The notes below the pieces were generated by a model, which was not told where the DNA came from, did no database searches, and saw nothing but the letters and a program-made list of their open reading frames with translations. Below, piece after piece: positions 1 through 64,000 of a DNA stretch of 64,000 nt. Source of the DNA: Agroathelia rolfsii (Eukaryota; Basidiomycota; Agaricomycetes; Amylocorticiales; Amylocorticiaceae); assembly GCA_018343915.1 (NCBI GenBank), contig JABRWF010000003.1:5270001-5334000 (forward strand). The letters are read 5' to 3'. Position numbers and translations under genes: made by a program. Numbering within the stretch: the first letter of the stretch is position 1; each line of letters opens with the position of its first letter.

Positions 1-130
1 AAAATGAGGATATTGTCCAAGGATTTTACATGTAAATGAGTATATAAAACACAAAAAAAAAACCAGCGTTCAGATCGCGGTGGTCCCCCTCATACAGTGG
101 GGGCGGAAGCGTACCCGGTGAATAACCACC

Positions 131-2956
131 TCATACCAAACTCTGCCCAGCAGCGTTTGCATCCCCAGATCCACCAAGCCAAAAGAGGCGATAGTCCACA
201 GCCGTCTTGCGACACCAAGCATAGATCCCCTGCTCCATTTGCATCTTGGTCTGCAATTCTTCACTGTCGAAACTGCTCAGCGATATCGCTGCCGAATAGT
301 CGCTGCTGAGCGAGTACGATCGGGTTAGGTGCACGGCCGGATCGCGCTCGTTCAAGAGGTGCCAGTGTCCACCCTCGCATAGGAAGCCTGTGTCTCCGCC
401 GAGGTCGTACGTCGTTCGAATTGGTAGAGCACTGTCTTCTTCGAGGCGGCTTTTGCCCTTGCCCTTGCTGCCGATGGTGTTTATCATCATGCCAGAGGAT
501 GCCGAAGCGCTGAGAATGGTAGACATGCCGAGCTCCTGAACTTCAATCCCGGCATCCCCGAGCCCGATGAGCTGCAATAGCGGCGGGAGTTGTTGATGGT
601 GCTGGTGTTGCCCAGCGCCAGTCTGATCCACTGGACGGGACCGATAGCATACACGCGCAGAGACGTGCGATGGCACCGATTCCCACGAGAGTATATGAAT
701 CGCCCCTGCAGTAGATATACTGGCGGGCAACGGTGCCGGCATGATGTAGGTGCATCGTCCGCGCGTGAGCAAGTAGACGGAAAATGTTGCAGAACCGTGG
801 TGGTGATACGTCGAGCGCGCCTTCGTATCCAGAGGCAGCTCGACGCGAACGGGCACGATCCAGTGGCCGCTCTTGCCGCCCGTGCCAGCGGCCATGTAGC
901 TTCCGTCGAGCGAGGCGCGGGAGCGAGAATGGCGCGAGGGTTCGTCGGTGATGTCGACCTCGCCCACAGCAGCATCCGCGAGACGAATGGTGCCCGCTTT
1001 TTTCTCAAACACGACAAAGAGGCTGCGCTGGCTACCATAGTTCAGGCTCTTGGACGGATTCATGGCTGATGCGCTCCGGCTGCGCCGATTGTGATGCTCG
1101 GCCGCCATGATAACATCTGCGCTAGCAAGCCGCATGTGGGATGCACGTCGGGAATGTGTAGTAGTCATTGTGCCGTCAAAGGGTGAGCTCTGTACAGTTT
1201 GGTCGACAAAAGTCACATGGCGGGCTTGTAAGGGCGTATAAAATTCCTATCAAATAGAATGCATATATCAGTATATAGAACAAGGTGCCGTGAAAAGAAA
1301 TTACCTTGATAAAACGGAAGGCCCTTTCCCCTTTGGCGCTTTCATAGAGAAAAATGCTGCCTTTTGTGACTACCGCCAACAAGGTACTTCCCAGACTCAA
1401 TTGACTATCATTGTGTAAGAGTGCGTACGAATACACCGAGTTGTTCAACAATTTCGACCCAGCAGAAGCCAGAGGGACAAAGTCTGTCGCCCAGCGCAAG
1501 GGCAGATCCTCTACAATATCCCAACTTGAATCATGAGAGCTTTCAGAGTCTTGTCGAATGGCCGGGGGAGCGGAGACAGAAGGGGAGGACAGCTTGCTTG
1601 CACAGGGGGAAGGTCGAAAGGGGAATTGCGTCGGCAACGGGCTCGTGGTATGCGTCGAGGGCGTCGATTCGACAACGAGAGACTTGAGCGAGCTCTTGAG
1701 ACTGTTATGAGCACGGTGCTTCTTGACGGGTGTCTGACTACGTTGTATTTGTCGTCCTAGGTCAATAGGATGAGCGCCCTGGAGAAAAAGGGTGTGCATT
1801 AGTACATTCTTCCTAAAAGTACTATGGCGTTGGTCGTGTGCCATATAGAAATACAAACGTGCCTTTTGGGCAACTGCCCATGTGGCTAAACTAGCCAAAC
1901 TGGCTAGGCTGTACATCCTAAGTGAACGAACCGAATCGCTGTCTCTCGGCGACGTAGAGGCGTTGGACGGGCTTGGACCGACTAGAGCAAGCACGACGCC
2001 CTGAGGTGTTCCGCCGCCTGTCTCCTCGATTTCCAATAGGGACATCTGATACACGCTTTCCTAACAATAGTTACCATGCATGCTCCGCGCAGTGGTAAAG
2101 AAAAAAGCACAAAAAACTTACGCCTCGCCCTCCCAAATGATACGCGCTTGAGCCTCGTCCGGGCCCTTTTGCTCCAGGCCAGAGTCTCCCCACTCTCGAG
2201 GAAACATATCTATCACAGACAAGCCATCATCGTGGCCCAGGAGCACGAGCCTATCCGCCGGAAGGGGAAATGCACACCGGATATTCGACTGCGCATGAGG
2301 TAAGAACCGGGAACCAAAGTTGTGCAGTGTCAGATGCGCAGGCGCCAGGGATTCGCCCACAAATGGAGTGGGAGAGGGCGGCTCCAGGTCGTCTCTCCCG
2401 CCTGTGTTACTATCATCGTCGTAAGTTGGTGGCCTTGCCACTGGGGACACATTAGTTTGAATGTGCAGTTGCTGGTGTGGAGTAGCAGGCCCCGGCGTGG
2501 GTGGCTGGTTGATGATGATGGGAATGTTTGCAACTCCAGCCTGGCCTGGGATCTGCAGAGTATTTGGGTCGTCGAGGGTATCGTTGCCCCAGCCACGCGC
2601 TCGCTGCCGAGCGCGGATTTCTGGTGTAAGATCGCCATAGCGTTCAGCGGCACTAGTATATAGATCAGTCGTGAGTCGTGTCATGTCGTGGTAGAGTATG
2701 CGATGAGCAATGGCGCCGGACACTCACCGCTTCTCTATCCAGCCCCGCCAGCGACCAAACCTGGGATTGCAGTGTAAGGTGATGTTGTGTTTGCTAGCAT
2801 ATAACACACTTGCCTGGAATTTGGCCCGTGATCGGCAACAAGGTCGTTGTAGGAGGGAGGGAGATCATTAGGGCCAGATCGCTCATACGAGAACTGGTCC
2901 TGCTCAATTTCGTTGGGCAGCACTGTGGGTCCTTCATCATCTGAACTGATGTTCAT
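131..2956 (-). CDS. CNH (citron homology) domain protein
   Basis: At least four exons on the minus strand. The start at 2956 opens an acidic N-terminus (MNISSDDEGP) followed by a PPSYNDL motif. A proline- and serine-rich linker leads into a divergent beta-propeller: LVLLGHDDGLSVIDM, then VYQMSLLEIEE, then LRMYSLASLASL. These match the usual order of CNH strands. The last exon (1216 to 131) carries a region resembling the CNH end, with WCRKTAVDYRLFWLG near the C-terminus. CNH domains occur in Rho-GEFs (ROM2), Vps39-type proteins and citron-like kinases, where they bind small GTPases. No GEF, PH or kinase domain is visible here, so the CNH unit appears to stand alone. A role in GTPase signalling or vesicle traffic is an inference. 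Exon joins near 2730 and 1220 are approximate. Confidence 0.7.
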
Positions 2957-3267
2957 AGCGGTCGCTGGCAGAGTCAGTTAGTAGGTTTATATGCTGGTGG
3001 TGGAACGGTGCAATAACGGTGATGCATGGTGGCCGTGTGTGTTTGTCCGCCCGCCGCTCCTTTCGTCCGTCAGATCCGTCTCCCGTCTCCGAGTCATTCT
3101 CAGCCTCTCAGTGATTATTGGTACCCGTGATCGTAATTTATGATAGCACAATGCAATGCCACTTATATATATATATATAGTTATAACCGAACAAATGAAC
3201 TTTGAATAGTAATTGAAGGCAATCATCTCAATCTATAGAAATAAAGGGACGCCATAACCACCAACCA
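2957..3267. other. Intergenic; left edge of the duplication
   Basis: No gene is seen. It holds a (TA)n microsatellite at about 3163-3179. From about 3012 the sequence (for example CATGGTGGCC and CTCCTTTCGTCCGTCAGATCC) recurs near 10590-10645, so the duplicated block begins here. Confidence 0.75.
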
Positions 3268-6200
3268 CTACTTGGAAGGCGTCTCATACTTCGACATGTC
3301 GGTGAAACGCTTCCAATGGCTTGCGTCCGAGTATTTCCCAGGCTCCTGAGACCTTCGGTTATCTTCTGAGCACTTGTCAAGACCCTTATATACACGCCCG
3401 TCCGGTTGCCAGCAATCCAAAAGGTCTCGCCAAGAGTTGATCTGATCCTCCCGAATCGGTCCCAACACCTTACCCGGATCAATCCCAGCGCACCAGAAAT
3501 CGTATGCGGTGTATGCAGGTTTCGCAGGTTTCGCAGGTTTCTTCTTCTTCTCATTGGTGCCTACACGCGAGTTGAGCGGCGAGTCATATATGAAGTTGGT
3601 GACACCCGAAATGGCGGATGCTAATGCAGCTACGATGCGGATGATAGGTAGTCCTCCGTGCTTGTAGTCTTTGTCATTGCGAGAGAATATCTTGAGATCG
3701 TAAGGATCCATGGAGTCAAAAAGATGTGCCTGTGGTGCTCTGGAAAATGATCGATCGTTCTTGACCTGAATCAAGATCGCTGATACGGTGTATTCGCCCA
3801 GGGTCTCATCGAGATAGACAAATGGGATGAGAAGATCGATTCCGGCTTGATTGTTGGGACATTCTGCTGCAGCGCCACGCACAATCATCCTCCACAAAAA
3901 GTCACGGGTTACAAGCCGAAAACTTGAGAGTTTGATCCAATGGTTGAAATACATCTTAGCATTCCTAAAAGCCTTCTTCAACGGTGTTGTGGAGTTAATC
4001 TTGTATTTGTTTTTAGGATGAACGCGAGATGGAATTGCATCGCAAATATTGAAAGATGATGGCGTAATCAGCTGCTCCAAGAAATCCACTAATTTCCATG
4101 CATATCCTCCATTAGATAGAGTAACCATATCGGAAGCTAGTGTAAGAAGGAGCTTCATCAGAGCTTCGCCACGCGGGCCCTTTTCAACATCAGGACGACG
4201 AAACTCATTAGCCAAGGCAGATGCAGGATCAAATTTCTTAGAATGCATGATCATTCGTGCTGCTTCAGCCAGGATTGGCTCAGATGGTGCGGCGGTGTCG
4301 ATGGCATAGAAATCAGGTGAGATTGTCTTGCATATACGCATATGCCTTTCGATGTGAGTCATCTGTCGTTTCCTAACTTGTGTGAGCGGTTGAAAATCCA
4401 GTCCCAGTCGGCAAGATAAGCATGCTAGAATTGCATCTTCATGTTTGGGTATGACAAAATGTACATGGCGCCAAGATTCAATGCCAAGTAGTTTTTGTGC
4501 TGCAAAGTCCAGGATAGTCTCTTTGTTAACATTGGAAAGGTTGTTGAATCGTGTTGCAAACCTATGGTCCAAGTATACTTTGAACTATGAATTATGGATA
4601 AATAAAGAAAAACAAACTTACAAAGGTCTACCAAGCTTAACTTGGAATTCAAGACATGCAATATCTTCTATCTTCATTTCGCTGTCGTTAACTGGCGATG
4701 CAAACCAGTCCAGGCCTAGATCAGTGAATGGTGCCATAAGTGTAAGATTGCCTTTGGCTATGCGCTCTGATGCCTCAGCTTCTTTAACAGGAGTGAATTC
4801 GAAAGTTGTTCCTAAGATCGACAAAAAAAGAGAGAAAATGCGTTGATCAAGTAGCTTTCGGAGCTGGCGTCGCAAACAGAAAAAGTATGATGGTGGTGCA
4901 AGTGTGTCCAACCTTGGCCTAGTATCTGTTGGCTCTACTGATGCATGTAGAGTATGTGCTTCGTCAAAAGACAGTATAACAATTGGTTGGATGGTATTTG
5001 TAGTTGAATCGTCAGAAGGGAAGGGAAGGAGGATTCTAACAAGCTGTTTTGCAGCATCTAAAAGCGTAATCTTCTCTGATGGTGTGTCCAGGGATGAAAC
5101 TGCTATCTTGACACTTTAGTCAAAAAGAAAAAAGACGGAAAGATAAGACAATTACGCACAACCAACACTCCATTCAATCATTGGGTCAGGTGAGGCCAGT
5201 AGCTTTCTGGTCTGTGGCAGAATTAGGCGGGAAGTCTGACCCTCTAGCTGTCGGGCACGCCTGATAACACTATCAAGAAAACCGATCCTATCCTGTGTAC
5301 GAGAACCAAAAGCTTGGCCCTTGGTCATAAAAGTCCGAAAGCGAGATGCAACGTCTTTAATCTCTACATCCTTGGATGGAAAATTAGCTTTGATCCAGTC
5401 AGCTGTGCACAAGAACAATGCTGTTAGAAATGCTTGGATGCGAGCATTTGCTTCCTCCTCTTTCTCTTTTTCTCGTAGGAAGTGCAGGACATCCGTATCG
5501 CTTGGAGGAAAGCCTAAGCAATAAATCATTCAAGTCAGGGACATAGACAAATACTGATGTCATTTTGCTAACCAGTATCATTGCCGCGTAAGCAAAGCGA
5601 AATCGTAAAGTGGGCCTTGCTCACTTCATCCACCAATCGTGATTTTCCCATGCCTGAGGACTGTATGATGGAACAGTACTTTGCATAGTTTCTCTCCTTC
5701 TGAGCCTTCCGACACATATCACTGATACGAGCCCAAAGGGCTTCATGGGTTTTTCCTTCATATTGAGTATCCCATGCAGAAACAGTAGCTATACAAAACT
5801 TGAGATTATATCCATGGAAAGCAATCAAGTACTGACCGTGCTCGGAGGCTTTCCTTGGTATTGTAGGATCCGGCTTTTCTGTCTGGATATTAAAAAGCGC
5901 TACAGAAAAAAAAAATTGGATACAATATTTTCATACTGATGTACAAACCAATGCTCACGTAGTCTAAGAAACTTCTTCAAGTCAAAAGCTGAAATTTCTG
6001 GCAAAATTCCAGCATAAAAATCGACAAATAGCTTCCTATCTGTGAGTCTGATTGTAGAGAGGTATTCGAAAGCATCGTCCTGAGTCTGACAATTTTCCTT
6101 CAACATGAGAATTTGGCTTCGAGTTAGTTTCTTGTTGTTTTCAATCGCTTTATATGTAAGCGCCAGGCAGATTGTTAAAAATCCCATAACCCACGGATTG

Positions 6201-6376
6201 GTAGGGGAGAACTCAGTGATTGCTGCTAAAGAGCGTAGCTTTTGACACAGGACTTGCAAGTCGTCATTTTGTTCCTCTGATGCCGTATCAAGTTGAATTC
6301 GTTTTGAGACGGGTTCATCATCATGGGGTTGGGATATACCAAGGCCGATGACTGTTCTCTTGCGATTTTCGTTCAT
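3268..6376 (-). CDS. CR (crinkler)-like P-loop NTPase with putative PD-(D/E)xK nuclease domain, copy 1
   Basis: About six exons, roughly 960 aa. The start is MNENRKRTV at 6376. After a poorly conserved N-terminal domain (about residues 1-160) comes a Walker A motif, SSGMGKSRLVDE. A PPSDTDVLHFL element follows, then a Walker B, ILSFDEAHTLH. The last exon (about 4561 to 3268) holds GRPLFATRF at the splice join, and then GIDLLIPF and AILIQVKN, spaced like the D and QxK residues of restriction-endonuclease folds. The order (variable head, P-loop NTPase, REase-like domain) is that of CR/crinkler-type proteins, which are expanded in Agaricomycetes. There they are proposed as effectors or weapons in conflict. 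No signal peptide is visible. A near-identical paralogue lies at 10778-13941. The family call rests on motifs only, and nuclease activity is inferred. Confidence 0.72.
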
Positions 6377-6612
6377 TACAGTCGTCTCGATGAAGAGGTC
6401 GTCCTATTTGATGGGACTCCACGTCGAAATAGGAGAGTTATCAGTCCGTGACATCGTTGTTGCGACATCATATAAGGATGTCACGCCAATACCAGTAGTA
6501 GATCGAATCCGAGTCAGTGACACTACTAAGTAGACTAATACATCGCTAGATACATACATGATGAGGTACTGGCACAGCTATATACGACTAAATCAATGAT
6601 TAAAGATCCATA

Positions 6613-7836
6613 TTATGAAAAAGCAAGGGTACTGAATGTAATGACAGCCCCGACAAACGCCCCTCCAGCGGCAGCCCCAATCCGGCCGACCATAGAGGCA
6701 GCCCTCTTGTCTGACTCGTGAAACGCCTTGTAGACCCTATCTACTTCCCGTGCGTCGCGACCAATCACAACATACACATCCTCGATCTCGGAAACCTCAA
6801 TCGTACGCGCAATGAAGCCATGAGTAATAGCAGCATCGACGACGGCATCGACCTCTTCCGCCGAGTAGCGGTACAGTGTCGCTGGGGCCGAGCGCGAGGA
6901 CGCCTGGAGTCCGTCCAGGAAAAGCTCGCGCTGCTCGGACGTCATTGAACGTCTTGGTGAGCGCGAGGAGCGCGAGGACAAGCTGATGCCACCAGTGATG
7001 GTCGAGAGCAGCATCGGCTGTTGTTCCATCTCTTCCTCAATGACCGAAAGTGGCTCCGTCTGCTGCGTCGCGTTACTATCCTGGCTGTCCTGAGATGGCC
7101 GTGGGGCGCTACGACACCTGCTGTGGTCGTGTGTGTCCACCTCGGTCTTTTGTGAATTTTGAGAATTTGACCAGGAGCTAGATGTGGGTGTGGATGCCCT
7201 TGGGCCGTGGGTAGCCGCCGCAGCCACAGCCGTTGCTGCTGCTGCTGCGGCTTCGCACTCGGATTTCCTAGGGACATATGGCCTGAAAATGCCAGTGGAT
7301 GGTCTGCCCTGGCTGCCTTGACTGCTACCTGGGCTTTCGTCAAGGCTCGATGTTGACGAGGTAGCCAGAAGCATTCTGGCGACCTCGCCCGAGTCGGTGG
7401 AGAGAGACAAAATGCTCAGCGCGCTCTGCTGGGATAGGGACGTGGACGATTTGCGTCGTGCTACTGCTACGGGGGATGATTTTGAGGGAGATGCTGTTGG
7501 TGTTGGTGTCGCTGTATCCGGAACAGTTCTGAATGCATTCTCCTTTTCGATCTCCAAGCGGTCAAAGGCATTGCTGAGCTCACGTTCAAGGATCCTCGAG
7601 GGTGGTGGATCGATTCTCGAAGTACTGGGCGTTGCTGCTTCTGGAGTAGCAGTAGCATCGTCGGTAGTAACAGCAAAGGGGCATCCTCTGCGGGGGTGAC
7701 CCGCACGGGGTCTGCCACATTGCCTGCAGCAGGGCACCTTGCGGTTGGGTGTCGATGGAATTTGCAGCCTTCTGCTGGGAGAAAGCTGATGATCGGTGAC
7801 GCTGGTCACCGTCTGTGAACGAAGTGTGGGAGCCAT
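6613..7836 (-). CDS. Unknown 407-aa protein with Cys motif and hydrophobic C-terminus
   Basis: A single open exon starting MAPTLRSQT at 7836. Near residues 34-52 lies CCRQCGRPRAGHPRRGCP, a compact Cys/His cluster that could bind zinc. The middle is low-complexity and rich in Ser, Thr, Ala and Gln, with poly-Ala near residue 200. The final ~30 residues (RIGAAAGGAFVGAVITFST) are Gly/Ala-rich and hydrophobic, consistent with a tail anchor or membrane hairpin. I do not recognise a family. The gene lies head-to-head with the ING/PHD gene. A truncated, internally deleted copy of its 3' half lies at 14144-14563, so this is the functional parent. Confidence 0.65.
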   Translation of the reverse strand: MAPTLRSQTVTSVTDHQLSPSRRLQIPSTPNRKVPCCRQCGRPRAGHPRRGCPFAVTTDDATATPEAATPSTSRIDPPPSRILERELSNAFDRLEIEKENAFRTVPDTATPTPTASPSKSSPVAVARRKSSTSLSQQSALSILSLSTDSGEVARMLLATSSTSSLDESPGSSQGSQGRPSTGIFRPYVPRKSECEAAAAAATAVAAAATHGPRASTPTSSSWSNSQNSQKTEVDTHDHSRCRSAPRPSQDSQDSNATQQTEPLSVIEEEMEQQPMLLSTITGGISLSSRSSRSPRRSMTSEQRELFLDGLQASSRSAPATLYRYSAEEVDAVVDAAITHGFIARTIEVSEIEDVYVVIGRDAREVDRVYKAFHESDKRAASMVGRIGAAAGGAFVGAVITFSTLAFS

Positions 7837-8226
7837 GCCAGGAGTTGATAATAATGATGATAATAATGAGCGTGCCTGTCCAACTCGGAATTTTTGGCAC
7901 GTAATGGTGAGTGTACGGGATCAGTTTAGGCGCCTATACTAAGGCCACAGCTGTAATCAGGGTTAGAAAAAAAAAAAAAAGAAAAAAAAAGAACTTGAAG
8001 AAAACGGCGACTCTGGCCAAACTGGCCAGTGGCCGGCGTCACGGTTTGCATTTGTGATTTTGTGAAATCATGAGGGTATGTGGCTGTGCGGAGCACGCGA
8101 TTATCCGAAAAGGACAAGTCGGAAGTAAAACGTTGGCTGATTCATTGCTTAAAAGTCACTCTTGTGCTCTTACCATCATCACTTAGTACTATACATATCA
8201 CAGACTAATACACGAGAGCATTCATC
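7837..8226. promoter_or_regulatory. Shared promoter of the 407-aa gene and the ING gene
   Basis: 390 bp separate two divergent start codons. The interval contains TAATGATGATAATAATGA near the left gene and a long A/G tract (about 7968-7990) in the middle. No discrete operator is recognised. Confidence 0.5.
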
Positions 8227-9602
8227 ATGAGTGCGTCTGCACAAAACATGGAAGATGCTGCAGCTATTGCACAAGAATATATCTCGAGCTTGGACAACCT
8301 ACCCAGCGAGATCCAGTTCCTCCTGCAAGAAATCAGACACAAGGAGGCAGCCTCATACGGTGTGAATCATTGCTACAACCACCCTTACACTTTCAAGATT
8401 GAACTGACATGCCACACAACAGAATTCCAACAGGAAATCACTCGCGACCAAGCGCGATACATTCGCCACGGCCTACGATCCATAAATGCATCGAACAATA
8501 ACAACACCTCTGGCGGCTCAACACCGACGCCCTCCTCCACAACACCCACAACACCAAACCCAGCCTCGTCCGTTTCCTCCTCCGCAGGGGGCACCCCTAT
8601 GACGGCCAAAGACCTTGCCTTGCCCGCCAAAATCTCACAGAGCTACCAGACCCTCGACCAGCTCTCGGATGCCAAGATCAAGCTGGCCGAGCGCATCGTC
8701 GAGCTCATCACGCGCGCCCGCGCACGGCTCGAAGTCGACGTCGCGCGCGTGCTAGCACTCACGGGCGAGACGCTGCCTATGGACACTATCAGCAGCTTCG
8801 GCGGGCACGACATCATGTCCGCAGGTGGTGGTGCCGGTGGTGGTTCTGGTACTGGCGTCTCGAGCGGCGGCGGGCGCACCTCCGCCGCGAGTATCACGGA
8901 GAGCTTGCGCAACGCTATGGCGAGCCCGTTAATCGCTATCGGCGCCGCCGTCTCGTCGGCGGGGATCTCGGCGTATGGGTCCATCCCTGAGCCAGTGTCT
9001 GCTCCCCCGCCCACAAAACGTAAGGGTAGATGCTGTTTCCCTTGGCTGGACTGACTATTGGCGTATGTCTGCTGACGATCCTTTTCTTTTTTCGCTCACA
9101 GGACGGAAACTTGGCTTACAAGCAAGCCAAAGCATCAAAGCTGCCTCTCCCGCACCTACAGGCCACCGAAGTGGTGGTGGCGGGCGTGTGCGCCGCCGGC
9201 CTGCATCATCTTCCGTTGACGACGATGAGGAGAGCGTCGAACCTGAGCCCGAGCCTGAGCCCGACTACGCCGACGCAGACATGCCCGAGGAGGAGGGCGA
9301 GGGCGAGGAGGATAAGAATATTTACTGCTTCTGTCGCAAGATGAGTTACGGGAAGATGATTGGGTGTGACAACGATGATTGTCCTTACCAATGGGTGAGA
9401 CTCCTCTCATCTCAACATCTTTTACATAATTTTCTCATGGACCTTTTCTCTTTTTTTTATCTTATTTTTTTAGTTCCATTTAGCGTGTGTGGACCTTAAA
9501 GAAGGGCAAGAGCCCGAGCATTTCTATTGCAGCGAATGCACAGCGGCCGGGTTTGGCGTCAGCTCGGGTCCTCGACGAGGACGGAAGAAGGCTGGCGCAT
9601 AA
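8227..9602 (+). CDS. ING-family PHD-finger chromatin protein
   Basis: Three exons: 8227-9019, 9102-9394 and 9474-9602, with consistent phases and stop TAA. The N-terminus has the ING helix signature (EYISSLDNLPSEIQFLLQEI), which anchors the protein to histone acetyltransferase or deacetylase complexes. A Ser/Thr/Gly-rich spacer and an acidic stretch (repeated EPEP) lead to a C-terminal PHD finger: CFC, then KMIGCDNDDC, WFHLACV and FYCSEC. That is a C4HC3 zinc pattern with the aromatic residues and MIGCDN motif used to read H3K4me3. A basic tail (GPRRGRKKAGA) ends the protein. It could be the YNG1, YNG2 or PHO23 equivalent; the sequence alone does not settle which. The duplicate of this gene has been lost from unit B. 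Confidence 0.93.
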
Positions 9603-10336
9603 CATGTGTCAAAATTCTCTATCTAAATGCATGGTTCATAATATTCACCTGTTACATGTACTATACCTCTCACGGACTCTTTGTTTTGTACTTTTAGCAT
9701 AATAAACTTCATTGATCCATATTTGATTTTTTTATAAATCCGAATTTACCCCAAGGTGAGCTTTGGGGGTGCTACGGATGGCGTATTAATCAAGGGTTGG
9801 TAAAAATAAAAAAAAACACTTGATCACCCGGTCCAGATCGCACTGGTACTTCATGCCGACCAAGATGCATACACCATTGAAACACGCCGATGACAAATCA
9901 TTCTCAGGGGAAAAAAGGCCAGTTTATGGTAGTGGCTCTTGTAGACTATTTGACGAGACTACGAACGCTTAAAAAGAACAAACGAGCGGCCATGAAGAGG
10001 GCAGAAAAAGATAATAACTATAGTACATTGGTCGTGAAGAGTTGATACGAAAAGGAATCCGCAGAAATAGGGAGGATAGAAATCTAATGGTGGACTTGAC
10101 TAGACAACCAAGAGACACAGAGGGAGAAAGAATGATCCATAGACGTTCAGCCTATGGAAATAGGGGAGGAAAGAAAGAAGAATACAAGTATGTATAAAAT
10201 ATAGAGTCGTGTGTATATATCTGTGAACATCGTATATCGTAGGCACAATCGAAAAGGGGGAGAGGAGGAAACAATGTGAGAAGAAACGATACAAAAGAAA
10301 CGAGACCTCAAAAATCAAGCCGCATTGCCAGCCCTC
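9603..10336. other. Intergenic; 3' flank of the beta-helix gene, copy A
   Basis: No gene. From about 9738 the sequence is a diverged copy of 14565-15216, the 3' flank of the intact beta-helix gene. Shared words include CCGGTCCAGATCGCACTG and the CATAGACGTT segment. Confidence 0.7.
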
Positions 10337-10575
10337 TTACCAACCAGAGGGCAACCCCTCCATACTCTTTGCATATCCCGGGGGCGTACTCCACTTGGAG
10401 TCATTATCTTATTCGCCAGATGGCGCACGAACCATCGGCAAAGATAGAACGTGCCCACGAGGAGCGCCACGATGCCGAGAATGACACCGAAGGCGATGCC
10501 TGCCTTGGCGCCTGCGCTCGTCCCACCTCCGCTGGACCCCGAGCCAGAGGGCTGAGGCGAGGAAGAGGGACCGAT
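10337..10575 (-). pseudogene. 3' fragment of the beta-helix gene
   Basis: Matches the last exon of the gene at 15217-16900, including the SGW-stop end, the cytoplasmic tail and the transmembrane segment. A short replaced stretch near 10402 (CATTATCT instead of CTATCGTACAGCCG) disrupts the frame. Similarity stops at about 10575, where the sequence switches to the upstream flank of the CR-like gene. This is the tandem-duplication junction, so no full protein can be made. Confidence 0.8.
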
Positions 10576-10777
10576 ATAAATGGCGGTGGTGCATGGTGGC
10601 CATGTGTGTTGTCCGCCCGCTCCTTTCGTCCGTCAGATCCGTCTCACTCTCAACCTCTTGATGATCATTGCCATCACAGCGGAAGTGGGGCCATCAGTGG
10701 AGTCAGTGATAGAGCAATCCACTTCTACTTATATATACATGGTCATAACTGAATAAATAAACTATAACCACCAACTA

Positions 10778-13700
10778 CTACTTGGAAGGCGTCTCATACT
10801 TCGACATGTCAGTGAAACGCTTCCAATGGCTTGCGTCCGAGTATTTCCCAGGCTCCTGAGACCTTCGGTTATCTTCTGAGCACTTGTCAAGACCCTTATA
10901 TACACGCCCATCCGGTTGCCAGCAATCCAAAAGGTCTCGCCAAGAGTTGATCTGATCCTCCCGAATCGGTCCCCACACCTTACCCGGATCAATCCCAGCG
11001 CACCAGAAATCGTATGCGGTGTATGCAGGTTTCGCAGGTTTCGCAGGTTTCTTCTTCTTCTCATTGGTGCCTACACGCGAGTTGAGCGGCGAGTCATATA
11101 TGAAGTTGGTGACACCCGAAATGGCGGATGCTAATGCAGCTACGATGCGGATGATAGGTAGTCCTCCGTGCTTGTAGTCTTTGTCATTGCGAGAGAATAT
11201 CTTGAGATCGTAAGGATCCATGGAGTCAAAAAGATGTGCCTGTGGTGCTCTGGAAAATGATCGATCGTTCTTGACCTGAATCAAGATCGCTGATACGGTG
11301 TATTCGCCCAGGGTCTCATCGAGATAGACAAATGGGATGAGAAGATCGATTCCGGCTTGATTGTTGGGACATTCTGCTGCAGCGCCACGCACAATCATCC
11401 TCCACAAAAAGTCACGGGTTACAAGCCGAAAACTTGAGAGTTTGATCCAATGGTTGAAATACATCTTAGCCTTCCTAAAAGCCTTCTTCAACGGTGTTGT
11501 GGAGTTAATCTTGTATTTGTTTTTAGGATGAACGCGAGATGGAATTGCATCGCAAATATTGAAAGATGATGGCGTAATCAGCTGCTCCAAGAAATCCACT
11601 AATTTCCATGCATATCCTCCATTAGATAGAGTAACCATGTCGGAAGCTAGTGTAAGAAGGAGCTTCATCAGAGCTTCGCCACGCGGGCCCTTTTCAACAT
11701 CAGGACGACGAAACTCATTAGCCAAGGCAGATGCAGGATCAAATTTCTTAGAATGCATAATCATTCGTGCTGCTTCAGCCAGGATTGGCTCGGATGGTGC
11801 GGCGGTGTCAATGGCATAGAAATCAGGTGAGATTGTCTTGCATATACGCATATGCCTTTCGATGTGAGTCATCTGTCGTTTCCTAACTTGTGTGAGTGGT
11901 TGAAAATCCAGTCCCAGTCGGCAAGATAAGCATGCTAGAATTGCATCTTCATGTTTGGGTATGACAAAATGTACATGGCGCCAAGATTCAATGCCAAGTA
12001 GTTTTTGTGCTGCAAAGTCCAGGATAGTCTCTTTGTTAACATTGGAAAGGTTGTTGAATCGTGTTGCAAACCTATGGTCCAAGTATACTTTGAACTATGA
12101 ATTATGGATAAATAAAGAAAAACAAACTTACAAAGGTCTACCAAGCTTAACTTGGAATTCAAGACATGCAATATCTTCTATCTTCATTTCGCTGTCGTTA
12201 ACTGGCGATGCAAACCAGTCCAGGCCTAGATCAGTGAATGGTGCCATAAGTGTAAGATTGCCTTTGGCTATGCGCTCTGATGCCTCAGCTTCTTTAACAG
12301 GAGTGAATTCGAAAGTTGTTCCTAAGGTCGACAAAAAAAGAGAGAAAATGCGTTGATCAAGTAGCTTTCGGAGCTGACGGCGCAAACAGAAAAAGTATGA
12401 CGGTAGTGCAAGTGTTTCCGACCTTGGCCCAGTATCTGTTGGCTCTACCAATGCATGTAGAGTATGCGCTTCATCGAAAGACAGTAAAACAATTGGTTGA
12501 TTGGCATTTGTGATTGAAGTACCAGATGGGAAGGCAAGGAGAATAGCAATAAGCTGCTTTGTAGCATCTAAAAGCGTAATCTTCTCTGATGGCGTATTCA
12601 AGGATGGATCTACTATCTTGGCACTTTAGTCAAAAAGAAAAAGACGGGAAAATAAGATAAGTACGCACAACCAACATTCCATTCGATCATTAGGTCAGGT
12701 GAGGCTGGTAGCTTCTTGGTCCGTGGTGGGTTTGGGTGGGAAGTCTGACCCTCTAGCTGTCGGGCACGCCTGATAACACTATCAAGAAAACCGATCCTAT
12801 CCTGTGTACGAGAACCAAAAGCTTGGCCCTTGGTCATAAAAGTCCGAAAGCGAGATGCAACGTCTTTAATCTCTACATCCTTGGATGGAAAATTAGCTTT
12901 GATCCAGTCAGCTGTGCACAAGAACAATGCTGTTAGAAATGCTTGGATGCGAGCATTTACTTCATCCTCTTTCTCTTTTTCTCGTAGGAAGTGCAGGACA
13001 TCCGTATCGCTTGGAGGAAAGCCTGAGCAATAAATCACCCAAGTTAGTGACACAGACAGGTATAGGCTATATCACTTCCGCTAACCAGTATCATCACCAC
13101 GTAGGCAAAGCGAAATCATGAAGTGAGCCTTGCTCACTTCATCCACCAATCGTGATTTCCCCATACCTGAAGACTGTATGATTGAACAGTACTTTGCATA
13201 GTTTCTCTCCTTCTGAGCCCTCCGACACATATTGGTGATACGAGCCCAAAGAGCATTATGGGTTTCTCCTATATATTTAGCGTCCCATGCAGAAACAGTG
13301 GCTAGACAGGACTTGAGATCACATCCATAACAAGCAATTAGGTACTAACCGCGCTCGGATGCATTCCTTGATATTGTGGGATCAGGAACTTCTCCCTCAA
13401 CGATGAAAAAAGCTATTAAAAAAAAATCAGATACAACATTTTGAAACTCGAGTATAACCAAATACGCACGCAACATGAGGAATTTATCTAAACGAAAGAC
13501 TGAACCTTCTGGGAGAACGCTGGCGTAGAAATCAAGAAGCGTCCGTGTATCTTCCTGGCTGACACCCGAGAGGTAATTCATAATCTTCTTATATGTTTGA
13601 CAAACATTCTCCAAGGCAGAGCATTGGTATAAAGTGAGGTCCTTGCGGTTTCGAACTGTCTTATAAGTGATGTATAGGGCTTCCAACAAGAATGGCTCGG

Positions 13701-13941
13701 CCTCCTGATCAGTAGTGGAGAACTTGAACTGGCGATGAGTTGTCAGAGAGCGTAGCGCTTGACACAGGGCTTGCAAGTCATCATTTTGTTTCTCTGATAC
13801 CGCATCGAGTTGAATTCGTTTTGGGACAGGTTCATCATCATGGGAGTGGGATATACCAAGGCCGATGACTGTTCTCTTGCGATTTTCGTTCATCACGGTC
13901 GTCTCAATGAAGAGGTCGTCCTGCTCGACGGGACTCTGCAT
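10778..13941 (-). CDS. CR (crinkler)-like P-loop NTPase with putative nuclease domain, copy 2
   Basis: Same exon layout as the copy at 3268-6376. An ATG at 13941 adds 16 residues ahead of the MNENRKRTV start that both copies share (13893). Copy 1 has ACG at the matching position and an in-frame TAG after it. The Walker A exon is conserved, Walker B reads LLSFDEAHTLH, and the last exon (434 codons in the compared stretch) differs from copy 1 at only about two residues (N/K and L/W). By contrast, the N-terminal domain between residues ~45 and ~180 is so diverged that only scattered residues match. No disabling change was found. The family assignment and its uncertainty are as for copy 1. Confidence 0.72.
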
Positions 13942-14143
13942 CGAAATAGGAGAGAGTTATCAGTCCGTGACATCGTTGTTGCGACATGTACATCATGTGA
14001 GGATGTCACGCCTATACTAGTACCAGTAGTAGATGGAATCCAAGTCAGTGATATTACTAAGTAGACTAATACATCGCTAGATACATACATGATGAGGTAC
14101 TGGCACAGCTATATACGACTAGATCAATGATTAAAGATCCATA

Positions 14144-14563
14144 TTATGAAAAAGCAAGGGTACCGAACGTAATGACAGCCCCGACAAACGCCCCTCCCGC
14201 GGCAGCCCCAATGCGGCCGACCATGGTGGCAGCTCTCTTGTCTGACTCGTGAAACGCCTTGTAGATCCTATCTACCCCCCGTTGGTCGACCTCTTCCGCC
14301 GAGTAGCGGTACAGCGTCGCTGGGGCAGAGTGTGAGGACGCCTGGAGTCGTCCAGGAAAAGCTCACGCTGCTCAGACGTCATCGAACGTCTTGGTGAGCG
14401 CGAGGGCAAGCTGATGCCACCGGTGATGGTCGAGAGCAGTATCGGCTGTTATTCCATCTCTTCCTCAATGACCGAAAGTGGCTCCATCTGCTGTGTCGCG
14501 TTACTATCCTGACTGTCTTGAGATGGCCATGGGGCGCTACGACACCTGCTGTGGTCGTGCATG
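14144..14563 (-). pseudogene. Truncated copy of the 407-aa gene
   Basis: Corresponds to the 3' part of the gene at 6613-7836, including its stop (TTA at 14144). About 85 nt are missing near 14280, single-base losses break the frame, and the copy ends abruptly at GTGGTCGTG (about 14560), where sequence from another locus begins. Confidence 0.82.
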
Positions 14564-15216
14564 ATTTTTATTATTATCCAAATTTACCCCGAGTTGAGCT
14601 TTTGCGGTGTTATGGATGGCATGTCAATCAACGGTTGATAACGACACTTGATCATCCGGTCCAGATCGCACTGCTGCATCGTGTCACCCAAGATGCATAC
14701 CATTGAAATACATCAATGGCAAATTGCTTTTAGGTATGAAAAAAGGGGTGGGGAGGGGGGCAGTTTATGGCAACAACTCTTGTAGATTATAATGATTTGA
14801 CGAAACCACGAACGCTTAAAACGAACGGACGAACGGGACATGAAAGGGGCAGAAAAAGAGAATAGCTATAGCACACTGGTCGTGAGGTGTTGATACGAAA
14901 AGGGGATCCGTAGAACATAGTAGGGAAATAAAAAATCTAGTGGTGGACTTGATTAGGCAAGCAAGAAAGTGAGGGAGAGAGAATAATCCATAGACGTTTA
15001 GTCCATGGAAAAAAATGAGAGAGGAAGGGAAAAAAGAATACAGGTAGGTATGGAAAAAATAATTGGAATCGCGTGTATATATTCACGGACAACATCGTAT
15101 ATTGCAGACACAAACAAATGGGGGAGAATGGAAGAGAGGCAGAGACAATGCAACAAAGAAACGAAACAAAAGAAACAAGAGCTCAAAAACTAAGCCCTAA
15201 TGAAATGCTAGCCCTC
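14564..15216. other. 3' flank of the beta-helix gene
   Basis: No gene seen. Collinear with 9738-10336. It contains a G-rich run near 14747-14761 and purine-rich stretches. Confidence 0.7.
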
Positions 15217-16900
15217 TCACCAACCCGAGGGCAACTCCTCCATACTCTTTGCATATCCCGGGGGCGCACTCCGCTTGGAGCTATCGTACAGCCGCTTATT
15301 CGCCAGATGGCGCACGAACCATCGGCGAAGATAAAACGTGCCCACCAAGAACGCCACGATGCCGAGAATGACAGCAAGGGCGATGCCCACCTTGGCGCCT
15401 GTACTCGTCCCACCCCCGCTGGAACCCGAGCCCGAGGGCTGAGACGAGGACGAAGAACCGGTGTTGTTCCCTGGATTGGTTCCAAACGGCCAATAATTGC
15501 CCCCCTCGGGCGGCATCACACACGTGAGGCCGTCGGCAGTGGGCACGACCTCAAAGTCAGACTGGACGTTCATGTTGTTCGTGTTGTTAGTATCAAACAC
15601 GAACGCGGCCGGCGAGGGCATAAATTCCGTCGTCGTACAGTTCGGTCCATTGGTACCGATAAAGGACGTGTTGCCGACGAGGACGTTGTTTTGCACGGTG
15701 AAGTTGGAAGCGCCGCTGATGGCCATACCGAACCCGAATGCGCCCGTGAGGCGGTTATCATTCACCGTGCCGTTCTGAGACGTATTCCAGCCGTACTGGG
15801 GGCCGAACCAGATGCGTGGGCCGATGGCGATGCCAATCCTTTTGGCAAAATGACGATTGCATGTGAGCTGGATCAGGCTGATATAATGAACGGAGTATCG
15901 CAGCGTACTTGATCATGATTTCCTCGGCGGCGGGGCCATCGGTCTCGCCAGCCTCGGGGGTCTCGCTCGAAAAGGCACCGATGATAGTGTTGTTGTGAAC
16001 GACGGTATTTGTGTAATTACCGAGCCAGGGGCTATAGTCTACCATGTTGATGCCACCAAGTAGTGTTTGCTGACAAGTTCGGAATATAATCAATGATCGT
16101 GAGGCCGAATGCAGATGCAAAAAAAGCAGGGAAAAAAAGACATACAGTTTCAACCCAAATGGTGTTATTATACACTTGCGTCCCAGGCGAGCCAAAGAGC
16201 ACAATTCCTCCATCCGTAGGATTATTAATCATATTGTTCCTTACAACGGCATTCTGACAGCTAACGCTGATGCCATCCGCCCATTGCTGAAACTGCGAGG
16301 AACCGGCAGGTCCGATATCGTTGTTCTGCACGGTGATGTTGTTACATGAAAAGGCACCCTCGGCGATGTGGAGACACGTCCAGCCACGGGGGTCATACGA
16401 ATGTACGTATTCAATTAGCTGGTCTGAGTTGGAGCCGCCCATTTCGATGTTGCCACCGCCGGGGAGTGGGGGAGCACCGAGACGTGTGCCATTGACCTAG
16501 TGAGTTCAAGGAACAAACAAATCGAATTAATAGGCAATAGCATATCTAGTTCGGAGGCAAACAAAACAAAAAGAAGCCCCACCTGAATATGACGCAGTTT
16601 GACACCACTACAATTTGCACAGGTACCATCTACAGCAGTAGTATGACCTTGATTATTCTCTACGGGGCCGTCGACGACGAGTGTAGCGCGTGTATCGTCA
16701 GTGGGATAGCCCTGTGTACTAATTTCCTGGTTGGGGGCAGCAAACTGGATGGGAGCCGTGATAACATATTGCGTCGACGGGCAGAGGGACAGGACGTAAC
16801 CCTCACCCGAGGTCGCCAGGAGATTGTTCATGCGATCAGTAAGTGTGTTGTCCGGATTGGGGTCCATGCATGAGGAAGAAGATGATTGGCGCTTGGTCAT
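15217..16900 (-). CDS. Membrane-anchored right-handed beta-helix protein
   Basis: Four exons are visible. Many Asn-rich rungs (TVQNNDIGP, VVRNNMINNP, VVHNNTIIG, TVQNNVLVGN) mark a right-handed parallel beta-helix of the pectate-lyase type. Multiple N-x-S/T sites suggest secretion. After a Ser/Gly-rich stalk comes one transmembrane helix (VGIALAVILGIVAFLVGTF) and a short basic cytoplasmic tail ending SGW. The topology is therefore type I: beta-helix outside, tail inside. Family members usually carry a signal peptide. The frame is open upstream of the ATG at 16900 to about 16975 but shows no clear signal sequence, so a further 5' exon is likely and the start is uncertain. Substrate unknown; cell-wall glycan binding or cleavage is an inference. 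Confidence 0.72.
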
Positions 16901-18121
16901 TGCGCGAGATCTACTTGCGAGTTGCACAGGTGAGCGATGTACAACACGTGGATAGACAAGCAGTCGGACACGCACGAGCGGTGAATCATGTGAGCCATTT
17001 CCCCCGTAGACGGGTTGGCTCTAGAAGTATAGTAATGTGCAGAGGGATGTTGGACAAGGTAGTGGTTGGAGTGGTAGTAATATTATGACAAAAAAGAGCG
17101 CGTGTACAAGAAAGATACCAAGAGTCTATGTAAGGTGGCCTCTCTGTTTATCGGCTGGTGACGCAGCCTTGGAAGACAGAGAGGAGCACAAGACAGGAAG
17201 AGAGAGAAAGAGAGAGAGAAAGAACGAGCTAGGACGAAGATGGCCGTTAAGAGGACGGTTAGAGAGGCGCAGCAGGCAATGTGGGACTATACTTGGACAT
17301 GATGAAATCATTTCATCTGCTCATCTTCGACACACTTCCCTTGGCCACAATCACCCTAAGCCTTTCTTGTCCCATTCTCTTTGGTCTTCACGGATACTGG
17401 GCACTGTATTCAAGTTGGAGCATGAGTTGTTAATCAGACATTGACTGTATCAAGAGAGGTCAATAGTACTCGATATGGATGGCAAAGCATAAACAAGTAA
17501 ACAAGTCACTAAATTAAAAAATCGGTTATCGGCTGGGCATCAAAACTCAAGGTCTTCTTTGACCGCGCTTAATTCGAATAACCTTAGTCTCGCTTCCTTC
17601 ATTTGTCCCCAGTCGTAATCTTTGCTCTTCTAGCAGATAAGCCGATTAGAGAATCCGTTTCATCATCTTCACCTATCCGCATAATCAAGAAATTCTATTC
17701 ACGAGCAAGCCGCGCGTGTATGCGATGTACGAGTACGAGTTACAGAAGGAGGGGAAGGAGCATGTCGTTGCTGTAAATGCTGTTATCTGTTATCGTTTTT
17801 GTTGTTTTGGCGTGAGTTATGTGCGTATCAATGAGTAAATAAATAAAAAAAGAAAATACGGAAAGCAACTGCTCAGCGAGTCCAGATTATATATTAAAAA
17901 AAAAAATAGACGGCGAGGCAGAAACAAAAAGTCAGTTAGTCGACATCACAATGGATGACGAAAAACAAAGAATAACAGAAAGAAAAATGCGAGACATTCA
18001 ACAGCAATGAGAGAAAGTAGCCAGCGTGGATAGTATATCCAAGCAAATGATCAATGTAACCGAGACCGAGCAAGACTATAGAGCATTATTATCGTAGACA
18101 TCGAGCCAGAGAGCAGATCAA
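16901..18121. other. Intergenic, 5' region of the beta-helix gene
   Basis: Probably holds the missing first exon and promoter of the beta-helix gene (16900-17060). The rest, to 18121, shows only A- and GA-rich simple stretches and no supported gene. Confidence 0.45.
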
Positions 18122-20180
18122 TCAGGACCGGACCGGCCGTCTAGGCGCATGCGAAGCCTGAGCAGACGCAGACGAATAGTAATACGACGACGAAGCCGAC
18201 GATGCATTGTTGCGCGGACCACTCGACGTCGACGACACACTGGCACTACGCCTCGACGTCGGTCTAACAGGCGGCCTGGTCACACTACCACCAGCAACAG
18301 GCCGCCCACCAAGACTGCCACTACGCCCGTGACTAGCCATACGCGCGGCCGAGTCCGATGCCGACACCATCTTCATCGCACGCGGGCGCTTGATACCGGG
18401 GATCATGCGGTCGTCTTCAACCTCGCTTTCATCAGATGAGCCAGACGTGTCCGTGTCCAGTGCCGTGCGCACGGGAGGGCGTCCCGGCACCAGACTGGAA
18501 GGGATCTGGGGAGGCGTCACCTGACGGGGACGCACGCCGACGACGGTATTGCCCACCCAGATGCGCTCGAACGCCGGCATCTGTGTACGTGCATCGTACG
18601 ACGTCCCCGAAGAGGACCGCTTGTGTCTACCTCCGCCGATAGACGAGCTGCTGGTAGATGCCGAGGTCGAAGAGGAGTCCGAATCAGAGCCGCTATCGGA
18701 CTGGGTGGCAATGCTCGTGCGGAGAGATTCTTGATGAACAGTCGTTAGCGCGGTGGACCTGCTCTGAGCGCTGGAATCGGACACATTGAACGTCATCGGC
18801 TGGGGCAGAGGCACATGGGGCGTGCGCAGAGTGACATTGAAACTATCTTCCTCTTCTTCTTCCTCCTCCTCCTCCCCGGCCGTATCTTCCTCGCTTTCGC
18901 TCTCTCCTTCACCTTCTGATTTTTCCTGTGGCTTCGGCGATGGCTTGCGATCAGTCAACGATGGAGCAGTGACAGGACGCTCGATCGGCTCCCCCATGAC
19001 TTCCGTGATAGATGGCACAGCAGCTGTCGTCGATTGCGGTCGGAATGCGGGCAAGATGGACGGTCCAGCAGCCAGTGGCGTCAGCGGGTATGCAGCAGGG
19101 AATGGTTCATAAGTCCTCCAAGGGTCAACGATCAGCGGTGCTGGCATTTTTGATGACGATGATGACGACGATGCAACGGACGGTTGGGACGCAGCACCAT
19201 CGGTATTTCTCCAGACGTTGTTGGGGCCACTTTCCCCGGGAGATGGTGAGCGGCTCTTGTCCCGTTGACGATGATCGGGTTGCAATCCATTCTCGCCCGA
19301 GGTGATGTCGTGATAGGCAGGTGGCGGAGGATACCATCCGTCAGCGTTCTGGGCACCGTCGACAGCTTCCACCGACTGGGGGAATGGTGGCTTAAGTCCA
19401 TCGGCCTGTTCGGACGGCAAGTAGAATGGATTGCGGCCGGGGGACGCAGGCAAAGGCGGACTAGCAGATCGTTCAACTGGCGGGGGCGCCTCCAAGGCCC
19501 TGGCAGCAGTGGCGGTGATTTCAACGATATTGGGGATCTGTGTCTGCTCGATGGAGTCACTTCCACCTTCGAGAGAGAACAGCTGCCAGAGCGTCTCATC
19601 CGAGTCCCACCACTCCTGAACGCGACGCACGGGTCGCATGACCGCATACGCAGCGATGTCGCCCAACAAGAGACTAAAGTCCAAGATGGAGTCCAGCGTG
19701 CTTGTGTACGGTTTCATGAAGGGTCTTATGAGATGCAAAAAGATGGGCTCTGCTCCCTAAATAATATAGCTATAGTTGAGTGTCCACGGACTTGGTTTGT
19801 AAGATGTCGATAACAACATACGCGAGCACGGGTGACGATGAGGAAGATAATAAGTATCGACTTGAGTTCACTATAAAAGAATGGGATAAACACTCGAGCA
19901 ATAGGCTCTAGCATTCGTTCGTATGCAGCAAAGCAGCACTATGTAGAGTATATACGACCCAGTTGAGCAGCCGTGTTGAACTCTGCACAGCCGGGCAACT
20001 TACCCATACAATCCAGACGGCAAGACAACCCTTCATGTCGCGTTTTCGCTGGGTTTGAGCACGAACACTGGTACGACCACCATGACGTGCTGACGGTGGG
20101 GGAGCTTTCAGTGTCTTGAATGTTTCATATATGTTGAGTAGCAGCATCAACGAGCGGAGGGCGACGACGGCGAGACCCAT
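18122..20180 (-). CDS. TB2/DP1/HVA22 (REEP/Yop1-type) ER-shaping protein with long disordered tail
   Basis: Three exons. Exon 1 starts MGLAVVALRS at 20180 and ends ...WIVW. Exon 2 reads CCFAAYERML and on through VFIPFFYSELKSILIIFLIV. Exon 3 opens GAEPIFLHLIRPFMKPY. The joined N-terminal ~130 residues match the TB2/DP1/HVA22 signature: hydrophobic hairpins, then the conserved FYSELK and IRPF motifs. Such proteins insert as hairpins and curve tubular ER. The remaining ~470 residues are disordered and rich in Ser, Pro and acid, with an unbroken run of glutamates (about 18850-18885) and poly-Ser blocks. The usual family member is about 180-200 aa, so this tail is exceptional in length. It shares a 270-bp divergent promoter with BUD31. 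Confidence 0.78.
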
Positions 20181-20450
20181 GGTGGCAGAAGTGGATCAGG
20201 CGGATTTTTTCCAGAAGGGGCTCTTGGCCTGGGTAAATTTGACACGACGGCAATGTATTAGGTGCACACAATGGCTTGGATGGTGTTGGAAATGGTGAAA
20301 GAGGCCAGAGGAGAGAGAGAGCCCGGCGGCAGGGCGAGCAACACTCAGAGCCCCTCGGCCACGTGGGGGACATGTGGTGACGCGCTTTGCGCCCGACGAC
20401 GACGACAACCTTGCTGTTCATACCTCTTTCTCCGTTGGTACGGCCTCCAG
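20181..20450. promoter_or_regulatory. Divergent promoter, REEP-like gene and BUD31
   Basis: 270 bp lie between the two start codons. No TATA box is evident near BUD31. The region is GC-rich (GGCGGCAGGGCGAGC). Confidence 0.5.
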
Positions 20451-21177
20451 ATGCCCAAAATTCGCACAAAGAGAACTAAAAACCCTCCAGAGGGGTTTGA
20501 GGAGATTGAATCTGTCCGTATCCGCTTTGACGCTTGTCTTTGTCTCTGTCCTGCCCGGCGCTTACACACTACGACATTTGCTCAACATGGCTTCTCTGAC
20601 CACTACAGATTCTCGATGACTACACAAAGAAGATGCGAGATGCCGAGAACGAGTCCCACGAGGGCAAACGCAAGGCAGAATCCCTCTGGCCTATAATGCG
20701 CATATCCCATGCCCGTTCGCGGTACATCTACGAGCTGTATTACAAACGTGAAGCTATCAGCAGAGAGCTGTATGACTGGCTCCTCAAGGAGGGATATGCC
20801 GACGCCAAGTAAGCTCTGTCTGGCCCTGCTTGCACAAATGACGTTTCTAACTCGAACATTCCTCAACCAGTCTGATAGCTAAATGGAAGAAGACGGGCTA
20901 CGAAAAACTGTGCTGTCTAAGATGCATACAGACCAAGGTACGAGCTCATATATCCCTGCCCTCTTTTGCAAGGCCCACATGATACATGATGCTTCTAGGA
21001 CATGAACTACCAAGGCTCCACGTGCATCTGCCGTGTGCCTAAAGCTCAGGTTCGGGCGGGCACCGTCGTTGAATGTGTGCACTGTGGTTAGTATCTGCAT
21101 CGTATTCAATCAGGGACGGATTACCAATGCTGACCCTTCTGAATATAGGCTGTCGCGGCTGTAGTTCTGACTCGTAA
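20451..21177 (+). CDS. BUD31: Pre-mRNA splicing factor BUD31 (G10)
   Basis: Five exons: 20451-20513, 20609-20808, 20871-20937, 20999-21086 and 21149-21177. Phases are consistent and give 148 aa. The protein starts [20 protein letters not shown] and keeps the G10 landmarks [50 protein letters not shown] and the Cys-rich end [11 protein letters not shown], which binds zinc. Length matches the family. BUD31 is a core component of the activated spliceosome. The start is fixed by the family N-terminus. The open frame upstream of 20451 lacks family similarity and is treated as 5' UTR. Confidence 0.97.
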
Positions 21178-21670
21178 TGCTTGGCCTTTTTTTCTTTTTC
21201 TTTCTTAAGACGCCGTTTTGGCTTGCGATAATTTCTTGGACTCTCCATGGCCTCCGCCACATGACCCGTTATGTATTGTAGTGTTTAGTGCCCATAATAC
21301 CAGGAACTTCCAACCCCTGTCTCATTTTATGCGTGCTCTCTGCGGATGCTGCATGATTTGCGGAGTAGACAGTTGTGAGCTGCGCTGGCCACCATTTTGC
21401 TTATCGTTGTATAATCCTGAATGCTGATCTATATTTGCATCTACCAACTCCTTCAAACCACTGAGTGATCCAGGCACATGATGGCTGTCCATGTACGGCA
21501 ACTTGATTACCATATGTGGTTACTAAAATGATTCCATGCCAGCCGTTCATATTTATAATGAGTAACTGGACCACTACAGCCGTTGGAGACTGTGGCTGCG
21601 CCTATTGCTTGGCGTTCTCCTCTCCTTTTTACCCTCTTCCAGCCCAGCTAATACCGCGACGTAGTTCCCA
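21178..21670. other. Intergenic: BUD31 3' end and antiporter promoter
   Basis: A T/C-rich stretch (21184-21210) follows the BUD31 stop. No gene is supported. Confidence 0.5.
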
Positions 21671-24600
21671 ATGTCGCCCAGTCTCCCCCTCTCAGAGAGC
21701 ATTTTGGCCGCAAGAGATGCCGTCTATTCACGAGCCAAAGCAACGTCGCAGGTAAGAATACATATCGTCCGTGACTAGACTTGCAATCAACACTTGTCCA
21801 GGCAGGTATTTTTGAGGGCGCCAACCCAGCCGAATATAATGCCAACAATCCCCTTCAGCTCTGGATCATTCAAATAAGTGTGTTGTGCAATCTATCTTAA
21901 TGCCATAAACAGGTCCCTCAATACCAGCATCTAGTCATTATCATTGGATTCACGCAAATTCTTGCCCTTATCTTGGGCCGTATCCGTCAGCCCCGTGTTA
22001 TATCAGAGGTCATCGGTGGTATCATTCTTGGGCCATCAATTATGGGTCGCATTCCAAACTTTAGCAACTCTATTTTCCCTTCGAATGGGATGCCTTTGCT
22101 GAATCTAACGGCTAATATTGGTATGTGACATGTCTCACTGGGCTCGGATGTTGTTCCCTTAACTCACCTTCTTCAATGATATTATACACAGGTCTTGTTT
22201 TATTCCTTTTTATTATTGGCTTAGAGGTAGACATCCGGATCATCAAGAAGAGCTGGAAGTCATCTTCAGCTATCAGTGCGGCTGGTCTCATCATCCCTCT
22301 CGGTCTGGGCGCTGCTTTAGCTGTGCCCATATATCGAGAGTTCATCGACCCCAGCATTAACTACGGCTACTTTATCCTCTTCACGGCCGTAGCTATTGGC
22401 ATCACCGCCTTTCCTGTCCTTTGCCGTATCCTCACTGAGCTAAAACTCCTCAACACCACGGTCGGCCTCGTAACCCTCTCGGCGGGCGTTGGAAACGATA
22501 TCGTCGGTTGGATCCTTCTTGCTCTGACAGTCGCCCTCGTCAATGCCGGCAATGGTATCCAAGCACTTTATGTGCTCCTTACCGGCCTTGCGTTCACGCT
22601 GTTCATGCTCTTTTTGGTCAAGCCCGCTTTTAGATGGCTTGTCCGACGTACGGGAGATCTCGAATCTGGTCATCCGTCGACGCTCGCCATGACCGTGATC
22701 CTGCTGATTACATTTGTCTCTGCTCTATTTACTGGTAAGCTAAGCTGCTGTCTCTTTGGGATTCGTTATTCATTCGGTATTTTTCTCCAGATGTTATTGG
22801 AATTCAAGCCCTTTTCGGTGGATTCTTGGCTGGACTGGTTATCCCTCATGACAACGGGTTTGCCATTTCTGTCGTTGAGAAATTCGAAGACTTGGTTTCG
22901 ATTCTCTTCCTGCCTCTGGTAAGAAATTTATACTTGCTTTAATCTATTAGGTCACTAATTGCCATGTAATAGTACTTCACTTTCTCAGGATTGAAGACAA
23001 ATTTGGGTTTGCTAGATAATGGGAAGACATGGGGTTATACATTCCTCATCTGTGCTGTGGCATTCTTCTCGAAGTTCCTTGGCTGTGGTGTCACCGCCAA
23101 ACTTTCAGGCTACAACTGGAGGGAGTCTGGGGCCATCGGCTCTCTTATGTCCTGTAAAGGGTAAGTGCTCATGCCTCTGCTGTCAAATCACAGAAGTACT
23201 GATCAATCTCCATTTTCTCAGATTAGTGGAACTTATTGTGCTCAACGTGGGTCTTCAAGCCGGCATACTGGACACTCGATCATTTTCTATGTTTGTGATC
23301 CACGCAGTTTTCGTCACGTTCATCACAACACCTCTCGTATTGCTCTTCTATCCTGAAGAACATCGCAACAATTCTTTGACTCCTCGCGCGTCAGACCCCG
23401 AAGATCCTTTGGTAAACACGGATGAAGATATCAAGACGCGCTTTGCCATTGTTCTTGATAGCCTCAACAATCTCCCCGCTGCTATGACCGTGGCTCAGCT
23501 GCTTCATGCCCCTCCTGTCCTGGTATTCAAAGCATCGGGTTTCAGCTCACCTTCCGAGGAAAAGGTTTCTGCGGAGGATATGAGCCCAGCGGCCTCGTCT
23601 AGTTCCTACACTCCTAGGCCCGTTAGCGTCGACGCCCTGCGTCTTATCGAGCTTACAACGCGTACCTCTGCGGTGCTCAAGTCCCAAGAAGCCGATTCCC
23701 TTGTCCGTCAGGATCCACTCATTTCGGCGTTCCGTGCCTTTGGCCGTCTCAATCGCCTAAACATCTCGGCCGCCCTGTCTGTCGTTGGATACGACGAGTT
23801 TTCACACAGTGTGACGAAGCACGCAGAGTCGTGCGCGGCACAGCTTCTTGTTATCCCTTGGACGCAGTCCACGCTCCAGGCATCCTCCGGGTTGCCAGCA
23901 TCGCCATTTGATAGTGTTTTCCAGCAGCAGCCGCAAACCAGCGACAGCGACATACAAGAGGAAAACGTTCCTGTGGTCTACTCCGACTTTATTCGCCGCG
24001 TGTTCTCGACTGCCAAAATCGACACTGCGTTATTTGTAGACCGTCACGCCGCGCAGGCTACGGACGGACAGCAGAGGTTGATCGTGCCGTTTATCGGTGG
24101 AGCTGACGATCGTCTGGCGTTGTCTTTTGCGGTGCAAATATGCATGAACAGCAACTTCCACGCGACGGTTATCAGGCTCAAGAAAGTCGATGATGTGGAT
24201 AGTGACGATGCAAGCTCTATCGCGGATATGAGAAAGACACCATCCGACACCGCTCAGAATACGGTTAGTAAAATAGATATACAACGGCCTTGGTCTCTAC
24301 AACTAACGCCTCATTCCTTTTTTGTTTTTGTTTTGGTATGGTAGGCTCATGTATCACCGGATACTGTCTACCCTAATCCCGATACACAGACACGTATGCA
24401 ATCCGATACAGCCGACGATCTGCTCTGGGAGCGACTCACGATAACAACAGCTGCTGCTGCCTCCCCGCACTCTGCTCCTGTTGCCTCGGCCCTGATGCGA
24501 ATCACATTCACTGAATCTGCTTCGCCTCGACCCCTGCAGACCGTCGTCGAGCACGTGGCAACGTCGGGTCAGAACCTCGTCGTGCTCGGGCGCTCGCGGC

Positions 24601-24770
24601 GCAGGGCCGTGGAGGCGGCACAGGACACGGAGCTCAAGCGCATCCTAGCCCGTCACGGTGCGTCTTTGTCCGCGGGTAGTGAGCTAGCGAAGACCGTGGG
24701 CGATCTTGGCGCAGCGCTGATCGTTGCTGGTACACCGGCAAATCTGCTAGTGATGCAAGCTCGTTCTTAG
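21671..24770 (+). CDS. K+(Na+)/H+ antiporter, CPA2 family, KHA1-like
   Basis: About seven exons. The start MSPSLPLSES (21671) is followed by AGIFEGANP and LWIIQ, the usual lead-in to the first membrane helix. Helices include IIIIGFTQILALILG, GLVLFLFIIGLEVDI and the core VGNDIVGWILLALTVAL, which carries the ND pair expected of the ion-binding site. LFGGFLAGLVIPHD and SCKGLVELIVLNVGLQAGILD complete the transporter half. The C-terminal half (from about 23400) is soluble and resembles the regulatory region with universal-stress-like folds found in KHA1 proteins. It ends TPANLLVMQARS. KHA1 acts in endomembranes to balance K+ and pH. The gene looks intact. Confidence 0.9.
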
Positions 24771-25143
24771 GAGCTCTTCCTGCCATTTATATATATAATG
24801 ATATATTCATGGTGACGATGATGGTAAAGATCCTCCCAAATCTTTAGTCATGAATACACGAAGGAACTTAGGTCTTGATGATAATTGTGTTGTATTATAT
24901 TTCTCTTTCTGTTTGGTTTTGCATATACGAGAGCTTTTTTTTGGTGGGCATAGTGCCTGATGTTGTATATGTTGTATACGTTGTTCAATAAAATGGTTTA
25001 CTATCACAACTGCATTGTCCGCATCACTCAAGAAATCTTTCCAATAGTAGATGTCTGCTTCAAAGTTCCCGTACCACCAAATGGAGGATCGACATCGTTG
25101 TTATGAAACGAAGTCTTCCTCCCATACATTGGTTTCAAATAAT
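24771..25143. other. Convergent 3' region
   Basis: Lies between the stops of the antiporter (+) and the MIF4G gene (-). It has TATATATATAATGATATATT just after the antiporter stop. No gene seen. Confidence 0.55.
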
Positions 25144-26566
25144 TTATACAGATGTGAAGGTGCTATATCCCGAGACGTACGACCATACCAGGCGAACCAG
25201 GAAATACCATATGAGTAAGAAGAGTATGCGCTTTAAACCGAGAAGCAGAGTTGGCACTATTTCTCGAACTGCCCGAGATACTGCATTGAAAAATCCAGGA
25301 GCTGCATTCTCAATGGTTTCTGGAGGGTGCAGGTCTTCATCATTCTCGGACTCGGCCGACTAGAGAGTGGAAGTCAGTTAAGTTTAGCAAATAAAACTGT
25401 GTGGCCTTGGACTTACTGAAGCCTCTTTAACAGGCTTAGCGGACCAGCCACGATTTCGCAGCTGAACCAGTTCCTGTGAGTTATGTAGACGGTAGGTGAG
25501 CGCATTGCGAATTGAATGATGCATTCTGGACACACCTTGAGCGATCTTTGTAGACTAAGATCAAGGTCGAGATTTTCAAGAGCCCAGCCTATCCGATCAA
25601 ACACGATGTCCATATGCTCTTGAGCTCTGGGCGTATCCAGATGCTGACCGGCTGTTAAAAGTAGGACGTACAGAAATTGAAGGTGATTCTTCTTCCGATT
25701 CTCGAGAAGAGATTTGATACAGGCATGCATAATGCGTTCAGTAAGCATGAATTGTTTGCCGAGTTCTCCTAGAAGTCGAGCGAGACCAAGAATGTACATC
25801 TCACGATCCAACCTGTCGACGGTCTTCGACAGCAAAATAAAAGAAGGATCTTCTGTGTTGTCCTGCAAATCATGAGCATCACTAGGATCTTCTTCGTTCT
25901 CCAAAAATAGCTCAAACTTGAATTGACAGTATGAGACCAAATGCCTGCGGAACGAGACGCCCCCAGTCAATAGGTTCCCATGCGTATCTTCAAATTTCTC
26001 GTCGTGTTCGGATGGCTTAATACATCCTATTAAGTTTTTGCAGAGGCGAGCATATATGTTGGTCTTCGATGGGTTGCTTATTGCGTGAAGTATGATGGTA
26101 ATAGCAGTATTTTTCAGCGTACTTGGAAGTTTTCTCTGATCTAGCATGCGAGAAATATCGGTTGAAAGAAAATCGACGTTATCAGCGTCCAGACATTGCA
26201 ATTTCTTGGACAACGCCTCCCGAAAAGATGGTTTTCGCTGTGCAATCACTTGTCTGAGCTCTTGGTTAGTTCGTCTGGCGTCTTTGAGAGCATTTCGAAG
26301 ATTGGCCCAATTTCGATCGTCCGAGGATCTAGAGGCAACACTGACAGCGTTTGAAGTCCTAAGGTCATCGAGCTCCGAGGTGAGTGCCGCAATTCTGTCG
26401 GTAAGCTCCTGTCGTTCGCTAAAGGACTCTTCCAGGCGCGACTGAAGTTCGTCGACAATGGCCTGTGAAGGTGGGTGATGCTGGTTAGCATTTAGACTGT
26501 TAATTTGAGAGTGAATTAAGTATGGCCATTACACCTAGCAGAACGAGATGCCGTACTCTCTTCCAT
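25144..26566 (-). CDS. MIF4G-domain protein with hydrophobic C-terminal tail
   Basis: Four exons. The start MEESTASRSAS (26566) joins LNANQHHPPSQ through a consistent phase-2 intron. A coiled coil (SFSERQELTDRIAALTSEL) is followed by the MIF4G domain: IYARLCKNLIG, GGVSFRRHLVSYCQFKFE, LLGELGKQFMLTERIMHAC and DTPRAQEHMDIVFDRI, then ELVQLRNRGW. This is the order seen in the middle domain of eIF4G, which binds eIF4A. The eIF4E-binding motif, PABP region and C-terminal HEAT domains of a full eIF4G are absent. The last exon adds LLLGLKRILFLLIWYFLVRL close to the C-terminus, a likely tail anchor. The protein is about 430 aa and may be a specialised eIF4G-like paralogue tethered to a membrane. Whether it acts in translation is an inference. 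Confidence 0.78.
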
Positions 26567-27361
26567 AATGTGTGCTGCTAGTAATTAAAGCGATGTCGTC
26601 TGACTGTGTCGTGTCAGTTACCCCTGTAATTACTTGTAGAAAATTACTCGTAAATGTCGGTGGTGATACTTAGGAATATGCCAGTGCAAATGACCCGGGC
26701 GTGACACAAGGCACTCACATTCTGGCGAACTTGAAGGTGTGCTTATTGTGGTTTGCGCCATCTTCTCTCTTCTTCTCCGTCTGCGCTGAGCCCCAGACGG
26801 ACGGCGTGGAGTTGACTGCACATCCTCGGGCTCCACTGTCAATGATCACGACGACTCTTGAAATCTAATCACCATTGAGACGCACTGCGGTGGACTCACT
26901 GTGTACTACCCGCGCAGCCGCTTTCTTGCCTAGGCCTTTGTTCCTTACTTCTTAGAATCACTGAATACGGCAGGCATATACTCGTTGATACTGTGAACCC
27001 AAAGTGTTTTGATTCCTAAAAAAAAAAAGAGCTTCGAGCTTGAGGCCGTAGCCAGTTTTGCAATCTTGTCGAATGTAGCTGTGGACTCAGGCTGACCCTG
27101 TTCAGTTCACTCGGTTGATGATGCGACCTGCGACAACCTGATTGGGTTTATCTGATAAGCAACTTCTCCAATGATTATCACCCAGAAGGTATTAAATTTG
27201 CCACATTGCAATACATCATTTACAAAGCGCAGTAGCTCTGAGTTATGATACACCAGCATGACATGGTTCTTCTAACCTTTTACTCGAGTCATTGTCATTT
27301 TAGCCGCAGTCACTGCGGATATGTTAGGTATGTGCTATAAAGCTGGTCCAACAAGGTGTGG
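26567..27361. other. Intergenic: divergent promoters of MIF4G and MFS genes
   Basis: Contains an Arg-rich open stretch on the minus strand (about 26730-26840). It does not splice in frame into the MIF4G start and is therefore not annotated. The remainder shows an A-run near 27017-27028 and no gene. Confidence 0.5.
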
Positions 27362-29469
27362 ATGAGCATCAACATGTCCCAACCTGGCTCGATCTCGATC
27401 TCTGAGTCTTCTGCTGCGCCGCTAGTACATGATAGCACAATGACCGAGTCCATATCTGGAATCCAGGCGGCAACCAACCGCTCCAAAATGAGGTCGGTTG
27501 GCATTGTTTCTATGTGCACGTTGGCAATGGTAGTCAGCGTAAGTTCAAGTTTTCATTCATCTAAACTAATGCAGTATTCTAATATTTTTACTACAGTCTG
27601 GAAATATTACGGCCGCAAGCATTGCACTTCCAACCATTCGTCAGGATCTTGACATACCTCAGGACAAATTGCAATGGATAAATTCTGCATATCCATTAAC
27701 TTTTGCATGCTTCTTGTTACCTTTTGGACGGCTCGCGGATGTCTTTGGTCGTAAGAAGCTGTTTATTCTTGGCGCATCGTTTTCTTCGGTCTTTGCCCTG
27801 GGATGTGGATTCGCTCAGAGTACGCAATTTTTGATAGTGGTGGCCCTCATGCAATAATTCCATTTACTTTTCAGGCGCACCAACTCTTGATATCCTACGC
27901 GCTTTTCAGGGTATGGGGATGGCGACGATAGGTCCGGCCTCTATCGGCATTCTGGCGCAGGCGTTTCCCCCATCCCGGGCTCGTTCCATTGCCTTTCTAA
28001 CCTTTTCAGCTGGAAACCCTATTGGTGGCGGACTTGGGTTTTCCATTGGCGGTATATTAACCCAAAAGACTGCGTAAGCCTTACCGTCTGAGTCATTAGT
28101 ACTGACATCAATTTAGATTTTTTTTTTAGATTGAGTTGGAGGGCGACCTTTTTTTATTCTGCAGCTATGGGATTGCTTACCGTCATTGGTGCTCTCGTTT
28201 TCTTTGAAAATGATCAATTGCTGCCAAAGGAGAATGCATCCAGGTCGCCTTTGATCCACCAGACCGATTGGCTAGGCGCACTGCTTGTTGCAGCCGGGTT
28301 GATTCTATTGATATTCGGACTGACAAATGGACGCTCTACAACACAAGGATGGAGATCCCCCTCTGTCGTTGTCTCTCTCGTCATCGGTGTTTTTCTCATC
28401 ATCGCCTTTGTCTTCTGGCAAAGATACCTTGAGATATTCAACACGTCCAATCAAGAGCTCACATCTCGACATCCATCTCGATGGACCCCTTATCCAATGG
28501 CTCCCCTCTCGCTCTGGGCCCGTGGAAATGGCCGTATGGCGGCAATGTTCTGCATTGCGCTATTCCACTGGTCAGCGTTTTCCAGCTGGCAATTCTGGAC
28601 TCAGGTGCATACAATCACCATATTTGCCTTCCGGTGGCTATCTAACTCTCCATTAGTTATATTATCAAGATTATGTGGGTCTTTCCCCCGTTCAAACAAT
28701 GCTAAGGCTCTTGCCTATGAACGTGACGGGACTTCTTTGCAACATTGGGCTCTCATATCTTGTTGGTCGTATTGCGGTTATGTGGCTCTTGGGTAGGTCT
28801 CTACCCTTTTATCTCCCTTCAAATCTTACTATCTTGTCCGCTTAGCGTCTGGAACATTCTTGACAGCAATTGCTTGTCTACTACTGGCAATAATTGATCC
28901 TCACACCTCCTATTGGACCTATGGATTCTTTGCGGCTATCTTGTCCGTGTTCGGTACTAATTTTGTATTCAGCTCTGGTACGTTATTCATCGCCAATGTC
29001 GCACAAGAGGGGGAACAAAGTGTCGCAGGTAGTCTATTCCAAACCATGGTTCAGGTGCACGATCCTTGATTTGCTCCATATGGCTGCATCTCTGAGGAGT
29101 TCTTCAATTACATAGCTAGGAACATCCATCGGGCTCGCAATTACCACCATTGTAGCCAATGCCGTCACCATGTCCCATCCAGCAGAATCGACCAAGGACG
29201 CAGCTCTAGCAGGGTACAGAGCAGCACAATGGGCCTGCTTCGGATTTGGCATGCTAGGTATATGTCTGTTCCGACTTTTCTTGATTGAACCATGCTTAGC
29301 AGACAGCGACGGTGATGTCGATTATATCGACCAAGGGAGTAGGAATAATAGGACATCAAAAACAGAAGGTTGCAGTGCGGGAGGAGGTGGGAGGTTCCAG
29401 GCAGGGATCTATCGAGAGGGCATAGCCATGAGTTTGTCAAGCAATATGTTAGATGCACATGTCATCTAG
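27362..29469 (+). CDS. MFS drug/H+ antiporter, DHA2-like
   Basis: About six exons. After a hydrophilic N-terminus (start at 27362, MSINMSQPGS; 27374 is an alternative) the first helix spans the join ...MVVS|SGNITAASIALPTI. Motif A of the major facilitator superfamily is present (GRLADVFGRKK), followed by GMGMATIGPASIGILAQAF. Later helices include LIFGLTNGRSTTQGW, SLVIGVFLIIAFVFW and PLSLWARGNGRMAAM. The last exon starts LGTSIGLAITTIVANAV. About 14 helices are expected, as in DHA2 exporters of drugs or small metabolites. Substrate cannot be read from sequence. An internal piece (about 28318-28440) has a decayed copy at 30452-30560. Confidence 0.85.
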
Positions 29470-29507
29470 AATGTGATTATCCATGAAGGACAAAGAAAGA
29501 AAGAACT

Positions 29508-29590
29508 CATTACCACAGCGGGGCTCGAACTTGCAGCCTTTTAGATACGTCGATAATTGTGAAGCCAAACGTGCTATCGACTGTGCATCG
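29508..29590 (-). pseudogene. Decayed tRNA-Arg copy
   Basis: Aligns with the tRNA at 30598-30680 through the anticodon arm (GTTTGGCTTC), the CGACGTA intron part, AAAAGGCTGCA and GTTCGAG. The D arm and 5' acceptor strand are destroyed, so it should not fold or be transcribed properly. It lies 40 bp beyond the MFS stop. Confidence 0.7.
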
Positions 29591-29739
29591 AAGAATGTAG
29601 GGAACACGACTGGAGCCTTACAACTGCCAACAGGCCAAGAGTGCCTTGTAGCTGGCCGATTATGAGGGTGGCAGACAAGTGATCTATGGATGCATTTAGA
29701 GCACGAGCATAGGGCAACCCTAACCTTTGATCTCAGTCT

Positions 29740-30440
29740 CAATTTCTTGTAAAACTGCATTTACGAGTACAAGAATCCCCGTGCACCCCTCCGTAAAGTT
29801 CTTTTCCTCAGCGACAAAGCTCACCAAAAGCTCCTTCAATCCATTGATATGGCTATTGAGCGTGCAAGGTTCACGATCAAGCAATATCAAGAGTACTTTC
29901 GATAGCCCAAAGAGGCGAAGGAGGGCAACTCAAACATAGAGAGCATGCACATGGAAGATCTACTTGACTTGGAAATGTCGGAAAACGCGATCAACAGTTA
30001 CAATCTCTTCCGCCAGGAGGTTTTAATAAACTGGAAATGTGTGGGCGCCTTGGGCCATCTTCTCTTTTCCCCTCCCATCGAGGCCGGTGTCAATGGTAAC
30101 AATTACACTAAGGATTTGCCATCGTTGAGCTCGATCTCACCACAATCAACGCTCAAACCTTCAAAGGAAACGTCATTGATCTTGGCACCAAGCTTAACCC
30201 CTGTGACCTCAAAGCCATGGTACAACCCGATGGTGCAAACCCTAATAGCTTTGAATATTCATTTGGCCGTCTCTTTAAGCTCCAGGGCACTATACCAATC
30301 AGTGATATGTTTGCACCAACCACGGCCGATCACAGTGGCAAAAAGTGTCTCATGGTCCTTAAGCGAGGTTGTACTACCGGCCTAACTGTTGGCCGTGCCA
30401 ACGAGATCTCTTCTCGCACCCGCCAATACTCTGAAGGCCG
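29740..30440 (+). pseudogene. Remnant of an Agaricomycete serine-peptidase-like gene
   Basis: Fragments in shifting frames recall a common Agaricomycete family with a trypsin-like C-terminal fold: FLSDKAHQKLLQSIDMAIERA, then (after a TAA and frame change near 30110) FAIVELDLTTINAQTFKGNV, GRLFKLQGTIPISDMF, and CLMVLKRGCTTGLTVGRAN. The last resembles the K-x-G-x-TTG-x-T-x-G stretch that precedes the catalytic Ser in this family. There is no start, frame is lost at least once, and the end is missing. Family recognition is from memory of the motif pattern. Confidence 0.5.
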
Positions 30441-30451
30441 TTGTTGTCGAC

Positions 30452-30560
30452 AAATGGACGCTCTACAATACAAGAATGGATCCCTGCCTTCTCATCAGTG
30501 CTTTCCACATCATCGCCCTTGTCTTCTAGTAAATAATCTGAATATCTCAAATGTTATTAT
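30452..30560 (+). pseudogene. Fragment of the neighbouring MFS gene
   Basis: GACAAATGGACGCTCTACAA and ATCATCGCC-TTGTCTTCT repeat the MFS coding sequence at about 28318-28440, with internal deletions and a TAG inside. It sits directly before the tRNA, as the decayed tRNA sits directly behind the intact MFS gene. That suggests one duplicated MFS+tRNA unit. Confidence 0.72.
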
Positions 30561-30597
30561 TCATGATCAAGAAGCGATAAACCAAAAAAGCGATTCA

Positions 30598-30680
30598 TGA
30601 CCACAGCAGGACTCGAACCTGCAGCCTTTTGGTTACGTCGGCAATCGAAGCCAAACGCGCTACCATTGCGCCATGTAGCC
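30598..30680 (-). tRNA. tRNA-Arg (anticodon TCG) with an 11-nt intron
   Basis: On the minus strand the acceptor stem GGCTACA pairs with TGTGGTC (two G-U pairs), discriminator A. The D stem GCGC/GCGC encloses AATGGTA. The anticodon stem TTTGG/CCAAA carries loop C-T-TCG-A, followed by an 11-nt insert (TTGCCGACGTA) at the canonical 37/38 intron site. The T arm GCAGG-TTCGAGT-CCTGC is perfect. A-box and B-box promoters are internal and intact. It decodes CGA (and CGG by wobble). Confidence 0.88.
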
Positions 30681-30855
30681 ATGTTATAAGCGTAGATTGT
30701 AGTTTTTATATTCGTATATTTTGCCCCCACCCCGGCTACTTGAGCTATCACCTGTTTTCGTCACTTTTGCCCAGGCTGATTTATGAAGCCAGGGACAACG
30801 AGCACTGGAAAGCTGCTGTTGCTGTTGCTGCTACTGCTCTAATAGCAAGAGGCCG

Positions 30856-33625
30856 ATGCCACACTACTCATCCCAACGTAAACAGGAACAGAAGTCTCTG
30901 CCGTGGTCCAAATCTCTGCTTCTCGACCCTGTCTTCCAGCAGCTTGCCCCGCTTGTCGTCGTTCTCATCTTTCCACTCCTCCTCTTCTTCTTTGCGACCC
31001 GGCTGCGCTGGCTCATCTATCGAACCATGACTCTCGTTGACAGCTTAGGCCTATCTTGGCTATGGTCCTCTGGCTCTTCTCAGGATGCTGATTCCTCCCG
31101 GCGCAATGCGGGTCGGCGCAAGCATCCCCGTACACGAGCTGAGCAGCTCGAGATGCTTCAGAAGTCCTCCGGCTCATCCACGCACAAACCAGGTATGAGG
31201 CTCCTTGAATATGTAGCGACCGATGGCTTGCTTCAACTAATTGAAAACACCCCCAAGGCGTGGAAGACGGTTACTATCCGGGCCTCGTCAATGTATCAGG
31301 CACATACTGCTTCATGAACACGACATTGCAAGTCAGTTTATGCTTGTCGGCATTTCAGGCGCTTGCTTGAACTCTTTGTCTCATATGCAGGCCATGGCAT
31401 CCCTCACATACTTTCAACCCCAAATAGAGGTCATGCACTCCAAAGCTGAGCAATTTGACGTGGCCACGCCCGTGATCGACGCTGTGTATGACTTGATGCA
31501 CGGTAACTTCAGTCTCAGCCTTTCTTAGGGCATTTTCAATTCACACTCTATTTCGATAGTGCTCAACACACCAAAGTCATCACCATCAGCATTACGACCG
31601 ATGGACATCATCCATGCCCTTTCAGCAGCCTCCGCCAACAACAAAGTCAACTCGCTCTTTTCCTCGCGCGAACATCAAGACGCCCAGGAGCTCTTTCAAC
31701 TCGTCACCGAGTGCGTCAAACAAGAAGCCGCCGCAATTGACCGTGAAGCAGCTCGCGACCGTGGGTTTGGTAATCTGCAAACCGTCGCCAGCTCTTCCTC
31801 CTCTTCCGCATCCGAGACAACCCCAAGTAAGAGCGTCTTCGACGGCTTAACGGCGAACAGACGGAGCTGCATGGACTGCGGGTACACCGAGGCCGTGATG
31901 CACTTCCCATTCGATAGTTGGCAACTTGCTGTGCCGCGGCTGGCCGGTGCCGTCCGTCTGGAGGAATGTTTGATAGATTACACACGCCTCGAGCTTCTCA
32001 GCGATTGTATTTGCAGGAAATGTTCCATGCTTGCTACGCATCGCCGTCTAGTTGCAGAGGCCGAGAAGCTCACGAAGGAGGCTGCAGATGAGCATGCGTC
32101 GGCGTCGAAGAAAAAGAAGGCGCGCGAGGCAAGGAAACTGGAGCAGCGTATCAAGGCCGGTATCGAAGAGGGCAGAATAGAGGAGGACATCAAGGGTGTC
32201 AAGATGGAAAAAGTGTTTAGCAAGGCATCGACAAAGCAAGCCATGATTGCTCGCGTGAGTGTTCTTGATTGTATATCCAACCCAGGCCAGGGGTGTCTTC
32301 ACAAAATACACATACCAATTGAAACTAAATGACAGCCACCACCGGTGTTGGCCTTGCATCTCAACCGATCGATGATGTATGGACAATATGCCGCCAAGAA
32401 CAACGTCCGTGTCGTCTTCCCTGAAGTGCTGGACCTAACGCCCTTCACAACTTCGGGCAGCCTCTCCACGGACCCTTCAAACCCTATCTCGCCTCCACCT
32501 CCACCACCCCCGTCGGCGGCACCCTTCCCACGCGCGACGACGCCGACTGCAACGACATACACCACACCCCGCACGCTCTACCGACTCGCTGCCGTTGTCT
32601 GCCACTATGGCGGGCACAACTCGGGCCACTATATCTGCTTTAGACGTAAACCGCGCCCGCCTTCCGCGGGGACAAAGCGTTTCCGGCCCCCGCGCATGCC
32701 ACACATGCTTGGGTGTGAGTGCAAGCGGTGCATAACCGAAGGCCCCATACGTGATCTCGACTCGGAAGAGGAAGAAGAGAAGGAGAAGGACGAGCAAGAG
32801 CATTCAAACAAGCATGACGACAACCACCATGAAGGAAAATCCAAGAAACGTCGGCGGACTACTCACTCAGCGTACGGTGGCTGGCTGCGCATCAGCGACG
32901 ATAGCGTGCGCGAAGTTGGGCTTGATGCTGTGTTGGCCGAGGGCAGCGGCGCTTTCATGCTGTACTATGAGCGCGTGGCACACCCACGACCGGCATTTGC
33001 ACCATACGATTCGGTGGAGACGCTGAAACCGTCCCAGGGGCGGCTGATGATGGCCCACGCGGCGGCTGCGAATGGGTCAACGGTGTCATTGCCGATGTTA
33101 ACCACCTCACATTCATCCCTTGTAGACGGCGGCGAGGACGAGCGGCGACTGGCGAGGAGCGTTGGTACGGCAAGGATCGTGCGCAGTGTGCAGGCTGGTC
33201 GTGCACGGAGTGCGTCTGCTGCGGCGAGGTTCAGAGTGTCGTTACAGTCCTCCAGCGAGGGAAGTGGCGATGGCGATTTGACACCCAGGGCAGCGGACAC
33301 AAGATCTGTAAATGGTGATGCCACTAGTATTAGTCGTACGGAGCCGTTATCGTCTTCCACACCGACACTCTTGCCCTCCTCGATGACCAATGGTCATGTC
33401 TCACTATCGCACGAATTGTCGTCGAAGAACTCTGGGGTGCCACCATCAACAGCGGCCGCGAAGAAGAAACGAACCAAGTCTTCGTCCAAGCATCGTGTGC
33501 ATTCTCTCGAGTCGCGCACTCAACCCCACGATCACCATCACGAACACCAACAACGGACTCCGTCAACAGCGACATCGTCATCGATAGCGTCACCGGTGTC
33601 ACCTTTGGTAGACTCCAATGCATGA
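30856..33625 (+). CDS. UBP1: Ubiquitin-specific protease, membrane-anchored UBP1 type
   Basis: About five exons from ATG at 30856. The N-terminus carries one transmembrane segment (LVVVLIFPLLLFFFATRL), as in yeast Ubp1. The catalytic Cys box reads GLVNVSGTYCFMNTTLQ, with the nucleophile Cys in TYCFMN. A zinc-finger-like pair of CxxC motifs follows (SCMDCGY, CICRKCSM). The His box is YRLAAVVCHYGGHNSGHYICF. A charged coiled insertion (KKKKAREARKLEQRI) splits the catalytic domain. The tail after about residue 650 is Ser-, His- and Lys-rich and disordered. The enzyme removes ubiquitin from substrates, probably at ER or endosomal membranes. The canonical GNT of the Cys box is SGT here, but key residues remain. 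Confidence 0.9.
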
Positions 33626-34315
33626 TTGCGCATTCAATAGAGCACCAATCTATGTTTATAAGAAAGAAAAAAAAAAAAGGCAAATGAATGAGTGGTGCTA
33701 CAAATCTCTTACGACTTTTGTTATATTCTTACAGCGCAGATACATACAATACTACACCTTGTTTGTTTTCCTTATGTTTACATGCTGGTTTTTTTTTGCT
33801 TTACACTGTGACAATCCTTTTTTCAGAACTTGAGTTCGCCCCACGTTTTCAGCGTACTCAATCGATCAGTATATATGCATATTGATAGCTATTTGCACAA
33901 TACATCTAGCTTCATGCTCACACCAAAGAGTAGAGTATAATAATCGAGCGTCATCAAATTCCACCAGAGAGTATCCGTTGAGCTAGCTAGCTATATACAT
34001 ACACAGGGAGAATGAATGGAAAGGAACAGAGAGAGAAAGATAGCCAACAAAAAAGCATAATAGTTTATATAAAAGTCTTTGCGTGTGCGAGAGAAAAGGG
34101 TTCGTAAATGGAGTGCTGTCATTGGTATTGGTCCGGCATTTCCCGTGTTGGTTTTGTTGTTACGTCAGCAAAGGAAAAACGAACATGATCCGAGTTTACT
34201 AAAAACACAATAGACAGCAAGAGTGTGAAAGCGGCTGAGTGCGGAAGGGGGGGGGGAGAGGGTAGGAAGAAGTATCGGCGGGCGAGCGGTCAGTCTATCA
34301 AAGACCAACCAGCGA
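33626..34315. other. Intergenic, AT-rich
   Basis: 3' region of the UBP1 gene and of the small gene on the other strand. Contains short A and T runs and a G run near 34250. No gene seen. Confidence 0.55.
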
Positions 34316-34806
34316 TCACCAGTAAATGTGACGCTCGACCGTTCGTGCGCGCTGGACTACTGGAGCTTGGTAAACAGTTGTGCGCTTAATGCGGGTAACG
34401 GCGGGGAGGCTATAGTTCATGTGGGGAAAGAAAATCAAGATCAATATCGAGTGAAACATGCTGAGAATGAGCAGGCGTACTATGCATGATATACATTTCC
34501 GGGCTCGAGCTGGACCTCGACAATTTGTCGGCCCTATATATTAAATCAAACATCAGCACACTATGCGCATATATGCGCTAAACTTATGATACTTACGGCG
34601 TAATCGATATGTGAACCAACCACGAGGCCTTCCTTACGGCCACCAATGCCGTGTTGGACTGCAACAATGTCACCGGGCTATATAAGATGAACGAAAAAAA
34701 AAAATAGGCAAGTTGAAGTGGTTAACAACGGTCAGCGACAGTCCATATCGTCATCGATGACCACCGGAAGTGGTGCAACGCACCAGGATATCATCGTATT
34801 CAGACA
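34316..34806 (-). CDS. Small conserved-looking protein, about 80 aa
   Basis: Assembled from four tiny exons. Exon 1 is MSEYDDIL (34806). Exon 2 is PGDIVAVQHGIGGRKEGLVV and on to HIDYA. Exon 3 is GRQIVEVQLEPGN. The final exon reads LPAVTRIKRTTVYQAPVV and ends HIYW at TGA (34316). The first two joins keep frame. The last one does not resolve cleanly (the donor after EPG does not give the expected phase), so the C-terminus is tentative. The fold looks like a small beta-barrel (GD-V-VQHG-G, GRQ-VEVQL), but I do not recognise a named family. The product is basic at its end and has no signal peptide. Confidence 0.55.
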
Positions 34807-35385
34807 TGGTGATGGAATGGATATACGCTGGGCACGAGAGAGGTGGAGAGGGAGGCGCACAAGAGCGGTGAAGAGAGAGGGATAAGAGGGAAAGAAAGGT
34901 TGTTCGATGTCTTTTACAAACCGAAAAACCGAGGGGATTTATACATGCGGAGACGCCCAGCACCGCGAGGCTGCCTCGAGGCATTTGCGAACAATGGGAG
35001 CCTCCTTTATTTGGTAATTCTTCTTTTCTTTACCCTTTTTGGGAATCAACAAACATTCATTTTTCCATTGTCACGCGCGTTGTTTATGTTTCTCGTTATT
35101 TGTCACACCGTGTTTTTGTTTGCACACGAGCGCAGCCACACAGCGACATGCGGGCGCAATCGCGCGCACCGCATCATCACGCTCGCATACCGCGGACCTG
35201 TGTCGAAAACACGCCCGGTCAACGTTGTCACTCGTACCCGCCTCATCACGTACTGCCACGTACTATTATGTTGATGGTCATCACAAGCACAGAAGCATGC
35301 AATACATTTACATTTCACCGTTATACATATATTTGCCGCTAAAGCCACCCACACAACACTTTCAAGAACAACGACGGCATTATTA
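34807..35385. other. Intergenic: small-gene promoter and PUT2 3' region
   Basis: Purine-rich upstream of the small gene (34840-34900). No second gene is supported. Confidence 0.5.
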
Positions 35386-37590
<2,205 letters not shown>

Positions 37591-37904
37591 TTTTAATCGA
37601 TAATAATAAGCTGCCCGAGTTTTAGTTATTATTATGCACACTCTACGACGCCTCGTCTTGTACTTGCCGGTGGTATGCTCAGTGGCAAGAGCGGTGAGAG
37701 CAGTCCTGGGGCGCTACTTATCTGCCGCCTCGGACGGGCGGATCTCATCTCTATTTCTTCATTCATTCATCCGGTGGCTGTGCTTTGCTGGGCGCGGCGC
37801 ATACATCCATCTTGCCGCAGTTATCAGTCAGTGGTGATGAAGAAAATATACACAAAATACAGCTACATATAGCATCTAATAGCAATAACATCTACTACTC
37901 TTGT
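37591..37904. promoter_or_regulatory. PUT2 upstream region
   Basis: 314 bp between the PUT2 start and the stop of the next gene (both minus strand). GATAATAATAAG lies just upstream of the ATG. No discrete Put3-like site can be claimed. Confidence 0.4.
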
Positions 37905-39529
37905 CTAACCCCCAGCCCTAAATCGCTTCAGCCAGCTCATGATTGTCTCCCACAGCCGCAACGGCGGTAGGCCATCTGGAGGGAGCCCCGTAGACGGGTC
38001 TTCGATGTGCCCTGCTCCATATGGGGACCTCCCTGAGAGCCCGGACGGATTCCGCAAACGATCAGCTAATTGCTCTAAGATGTCTTCGCATGACTCGGTG
38101 TACACCCGTACCAACTCCGCCTCACGCGTATAGTAAGGCTTGCGCACGGCATATGGCGCAAGTCCATTATACTTTCGCACGAGGTCGTTGATGTCTTTAA
38201 GGGCTGTGTCGTGGTAAGCTTGCTCGCGAGCTTCCCACTCCGGGTCACGTAGCGCCGCCACGCGAGTAGCGTCGACGAAGGGTAGGTCTGAGGCGGGCGT
38301 ACTCATGGTCAAGATACGCATCGCACGGCGCTGCCATGATTGTTTAAGTATCTCGCGGAACGTTCCTGCTGCAGACTCGACTTCTGTTGTATTTTTGAAG
38401 GATATGCACATTAGTCAATGCATGCTTCCACATACATGCACGCATCCCACCTCCTTGAACCTCGACCCAGGGCGGAGACGCCCCATGCCGTTGCACGATC
38501 CGATTCATAAGGAACTCTTCACGGGCAATGAATGGGTTACTTTCTCCGACTTGCTTCTCAATTGGCTTGCCGCGACCCTTGACTTGATTAAAGTGGCCAG
38601 CCTTACGAGCTTGCTGCATAAACAAATGAGTAAATGACCATTTTTTCGAGCTTGGTAATTTATGGTGATTCCAAACACACCTCGATCCTATCCTCTATTA
38701 AGCTCGTCCAAGCACGTAGACTGACTGGATTCGGTCGCTGCTGAGGTTGCTGCTGTTGCTGTCCTTCACTTTTATATTGCGAACTCTTGCCACCCAACCG
38801 ATAATCCAGCATCGACTCGCGCGCCTGTGTGAGCCTACCGACCCGCGCCTGGCGCTTCATCGTCTGCTTTTGGATTTTTGCCGCTCGCTCATCAACCGGC
38901 GTGGGCGTTGACGACCTGGAAGAACTCGGGGGCGGAAAGCGGCCGACGCGAATAGATGCCTCAGCGTGCGATGGGGCCTTGTATCTCGTGTGCCAAGGTC
39001 GGTGGCCTTCGATGGGTTGCAACAAGGGTTTGACTGCCATGGCGCGTAGTTCAGCTGGCATCTCGTCGTCACCTGATGAATTCTGCCACAGCGGCGCCGG
39101 GTTCGCTGTTGTGCTACCAATAGAAGTCGGAATGGGGGAAGGTGAAGTGACAATCTTGACCGAGGCCTGACGAATCTTCTCCTCTGCAGTACGTGCAGTA
39201 CCCGTTCGTAGTGGCTTGTGTTTATCGACTAGCATTCGAAGCACGGCATGCTCCATGGGCTCTTCCCCAGTCCAGTTGATGTCCTCATTGAGCAGACGGG
39301 CCAGATGTTGTGATGGTACCGCTGGCGCGGCTTCATCTTCATTGGCTGCATCAGTGAAGAGCTTTTGGCTTGCAGAGTGATCAACGCTATTTTCTTCTGG
39401 CCCTTGAGAAACGTTGTGGAGGACAAGAGAATTATGTAGGCAACGACGATGTTGCTGAACACGAACACTGGACCTCAGCAAAGGGAAGTAGGATAGCTGA
39501 CTGAGACTTGGAGATCGTGGCGGAAGCAT
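37905..39529 (-). CDS. DUF1992 (DNAJC28-like) mitochondrial protein
   Basis: Three exons. The start MLPPRSPSLSQLSYFPLLRS (about 39529) is an Arg/Ser-rich, acid-free leader ending QHRRCLHNS, a good mitochondrial presequence. A Pro/Ser/Gln-rich middle contains poly-Gln. The DUF1992 core spans a splice junction: AWTSLIEDRIE, then KARKAGHFNQVKGRGKPIEK, then NPFIAREEFLMNRIVQRHGA and PPWVEVQ. A helical C-terminal domain (VRKYNGLAPYAVRKPYY) completes it. The domain occurs in DNAJC28 and bacterial YdjM-like proteins; its function is poorly known. No J domain is visible here. Confidence 0.85.
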
Positions 39530-39825
39530 ACGACTCAAACGTGCTTAGCCTGGTCAGTGCATGCGCGTCTATTTACACGATTTGCACGCCACTCCACTCC
39601 GACAGCTCGACTCATGGAGCAAGTAATTCGGTAAAACAATAATGCATTAAGTATGTATGATGGATAATATCTCACGACGGTACGGCGATCTAAAATAAAC
39701 AGCTGGAGTTCATGCATAAATGTACGAATTGCGTGGTATGTGATGCGATGCGGGTGCTGAACTGGAAAATAAAATAAAAAAGAATGGTGTGCAAAAAGAA
39801 TATAAAGAAGCAAATATAACGGCAC

Positions 39826-42143
<2,318 letters not shown>

Positions 42144-43213
42144 TTTGCAGTAGGATCCAGGATGCTATAAGCTTGCGAAGTATAGTGACACTACGATATA
42201 GAATAAGTTATTCCAAGCTAATAAGCGCTATGCCACCACAGGGCGTGACCGACGTCACAGTCGCGCGTTTGAACTCAACAAATTACGATCACGTGCTCGT
42301 GACCTTTATGTCATGATGTTATAGTAACGAGGATATCACATCTAGGAGGTTATGGACTCAGTAATTGGTAATTACACTTGTGTTTATCATTCGTGACAGC
42401 ATTCACAGAACTTTTAATATCTCTTAAACCAGTCCCGGTAGTATATTTCATTTGTAATCAATTCGATTAGAGTGAGTTACGTTGAGATCATTGGACCGTT
42501 GGGTAGTCGGCGGAAATATGAAACCAGGTGTCACAGTTCCTAGCAATCCTACCGCAAAATGCACACAAAAGCTAGACTTGCGCCCACAACAGCAATTTTA
42601 CCAATCGGGTGGCCTTACCTAGCCAAGAGTATATCGATTTGGATGTCAATGAAACCTAATAGGTTCTATACTGTTCAACCTGCATCATTTCCCATAAGCC
42701 ATTCACCTGTTTCCTTTTATCAAAATCCTTAACCATGTGCGCAAATGGGCTCTAGGGTGTTCAGATTTGATGGATTACCATGATTTATACCGGCTTCCAC
42801 GAATGAGGCCCGTATAAAGGCCTATATTCGGTACACTCCTTCAAAGTCGATAGGCTGTGCATTTCAATACGTTCGGTAACAGGTATAAGACAAGATACCG
42901 ATGGTTCATCTTATTTTGCCGCAAGATATGCATGTCGTCCGCCAATTGGTAGAGTTGAGGTCCCCAAGCAGACAGTTGGTCTTATAGTAGCTCCCACAAG
43001 AACACCAAACGAAACACATCATAAACTTTCCAGTCCATGTTCTCACACAGGACGGAAGCAGCATTACAGAAGAGGGTGGAATTCACGGAATAAAATCCAC
43101 GGAATAGGCTTTTGAGCTTCAAGAAAGAGGTCATGGGCGAAGAAACGAATATCCGATGTGATTTGTTGACCTCCGAGAGCGTAAAGGAATCAGGTTTCTA
43201 TTAGGTGGAGGGG
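42144..43213. other. Intergenic; no gene recognised
   Basis: CDC7 promoter (TGACGTCACAG, a CRE-like site, near 42250) followed by about 900 bp without clear coding signal. A short direct repeat (TTCACGGAATAAAATCCACGGAATAG) occurs at 43082. Confidence 0.5.
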
Positions 43214-43643
43214 CTAGCCTCGTCGTTCAGTGTACCAAGAACTATTAGTATCAAACGACTCTGAAGCTTCTGTACTTGACTGGAGTCTTGCTTGAGTCAG
43301 AATCCAACTGTATATTTCCATGTTACACACCGTTTGCCCTCTTATATGGCCTGTCAACCTCTTATCCCGCTGCATCATCATTTCATCCCAAGCATCTATG
43401 TTATGTCTAACGGGCTAAAAAAGGAATAAGTAAATTTACGAGATAGATACTGGATGCGGCTTATATATTGACCTTTCCCAGGTTTTGTGCTCTCTTGGAT
43501 GTTTGTAAAAGTGTTCCGCCAGTGCCGAACATCGTGATTAACAGGCCTAAAGCGGGAATTTTGGTGTCATTATACGAGGAGCCAAGATTTCAAACAAGAA
43601 CCCATATACCGAAAGGAATTAGAGCTTCCCAAGGGACAGGCAT
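43214..43643 (-). CDS. NDUFA1: Complex I subunit NDUFA1 (MWFE)
   Basis: A gene of small exons, too split to appear as one open frame. Exon 1 is MPVPWEALIPF (43643). Exon 2 reads GLLITMFGTGGTLLQTSKRA and QNLGK. Exon 3 is PVRHNIDAWDEMMMQRDKRL then TGHIRGQT. The last exon ends SFDTNSSWYTERRG-stop at 43214. Introns have GT-AG ends and compatible phases; the last acceptor has two candidate sites. The order (VP-EALIP, transmembrane helix, W-D-MM-RD-RLTG, RGQ, TNS-WYTERR) is the fungal NDUFA1 pattern. The protein is a one-helix accessory subunit of mitochondrial NADH dehydrogenase. Confidence 0.87.
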
Positions 43644-44592
43644 GGCTGCAAGAATGAAGTAGTAACAGTTCAGTTCAGTGAGGGCGGCGGAAGTGTGCGG
43701 GCGTTGTTGTCACGCGTGATCGTAGACTTCTCTGCATCGCAACAACCGTCACACTATGACTTAGACAGGCCCGGATCCTCACTCGGGCTACCTACTCGAT
43801 ACCTATCGTATCAGGCCTCACTAGCAGCCTGGTCACTGACGTGTCATGGGCCGCCAGTAACGCTTAGGCTTATGGCTGGATGTGATAATAGGTTTATCAT
43901 ACTTGGAAACTGCTATAGCTCTCAAAGACAGCTCTTTATTGTCCAAGTCTCATCGCTTCGAATTTCGACCTTCCCTTTCCTAATTGCCCAGTTTATGTCC
44001 TCTGGCTGATCCTGTGATTTAATGGGAAATATCAAGTACCTCATCATAACAAGAATGTCAAACCTGAATCCAGTGGTAGTATCGCTGCGTATCTAATCCA
44101 TAATTGTCACACTACTGTCCTCTTTCCGTTGGATCGTCCCCGTCACCTATTTCCGTGTAGCAACAATGAAACAGCGGATACCTGGTAGTCTGGATGTGTT
44201 TGTTTACCAGTCACTCATATAACCAGAATTGACCGAGTCTGCATAAGTCAAAATGGATAATACTTATCACTTATGAGGGCTGGTATACAGGTTTGGTAAG
44301 TTTATGGGAATGGGATATTCCTATACTTGGTACCGCTTAAAGGTTAAAATAATGAAGTTTCTAAAATGGATACATTACAATACAACTCTGCTCTTACAAG
44401 CGTCTAGGGTATGTTATGCATGTGATGAAAGCTTGCCTGACGTTGACATGCTCAGAGTTCAGAGTCGGCTAATACCTGAAGACATGTTGATTTCTTTGAA
44501 GAGATTTCTGATACCGTCATGATAGTTTCTATCTTCTCAAGCTCACTGCAGGTTCTCGATGGCATAATAGATCCCTCGGGTTGCGTCGTTTC

Positions 44593-44628
<36 letters not shown>

Positions 44629-45634
44629 GCTGGGAGACACCCACCGCGACCTATTGCGCAGTATCTAGGCGGACACCGGTTCCTTGATGTTATTCAAACT
44701 ATAACCGGTGTATTCGCTGAGACCGCGGACCATGCTATTTCTCCGTTCGGCGTTCTAATACAAAGCGGTTGCTTTTACCCAATATCAAAAGATATAAATC
44801 GGTATGAATCAACATGCTCACGTTGGCCGATAGAATCTACATTTCATCAGACAATAGGGTGGAGATATGAGTCACCACCATAAAACAAGTGACATTTGAT
44901 TGAGCAACTGATAAAGTGCTCTGTTCCTTGACTCAATGGAATGTGACCTCAAATGGTCAAGACCGGGAGATATACCTGTGCCATAGATTGAACATTCATT
45001 CAGGGCATTAGGTTTCGGTAAAACTCTTTTAATTTTTGGTCCATTTGGCACGCAATTAAGACAAGACTTACTATTGTTGTCATCATGAGGACAAACATGA
45101 CTTTAGATATGAATGGGAGCTGACAAAGAACATAAGTTCCCATCAGGGTTCAAGCTTATCATTTAATAGAGGTACAATCATTTATGATGTTGATGCATTT
45201 TAAGAACTATCAAAAGAAAGCTTGTCTACATCAAAATCTTATACGAGCTGAATGGTTGCTTTCGGCATGATTACGTTTGTGCCGAGATAGGTACATGTAA
45301 ATTAGAAAGACATTGGCATAGTTCCGAATTTTTCCGGTCTACATCAGCACCTGAACATTTCAATGACACGGAGATTCACAGATATTGCACAAAAATGACG
45401 CCAACTGGTAATAACGACCTACGATCAGGAACAATCGCCACACGATCACAATGCCTTACGTGGATTTGAAAGCCGGTTTCTAAGATGCATCACACACACG
45501 AGTAAAAGACGTGTTATAACACATATTTTATTCCAATCCACATGACAATGTCGCAAAGAGATGCCAATATGGTAAATGTGATAAATCAAGGAAACTTGAA
45601 AACATAATCAATGATGGGGTTACCGCCCTTACCG
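43644..45634. other. Gene-poor interval
   Basis: 2 kb with stops in all frames and no recognisable exon chain on either strand. Its only striking feature is a 31-nt T-run at 44594-44624. Confidence 0.5.
44594..44624. repeat. Poly(T) tract, possible retroposon tail
   Basis: 31 uninterrupted T. Read on the minus strand this is a poly(A) tail, as left by a retroposed SINE-like or mRNA-derived element whose body would be 44625 onwards. No internal Pol III box or family is recognised, and target-site duplications were not found by eye. Confidence 0.4.
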
Positions 45635-46724
45635 CTAAAGTATAGGTATCACTAAGTCGTCCTCGACATGCACAGTCTTGTCCAAATCACCTGTGAAGCT
45701 ATGAGCCTTGGCCCACTCTTTCACATTGTCAAAATTGCGGCAGCTATGGATGACATCCATTCTGGGTCTAAATCGGCATGAGTTATCGCTACTTCGGAAA
45801 TAAAGATGTCACACACCCTAACTGCTGGCGCTCATCGTTCCATTGCCAGACCAATGGTGTAACGTCTACTGCGCACATTATACCTTGACGAAGATCTGGC
45901 TTGATGATTAATGCATCGCCGAACGAAAGAGAATTTGCATTTCTTACTGTCAATACAGTGATCTGTATGATCCTTCCAAAAAGCCTTCGGAACGCCGGCA
46001 ATGTCTCCCGTTTCTGGGTCAGTGTAATGCTCGGGATTTAGGCCCTGACGCAGTATATTCTACATGATATGTCAGAAGACGTTAGTTAAGAAACGCGACA
46101 TGAGCAGGCATACCAGGCAATGAAGCTGGTGAAAAGCAGAAAGTGAAATAACATAGTTATCTTGATCGCCTGGAACAGGGGATGTGTGATTCGCTAGAAG
46201 AGCAGCTTGAGATTTCGGTATTGTGATAATGTCTATGTCGAGCTTAGTTCAACTTCGAGGTCATGGCCGTGCTAGCAACTTACAATCGTAAAGTTCCTTC
46301 CATGCATTATCAGTTGCAGGCCCAGGCTCGCCTTCATAAATAGTTTTGCTTTCAACCCCTTTCGTGAATGTCTTCAGCTCCGGTTCCAGTACGTCTTGGG
46401 CAGGGGCTAAAGGCGTAGAAAATCAGTCCACTCTTGAACCTTGTCGCAGCATTCAATGATATACCCACAGTAGAGCACATAAGAAAAAGGGGCCCCCAGC
46501 CTGTTTGGAGAAGGATGACGTGTTTCAGTCCATAAAGCGCCAGAAAGGAGTACAATAACTAGGCTCTGTGCTACTAAAACGCCGGCTACCCAGACGTTGA
46601 CTCTACCCCTCAGTTTTGTTTTACCAGAGAGCTTTTCATGAAAGGCATTGGGCTCGACCTCTGGTACAACATCTGTTTCTAAGTCACCAGAAAACAGTGG
46701 TATGTACTCTGTATCGCGAGCCAT
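45635..46724 (-). CDS. UstYa-type (DUF3328) oxidase, RiPP-modifying candidate
   Basis: Six exons, about 273 aa, start MARDTEYIPLFSGD (46724), stop TAG at 45635. A single transmembrane helix lies at about residues 42-63 (VWVAGVLVAQSLVIVLLSGA). The lumenal part has LYSPAQDVLEPELKTF, then TIYEGEPGPATDNAWKELY, the first HxxHC motif (HQLHC in SAFHQLHCL), and a second HxxHC (HTDHC) followed across an intron by NLRQGIMCAVDVTPLVW. The end is HSCRNFDNVKEWAKAH. Both HxxHC motifs and the anchor define the UstYa/UstYb group. These copper-dependent-type oxidases cyclise Tyr-containing cores of Kex2-processed precursors (ustiloxin, phomopsin, asperipin). The gene is divergent from the repeat precursor, 1.6 kb away. 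All introns are phase-consistent and no defect was seen. Confidence 0.9.
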
Positions 46725-48346
46725 ATTTTTACTGTACGTAGACTGGGTCTGGGGAGTTTGGATTGTTAAGAGTCGATAAGACTTATGTGTCGCTGCTAAA
46801 GGAGCACTTTACAGCACAGGACTGCAGGGTCTTATCTGACACTTTCGACCCACATCAACCTGAATCATATGTACAGTACGGTTTCTGTTCGTCGGAAATC
46901 GTGTTAACCGCGGAAGAACTATATCATGCCTTTCAGGTTCCTTTTACTCACTGATAAAATCAGAGCGGGGCATGCGTAATTGCGCACGATGCATCTGTCA
47001 AACATGAAGTCCCTTGATCTATGTTGCCGAAGGTCGATAGTCATGCGGTGTTTCGAGAGACGCACTGTGTAAAATCCTCAGGCACTTGGTATAGTACCGG
47101 TTCCTAGATCGAACAACTGTCCGGGCTGACCCTCCGGAGAGAGTGATGGCCGTCAGACAAGGCGAGGAAAATTGATACCGAAACATTAAACGTGAATCCG
47201 GATTGAGAGTGTATGCTACTACGTATAGCACTACTAGTAGTCGTACGAATACTGTAATGGCCGTAATCCGAGTCGTCAGATCCAACTTCATACTACGGTC
47301 TTAACCTTGGATTTGAGTTGACGACAGTAGCAGTCACACAGAGGTGCTTCAGCTTTTACACGAGAAATATCATGACAGATGATTTCCAGGAACAAGACTC
47401 GGACTTTGAGTGAAGGATTTACATGTACAACCTAGCAAATGGCCAGCCACATCCATCAGCGCCACCTGCGCAAGCTCAAAGGATTGGTCACATGGCGGGA
47501 ATCAAAACATCTATCCCGAGTCATCAGTTCGCCCATGAGCAAGCAACAACGCCCATAGGTCATAAAACTCTGCTGAGGTCATGCATCTAACTGGATTTGG
47601 ACTCCTGCTGCTGAACCCCGATTGAAGTTGGCTTGGAGCCTGAGGTCCAGATATCTAGGTCTCCACTGGTGCTGGAATGATACTTAACTTCCTTATAGTA
47701 TCAGTAATATATTAACTCAGGCAATGCAAATATCCTACCATGCTGTATGATGGCCTATTAATCGCAGCTGTCAAGCCGAATGATGGCCCACTCTCTTTCG
47801 GTGACTGTTGCATGATATCACATAAGCTACTCATGTCGAATCCCATATACAGGAAGAAAAACACGTCAACGTATCTGTTCAATAGTTTCCCATGTTATAC
47901 GGGGTTAAACGGGGAAAAACCTTGCGTGAATCAAATGACTCCAATCCTTCAGATTTGACAATCACCCATCTAGCCCCTGTAGATATGCCCAAAGAACGCC
48001 CACTCATGTGCTGGCCTCGATAGAAACTGTATACATACCCTCATTGTAACCTATCAATGCCTGCTGGTGTACCTATCACGCATATGAGCTATTGCTTGAC
48101 TTGAACGACGCGCCGTGGATCCGGATACAACGACCGTTCAACCAGCAGCTTGACGTATCTTTCTCAATCTGCGGGTAGAATAATCACGTGTAGTCGCACG
48201 CCATTCTAGGGAACAAAAAAAACACTGGTTTCGAGAATGAAAAGGTATAAAAGGGAGAGGGATAGAACGACAGACGAGCAGCCAACCCAACCCGACTCGA
48301 CTTTTCTCTCCCCTTTTCTCTCCTCTCACATTTTTCTTGCACAAAC
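46725..48346. promoter_or_regulatory. Divergent intergenic region, UstYa gene and precursor gene
   Basis: 1.6 kb without a supported gene. The right end holds CACGTG (48185-48190), a bHLH-type E-box, then a TATA box, then a C/T-rich leader (CTCTCCCCTTTTCTCTCC) before the precursor ATG. A 90-codon minus-strand frame at 47019-47291 begins with a hydrophobic stretch but has no family match. Confidence 0.5.
48246..48252 (+). promoter_or_regulatory. TATA box of the precursor gene
   Basis: TATAAAA in the context GGTATAAAAGGG, 95 bp before the precursor ATG and followed by a pyrimidine-rich leader. This is the strongest core promoter I noticed in the window and suits an abundantly expressed, inducible secreted protein. 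Confidence 0.6.
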
Positions 48347-48948
48347 ATGAAACCGTCTTTCTTCACCTTCGTCCTCCTTGGACTTTTTGCTGGCCTTGCA
48401 TCTGCTATTCCAATGCCAGAACCTATCGTAAGTCACTTACCTGCCGGCTATCATGTAACACTGCTGAGCGCGTTAAAAAGCCCGAGGATCTTGAGATTAC
48501 CCTTAAGCAACCCTATAAACGGGACGACCTCGATATCACCCTCACTAAGCCCTACAAGCGCGAAGACCTCGACATCACTCTCACCAAGCCCTACAAGCGC
48601 GAAGACCTCGACATCACTCTCACCAAGCCCTATAAGCGCGACGACTTGGACGTCACCCTCAAGCAACCCTACAGGCGCGATGACCTGGATATTACGCTGA
48701 AGCAGCCCTACAAGCGTGATGACCTTGACATCACTCTCAAGCAGCCCTACAAGCGCGAGGATTTGGATATCACACTTAAACAGCCGTATAAGCGTGATGA
48801 TCTCGACATCACTCTCAAGCAGCCTTACAAACGCGAAGACTTGGAAATCACGTTGAAGCAGCCTTACAAGCGTGATGATCTCGATATCACTCTCAAGCAG
48901 CCCTACAAACGCGAAGACTTGGATGTCACGCTCAAGCAGCCTTACTAA
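48347..48948 (+). CDS. Secreted Kex2-processed repeat precursor, putative RiPP (dikaritin-like) precursor
   Basis: Two exons, 48347-48427 and 48469-48948, split by a 41-nt intron (GTAAGT...TGAG), give 186 aa. Exon 1 is a signal peptide, MKPSFFTFVLLGLFAGLASA, then IPMPEPI. Exon 2, after RVKKP, holds twelve copies of an 11-residue core with consensus [DE]DL[DE][IV]TL[KT][QK]PY. Copies are separated by KR (RR once, after copy 5). The last core ends on Tyr directly before TAA. This layout (signal, dibasic Kex2 sites, near-identical cores ending in an aromatic residue) is that of ustiloxin- and phomopsin-type precursors. Unspliced reading of exon 1 leaves frame, so splicing is needed. Expected products are linear or Tyr-crosslinked undecapeptides. 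An alternative is an unmodified KEP such as a repellent or pheromone-like peptide. I do not recognise the core. Confidence 0.92.
48484..48945 (+). repeat. 39-nt tandem repeat, 12 copies (core peptide array)
   Basis: Copy n begins at 48484 + 39(n-1). Each encodes 11 core residues plus a two-residue cleavage site; the last lacks the site. Core variants: copies 2-4 carry TLTKPY, the others TLKQPY. DD and ED starts alternate from copy 7 to 12, giving a 78-nt higher-order period. Many third positions differ (CTC, TTG, CTT for Leu). Confidence 0.97.
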
Positions 48949-49677
48949 GCATGTGATTTTACACCTGGTAAGATTTTTCTTTTCTTTTTTCCCTGCCGTG
49001 TAATTTGAATTTGAAATTAATTTAATATTTAGCATCCAACTATTCAGTGCAATCGTAAATGCTGCAGTGTCCATGTAGTGCTCGGATCATTGGGCCGGAT
49101 GGCATGAAGGATACGTTAATACGCAAGAACGAATAGATCATTTTTTTCTCAACTGTGTTATGGTATGAATATTCAAAGAGGTTGGATTATGTGCTCGAGA
49201 TCAGTCCATGCAGTGCGCACATAGACAAGATGATTCATTACGTTCTTTAAGTCCGCCTCTGTAGGCAGCTCTACAGGCGCAAGGACTCGCAACCTCACTA
49301 AGCCCACAGTGATGCCGCCCGTCGTTTCTTTTTCTTACTGGGAATGATAGAACGACTGGACTTTCCTTTCTCAGTTATGATCAATATGATGCTATTCCGA
49401 AATTCCAGTGGTTGTATATTTAATTGCTGCTAGTGAAAGAGTCACGGCCATAACCGCAGATTATTGTCCAGTCTAATAAGATACATATAAGCCAACCATA
49501 CAAATTAAGCCAGCATCATGTCTTCAGCAACGAAACAACAATCTCATTATCGTAGAATCCATCAAAACGTAAGTATGCATCTAATTCTATCATCTGAGAA
49601 AGAAAAGAAAAGAAATAAATACGAGAAAATCCTAAATTCGAAAGAAAGGTTTAATAAGAAAGAAAGAAAAAGGAAGA
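48949..49677. other. 3' region of the precursor gene
   Basis: T-rich stretch at 48975-48990. A short frame at 49518 (MSSATKQQSHYRRIHQN) ends at a GTAAGT, but no continuing exon was found, so it is not annotated. A/G-rich 49595-49680. Confidence 0.5.
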
Positions 49678-50760
49678 TTAGGTATCTTGAGCCTGAGTAG
49701 TATCTTTCTGCAGGTCACGCAGACGATCACAGGCCCTCCAGGAGCGTTCCCATATGCCGCTATCTTCCCTCGCCTCCGCCTCCCACCCAGCTTTACGTGC
49801 CCACGCGCGCCCTTGCTGTTTGCTTTCGTGAATATAGATATTGGGCCATATCTCCTTCTCGCACGTAATCTTTCTGATATAACTGCGAATCTCATCATCG
49901 CTCGACCCCTCAGGAACGACAATAACAAACATTTGCAGGCGTTCCGGGCGGCGCTGCTGGTCACGCCAAGCAAAACCGATGAGAGTGGGACGACAATTGG
50001 CGTCAATGGCTAGATGAGTGACACCAGCCCATGCCTCCAAGATACCGCAGAGCGAGAGGAAACGGTCAAAGGTACGGCATGCGAGGCGGAGATGTGTAAC
50101 TTGTCGGCCGATGGAGCCCTCGGGGAGCTCGCGAACAGCAAGGGAGTGATTGCCGTCATCAGGGGTAATAGTGAGGTCTAAACCTATCGTATTCTCCATG
50201 CCCTTGGACGATTCTAACACGTCGGCATTGTGGCGACGGAAGAACGCAAATTGGGAGGCGGGTTTCGTGACGAATGAGGGCACAGACTCGACTGGTATAG
50301 CTATACGTTTGAGATTAGGGCAACTGTATGCGAGACGGCGGGCAGCGGCATTGAGCTTATAGCGCGGCCGTCTGTCCGAAATGTAGTGGAAATCAATCCA
50401 GAGATTGGCAATGCTGAAGTCGCCGCTACGACGGTTGGTAGAGGTTCCCTGATGCTTGCCCCTAACTTGGCGGCTTAGGGCCGAGCAGACACGTCGGCAT
50501 GTCTCTTCTGGGACAGTATTGTCCAGAAGGACAGTGGATAGGAGAACGGGCTGAGCGAGTACGCGGGCCCAGGAACAGACGAGGCTCAGAGTGAGACAAG
50601 TTTTACGAATTGTGTCATCTGCAGTAGACGAGAGAGCGTAGATAAAGATGTTCTCCACTAGCTCATATGGTAGTCCATGACATATGGGTGCTGTCTTGGG
50701 CTGAGCGAGTGAAAGGGCGAAGGCGAGGCTTCCTGAACGTGCTCTGTGCGAGATAGCCAT
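49678..50760 (-). CDS. F-box-like fungal protein
   Basis: Single exon of 360 codons, start MAISHRARSG (50760). Near residues 30-60 lies an F-box-like segment (GLPYELVENIFIYAL, then CLTLSLVCSWARVLAQPVL), which in other proteins binds Skp1 in SCF ubiquitin ligases. A leucine-rich middle follows (VTHLRLACRTFDRFL, VTHLAIDANCRP), as in many Agaricomycete F-box genes. The C-terminus is basic and Trp-rich. No substrate can be inferred. It is convergent with the precursor gene, and nothing links it to the peptide pathway. Confidence 0.72.
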   Translation of the reverse strand: MAISHRARSGSLAFALSLAQPKTAPICHGLPYELVENIFIYALSSTADDTIRKTCLTLSLVCSWARVLAQPVLLSTVLLDNTVPEETCRRVCSALSRQVRGKHQGTSTNRRSGDFSIANLWIDFHYISDRRPRYKLNAAARRLAYSCPNLKRIAIPVESVPSFVTKPASQFAFFRRHNADVLESSKGMENTIGLDLTITPDDGNHSLAVRELPEGSIGRQVTHLRLACRTFDRFLSLCGILEAWAGVTHLAIDANCRPTLIGFAWRDQQRRPERLQMFVIVVPEGSSDDEIRSYIRKITCEKEIWPNIYIHESKQQGRAWARKAGWEAEAREDSGIWERSWRACDRLRDLQKDTTQAQDT

Positions 50761-51196
50761 GAGTATGGGTCAAACGATGAAGCACACATGGATTTAAGTA
50801 CCTCTGCATCCTTCCTATGTCCTTCCGCCAAGTTGGGGGCAAAATGAGAGAAATGGTGAGACCTGAGAAAGAGAGCGCTCAGGGCGGTAACACTGGCAAT
50901 TTGACTCAGCCGGCCTCGGGTGGGGTCGATATGGGCTTATCCGATTTTAGCCGCAGTAGCCCCCTTGCTGCTTCAGGATACTAATTCATTCTTGGCCTAG
51001 AAAGTCGCACTGGAAGTCGTCATGTCATCTCTTTATTTAGTGTGGAATAGCAGAGGAACAGCAGCGACAACGGATATGTGGATGACGACGGAAGGTGTTC
51101 GGGAGAAAAGAAGACTAGTGACAAGGTATTTGACAGAATCACAGGTTCACAATGAGATGATTATCAGATAAGTAGGAGATGAAATAGAGTAAATCC
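50761..51196. other. Intergenic: F-box gene promoter
   Basis: 436 bp upstream of the F-box-like gene and downstream of the ligase stop. No other gene or clear signal is seen. Confidence 0.5.
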
Positions 51197-52698
51197 TCAG
51201 TTGGCCATTTCATCGGCCAGCCACTGCCAGATGTCACTTGTCCTCTGGCCTGCACCCTCCAAGCGACACTCCCCAAGTAATCCGTATCTCTTGCCTTCTA
51301 TCTCCGAGGATAGATTTACAAGCTCATCAGGTCTAGTCGGAACACCACCTCCACGCTCCGTGAATACGCACGACAGAATAATGCCGTTTTTCGAGCGGAT
51401 CTGGACAGCCTGGGAACAGTTTAATCAGATATAAATAAATTCCGACCATGAACTACTGGTCCTTACGATGGCTCCCCACGGAAAGGTCTTCTCCAAGCTC
51501 TGTGTAAATTCAGGCGTTTGCCCAAACGTCCATTCCCATGTCTACGAAAATTAAGCATTATAAAAACAAAAAACTGTGAAGCTGTAAGGCCCACCTTGAG
51601 CTGAGCAATAGTATTGGTTATATGTTCAATTGAAATCGTACTATCATCTTGGTTTATCTCTAATGGCTGTGTACACCCATGAGCCGAAGCGAGCTTTTAT
51701 AATATATAAATCGCGCACCGTGTCTTGAACGCCGTATTTATCCTTAAAAACGTTAATGAGGGCTTCAACAAATGATTGATGCGTCACATGTGCGAAGCCC
51801 TTAGATATATTAGTCACCGGCGAGCGCACTGACGCGACTCCTTTCGTGATCATCGTTTCCTAGTATTGCTCAGAGACGGAACATTGGCAAGGGCTTGGTG
51901 ATAGCTCTCACTTTATTTGTTCTGAGAAGTGAACCTAGTGTATGAAGCTCACTCGTAATTAGCATCGTGCCATGATGATAGCTTCGTTTGTTGGTAATTT
52001 TGTATGCACTTCCAGAAACGTAATTATTCAAAGTCAATTACTTTTGAAGGAATAGGGCAGACGAAGTAGCTTATCTTTTCGTTATGGACACAGATATCAT
52101 GGCGCTCGTTCATATGCGCTGCCTCTCCTCGTAGGGCACGCACAGCTTCAAGCACGAGTTCGCCAGTCTTTTGCCGATCGAATGTAGCAGGGGGAAGGTG
52201 TATAGAAAAGTTGGTATTGCCTTCGTCCTGCAAATATCACGAGTAAGACAAAGACAGCATATGAATGCTTTCATTCTTCGTACATGATACACAGTGCCGC
52301 CCCCGCTCATCCTACGTATAATGGGCACGCCTCTTTCAGCCTGGACCCTCATATTTATTTCTTTCCAAGGATTCTGGTTTCGGCCTATGACAATACATGG
52401 TTCGTCACGGTATATAAGAAGTAGCGGCTCAGTTCTTGGGGCATTTCTAAATAGCCTGAGGCCAGAGTCCCAAACAGTTGAGGAATTAAGCTATGATTGA
52501 AGAAGCACCGACAAACCAATCCTCGAGAGCCAAGTTGAAATAAGGGTTCGTTGAATTCGAGACATAGATCTGGTGAATCAGGTCTGGTTGGCTAGCAGCA
52601 TTATTAGGAGAGCTATGTGTAAAAGTGCGGGTATATGCGAAGGCAGAGCGTGCTGCAGGCCATGACCGAGACGAAGAAAGACGAAGTAAAGTAAGCAT
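51197..52698 (-). CDS. Lipoate-protein ligase (LplA family), mitochondrial
   Basis: About six exons. The start MLTLLRLSSSRSWPAARSAF (52698) is an Arg/Ser presequence. The catalytic domain has NSTNPYFNLALEDWL, then LLIYRDEPCIVIGRNQNPWK, the lipoate-binding loop RRMSGGGTVYHDEGN, and SGSAYKI with the conserved Lys. The sequence continues TMITKGVASVRSPV and WEWTFGQTPEF, and ends WQWLADEMAN. The enzyme transfers lipoate to mitochondrial dehydrogenase E2 subunits and GcvH, like yeast Aim22. Two short introns near 51880 and 51720 were placed by frame and family order. It looks intact. Confidence 0.9.
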
Positions 52699-52822
52699 CA
52701 CGCGGAAAGGTGTAACCGCTCCGACAAGCGACAACTTAGGGATGTTCAAATCATGGGTTCATCGGGTTCACACATTATGATTGCAAATATAAATGGTTCA
52801 AGTTGCAAAAGATGATCTATGT

Positions 52823-53542
52823 CTACTTCTGTACTGTAGTATATATTGGCTTTTGAACTTCATGTATGGGAGTCTGGCCTTCTGGTGTCCCGGGAATAAC
52901 CTTGGTCAGGCCCTACGAAGAAAAGATACAACAGTCAGTAAAGACACGGTATCACACCAAGATAAACACTTACGAGCTTCTCGAACATGCACTTGTTCAA
53001 TGTACGCTCTGGCTTCCGGCATGGATAATATTCCTATAAGAAATAATTGATTTCAGACAGGCATAAGTCCGGTATCGGAGCAAAGACGAACCTGGTTGTT
53101 GCGCTCGAGACACTCCCAGTGGGCATCAAACTGCTGCAGACAGTTTTCCCGCATTTTGTCAATCCTGATCAAAGACTTAAATTGACTGCAAGTAATCTGA
53201 AATGACAAAGTACATACAAGTCTCTGGCACAGCGGGTTACTCTTCGACCCTCCTTCAAGCAATGTGCAGGGTCCCTGTTCTCTGCCTTGCAAAGCATGAA
53301 GTCCTCTAATGAGATAGCAGTGAGATAGCATGATACTAGTGAGCATAGTATATTGCCGTTCGGAACAAGCAAAGTCGCAGACCATTGAACTCTTTGCAGT
53401 AAGCACCAATGAAGAAGGCAGCGCTCTTGAGCGGTCCACTGGTGGTACCGAGCTCCTTAACCTTGGGTACATTTTCCGGCAGTGGTGTGGGGTCGACGTA
53501 GGCCTTGGCTCCTGTTGAGCCGTCGAAGTAGTTGGTCGCCAT
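52823..53542 (-). CDS. NDUFA8: Complex I subunit NDUFA8 (20.8 kDa, CHCH)
   Basis: About five exons, start MATNYFDGSTGAKAYV (53542). Four CX9C pairs are visible: CKEFNEDFMLC (across an intron), CLKEGRRVTRC, CLQQFDAHWEC and CRKPERTLNKC. These form the twin disulphide hairpins imported by Mia40 into the mitochondrial intermembrane space. The end, GLTKVIPGTPEGQTPIHEVQ, closes with TTVQK at TAG (52823). This matches fungal NUO-20.8. It is an accessory subunit of NADH:ubiquinone oxidoreductase. Confidence 0.93.
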
Positions 53543-53728
53543 CGGGAGTGTTCGAGGGTTATACTGGACGCTACAGTCCGCAACTTGCCTGGGCGAGCGC
53601 GGAGGGTCCCGTCGGAGTTAGAAACACCGTTCATCCGCGCCTCCAGGCCAATCCCATCCTACAAAATGGTAACTTGTACTTCGCCATCTTGTTCTCTCCA
53701 TGTCCTCTATTCATACCATATTTTGTGA
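53543..53728. promoter_or_regulatory. Divergent promoter, NDUFA8 and ubiquitin-like gene
   Basis: Only 186 bp separate the two start codons; transcription in both directions must initiate in this interval. No TATA box. Confidence 0.55.
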
Positions 53729-54308
53729 ATGCATAAGCCACCCCGCCAGTTGCCATCAGTGTTTCAGCTCGTCGTGAAGACCCACAAAACGGCAATATTT
53801 CTTTCTGCATCGCAAACATCTACGATTGCGTCACTCAAGACAGACGCGCTCTCTGCATTAACATCAGAAGTCAACGATGATCCAAATATCCCAAGTCCAT
53901 CTGATATTGATGAATTTGAGCTATGCCACGCCCCGCGCTCGGGAAAAGCGCGAGTTGCAGCTCCATCTGCCGAATTCAAGGTGCCAACAGAATTCGAGAT
54001 CTTAGATACGGATGCAGTCATCAAAAACGTGCTTGTAAACTGGGAAACGCTCTATATCCAGTTTAAGGACTCTGATGGTAAGTAATGCAAATTAATGACA
54101 CAGAAATCGCGGATATCCACGAGAAATTTCCGCGTTTTCTTGCTCTTTGTTTTCCGTTGGCTACAATATAGGTCAGCTACTGCCAGTCGAAGTCGAAGTC
54201 CCAAGCCTTCTTGATGAAGATCCGGAAGACTCAAAGCAATCTGAGTCAGTAGTATCTGAGGAAGCAAGCTCTAATGCCAAAGGGAAGAGGAAGGCGCCAC
54301 CGGAGTAA
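53729..54308 (+). CDS. Ubiquitin-like-fold fungal protein, function unknown
   Basis: Two exons (about 53729-54081 and 54174-54308). After MHKPPRQLPS the segment FQLVVKTHKTAIFLSASQTS followed by TIASLKTDALSAL has the beta-beta-helix spacing of a ubiquitin-like domain. The rest includes an acidic linker and PTEFEILDTDAVIKNVLVNW. A charged, Lys-rich C-terminus (SNAKGKRKAPPE) ends it; no Gly-Gly tail is seen, so conjugation is not expected. About 160 aa. I do not know a named orthologue. Confidence 0.65.
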
Positions 54309-54907
54309 AGTGCTCTGTTCAAAGTACAACAGATCTGCACTCGTACTAAACTTTTCTGGGACGATAGCCCTGTCAATTAAATCTATGACGTTCAAATGAT
54401 GGGAAACTTGTTCGTTCTCATTGTACAGAATTAATTTGGTGCTTGCATTTTTATAACGGCCACTGGCAATGATTGCATCCTTATTCAATGTCCAACCATC
54501 AACGTCCGTATCCACTAAATCTCCGCACACCGTATACTGCCATGGGAATCTCTCCTCGGCCTATGGTCACAGGACTTACTCTACTTTAACATCTCCTCAG
54601 GTTCTATTGAAGGGTTGTTCCAAATGTCGTAAACGACAATGGCTGTGCTGAGCTGGCAGAATTCTCTTTTTCTCTTTTTCAGCAATCATCTGTATACAGC
54701 ATGCATCAGAAGAATTAGATATAGATACACAAGCCTAACCGACCTGCTTGCCGACTCTTCGATGAGAAAGATGACCCGGTCATTACCCCGAGCGGTCCGA
54801 CCTCACCTGACAATGCTGACATCGCCATGAAATCATATCTCTTCCCTGCATAAAGCGTCGTGTCTTCCATTCTTGCCTTTGATTACTGAGAACCCATCCC
54901 TTTTGTC
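54309..54907. other. Intergenic
   Basis: Promoter of the OYE gene and 3' flank of the preceding gene. A 94-codon minus-strand frame overlaps it but shows no family features. Confidence 0.5.
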
Positions 54908-56595
54908 ATGGCACCAAAATCTGTCGAATCACTTTTCAAGCCTTGCTCTTTAGGCCCTTTGACTTTACGAAACCGCATTTTCATGGGGTCACTGACAAGG
55001 AATAGATGCATTAATAACCTCCCGTCTGATATACATGTAGAGCATTATTCACAACGCGTTAAAGGCGGCGCTGGTTTAATCGTGTCTGAAGGCTTGCTGA
55101 TTGAACCACAAGGGTATATGCCGCCGTCATTCATATTATAAGTTAACCATGTCTTTAAGCAATTACTTACAGGGCAGCCTGGCAGTACGCCGCGGGCATC
55201 TGGTCTGAAGAGCAGATTGCCGCTTGGAAGAAAGTCAATGACGTCGTTCATGCAGAGGGTGGGGTTATTTTTGGGCAGCTTTGGCATCGTCAGTGGTTTA
55301 TTTTACTGCATTCATTGCCTCCCAGCTAATGTTTGAGAACAGTTGGCCGTGCGTCGCATCCTGACGCGCCCCTTCAAATCGCATCTGGAAAAGTGAGATA
55401 TTCTTTGGTGTCGGTGGTAATATAAAGCCTGAGAGACGAATCCAGCCTGTATATGCACCCTCAGCAGTGAAGGCTATCGCCCCTGCTAAATTTCGTTTCC
55501 TTCCTGGTGAGCCAGGATACCAAGAGGCGAGAAATTTTTCTGCTGCAAAAAATATAATCAACCACTCATGTATCATGTCTATAGCCCACAGCGATCGAGG
55601 ACCCCAAGGATCTTGTTGAACAGTTCCGTCTAGCGGCTGTTAATGCAAAATTGGCCGGATTTGATGGCGTAAAAGTTCAAGCAGGGAGTGGTTATCTAGT
55701 ATCACAGGTGAAATCCGTTTGTGGTTAAGACGATTATGATTGTTATTGAATGTTCAATTCGTCAACAGTTCCTCTCATCACGTGCCAATGTAAGATAGCA
55801 CGATTCATCTGTCTGGATAATCATCTACAACACTACCCCAGAAACGCACGGACGAATACGGTGGAAGCGTTAAAAATCGGACTCGATTTGGGCTAGAAGT
55901 TCTGAGAGCGCTAAAAGAGGTATGGGGTCCAGGTCGTGTCGCTTTCAAGATCAACCCGTCAGCTGGTGTTAATGATGTAGTGTATGTCTGTCATGATTCT
56001 ACACATATGGCTCATCGTTGGCTGAAATTTGATCAATAGAATGCCTCTCAATGAGACCATTGAGACATATAGCCATTTCTTCACCGAAGCAGACGAGCTT
56101 GAACTGGCCTATGTTCAACTAGTGGTTCATTATGAGCGTGATGGCTCGGTTCAGGGTATGACGGATTCTATACCACATGATGTCGTTCGAACGTATCGCC
56201 CTTTTTTGCAGGTGTGCCCATCCATTCATGCATCTACATCATATATACAGCGATTAAACAAATGTCCATGTAGAAAACACCAATTTTCATCAACGGTAAA
56301 GTTGATCCTGTAGAAGCTGCCGGCCTCGTTGATGAAGGCTTGATCCAGGGTGCAGTTATTTGTAGGCGTAAGTGCACATGCCTGTGTCAAAATCATATTG
56401 CACTAATATTTTCATGTCATCTCAGCCTGGATATCAATGCCTGACCTCGTAAAAAGACTCGAGCATGGACTGCCTCTCGATGTTCCATACGATCGAACGA
56501 CCTATTACGCGCCTCCTAGTGGTGACTCGGGAAGTGCGACCGTGGAAGAGCTTGTGAAGGGCTATAACAACTATCCCCTAATGGTCATGACTTGA
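54908..56595 (+). CDS. NADH:flavin oxidoreductase, old yellow enzyme family
   Basis: About eight exons, start MAPKSVESLFKPCSLGPLTL (54908). OYE landmarks: GGAGLIVSEGLLIEPQG, EGGVIFGQLWHVGRASHP, PTAIEDPKDLVEQFRLAA, KRTDEYGGSVKNRTRF, then KTPIFINGKVDP and the FMN-phosphate region through MPDLVKRLEHGLP. In place of the usual HGANGYL catalytic stretch the sequence reads VKVQAGSGYLVSQFL, so the His/Asn (or His/His) pair that binds the substrate carbonyl is Gln and Ser here. FMN binding and the fold should be kept; substrate use may differ or be lost. The gene's exons are otherwise open. It lies 6 kb from the peptide precursor, with housekeeping genes between. Confidence 0.82.
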
Positions 56596-57056
56596 GATTT
56601 GTTGGGCTGTGGCATTCATATACCAAAACGCAGGGTTGATGAGCACTCAATGAATGCTGAACTGCTGGCAGACATACAATTAACTGAGTCGACGCTTTTG
56701 GTTAACACAATGGATGCCCAGTTCCGAGTACTGATATCAATCGAGAGCCTACCCGACCTTAGTGATGTTTCACCTCTTGGCTGATGCCATGTGTGGTGAA
56801 CCAAATCTTCACCGAGTTTCTTCAGTGCTGTGACATATGAAAATTTATTTGAATTCCATTCATTCATGAATAGTACGATGTATACACGCTTCTGGAAAAT
56901 CCACAAACCTAGGTTAAATGATGACGATGTCTGAATATAATGAGACTCTCAAGGTCCCAGAGGGTCTTCATTAGAGAAAAAGACGTCATAGGAGTAAGCG
57001 CATGGTTGTCTTTGTCTCTACCCCGCAATGATGAATGGTCACACTAAGGTTTGCGT
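56596..57056. other. Convergent intergenic region
   Basis: Between the stops of the OYE gene (+) and NDUFAF3 (-). No gene seen. Confidence 0.55.
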
Positions 57057-57780
57057 TTAGGCCTTGGTCTGCCTCTGCCATGGACGGGGTATGAGTGGCA
57101 AAAGGGCAGCAGCCACTCGACGGCCTTCTTCGGCCAGTAGATTATATGTTGAACATGCATTTTTCTGAGTGAATAGAGGAGTCAGTAAGCTTCGTGAGAC
57201 GAGGGATTTATACGGAATACTTACCGTATCCAAGATTTCAAGTTGTATGCCGAGTTTGTTTAGGTGCTGGCGCAGAGATGGGGGCGGCATGGTCAAGTTT
57301 CTCCCTGTACCCAGAAGAAGAATTTCTGTAGATGAACGAATTAGTTAAATTATACTAGTGAAGAAAAGACATCAAGACAGACGGACCTGGTTTGGGTACA
57401 ACAACCTTGAGGGCCTCGAAATGTTCCTCCGTCCAGCCTTGCCATGCTGTTCCTGATTGCGGCACATCCCAAAGGAGGACATTCCCATCCAAGAGGAGGG
57501 CTGGGGAGTCCAGTATTAGTCCATCCTCGAGATGTATGCCCTCATAGTTCACAGAGGAAATTTGAATTGGTGGTGGAGTGTCGTCGGCGAGAATATTAGT
57601 AAAGCTAGTGGGCCTGTCGACAGATTTTGGGAGGGTTGTATGAATACTCCGATGGTGGGGTGTTTGATTATTCAAGACAAGCGAGGTTGGGCTTTGGCGG
57701 GCAACGAGTATTGACAAGGGTCTTAACGATCGAAAGCAGCTAGCTACAGAGGTCGAGCGGGACAACATCATGATCGTCAT
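57057..57780 (-). CDS. NDUFAF3: Complex I assembly factor NDUFAF3 (Mth938 domain)
   Basis: Three exons, start MTIMMLSRSTSVASCFRSLR (57780), an Arg/Ser mitochondrial presequence. The Mth938-like domain reads GLILDSPALLLDGNVLLWDV, EEHFEALKVVVPKP, then EILLLGTGRNLTMPPPSLRQ, LNKLGIQLEILDT and, in the last exon, ACSTYNLLAEEGRRVAAALL. This is the standard NDUFAF3 sequence order; the partner NDUFAF4 is not in the window. It acts in early assembly of the complex I Q module in the matrix. It starts 93 bp from an EVE-domain gene on the other strand. Confidence 0.92.
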
Positions 57781-57873
57781 AGAGCACTCGGGAATCGTCC
57801 GCCACCCGCGCCACCAACGCGGTTCCAGCGACGCGCTCGCGTTTTTGGTGGCGCCTATAATCAGAATCCATCT
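57781..57873. promoter_or_regulatory. 93-bp divergent promoter, NDUFAF3 and EVE gene
   Basis: The two ATGs face away from each other across only 93 bp (CGCCACCCGCGCCACC is central), so the 5' UTRs must be very short or the transcripts overlap. Confidence 0.55.
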
Positions 57874-59122
57874 ATGACCAAATCAACTGGTACGCGAGAT
57901 GTTCATTACTGGCTCATGAAAGCGGAGCCAGACTCGAGAATAGAAAAAGGAAAAGATGTCAAGGTTTCGATATTTTATAATGATAATAATAACTTTACTC
58001 AGGATACTCATTGATATCGTAGTTTAGCATTGACGACTTCGAGACCGTAAAGACAACACCATGGGAGGGTGTTAGGAATCACGAGGCCAAGAACCTCATG
58101 AAAGAAATGCGTCTAGGCGACAAGGTAAGCGGCTCGTTTTCCTTGGTTTGTGGCGGCTCTCAAACTGAAGTAAATAGGTTCTATTCTATCATTCAAATTG
58201 TAAACCACCAGGTATTGATACATACCAAGGTATTACCTCATGTACTAATCATCTGACAATCTGAACCTCAAGGGATTGCTGGCTTTGCTGAGGTTCGCAT
58301 GTTCACATCCGGAAAAAAAAATATTGCTGATGTGTTTACTAAAATAGGTCTCACGAGAGGTATATCCGGATTGTGGGTAGCGCTCCTTTCCCAATTTACT
58401 GTTCATAAATACTGACCATGCGTTTAATAGATACAGCCTGGGATCGGTCAGTGGCCAATTCGAAATCCTTACTATTCTCCAATTAAACACCGTGCCGAAC
58501 AGATCTCACCCATATTACCATGCCAAATCCGACCCAGAGAACCCTACATGGTATATGGTCGACGTCACATTTTCTTCCAGGGCTCGGCACTTTGTACCCC
58601 TTCCTATTCTACGTAACATTGCGGACGCTGCAGCAGACAGCTTGCCCAAGGAAGTTTCCTATATAGGCGCGGATGGACATCATGCCATCAAAAGTAGGTA
58701 TTTTTACACTGCTGTATTCAAGTTCTGCGCTTGTCAGGTTGCTCACGCCTATTTGGCTCGAAGCCATGTCTCTCGTAAACCGCGGTAGACTAAGCGTCCA
58801 GAGTGTTACCCCAGCAGCCTGGGCGGCGATCACATTATTAGCAGAAAGAGGCGGATGGCAGGACACGCCGCTAGCTTCCGGCAGCGGTGCTTCGGGGAAT
58901 AAGAAAACCTCTTCTACGGTGAAATCGAAGCGTGCCACACAGGCTAAGAAGGCTGGCACAGATGAGACGGAGAAATATGTCATTTTATCTTCAAAAGGCA
59001 AAAAACGCAAGGCCGATGATGAGGGTGGTGGCGATGGCGACGATAATGATGACAGAGAGAAGCCTGCGACCTCGACGACGGATGCCCCAGGCCCTCGGCG
59101 CTCCACGCGAAGAAAGACATGA
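57874..59122 (+). CDS. EVE-domain (THYN1-like) protein
   Basis: About six exons, start MTKSTGTRDVHYWLMKAEPD (57874). EVE-domain landmarks: FSIDDFETVKTTPWEGVRNH, EAKNLMKEMRLGDKVLFYHS, NCKPPGI, IAGFAEVSREVYPD and WYMVDVTF. These form a PUA-like pocket that in THYN1 binds modified cytosines. A Lys/Arg-rich, acidic C-terminus (KGKKRKADDEGGG, then RRSTRRKT) holds likely nuclear localisation signals. In eukaryotes the family is nuclear and is considered a DNA-base reader. Intact. Confidence 0.9.
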
Positions 59123-59712
59123 GGAACTTTTAACGTTTGCTTGCTTATCACAGGCGGTTAGGCCGGTCAAGTGCAAACAAAATTTATGGATAAATCCACC
59201 TGTGACATTTCCCCACGTTTAGGCTTATATCATAATCGCAGTTTTTTTTTAAACCCGCCTGTGTCCAAGAAATAGATGAATGAGCAGGGAAGACAAAAGG
59301 ATAACTAAATTGTGTGAAAACGCCAATTTTAAGAGCTAGAGAGTACCGGTAGTTACGAGGACAGGTAGGATGGGGCAGCATTTACGCAAATTACAAAAAC
59401 AACAGACGAGAGGCAGGAGTAAAGGAAATAATAATAGAAAAGGAAAGGAAAGGAAGCTGTCGCAAAGAGGTGGGTAGAAATGATATAAGAGATAGATATG
59501 GAAGTTGCATTTATTCGTTGATTATCAAAAGAGAAGAATACTAGTAACAACAGATAGCCTGGTTCAAACGCGAAATAGAGAGAGATGACATGTGATCGAA
59601 GTGGAGATTGAATGGACGCGTAAGAAAGAAGAGAGTACGCAGACAAGCAAGAGGGGGGGGGGGAGAATATTGAATGAATAAAAAAAATCGCGGTATACAG
59701 TATTCTCACGCA
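59123..59712. other. Convergent 3' region
   Basis: 590 bp between two stop codons, purine-rich on the plus strand (59400-59470) with a G run at 59653-59662. No gene seen. Confidence 0.55.
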
Positions 59713-62667
59713 TCAAGGAGATGACGTTCTAGACATGGTTTGGATTGAATGGAGTTGCGCATACGATGGCTGTTGCTCCGTTCCGGGACTTGTGAGTTTC
59801 CAGGCCTTTTCGTCACCGAGGTGATGGTCAGTGTCGAGACGCAAACTTGCCAGTGTTCCATTGAGATCAAGGATATTGTTGTGTTCGGACGGCAATACTG
59901 GCTCATCGTGATCACTGACGCTGCCGCGAGAGGGTGTCGAGGTAGACGTTGGGCGAGAGATGGGGGTCGGTCGGATCGGCGGTGGCTGGTTGGTATATGG
60001 CCCATAGCGCGGTGCCATGAATGGCATCTGCGTCGTTGGAGGGGGAGAAATACGACCTTCGGCGGAGTTGAACCCAACTGACACGAGTGTGTTCTGCGTC
60101 GAGGGCCCATTTGTAGCAAAGGAGTGGGAGTCGCGATGGTTGATACCCATCGCCATGTAATTGTTAACCTCAGGGGAGAAGGGAGAGAAAGACGAATGGT
60201 GTGGTGGCGCACTCAAGTACGCATAGGGTTCCTCAATAACCGGGCTGGGAAGAGTGTGTGCAAAATCCGGTGGATTACGCTGTTGGTGTTGCGGAGGTTG
60301 TTGTTGCTGGTGTTGTTCATTAGTGTATCCATGGTTGCTGACCTGGGATTGCACAACATTGCGGGACGCTTGGTTTCCGAGTGCTTTGAGGAGATTATCA
60401 AGGCCAAATTGTTGAAGAAGCGCAAGAGCCTGGTCAGGTGTGAGGTTTCCTGGCAAGGCAGATGATACCACCGCTGGCAATGCCTTCGTGGGGGTGGTGG
60501 AAGATATCTCAGTGCTCTGAAGAGCTGCCACTTGGGCCGCTTGCGCTGCAGCTTGTGCGGCCTTGTATTGACTACGGCCCCAGCTCAGGCGGATCCTCGA
60601 GCCACCGATGGGAAAACCTTGCATCTTTTCTATTGCCTTCTCAGCATCCGCTTTACGGACGAACTGCACGAATCCACAATGCTTGCCGACAGGAACCTTG
60701 ACCTGTAGTTACATCATGAGTAACTAGAGATCCAAACATGTTAATTGTTCCACTATAGCACTCACATAATGAATGTCTCCAAAGGGCGCAAAGAACGTCG
60801 TAAGCGTTTCTTCAGAAATGAGAGGGGACAAGCCGCCGACAAAGACAGTTGTATTGTATGGATCAGAGCTGGAGAGCGGTTCTCCGTTGGGGCCGATTAA
60901 GTTGCTCAGAATAGCGCGCGCCTGGGCATGATGTTTCCAGGATTCTTCGGACATATTATATGGCATTTGGTTATTAGGGGTATCGGGGTTAGCGCCGGCA
61001 CCGTTTGTGCTGGTCATGCATTGCTCTGCAAGTTGTGCAAGCATAGCATTGTCGTCGTTAGTCAGCGTTGCCGAGCTGGAGCTAGAACCAAGTGAAGAGC
61101 TCGACGGGGTATTTCCCAAAGCCGACTGCGCCACCGAGGTCAACGTGCTAGCGATGTGGGCGAGAGCTGCAGGTGTTGTGGCCATGGGGGTCGAGACACT
61201 CTTGAGCTGTGAGACGTGAGAAGCTGGCGGCATGGAATGCGAGGGGCGTTGATCCCGAGTAGCATTGCTGAAAGACGGATAATTATTAGAAGTCGCAGAT
61301 GATTGGGGCTTTAGCTTGGCAGTAGCAGGCGAAATGCGCACTATAGGAATGCTGTGATTAGGCTTACAGATGAAAAAAAAAAGAAAAACATACTGGGACG
61401 TGAAAGGCAGTAGAGTCCATGCATCTCGATCAGGGCACGCTGTTGATCGGCTTCGTCTGTGAACCTAGCACGATATTATTAGACTTAAGCACGAGGCAAG
61501 AGGGGAGATCACGTACCTGACGAAACCATATCCTCGAGATACGCCTGTCGCTTGATCAAGCATGATTTTTGCACTCTTGCAACTAAGGAAGGGCTTGATA
61601 AATTTGGGCTCTCTGTCGTTTCGGAGTCCCAGGACCGGGTTGCGGAAGACAGCGACAAGGTCGGAGTTGGACGTTTCTGGCGCAAGATCACCAACGAAGA
61701 TACTGTACTCCTTCTGATACTGATGAGAGCCGTTTAGAGACTGGCCCTGATTCTGCTGGGTTGCCGTGTTTGGCTGTAGCTGCTGCTGAGATAGGGGTAG
61801 CGCCGACTGTTGGGAGTCGTTGGAAAAGGCCGTGGCAAGCTGGGAAGGTAAGATCGATGAAGCCCACTGCATCTTTAGGGGTTTGGAAGAGTTTGGCATG
61901 AAGATCGATGAATCTGGGTTGGCGCTAAGCTGCTTGAGCACAGTATTGGCTTGAGAATGAGAGCTAAAGGTTAGGAAACAGTGACCAAGGTTATTCCCCT
62001 GTTGGTTCGCTGGCACGCCGGCCTCAGGAGAGGGACGAGGAATTTTGATCGCGGTAGGGCTCCAGTCCATGAGGTTGCAAACTTGTTTGACATACTCCTC
62101 GTCCATCCAGGGTTCTAGGTCCCCCCAGTAAAGCATTGAGTGAGTTTGGAGCATAGATGCGGTAGATGGGAAGTTGGTATGCTTCGATACTGCCTTCGTT
62201 ATTGCCGTGGTGATGGCTGAGGGAGGACTGGATAATTGAGAGGACAATTTATCCGAGGAATAGATGGAATTAGGTGGAGCGAGCAATGTATAGGGCGCGG
62301 GATGGAGATGGTTGAAGTTTAAGGAGGAAAAAAGGGGAATGGTCGTATTTGATTGTGCGTCACTGAAATATATTCCGTCGCCACCGCCACTGCCACCAAG
62401 TCCAAGTCCATAATCGCCACTGTTGCCGCTGTTGAAGGCGTCCAATCGTGCAAACCCATATGTATCCCCAGGGGGGGAAACATCCTGTTTTCTTTCTGCG
62501 ATAGGATGCGCTTTGATATCGCTTGAGGAATGGTGGGATAGTTGGTGCTGAGATGAGTAAAGATTGCGGACAGACCTCCTGTCCGCCCTATCCGAATACG
62601 GCGGCACAGACACATCAACACCAGGCGCAGAGGTGAAATCGCGAGAGTATGTCTCGTATGGTGCCAT
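59713..62667 (-). CDS. Three-RRM RNA-binding protein, Nam8/Ngr1/Csx1-like
   Basis: About four exons, start MAPYETYSRDFTSAPGVDVS (62667). RRM1: SMLYWGDLEPWMDEEYVKQV and LGHCFLTF. RRM2: YSIFVGDLAPETSNSDLVAV and ATGVSRGYGFVR, where the exon ends. RRM3: TTVFVGGLSPLISEETLTTF, joined across an intron to KHCGFVQFVRKADAEKAIEK. Linkers are Gln/Ser/Asn-rich. The C-terminus is Gln- and Pro-rich. This arrangement is that of TIA-1/Nam8-type regulators of splicing or mRNA stability (fission yeast Csx1, yeast Ngr1). The frame continues open upstream to 63021, but that part is compositionally odd, so the ATG at 62667 is preferred. Confidence 0.85.
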
Positions 62668-64000
62668 TTGAAAGAAGAATTTGGTTGGAAATAGTTTAAA
62701 AGAATTTAGGTTTTTTGTTTTTGTTTTTTGTTTTAATTGGTGGAATGGAGAAGCAATAAAGTGCAACGAGAACAAAACAAGGAAAGCAAATCGAAACGAT
62801 AACTTGCAAATCGGAGAAATGAAGGCCCTTTGAGGCAGTGTATTGAGCAAACGATGAATGCAAGATAGCAGAGATAAAGTCGCAAAGGGGGGAGGCGAAG
62901 TGGGTGGAAGTATAATCAGATAATAAAAAGGGGCAGTTGGAGATTGGCAAACAGACGATGATAAGAGCAAGTGCAGCAAGCACAAGATAGCAATAGATTC
63001 AATGCCCGATAAGTGCGACAAGAAGTAACTAGTAGTAAGTTCAATAGTCGTGAGAGGAGTTGGTCAGTCGTGTCCGCAAAGAAAGAAGACCATGCATATG
63101 GCGAGGAGTCTTTATTAACGGATTTCGGAGTTGAATAATCGGATTCGGCAAGAGCCACCAACAACTTGGACCCGAGCAGCGTGAAAAAAAAAGGAGAGAA
63201 TGATACGAGACAGGATATTACACTGGATAGAGATGGCCTGTCTGGCGGACACGGCGGAGCGCAAGCGGGGCTCAGGCCAGAGTAGTCGGCCATATTTATG
63301 AGAACGATGGCCATTCCCACGTTCCTAAGCAGCCTTTTTTGGCACAGCATGCTCTTGGAGAGAGTCAGTTGCGAACATACGGTCCATGCGCAGGCTGAAC
63401 AATAGTCTGGTCAAAAAGCCAACAAACCCAAAGGAGGCCGATCCTACACTGGTAATGATCTCACCGCCGCCCTGGGCCCGCTGGAGTGGACCCATATGGA
63501 TCACCTTGGTGGCTGTGTATCTATGCCTCTCTTGCCTGGTATACCAATCTCAGCCTGAGGGTCGCATTTTATTCCCCATCCATTCGCATAGATATCTCAT
63601 TCCAGTTATTTTGGTTGCACACTCATCCCGGTTTCGTCATGACGGCTACTACTATCTCCCTCCATTGTTCCCCATTCTGGTCATGCCATCAATTGGCCGC
63701 CGAGTCACTGGCATCGTCGTAGCATATGCTAGCATCCCTATTGTCCGCCTGAACCGTCTTGACCATGGGACAGGTTTAAATAATGGTTCTAATCCCATCA
63801 GCTATTGCTGTACATCAGCGCTACTGTGAACAATGGAATACCAGTAGTAATGTTGCGTCTTGATTTCACTAGCAATTCTACAAGCACCATGATGCATCCG
63901 GACAGGTGTCATGATACAGAAATGATTCGTTCGAGCTTGGCGTGCTATTGACTGTCAGATATGATGAAACATCCATTCCGACCGACTGTCGTTTGAATAT
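62668..64000. other. 5' region of the RRM gene to window end
   Basis: Long T/A- and CT-rich leader sequence, as is common for regulators with long 5' UTRs. No other gene is supported up to the edge. Confidence 0.5.

Follow-up and report, generated by a model that had tools for sequence, protein, structure and literature searches.

A twelve-core repeat precursor gene head to head with a UstYa oxidase gene in Agroathelia rolfsii: a probable dikaritin-type RiPP locus

The precursor gene and its repeated cores

The analysed stretch of DNA (the window) comprises 64,000 nucleotides of contig JABRWF010000003.1, hereafter contig 3, of the basidiomycete Agroathelia rolfsii (assembly GCA_018343915.1, positions 5,270,001 to 5,334,000 of the forward strand). 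It carries a two-exon gene for a small repeat precursor at 48347-48948 on the plus strand, the product of which has 186 residues in the 41-nt intron form and the stop codon of which ends at 48948. The following features were modelled:

48246-48252, plus strand: TATAAAA, 94 bases 5' of the precursor ATG, with a CT-rich stretch after it; judged by eye to resemble a promoter
48347-48427, plus strand: precursor exon 1, with the ATG at 48347, predicted signal peptide and start of the propeptide, MKPSFFTFVLLGLFAGLASAIPMPEPI
48428-48468, plus strand: precursor intron (GTAAGT...CTGAG), 41 nt as modelled
48469-48948, plus strand: precursor exon 2, encoding RVKKP and then twelve cores with KR or RR spacers, ending in PY-stop
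48484-48945, plus strand: array of twelve 11-residue cores, from the core list and TRF

The original prediction had described a signal peptide followed by twelve cores of the form [DE]DL[DE][IV]TL[KT][QK]PY, with KR or RR between them and the Tyr of the last core at the stop, and this architecture was confirmed from the sequence. Exon 1 was judged by eye to encode a signal-peptide-like start, and its ATG was the only one between 42.2 and 51 kb, on either strand, to pass a simple hydrophobicity scan, which served as a stand-in for a dedicated signal-peptide predictor and is blind to starts cut by an intron within the first codons. The repeat was independently reported by TRF as a 39-bp array at 48505-48950. 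Alternative acceptors ending at 48480 (53-nt intron) or 48486 (59-nt intron) likewise keep the frame. In the 41-nt form, RVKK with its dibasic KK precedes the first core, the released form of which would be PEDLEITLKQPY; a dibasic site ahead of the first core is missing from the 53-nt form and likewise from the 59-nt form, which also loses the first residue of that core. For comparison, the five introns of the neighbouring UstYa gene measure 49-62 nt as modelled. In the exon-per-core precursors described below, an RR is located at the end of the leader exon or spans this end, and the predicted 41-nt intron is thus a possible form that is mildly favoured over the 53- and 59-nt forms.

The twelve cores fall into seven distinct sequences. 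The commonest, DDLDITLKQPY (4/12), has a computed linear monoisotopic mass of 1319.661; EDLEITLKQPY and EDLDITLTKPY occur twice each, and DDLDITLTKPY, DDLDVTLKQPY, EDLDITLKQPY, and EDLDVTLKQPY once each. EDLDVTLKQPY is isobaric with the commonest core, and the masses computed for the other sequences are 1347.692, 1306.666, 1333.677, 1305.645, and 1292.650. The spacers consist of ten KR and one RR, so that a dibasic site follows 11 of the 12 cores, and the twelfth core runs directly into the stop, ending in Tyr. Six of the 11 core positions (D2, L3, T6, L7, P10, and Y11) are identical in all twelve copies, and the C-terminal Tyr11 is the sole aromatic residue of each core. Comparing each of the 12 cores with every other gave a mean identity of 76% on the nucleotide and 82% on the amino acid level, and the mean numbers of differences per pair at codon positions 1, 2, and 3 were 1.36, 0.41, and 6.06, respectively. 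The corresponding pS was 0.75 versus a pN of 0.10, with pS saturated so that dN/dS itself is unreliable for these cores. A third-position variation as high as that observed was reached in none of 100,000 column shuffles. The concentration of variation at third codon positions indicates that the peptide rather than the DNA is conserved and excludes recent DNA slippage; a chance repeat was rejected by the same codon-position test.

A search of the protein collection with the precursor revealed no relative, as none of 7,999 scored candidates reached an E value of 1, in agreement with the statement of the original prediction that the core matched none known to its author; to our knowledge, the core sequence is unlike the known ascomycete dikaritin and epichloecyclin cores. 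A search of the own genome matched this locus alone and yielded no second copy. The Pfam search with the precursor gave three sub-threshold matches (the best being FixH, with 19.9 bits versus a cut-off of 23), which were taken as composition noise. A strict in-frame scan for repeat precursors in the window, in 20 stretches containing UstYa genes, and in ten short loci revealed no second comparable array, its other matches being only basic low-complexity pieces (in loci L004 and L014 and at 41782-41871 of the window). When the criteria were relaxed for the window and the 20 UstYa stretches, one satellite-like frame (L013, 485-910) was added. Neither scan can recognise a precursor with intron-split cores; the precursors of this type described below were obtained from TRF rows, by eye, and by sequence search.

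The neighbouring UstYa gene and its surroundings

The precursor gene is located head to head with a gene of the UstYa family (DUF3328, PF11807), at an ATG-to-ATG distance of 1.6 kb and with both genes read outward. This gene and the other neighbours, the latter recognised in a Pfam scan of open frames, are:

45635-46724, minus strand: UstYa gene of 273 aa (PF11807, 165.8 bits, E = 1.7e-48)
46724-46469, 46406-46284, 46232-46114, 46059-45948, 45895-45817, and 45767-45635, minus strand: UstYa exons as modelled
46725-48346: intergenic region common to the head-to-head UstYa and precursor genes, from the gene coordinates
27.6-28.8 kb: nearest transporter-like frames, some 16-18 kb away (some 17 kb from the UstYa gene)
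36.1-37.0 kb: aldehyde dehydrogenase
41.0-42.2 kb: protein kinase
49.7-50.8 kb: gene without Pfam match
52.1-52.5 kb: lipoyl ligase fragment

A genome-wide search of frames with PF11807 listed 36 matches, the second best of which lies in the window (45946-46485, minus strand). The modelled gene is intact, running from an ATG at 46724 to a stop at 45635 through six exons and five GT-AG introns, and the spliced protein matches PF11807 over profile positions 9-220. It contains a hydrophobic stretch at about residues 43-63 (by eye) and two HxxHC motifs, HQLHC at residue 161 and HTDHC at residue 197. The protein was aligned with 31 of 32 database hits, the short hit P0031 being excluded, and across these 32 proteins H161, H164, C165, H200, and C201 are invariant and H197 is conserved in at least 90%. 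One database relative has 273 residues, is 92% identical end to end, and originates from contigs of at most 1,572 bases. As a genomic contig would include introns, it was read as the spliced transcript of a close relative, from which we infer support for the exon model of the UstYa gene and for expression in that relative. Four further hits scored between this protein and the five nearest species-named hits, which are from Steccherinum ochraceum, Cerrena zonata (two), Panus rudis, and Cristinia sonorae. According to a taxonomy look-up, Steccherinum, Cerrena, and Panus belong to the Polyporales and Cristinia to the Agaricales; the nearest named relatives thus are Agaricomycetes and mostly Polyporales. 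More distant hits include ascomycetes. A profile search of the PDB found no solved relative, the single match having an E value of 0.82.

In the intergenic region, no ATG passed the signal-peptide scan. The matches of two genome searches were merged by hand into 30 UstYa places; sequence no more than 1.7 kb from one of these makes up about 0.28% of the genome, a figure that was calculated after the fact. Among the neighbouring genes, neither the kinase, the aldehyde dehydrogenase, the lipoyl ligase, nor the gene without Pfam match is an evident tailoring partner, and a Pfam scan of 19 distinct frames in the neighbourhood revealed no methyltransferase or P450. This absence of tailoring enzymes is provisional because the scans used single open frames, unspliced and for some frames only. 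Clusters of the ustiloxin/phomopsin subtype include a tyrosinase and an S41-type peptidase. Tyrosinase had no match in the window or in the frames of the rest of the genome, in a search that matched no control either. The S41 peptidase search, in which frames were read regardless of introns, found no match in the frames of this genome and matched 10 of 14 control genomes. The kexin P-domain is present at two places in the genome. In the case of cyclochlorotine, UstYa proteins act together with an NRPS; the two condensation-domain places listed for the genome are on contigs 1 and 2, and contig 3 has none among those listed. The window furthermore contains a 2.7-kb direct duplication (3254-5951 and 10764-13461, 94.3% identical) with long minus-strand frames, two of which were tested and had no Pfam match, and a tRNA-Ser (CGA) predicted by ARAGORN at 30597-30681 on the minus strand.

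Precursor and UstYa pairs elsewhere in the genome

A precursor with one core per exon was modelled on contig 4 (394242-395250, plus strand; L012:7243-8251), within a cluster containing four UstYa places. The gene consists of a 78-nt leader exon, six phase-0 core exons of 66 nt that carry one core apiece (e.g., REELETESEDTKYGYTVTVENK), and a short last exon. Six of its seven introns, namely all six after core exons, start with GC, the first intron starts with GT, and the KR site arises only at the exon joints. A shorter exon-per-core relative with three 66-nt core exons is located between UstYa places on contig 5 (3945547-3946122, minus strand; L013:8123-7548), and the two genes have a similar leader (MKLY...LLGL.A.AMALPQ). 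Three small secreted genes (386014 and 387938 on contig 4 and 3872323 on contig 5, in L011, L012, and L015) resemble them, by eye, in their leader and carry one Tyr-containing core each, e.g., ...EDWYVEFGYKR-stop; the edges of these hits lie about 1.5-1.6 kb from a UstYa match.

Searching the genome with the exon-per-core protein gave 13 hits among the best candidates listed (limit E 10), all of which lie in UstYa clusters. They were read as five genes, and by subtraction the hit edges and the closest UstYa match are separated by about 1.5-1.9 kb. Three of these genes are based on weak hits (E values of 0.002, 0.005, and 0.24) and reading by eye. Against the protein collection, the exon-per-core precursor had no hit among 8,000 scored candidates, and its splice model is without outside support. 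Genome searches with either precursor type did not connect the two, and thus no homology with the window precursor is claimed. Judging from these genes, the pairing of a small secreted precursor with a UstYa gene seems to be a recurrent arrangement in this fungus, and the occurrence of a second precursor family in UstYa clusters lends independent support to the view that precursor/UstYa adjacency is meaningful. On contig 2, two pairs of UstYa matches have equal scores and opposite orientation (1966834-1969023 with 1992456-1994645, and 2092135 with 2188269), suggesting inverted duplications of UstYa genes.

Proposed pathway and alternative explanations

DUF3328/UstYa is the class-defining enzyme of dikaritin RiPPs (as cited in PMC12048977). 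The original prediction had linked the precursor to this class by its design. The precursor alone is insufficient for this assignment, since a DUF3328 gene within 15 genes is lacking for most of the Kex2-processed repeat proteins (KEPs) counted in basidiomycetes, and four Agaricomycetes yielded only linear or minimally modified peptides. With a complete UstYa gene 1.6 kb away, which the prediction did not include, the dikaritin reading is supported and becomes the best one. We therefore consider it probable that the adjacent UstYa oxidises the cores in some way and that both genes constitute a small dikaritin-type RiPP pathway. This reading is favoured by the precursor architecture, the core conservation, the complete UstYa gene, the kexin places, and the second precursor family. 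It also has a counterpart in asperipin-2a of Aspergillus flavus, whose secreted precursor likewise has several cores that contain Tyr and are flanked by Kex2 sites and whose cluster has one UstY gene and no peptidase gene (PMC12048977, PMC7329392), and it agrees with the report that Tyr-containing cores are commoner near DUF3328 genes (65.6% versus 38.2%; PMC7329392). Against it counts that a transporter, which is among the further genes of the asperipin-2a cluster (PMC12048977), was not recognised beside the precursor/UstYa pair. Umemura moreover suggested that KEPs may scarcely be cyclized in Basidiomycota, or may depend there on a different cyclization factor (PMC7329392).

In the proposed pathway, the precursor would enter the secretory pathway via its signal peptide. 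In the Golgi, as can be expected from the enzyme families (PMC9769878, PMC7329392), kexin would cut after each KR or RR and a Kex1-type carboxypeptidase would trim the basic residues, so that as many as twelve acidic 11-mers with seven different sequences would presumably be set free. UstYa probably is anchored in the membrane and exposes its catalytic domain to the lumen, and its HxxHC pair may form a lumen-facing binuclear copper site of the kind reported for the related CctR (PMC12435403). Judging from adjacency and family, the enzyme would then oxidise the cores. Because each core has a single aromatic residue, the invariant Tyr11, the likeliest reaction would be an ether link of this residue, i.e., the loss of two hydrogens with the phenol oxygen of Tyr11 being joined to an upstream aliphatic carbon. 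Ile/Val5, Leu7, or Leu3 are candidate partners, the choice among which is a guess. By analogy, the product may be a secreted defence or competition compound.

Several alternatives have to be weighed against this pathway. The first overlaps with it and takes up a minor share of its probability: UstYa may modify the cores without macrocyclization, by hydroxylation, dehydrogenation, or halogenation of a side chain. Dehydroamino acids are reportedly installed by UstYa family proteins in a study on phomopsin, which counts for such a modification. So does the finding, which also counts against a Tyr crosslink, that DUF3328 enzymes hydroxylate and halogenate, the same-family CctR being a hydroxylase and ApnU a halogenase (PMC12435403). 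Ustiloxins, asperipin-2a, and phomopsins, in contrast, derive from repeat precursors with DUF3328 proteins and are cyclized via Tyr ether bonds (PMC7329392), the asperipin-2a cluster having a single such gene (PMC12048977), and the invariant Tyr of the window cores fits an ether link.

It is unlikely, if not to be dismissed lightly, that the precursor is an ordinary KEP from which Kex2 and Kex1 release linear 11-mers as signals or for biotic interactions, with the UstYa next door acting elsewhere. In four Agaricomycetes, the KEP peptides observed to date have been linear or minimally modified, with one core ending in -EPY, and six kep knockouts in Coprinopsis are described as being without phenotype in culture (PMC9769878). 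In a survey of 1,461 fungal strains, a DUF3328 gene within 15 genes was recorded for only 103 of 1,680 basidiomycete KEPs (PMC7329392). Here, however, the neighbour is an intact head-to-head UstYa gene, in a genome of which only the small fraction given above is that near a UstYa place, the precursor ATG alone passed the signal-peptide scan between 42.2 and 51 kb, and the single Tyr is kept in every core.

It is very improbable that the gene encodes a secreted, repetitive protein of structural or wall function, in which the KR sites would either be incidental or yield repellent-like peptides as in Rep1 of Ustilago. Kex2-cut peptides affecting the hyphal wall do exist in basidiomycetes, but those of Rep1 have 37 residues (PMC6339444) as opposed to the Asp/Glu-rich 11-mers encoded here, which are followed by a dibasic site in 11 of 12 cases and adjoin a peptide-oxidase gene. 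The idea of a chance repeat or non-coding satellite, to which the array being open on the reverse strand too (an ORF of 207 codons) might point, has practically no weight given the third-position variation in the plus-strand frame and the signal peptide and donor site directly upstream of the array.

Compared with asperipin-2a, the dikaritin-type pathway proposed for A. rolfsii differs in its basidiomycete host, its acidic 11-residue core with one C-terminal aromatic residue, and the distance of the nearest transporter-like frames. The precursor has the signal peptide, the repeats, and the dibasic sites in common with those of ustiloxin, phomopsin, victorin, and gigA, and DUF3328-type oxidation would be expected here as well, whereas no methyltransferase or P450 accompanies it among the neighbouring frames scanned. 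Victorin, which is cyclised between the side chain of its C-terminal Phe and an internal Leu (PMC9233826), would be the nearest analogue to a link of the C-terminal Tyr. The KEPs of Agaricomycetes, which average 5.30 per strain in basidiomycetes (PMC7329392), have the same precursor design and probably belong to the same class as the window precursor, which differs from those yielding linear peptides by its DUF3328 neighbour. A more specific picture can be put forward tentatively, as a possibility of some substance: a pathway reduced to a divergent precursor/oxidase pair, in which one copper oxidase would tie the C-terminal Tyr onto an acidic 11-mer in a ring pattern not found among the dikaritins compared. 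The pair would belong to a wider set of precursor/UstYa pairs, some of which have one core per exon and acquire the Kex2 site only after exon joining, so that splicing could set the number of cores.

The kind of locus described here is already known, as the 2020 survey lists basidiomycete repeat precursors with DUF3328 neighbours (PMC7329392), and Pleurotus ostreatus is reported to have 16 UstYa-like genes, six of which are developmentally expressed (PMC8893723). Among the literature matches listed, which comprised titles and abstracts with subscription papers mostly outside, there was no basidiomycete for which a UstYa product had been characterized, and no one-core-per-exon precursor either. 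With its twelve high-copy cores and their calculable masses, the head-to-head pair of A. rolfsii would offer a simple test case for whether basidiomycetes make UstYa-crosslinked peptides, a matter addressed by the survey and the mushroom work (PMC7329392, PMC9769878).
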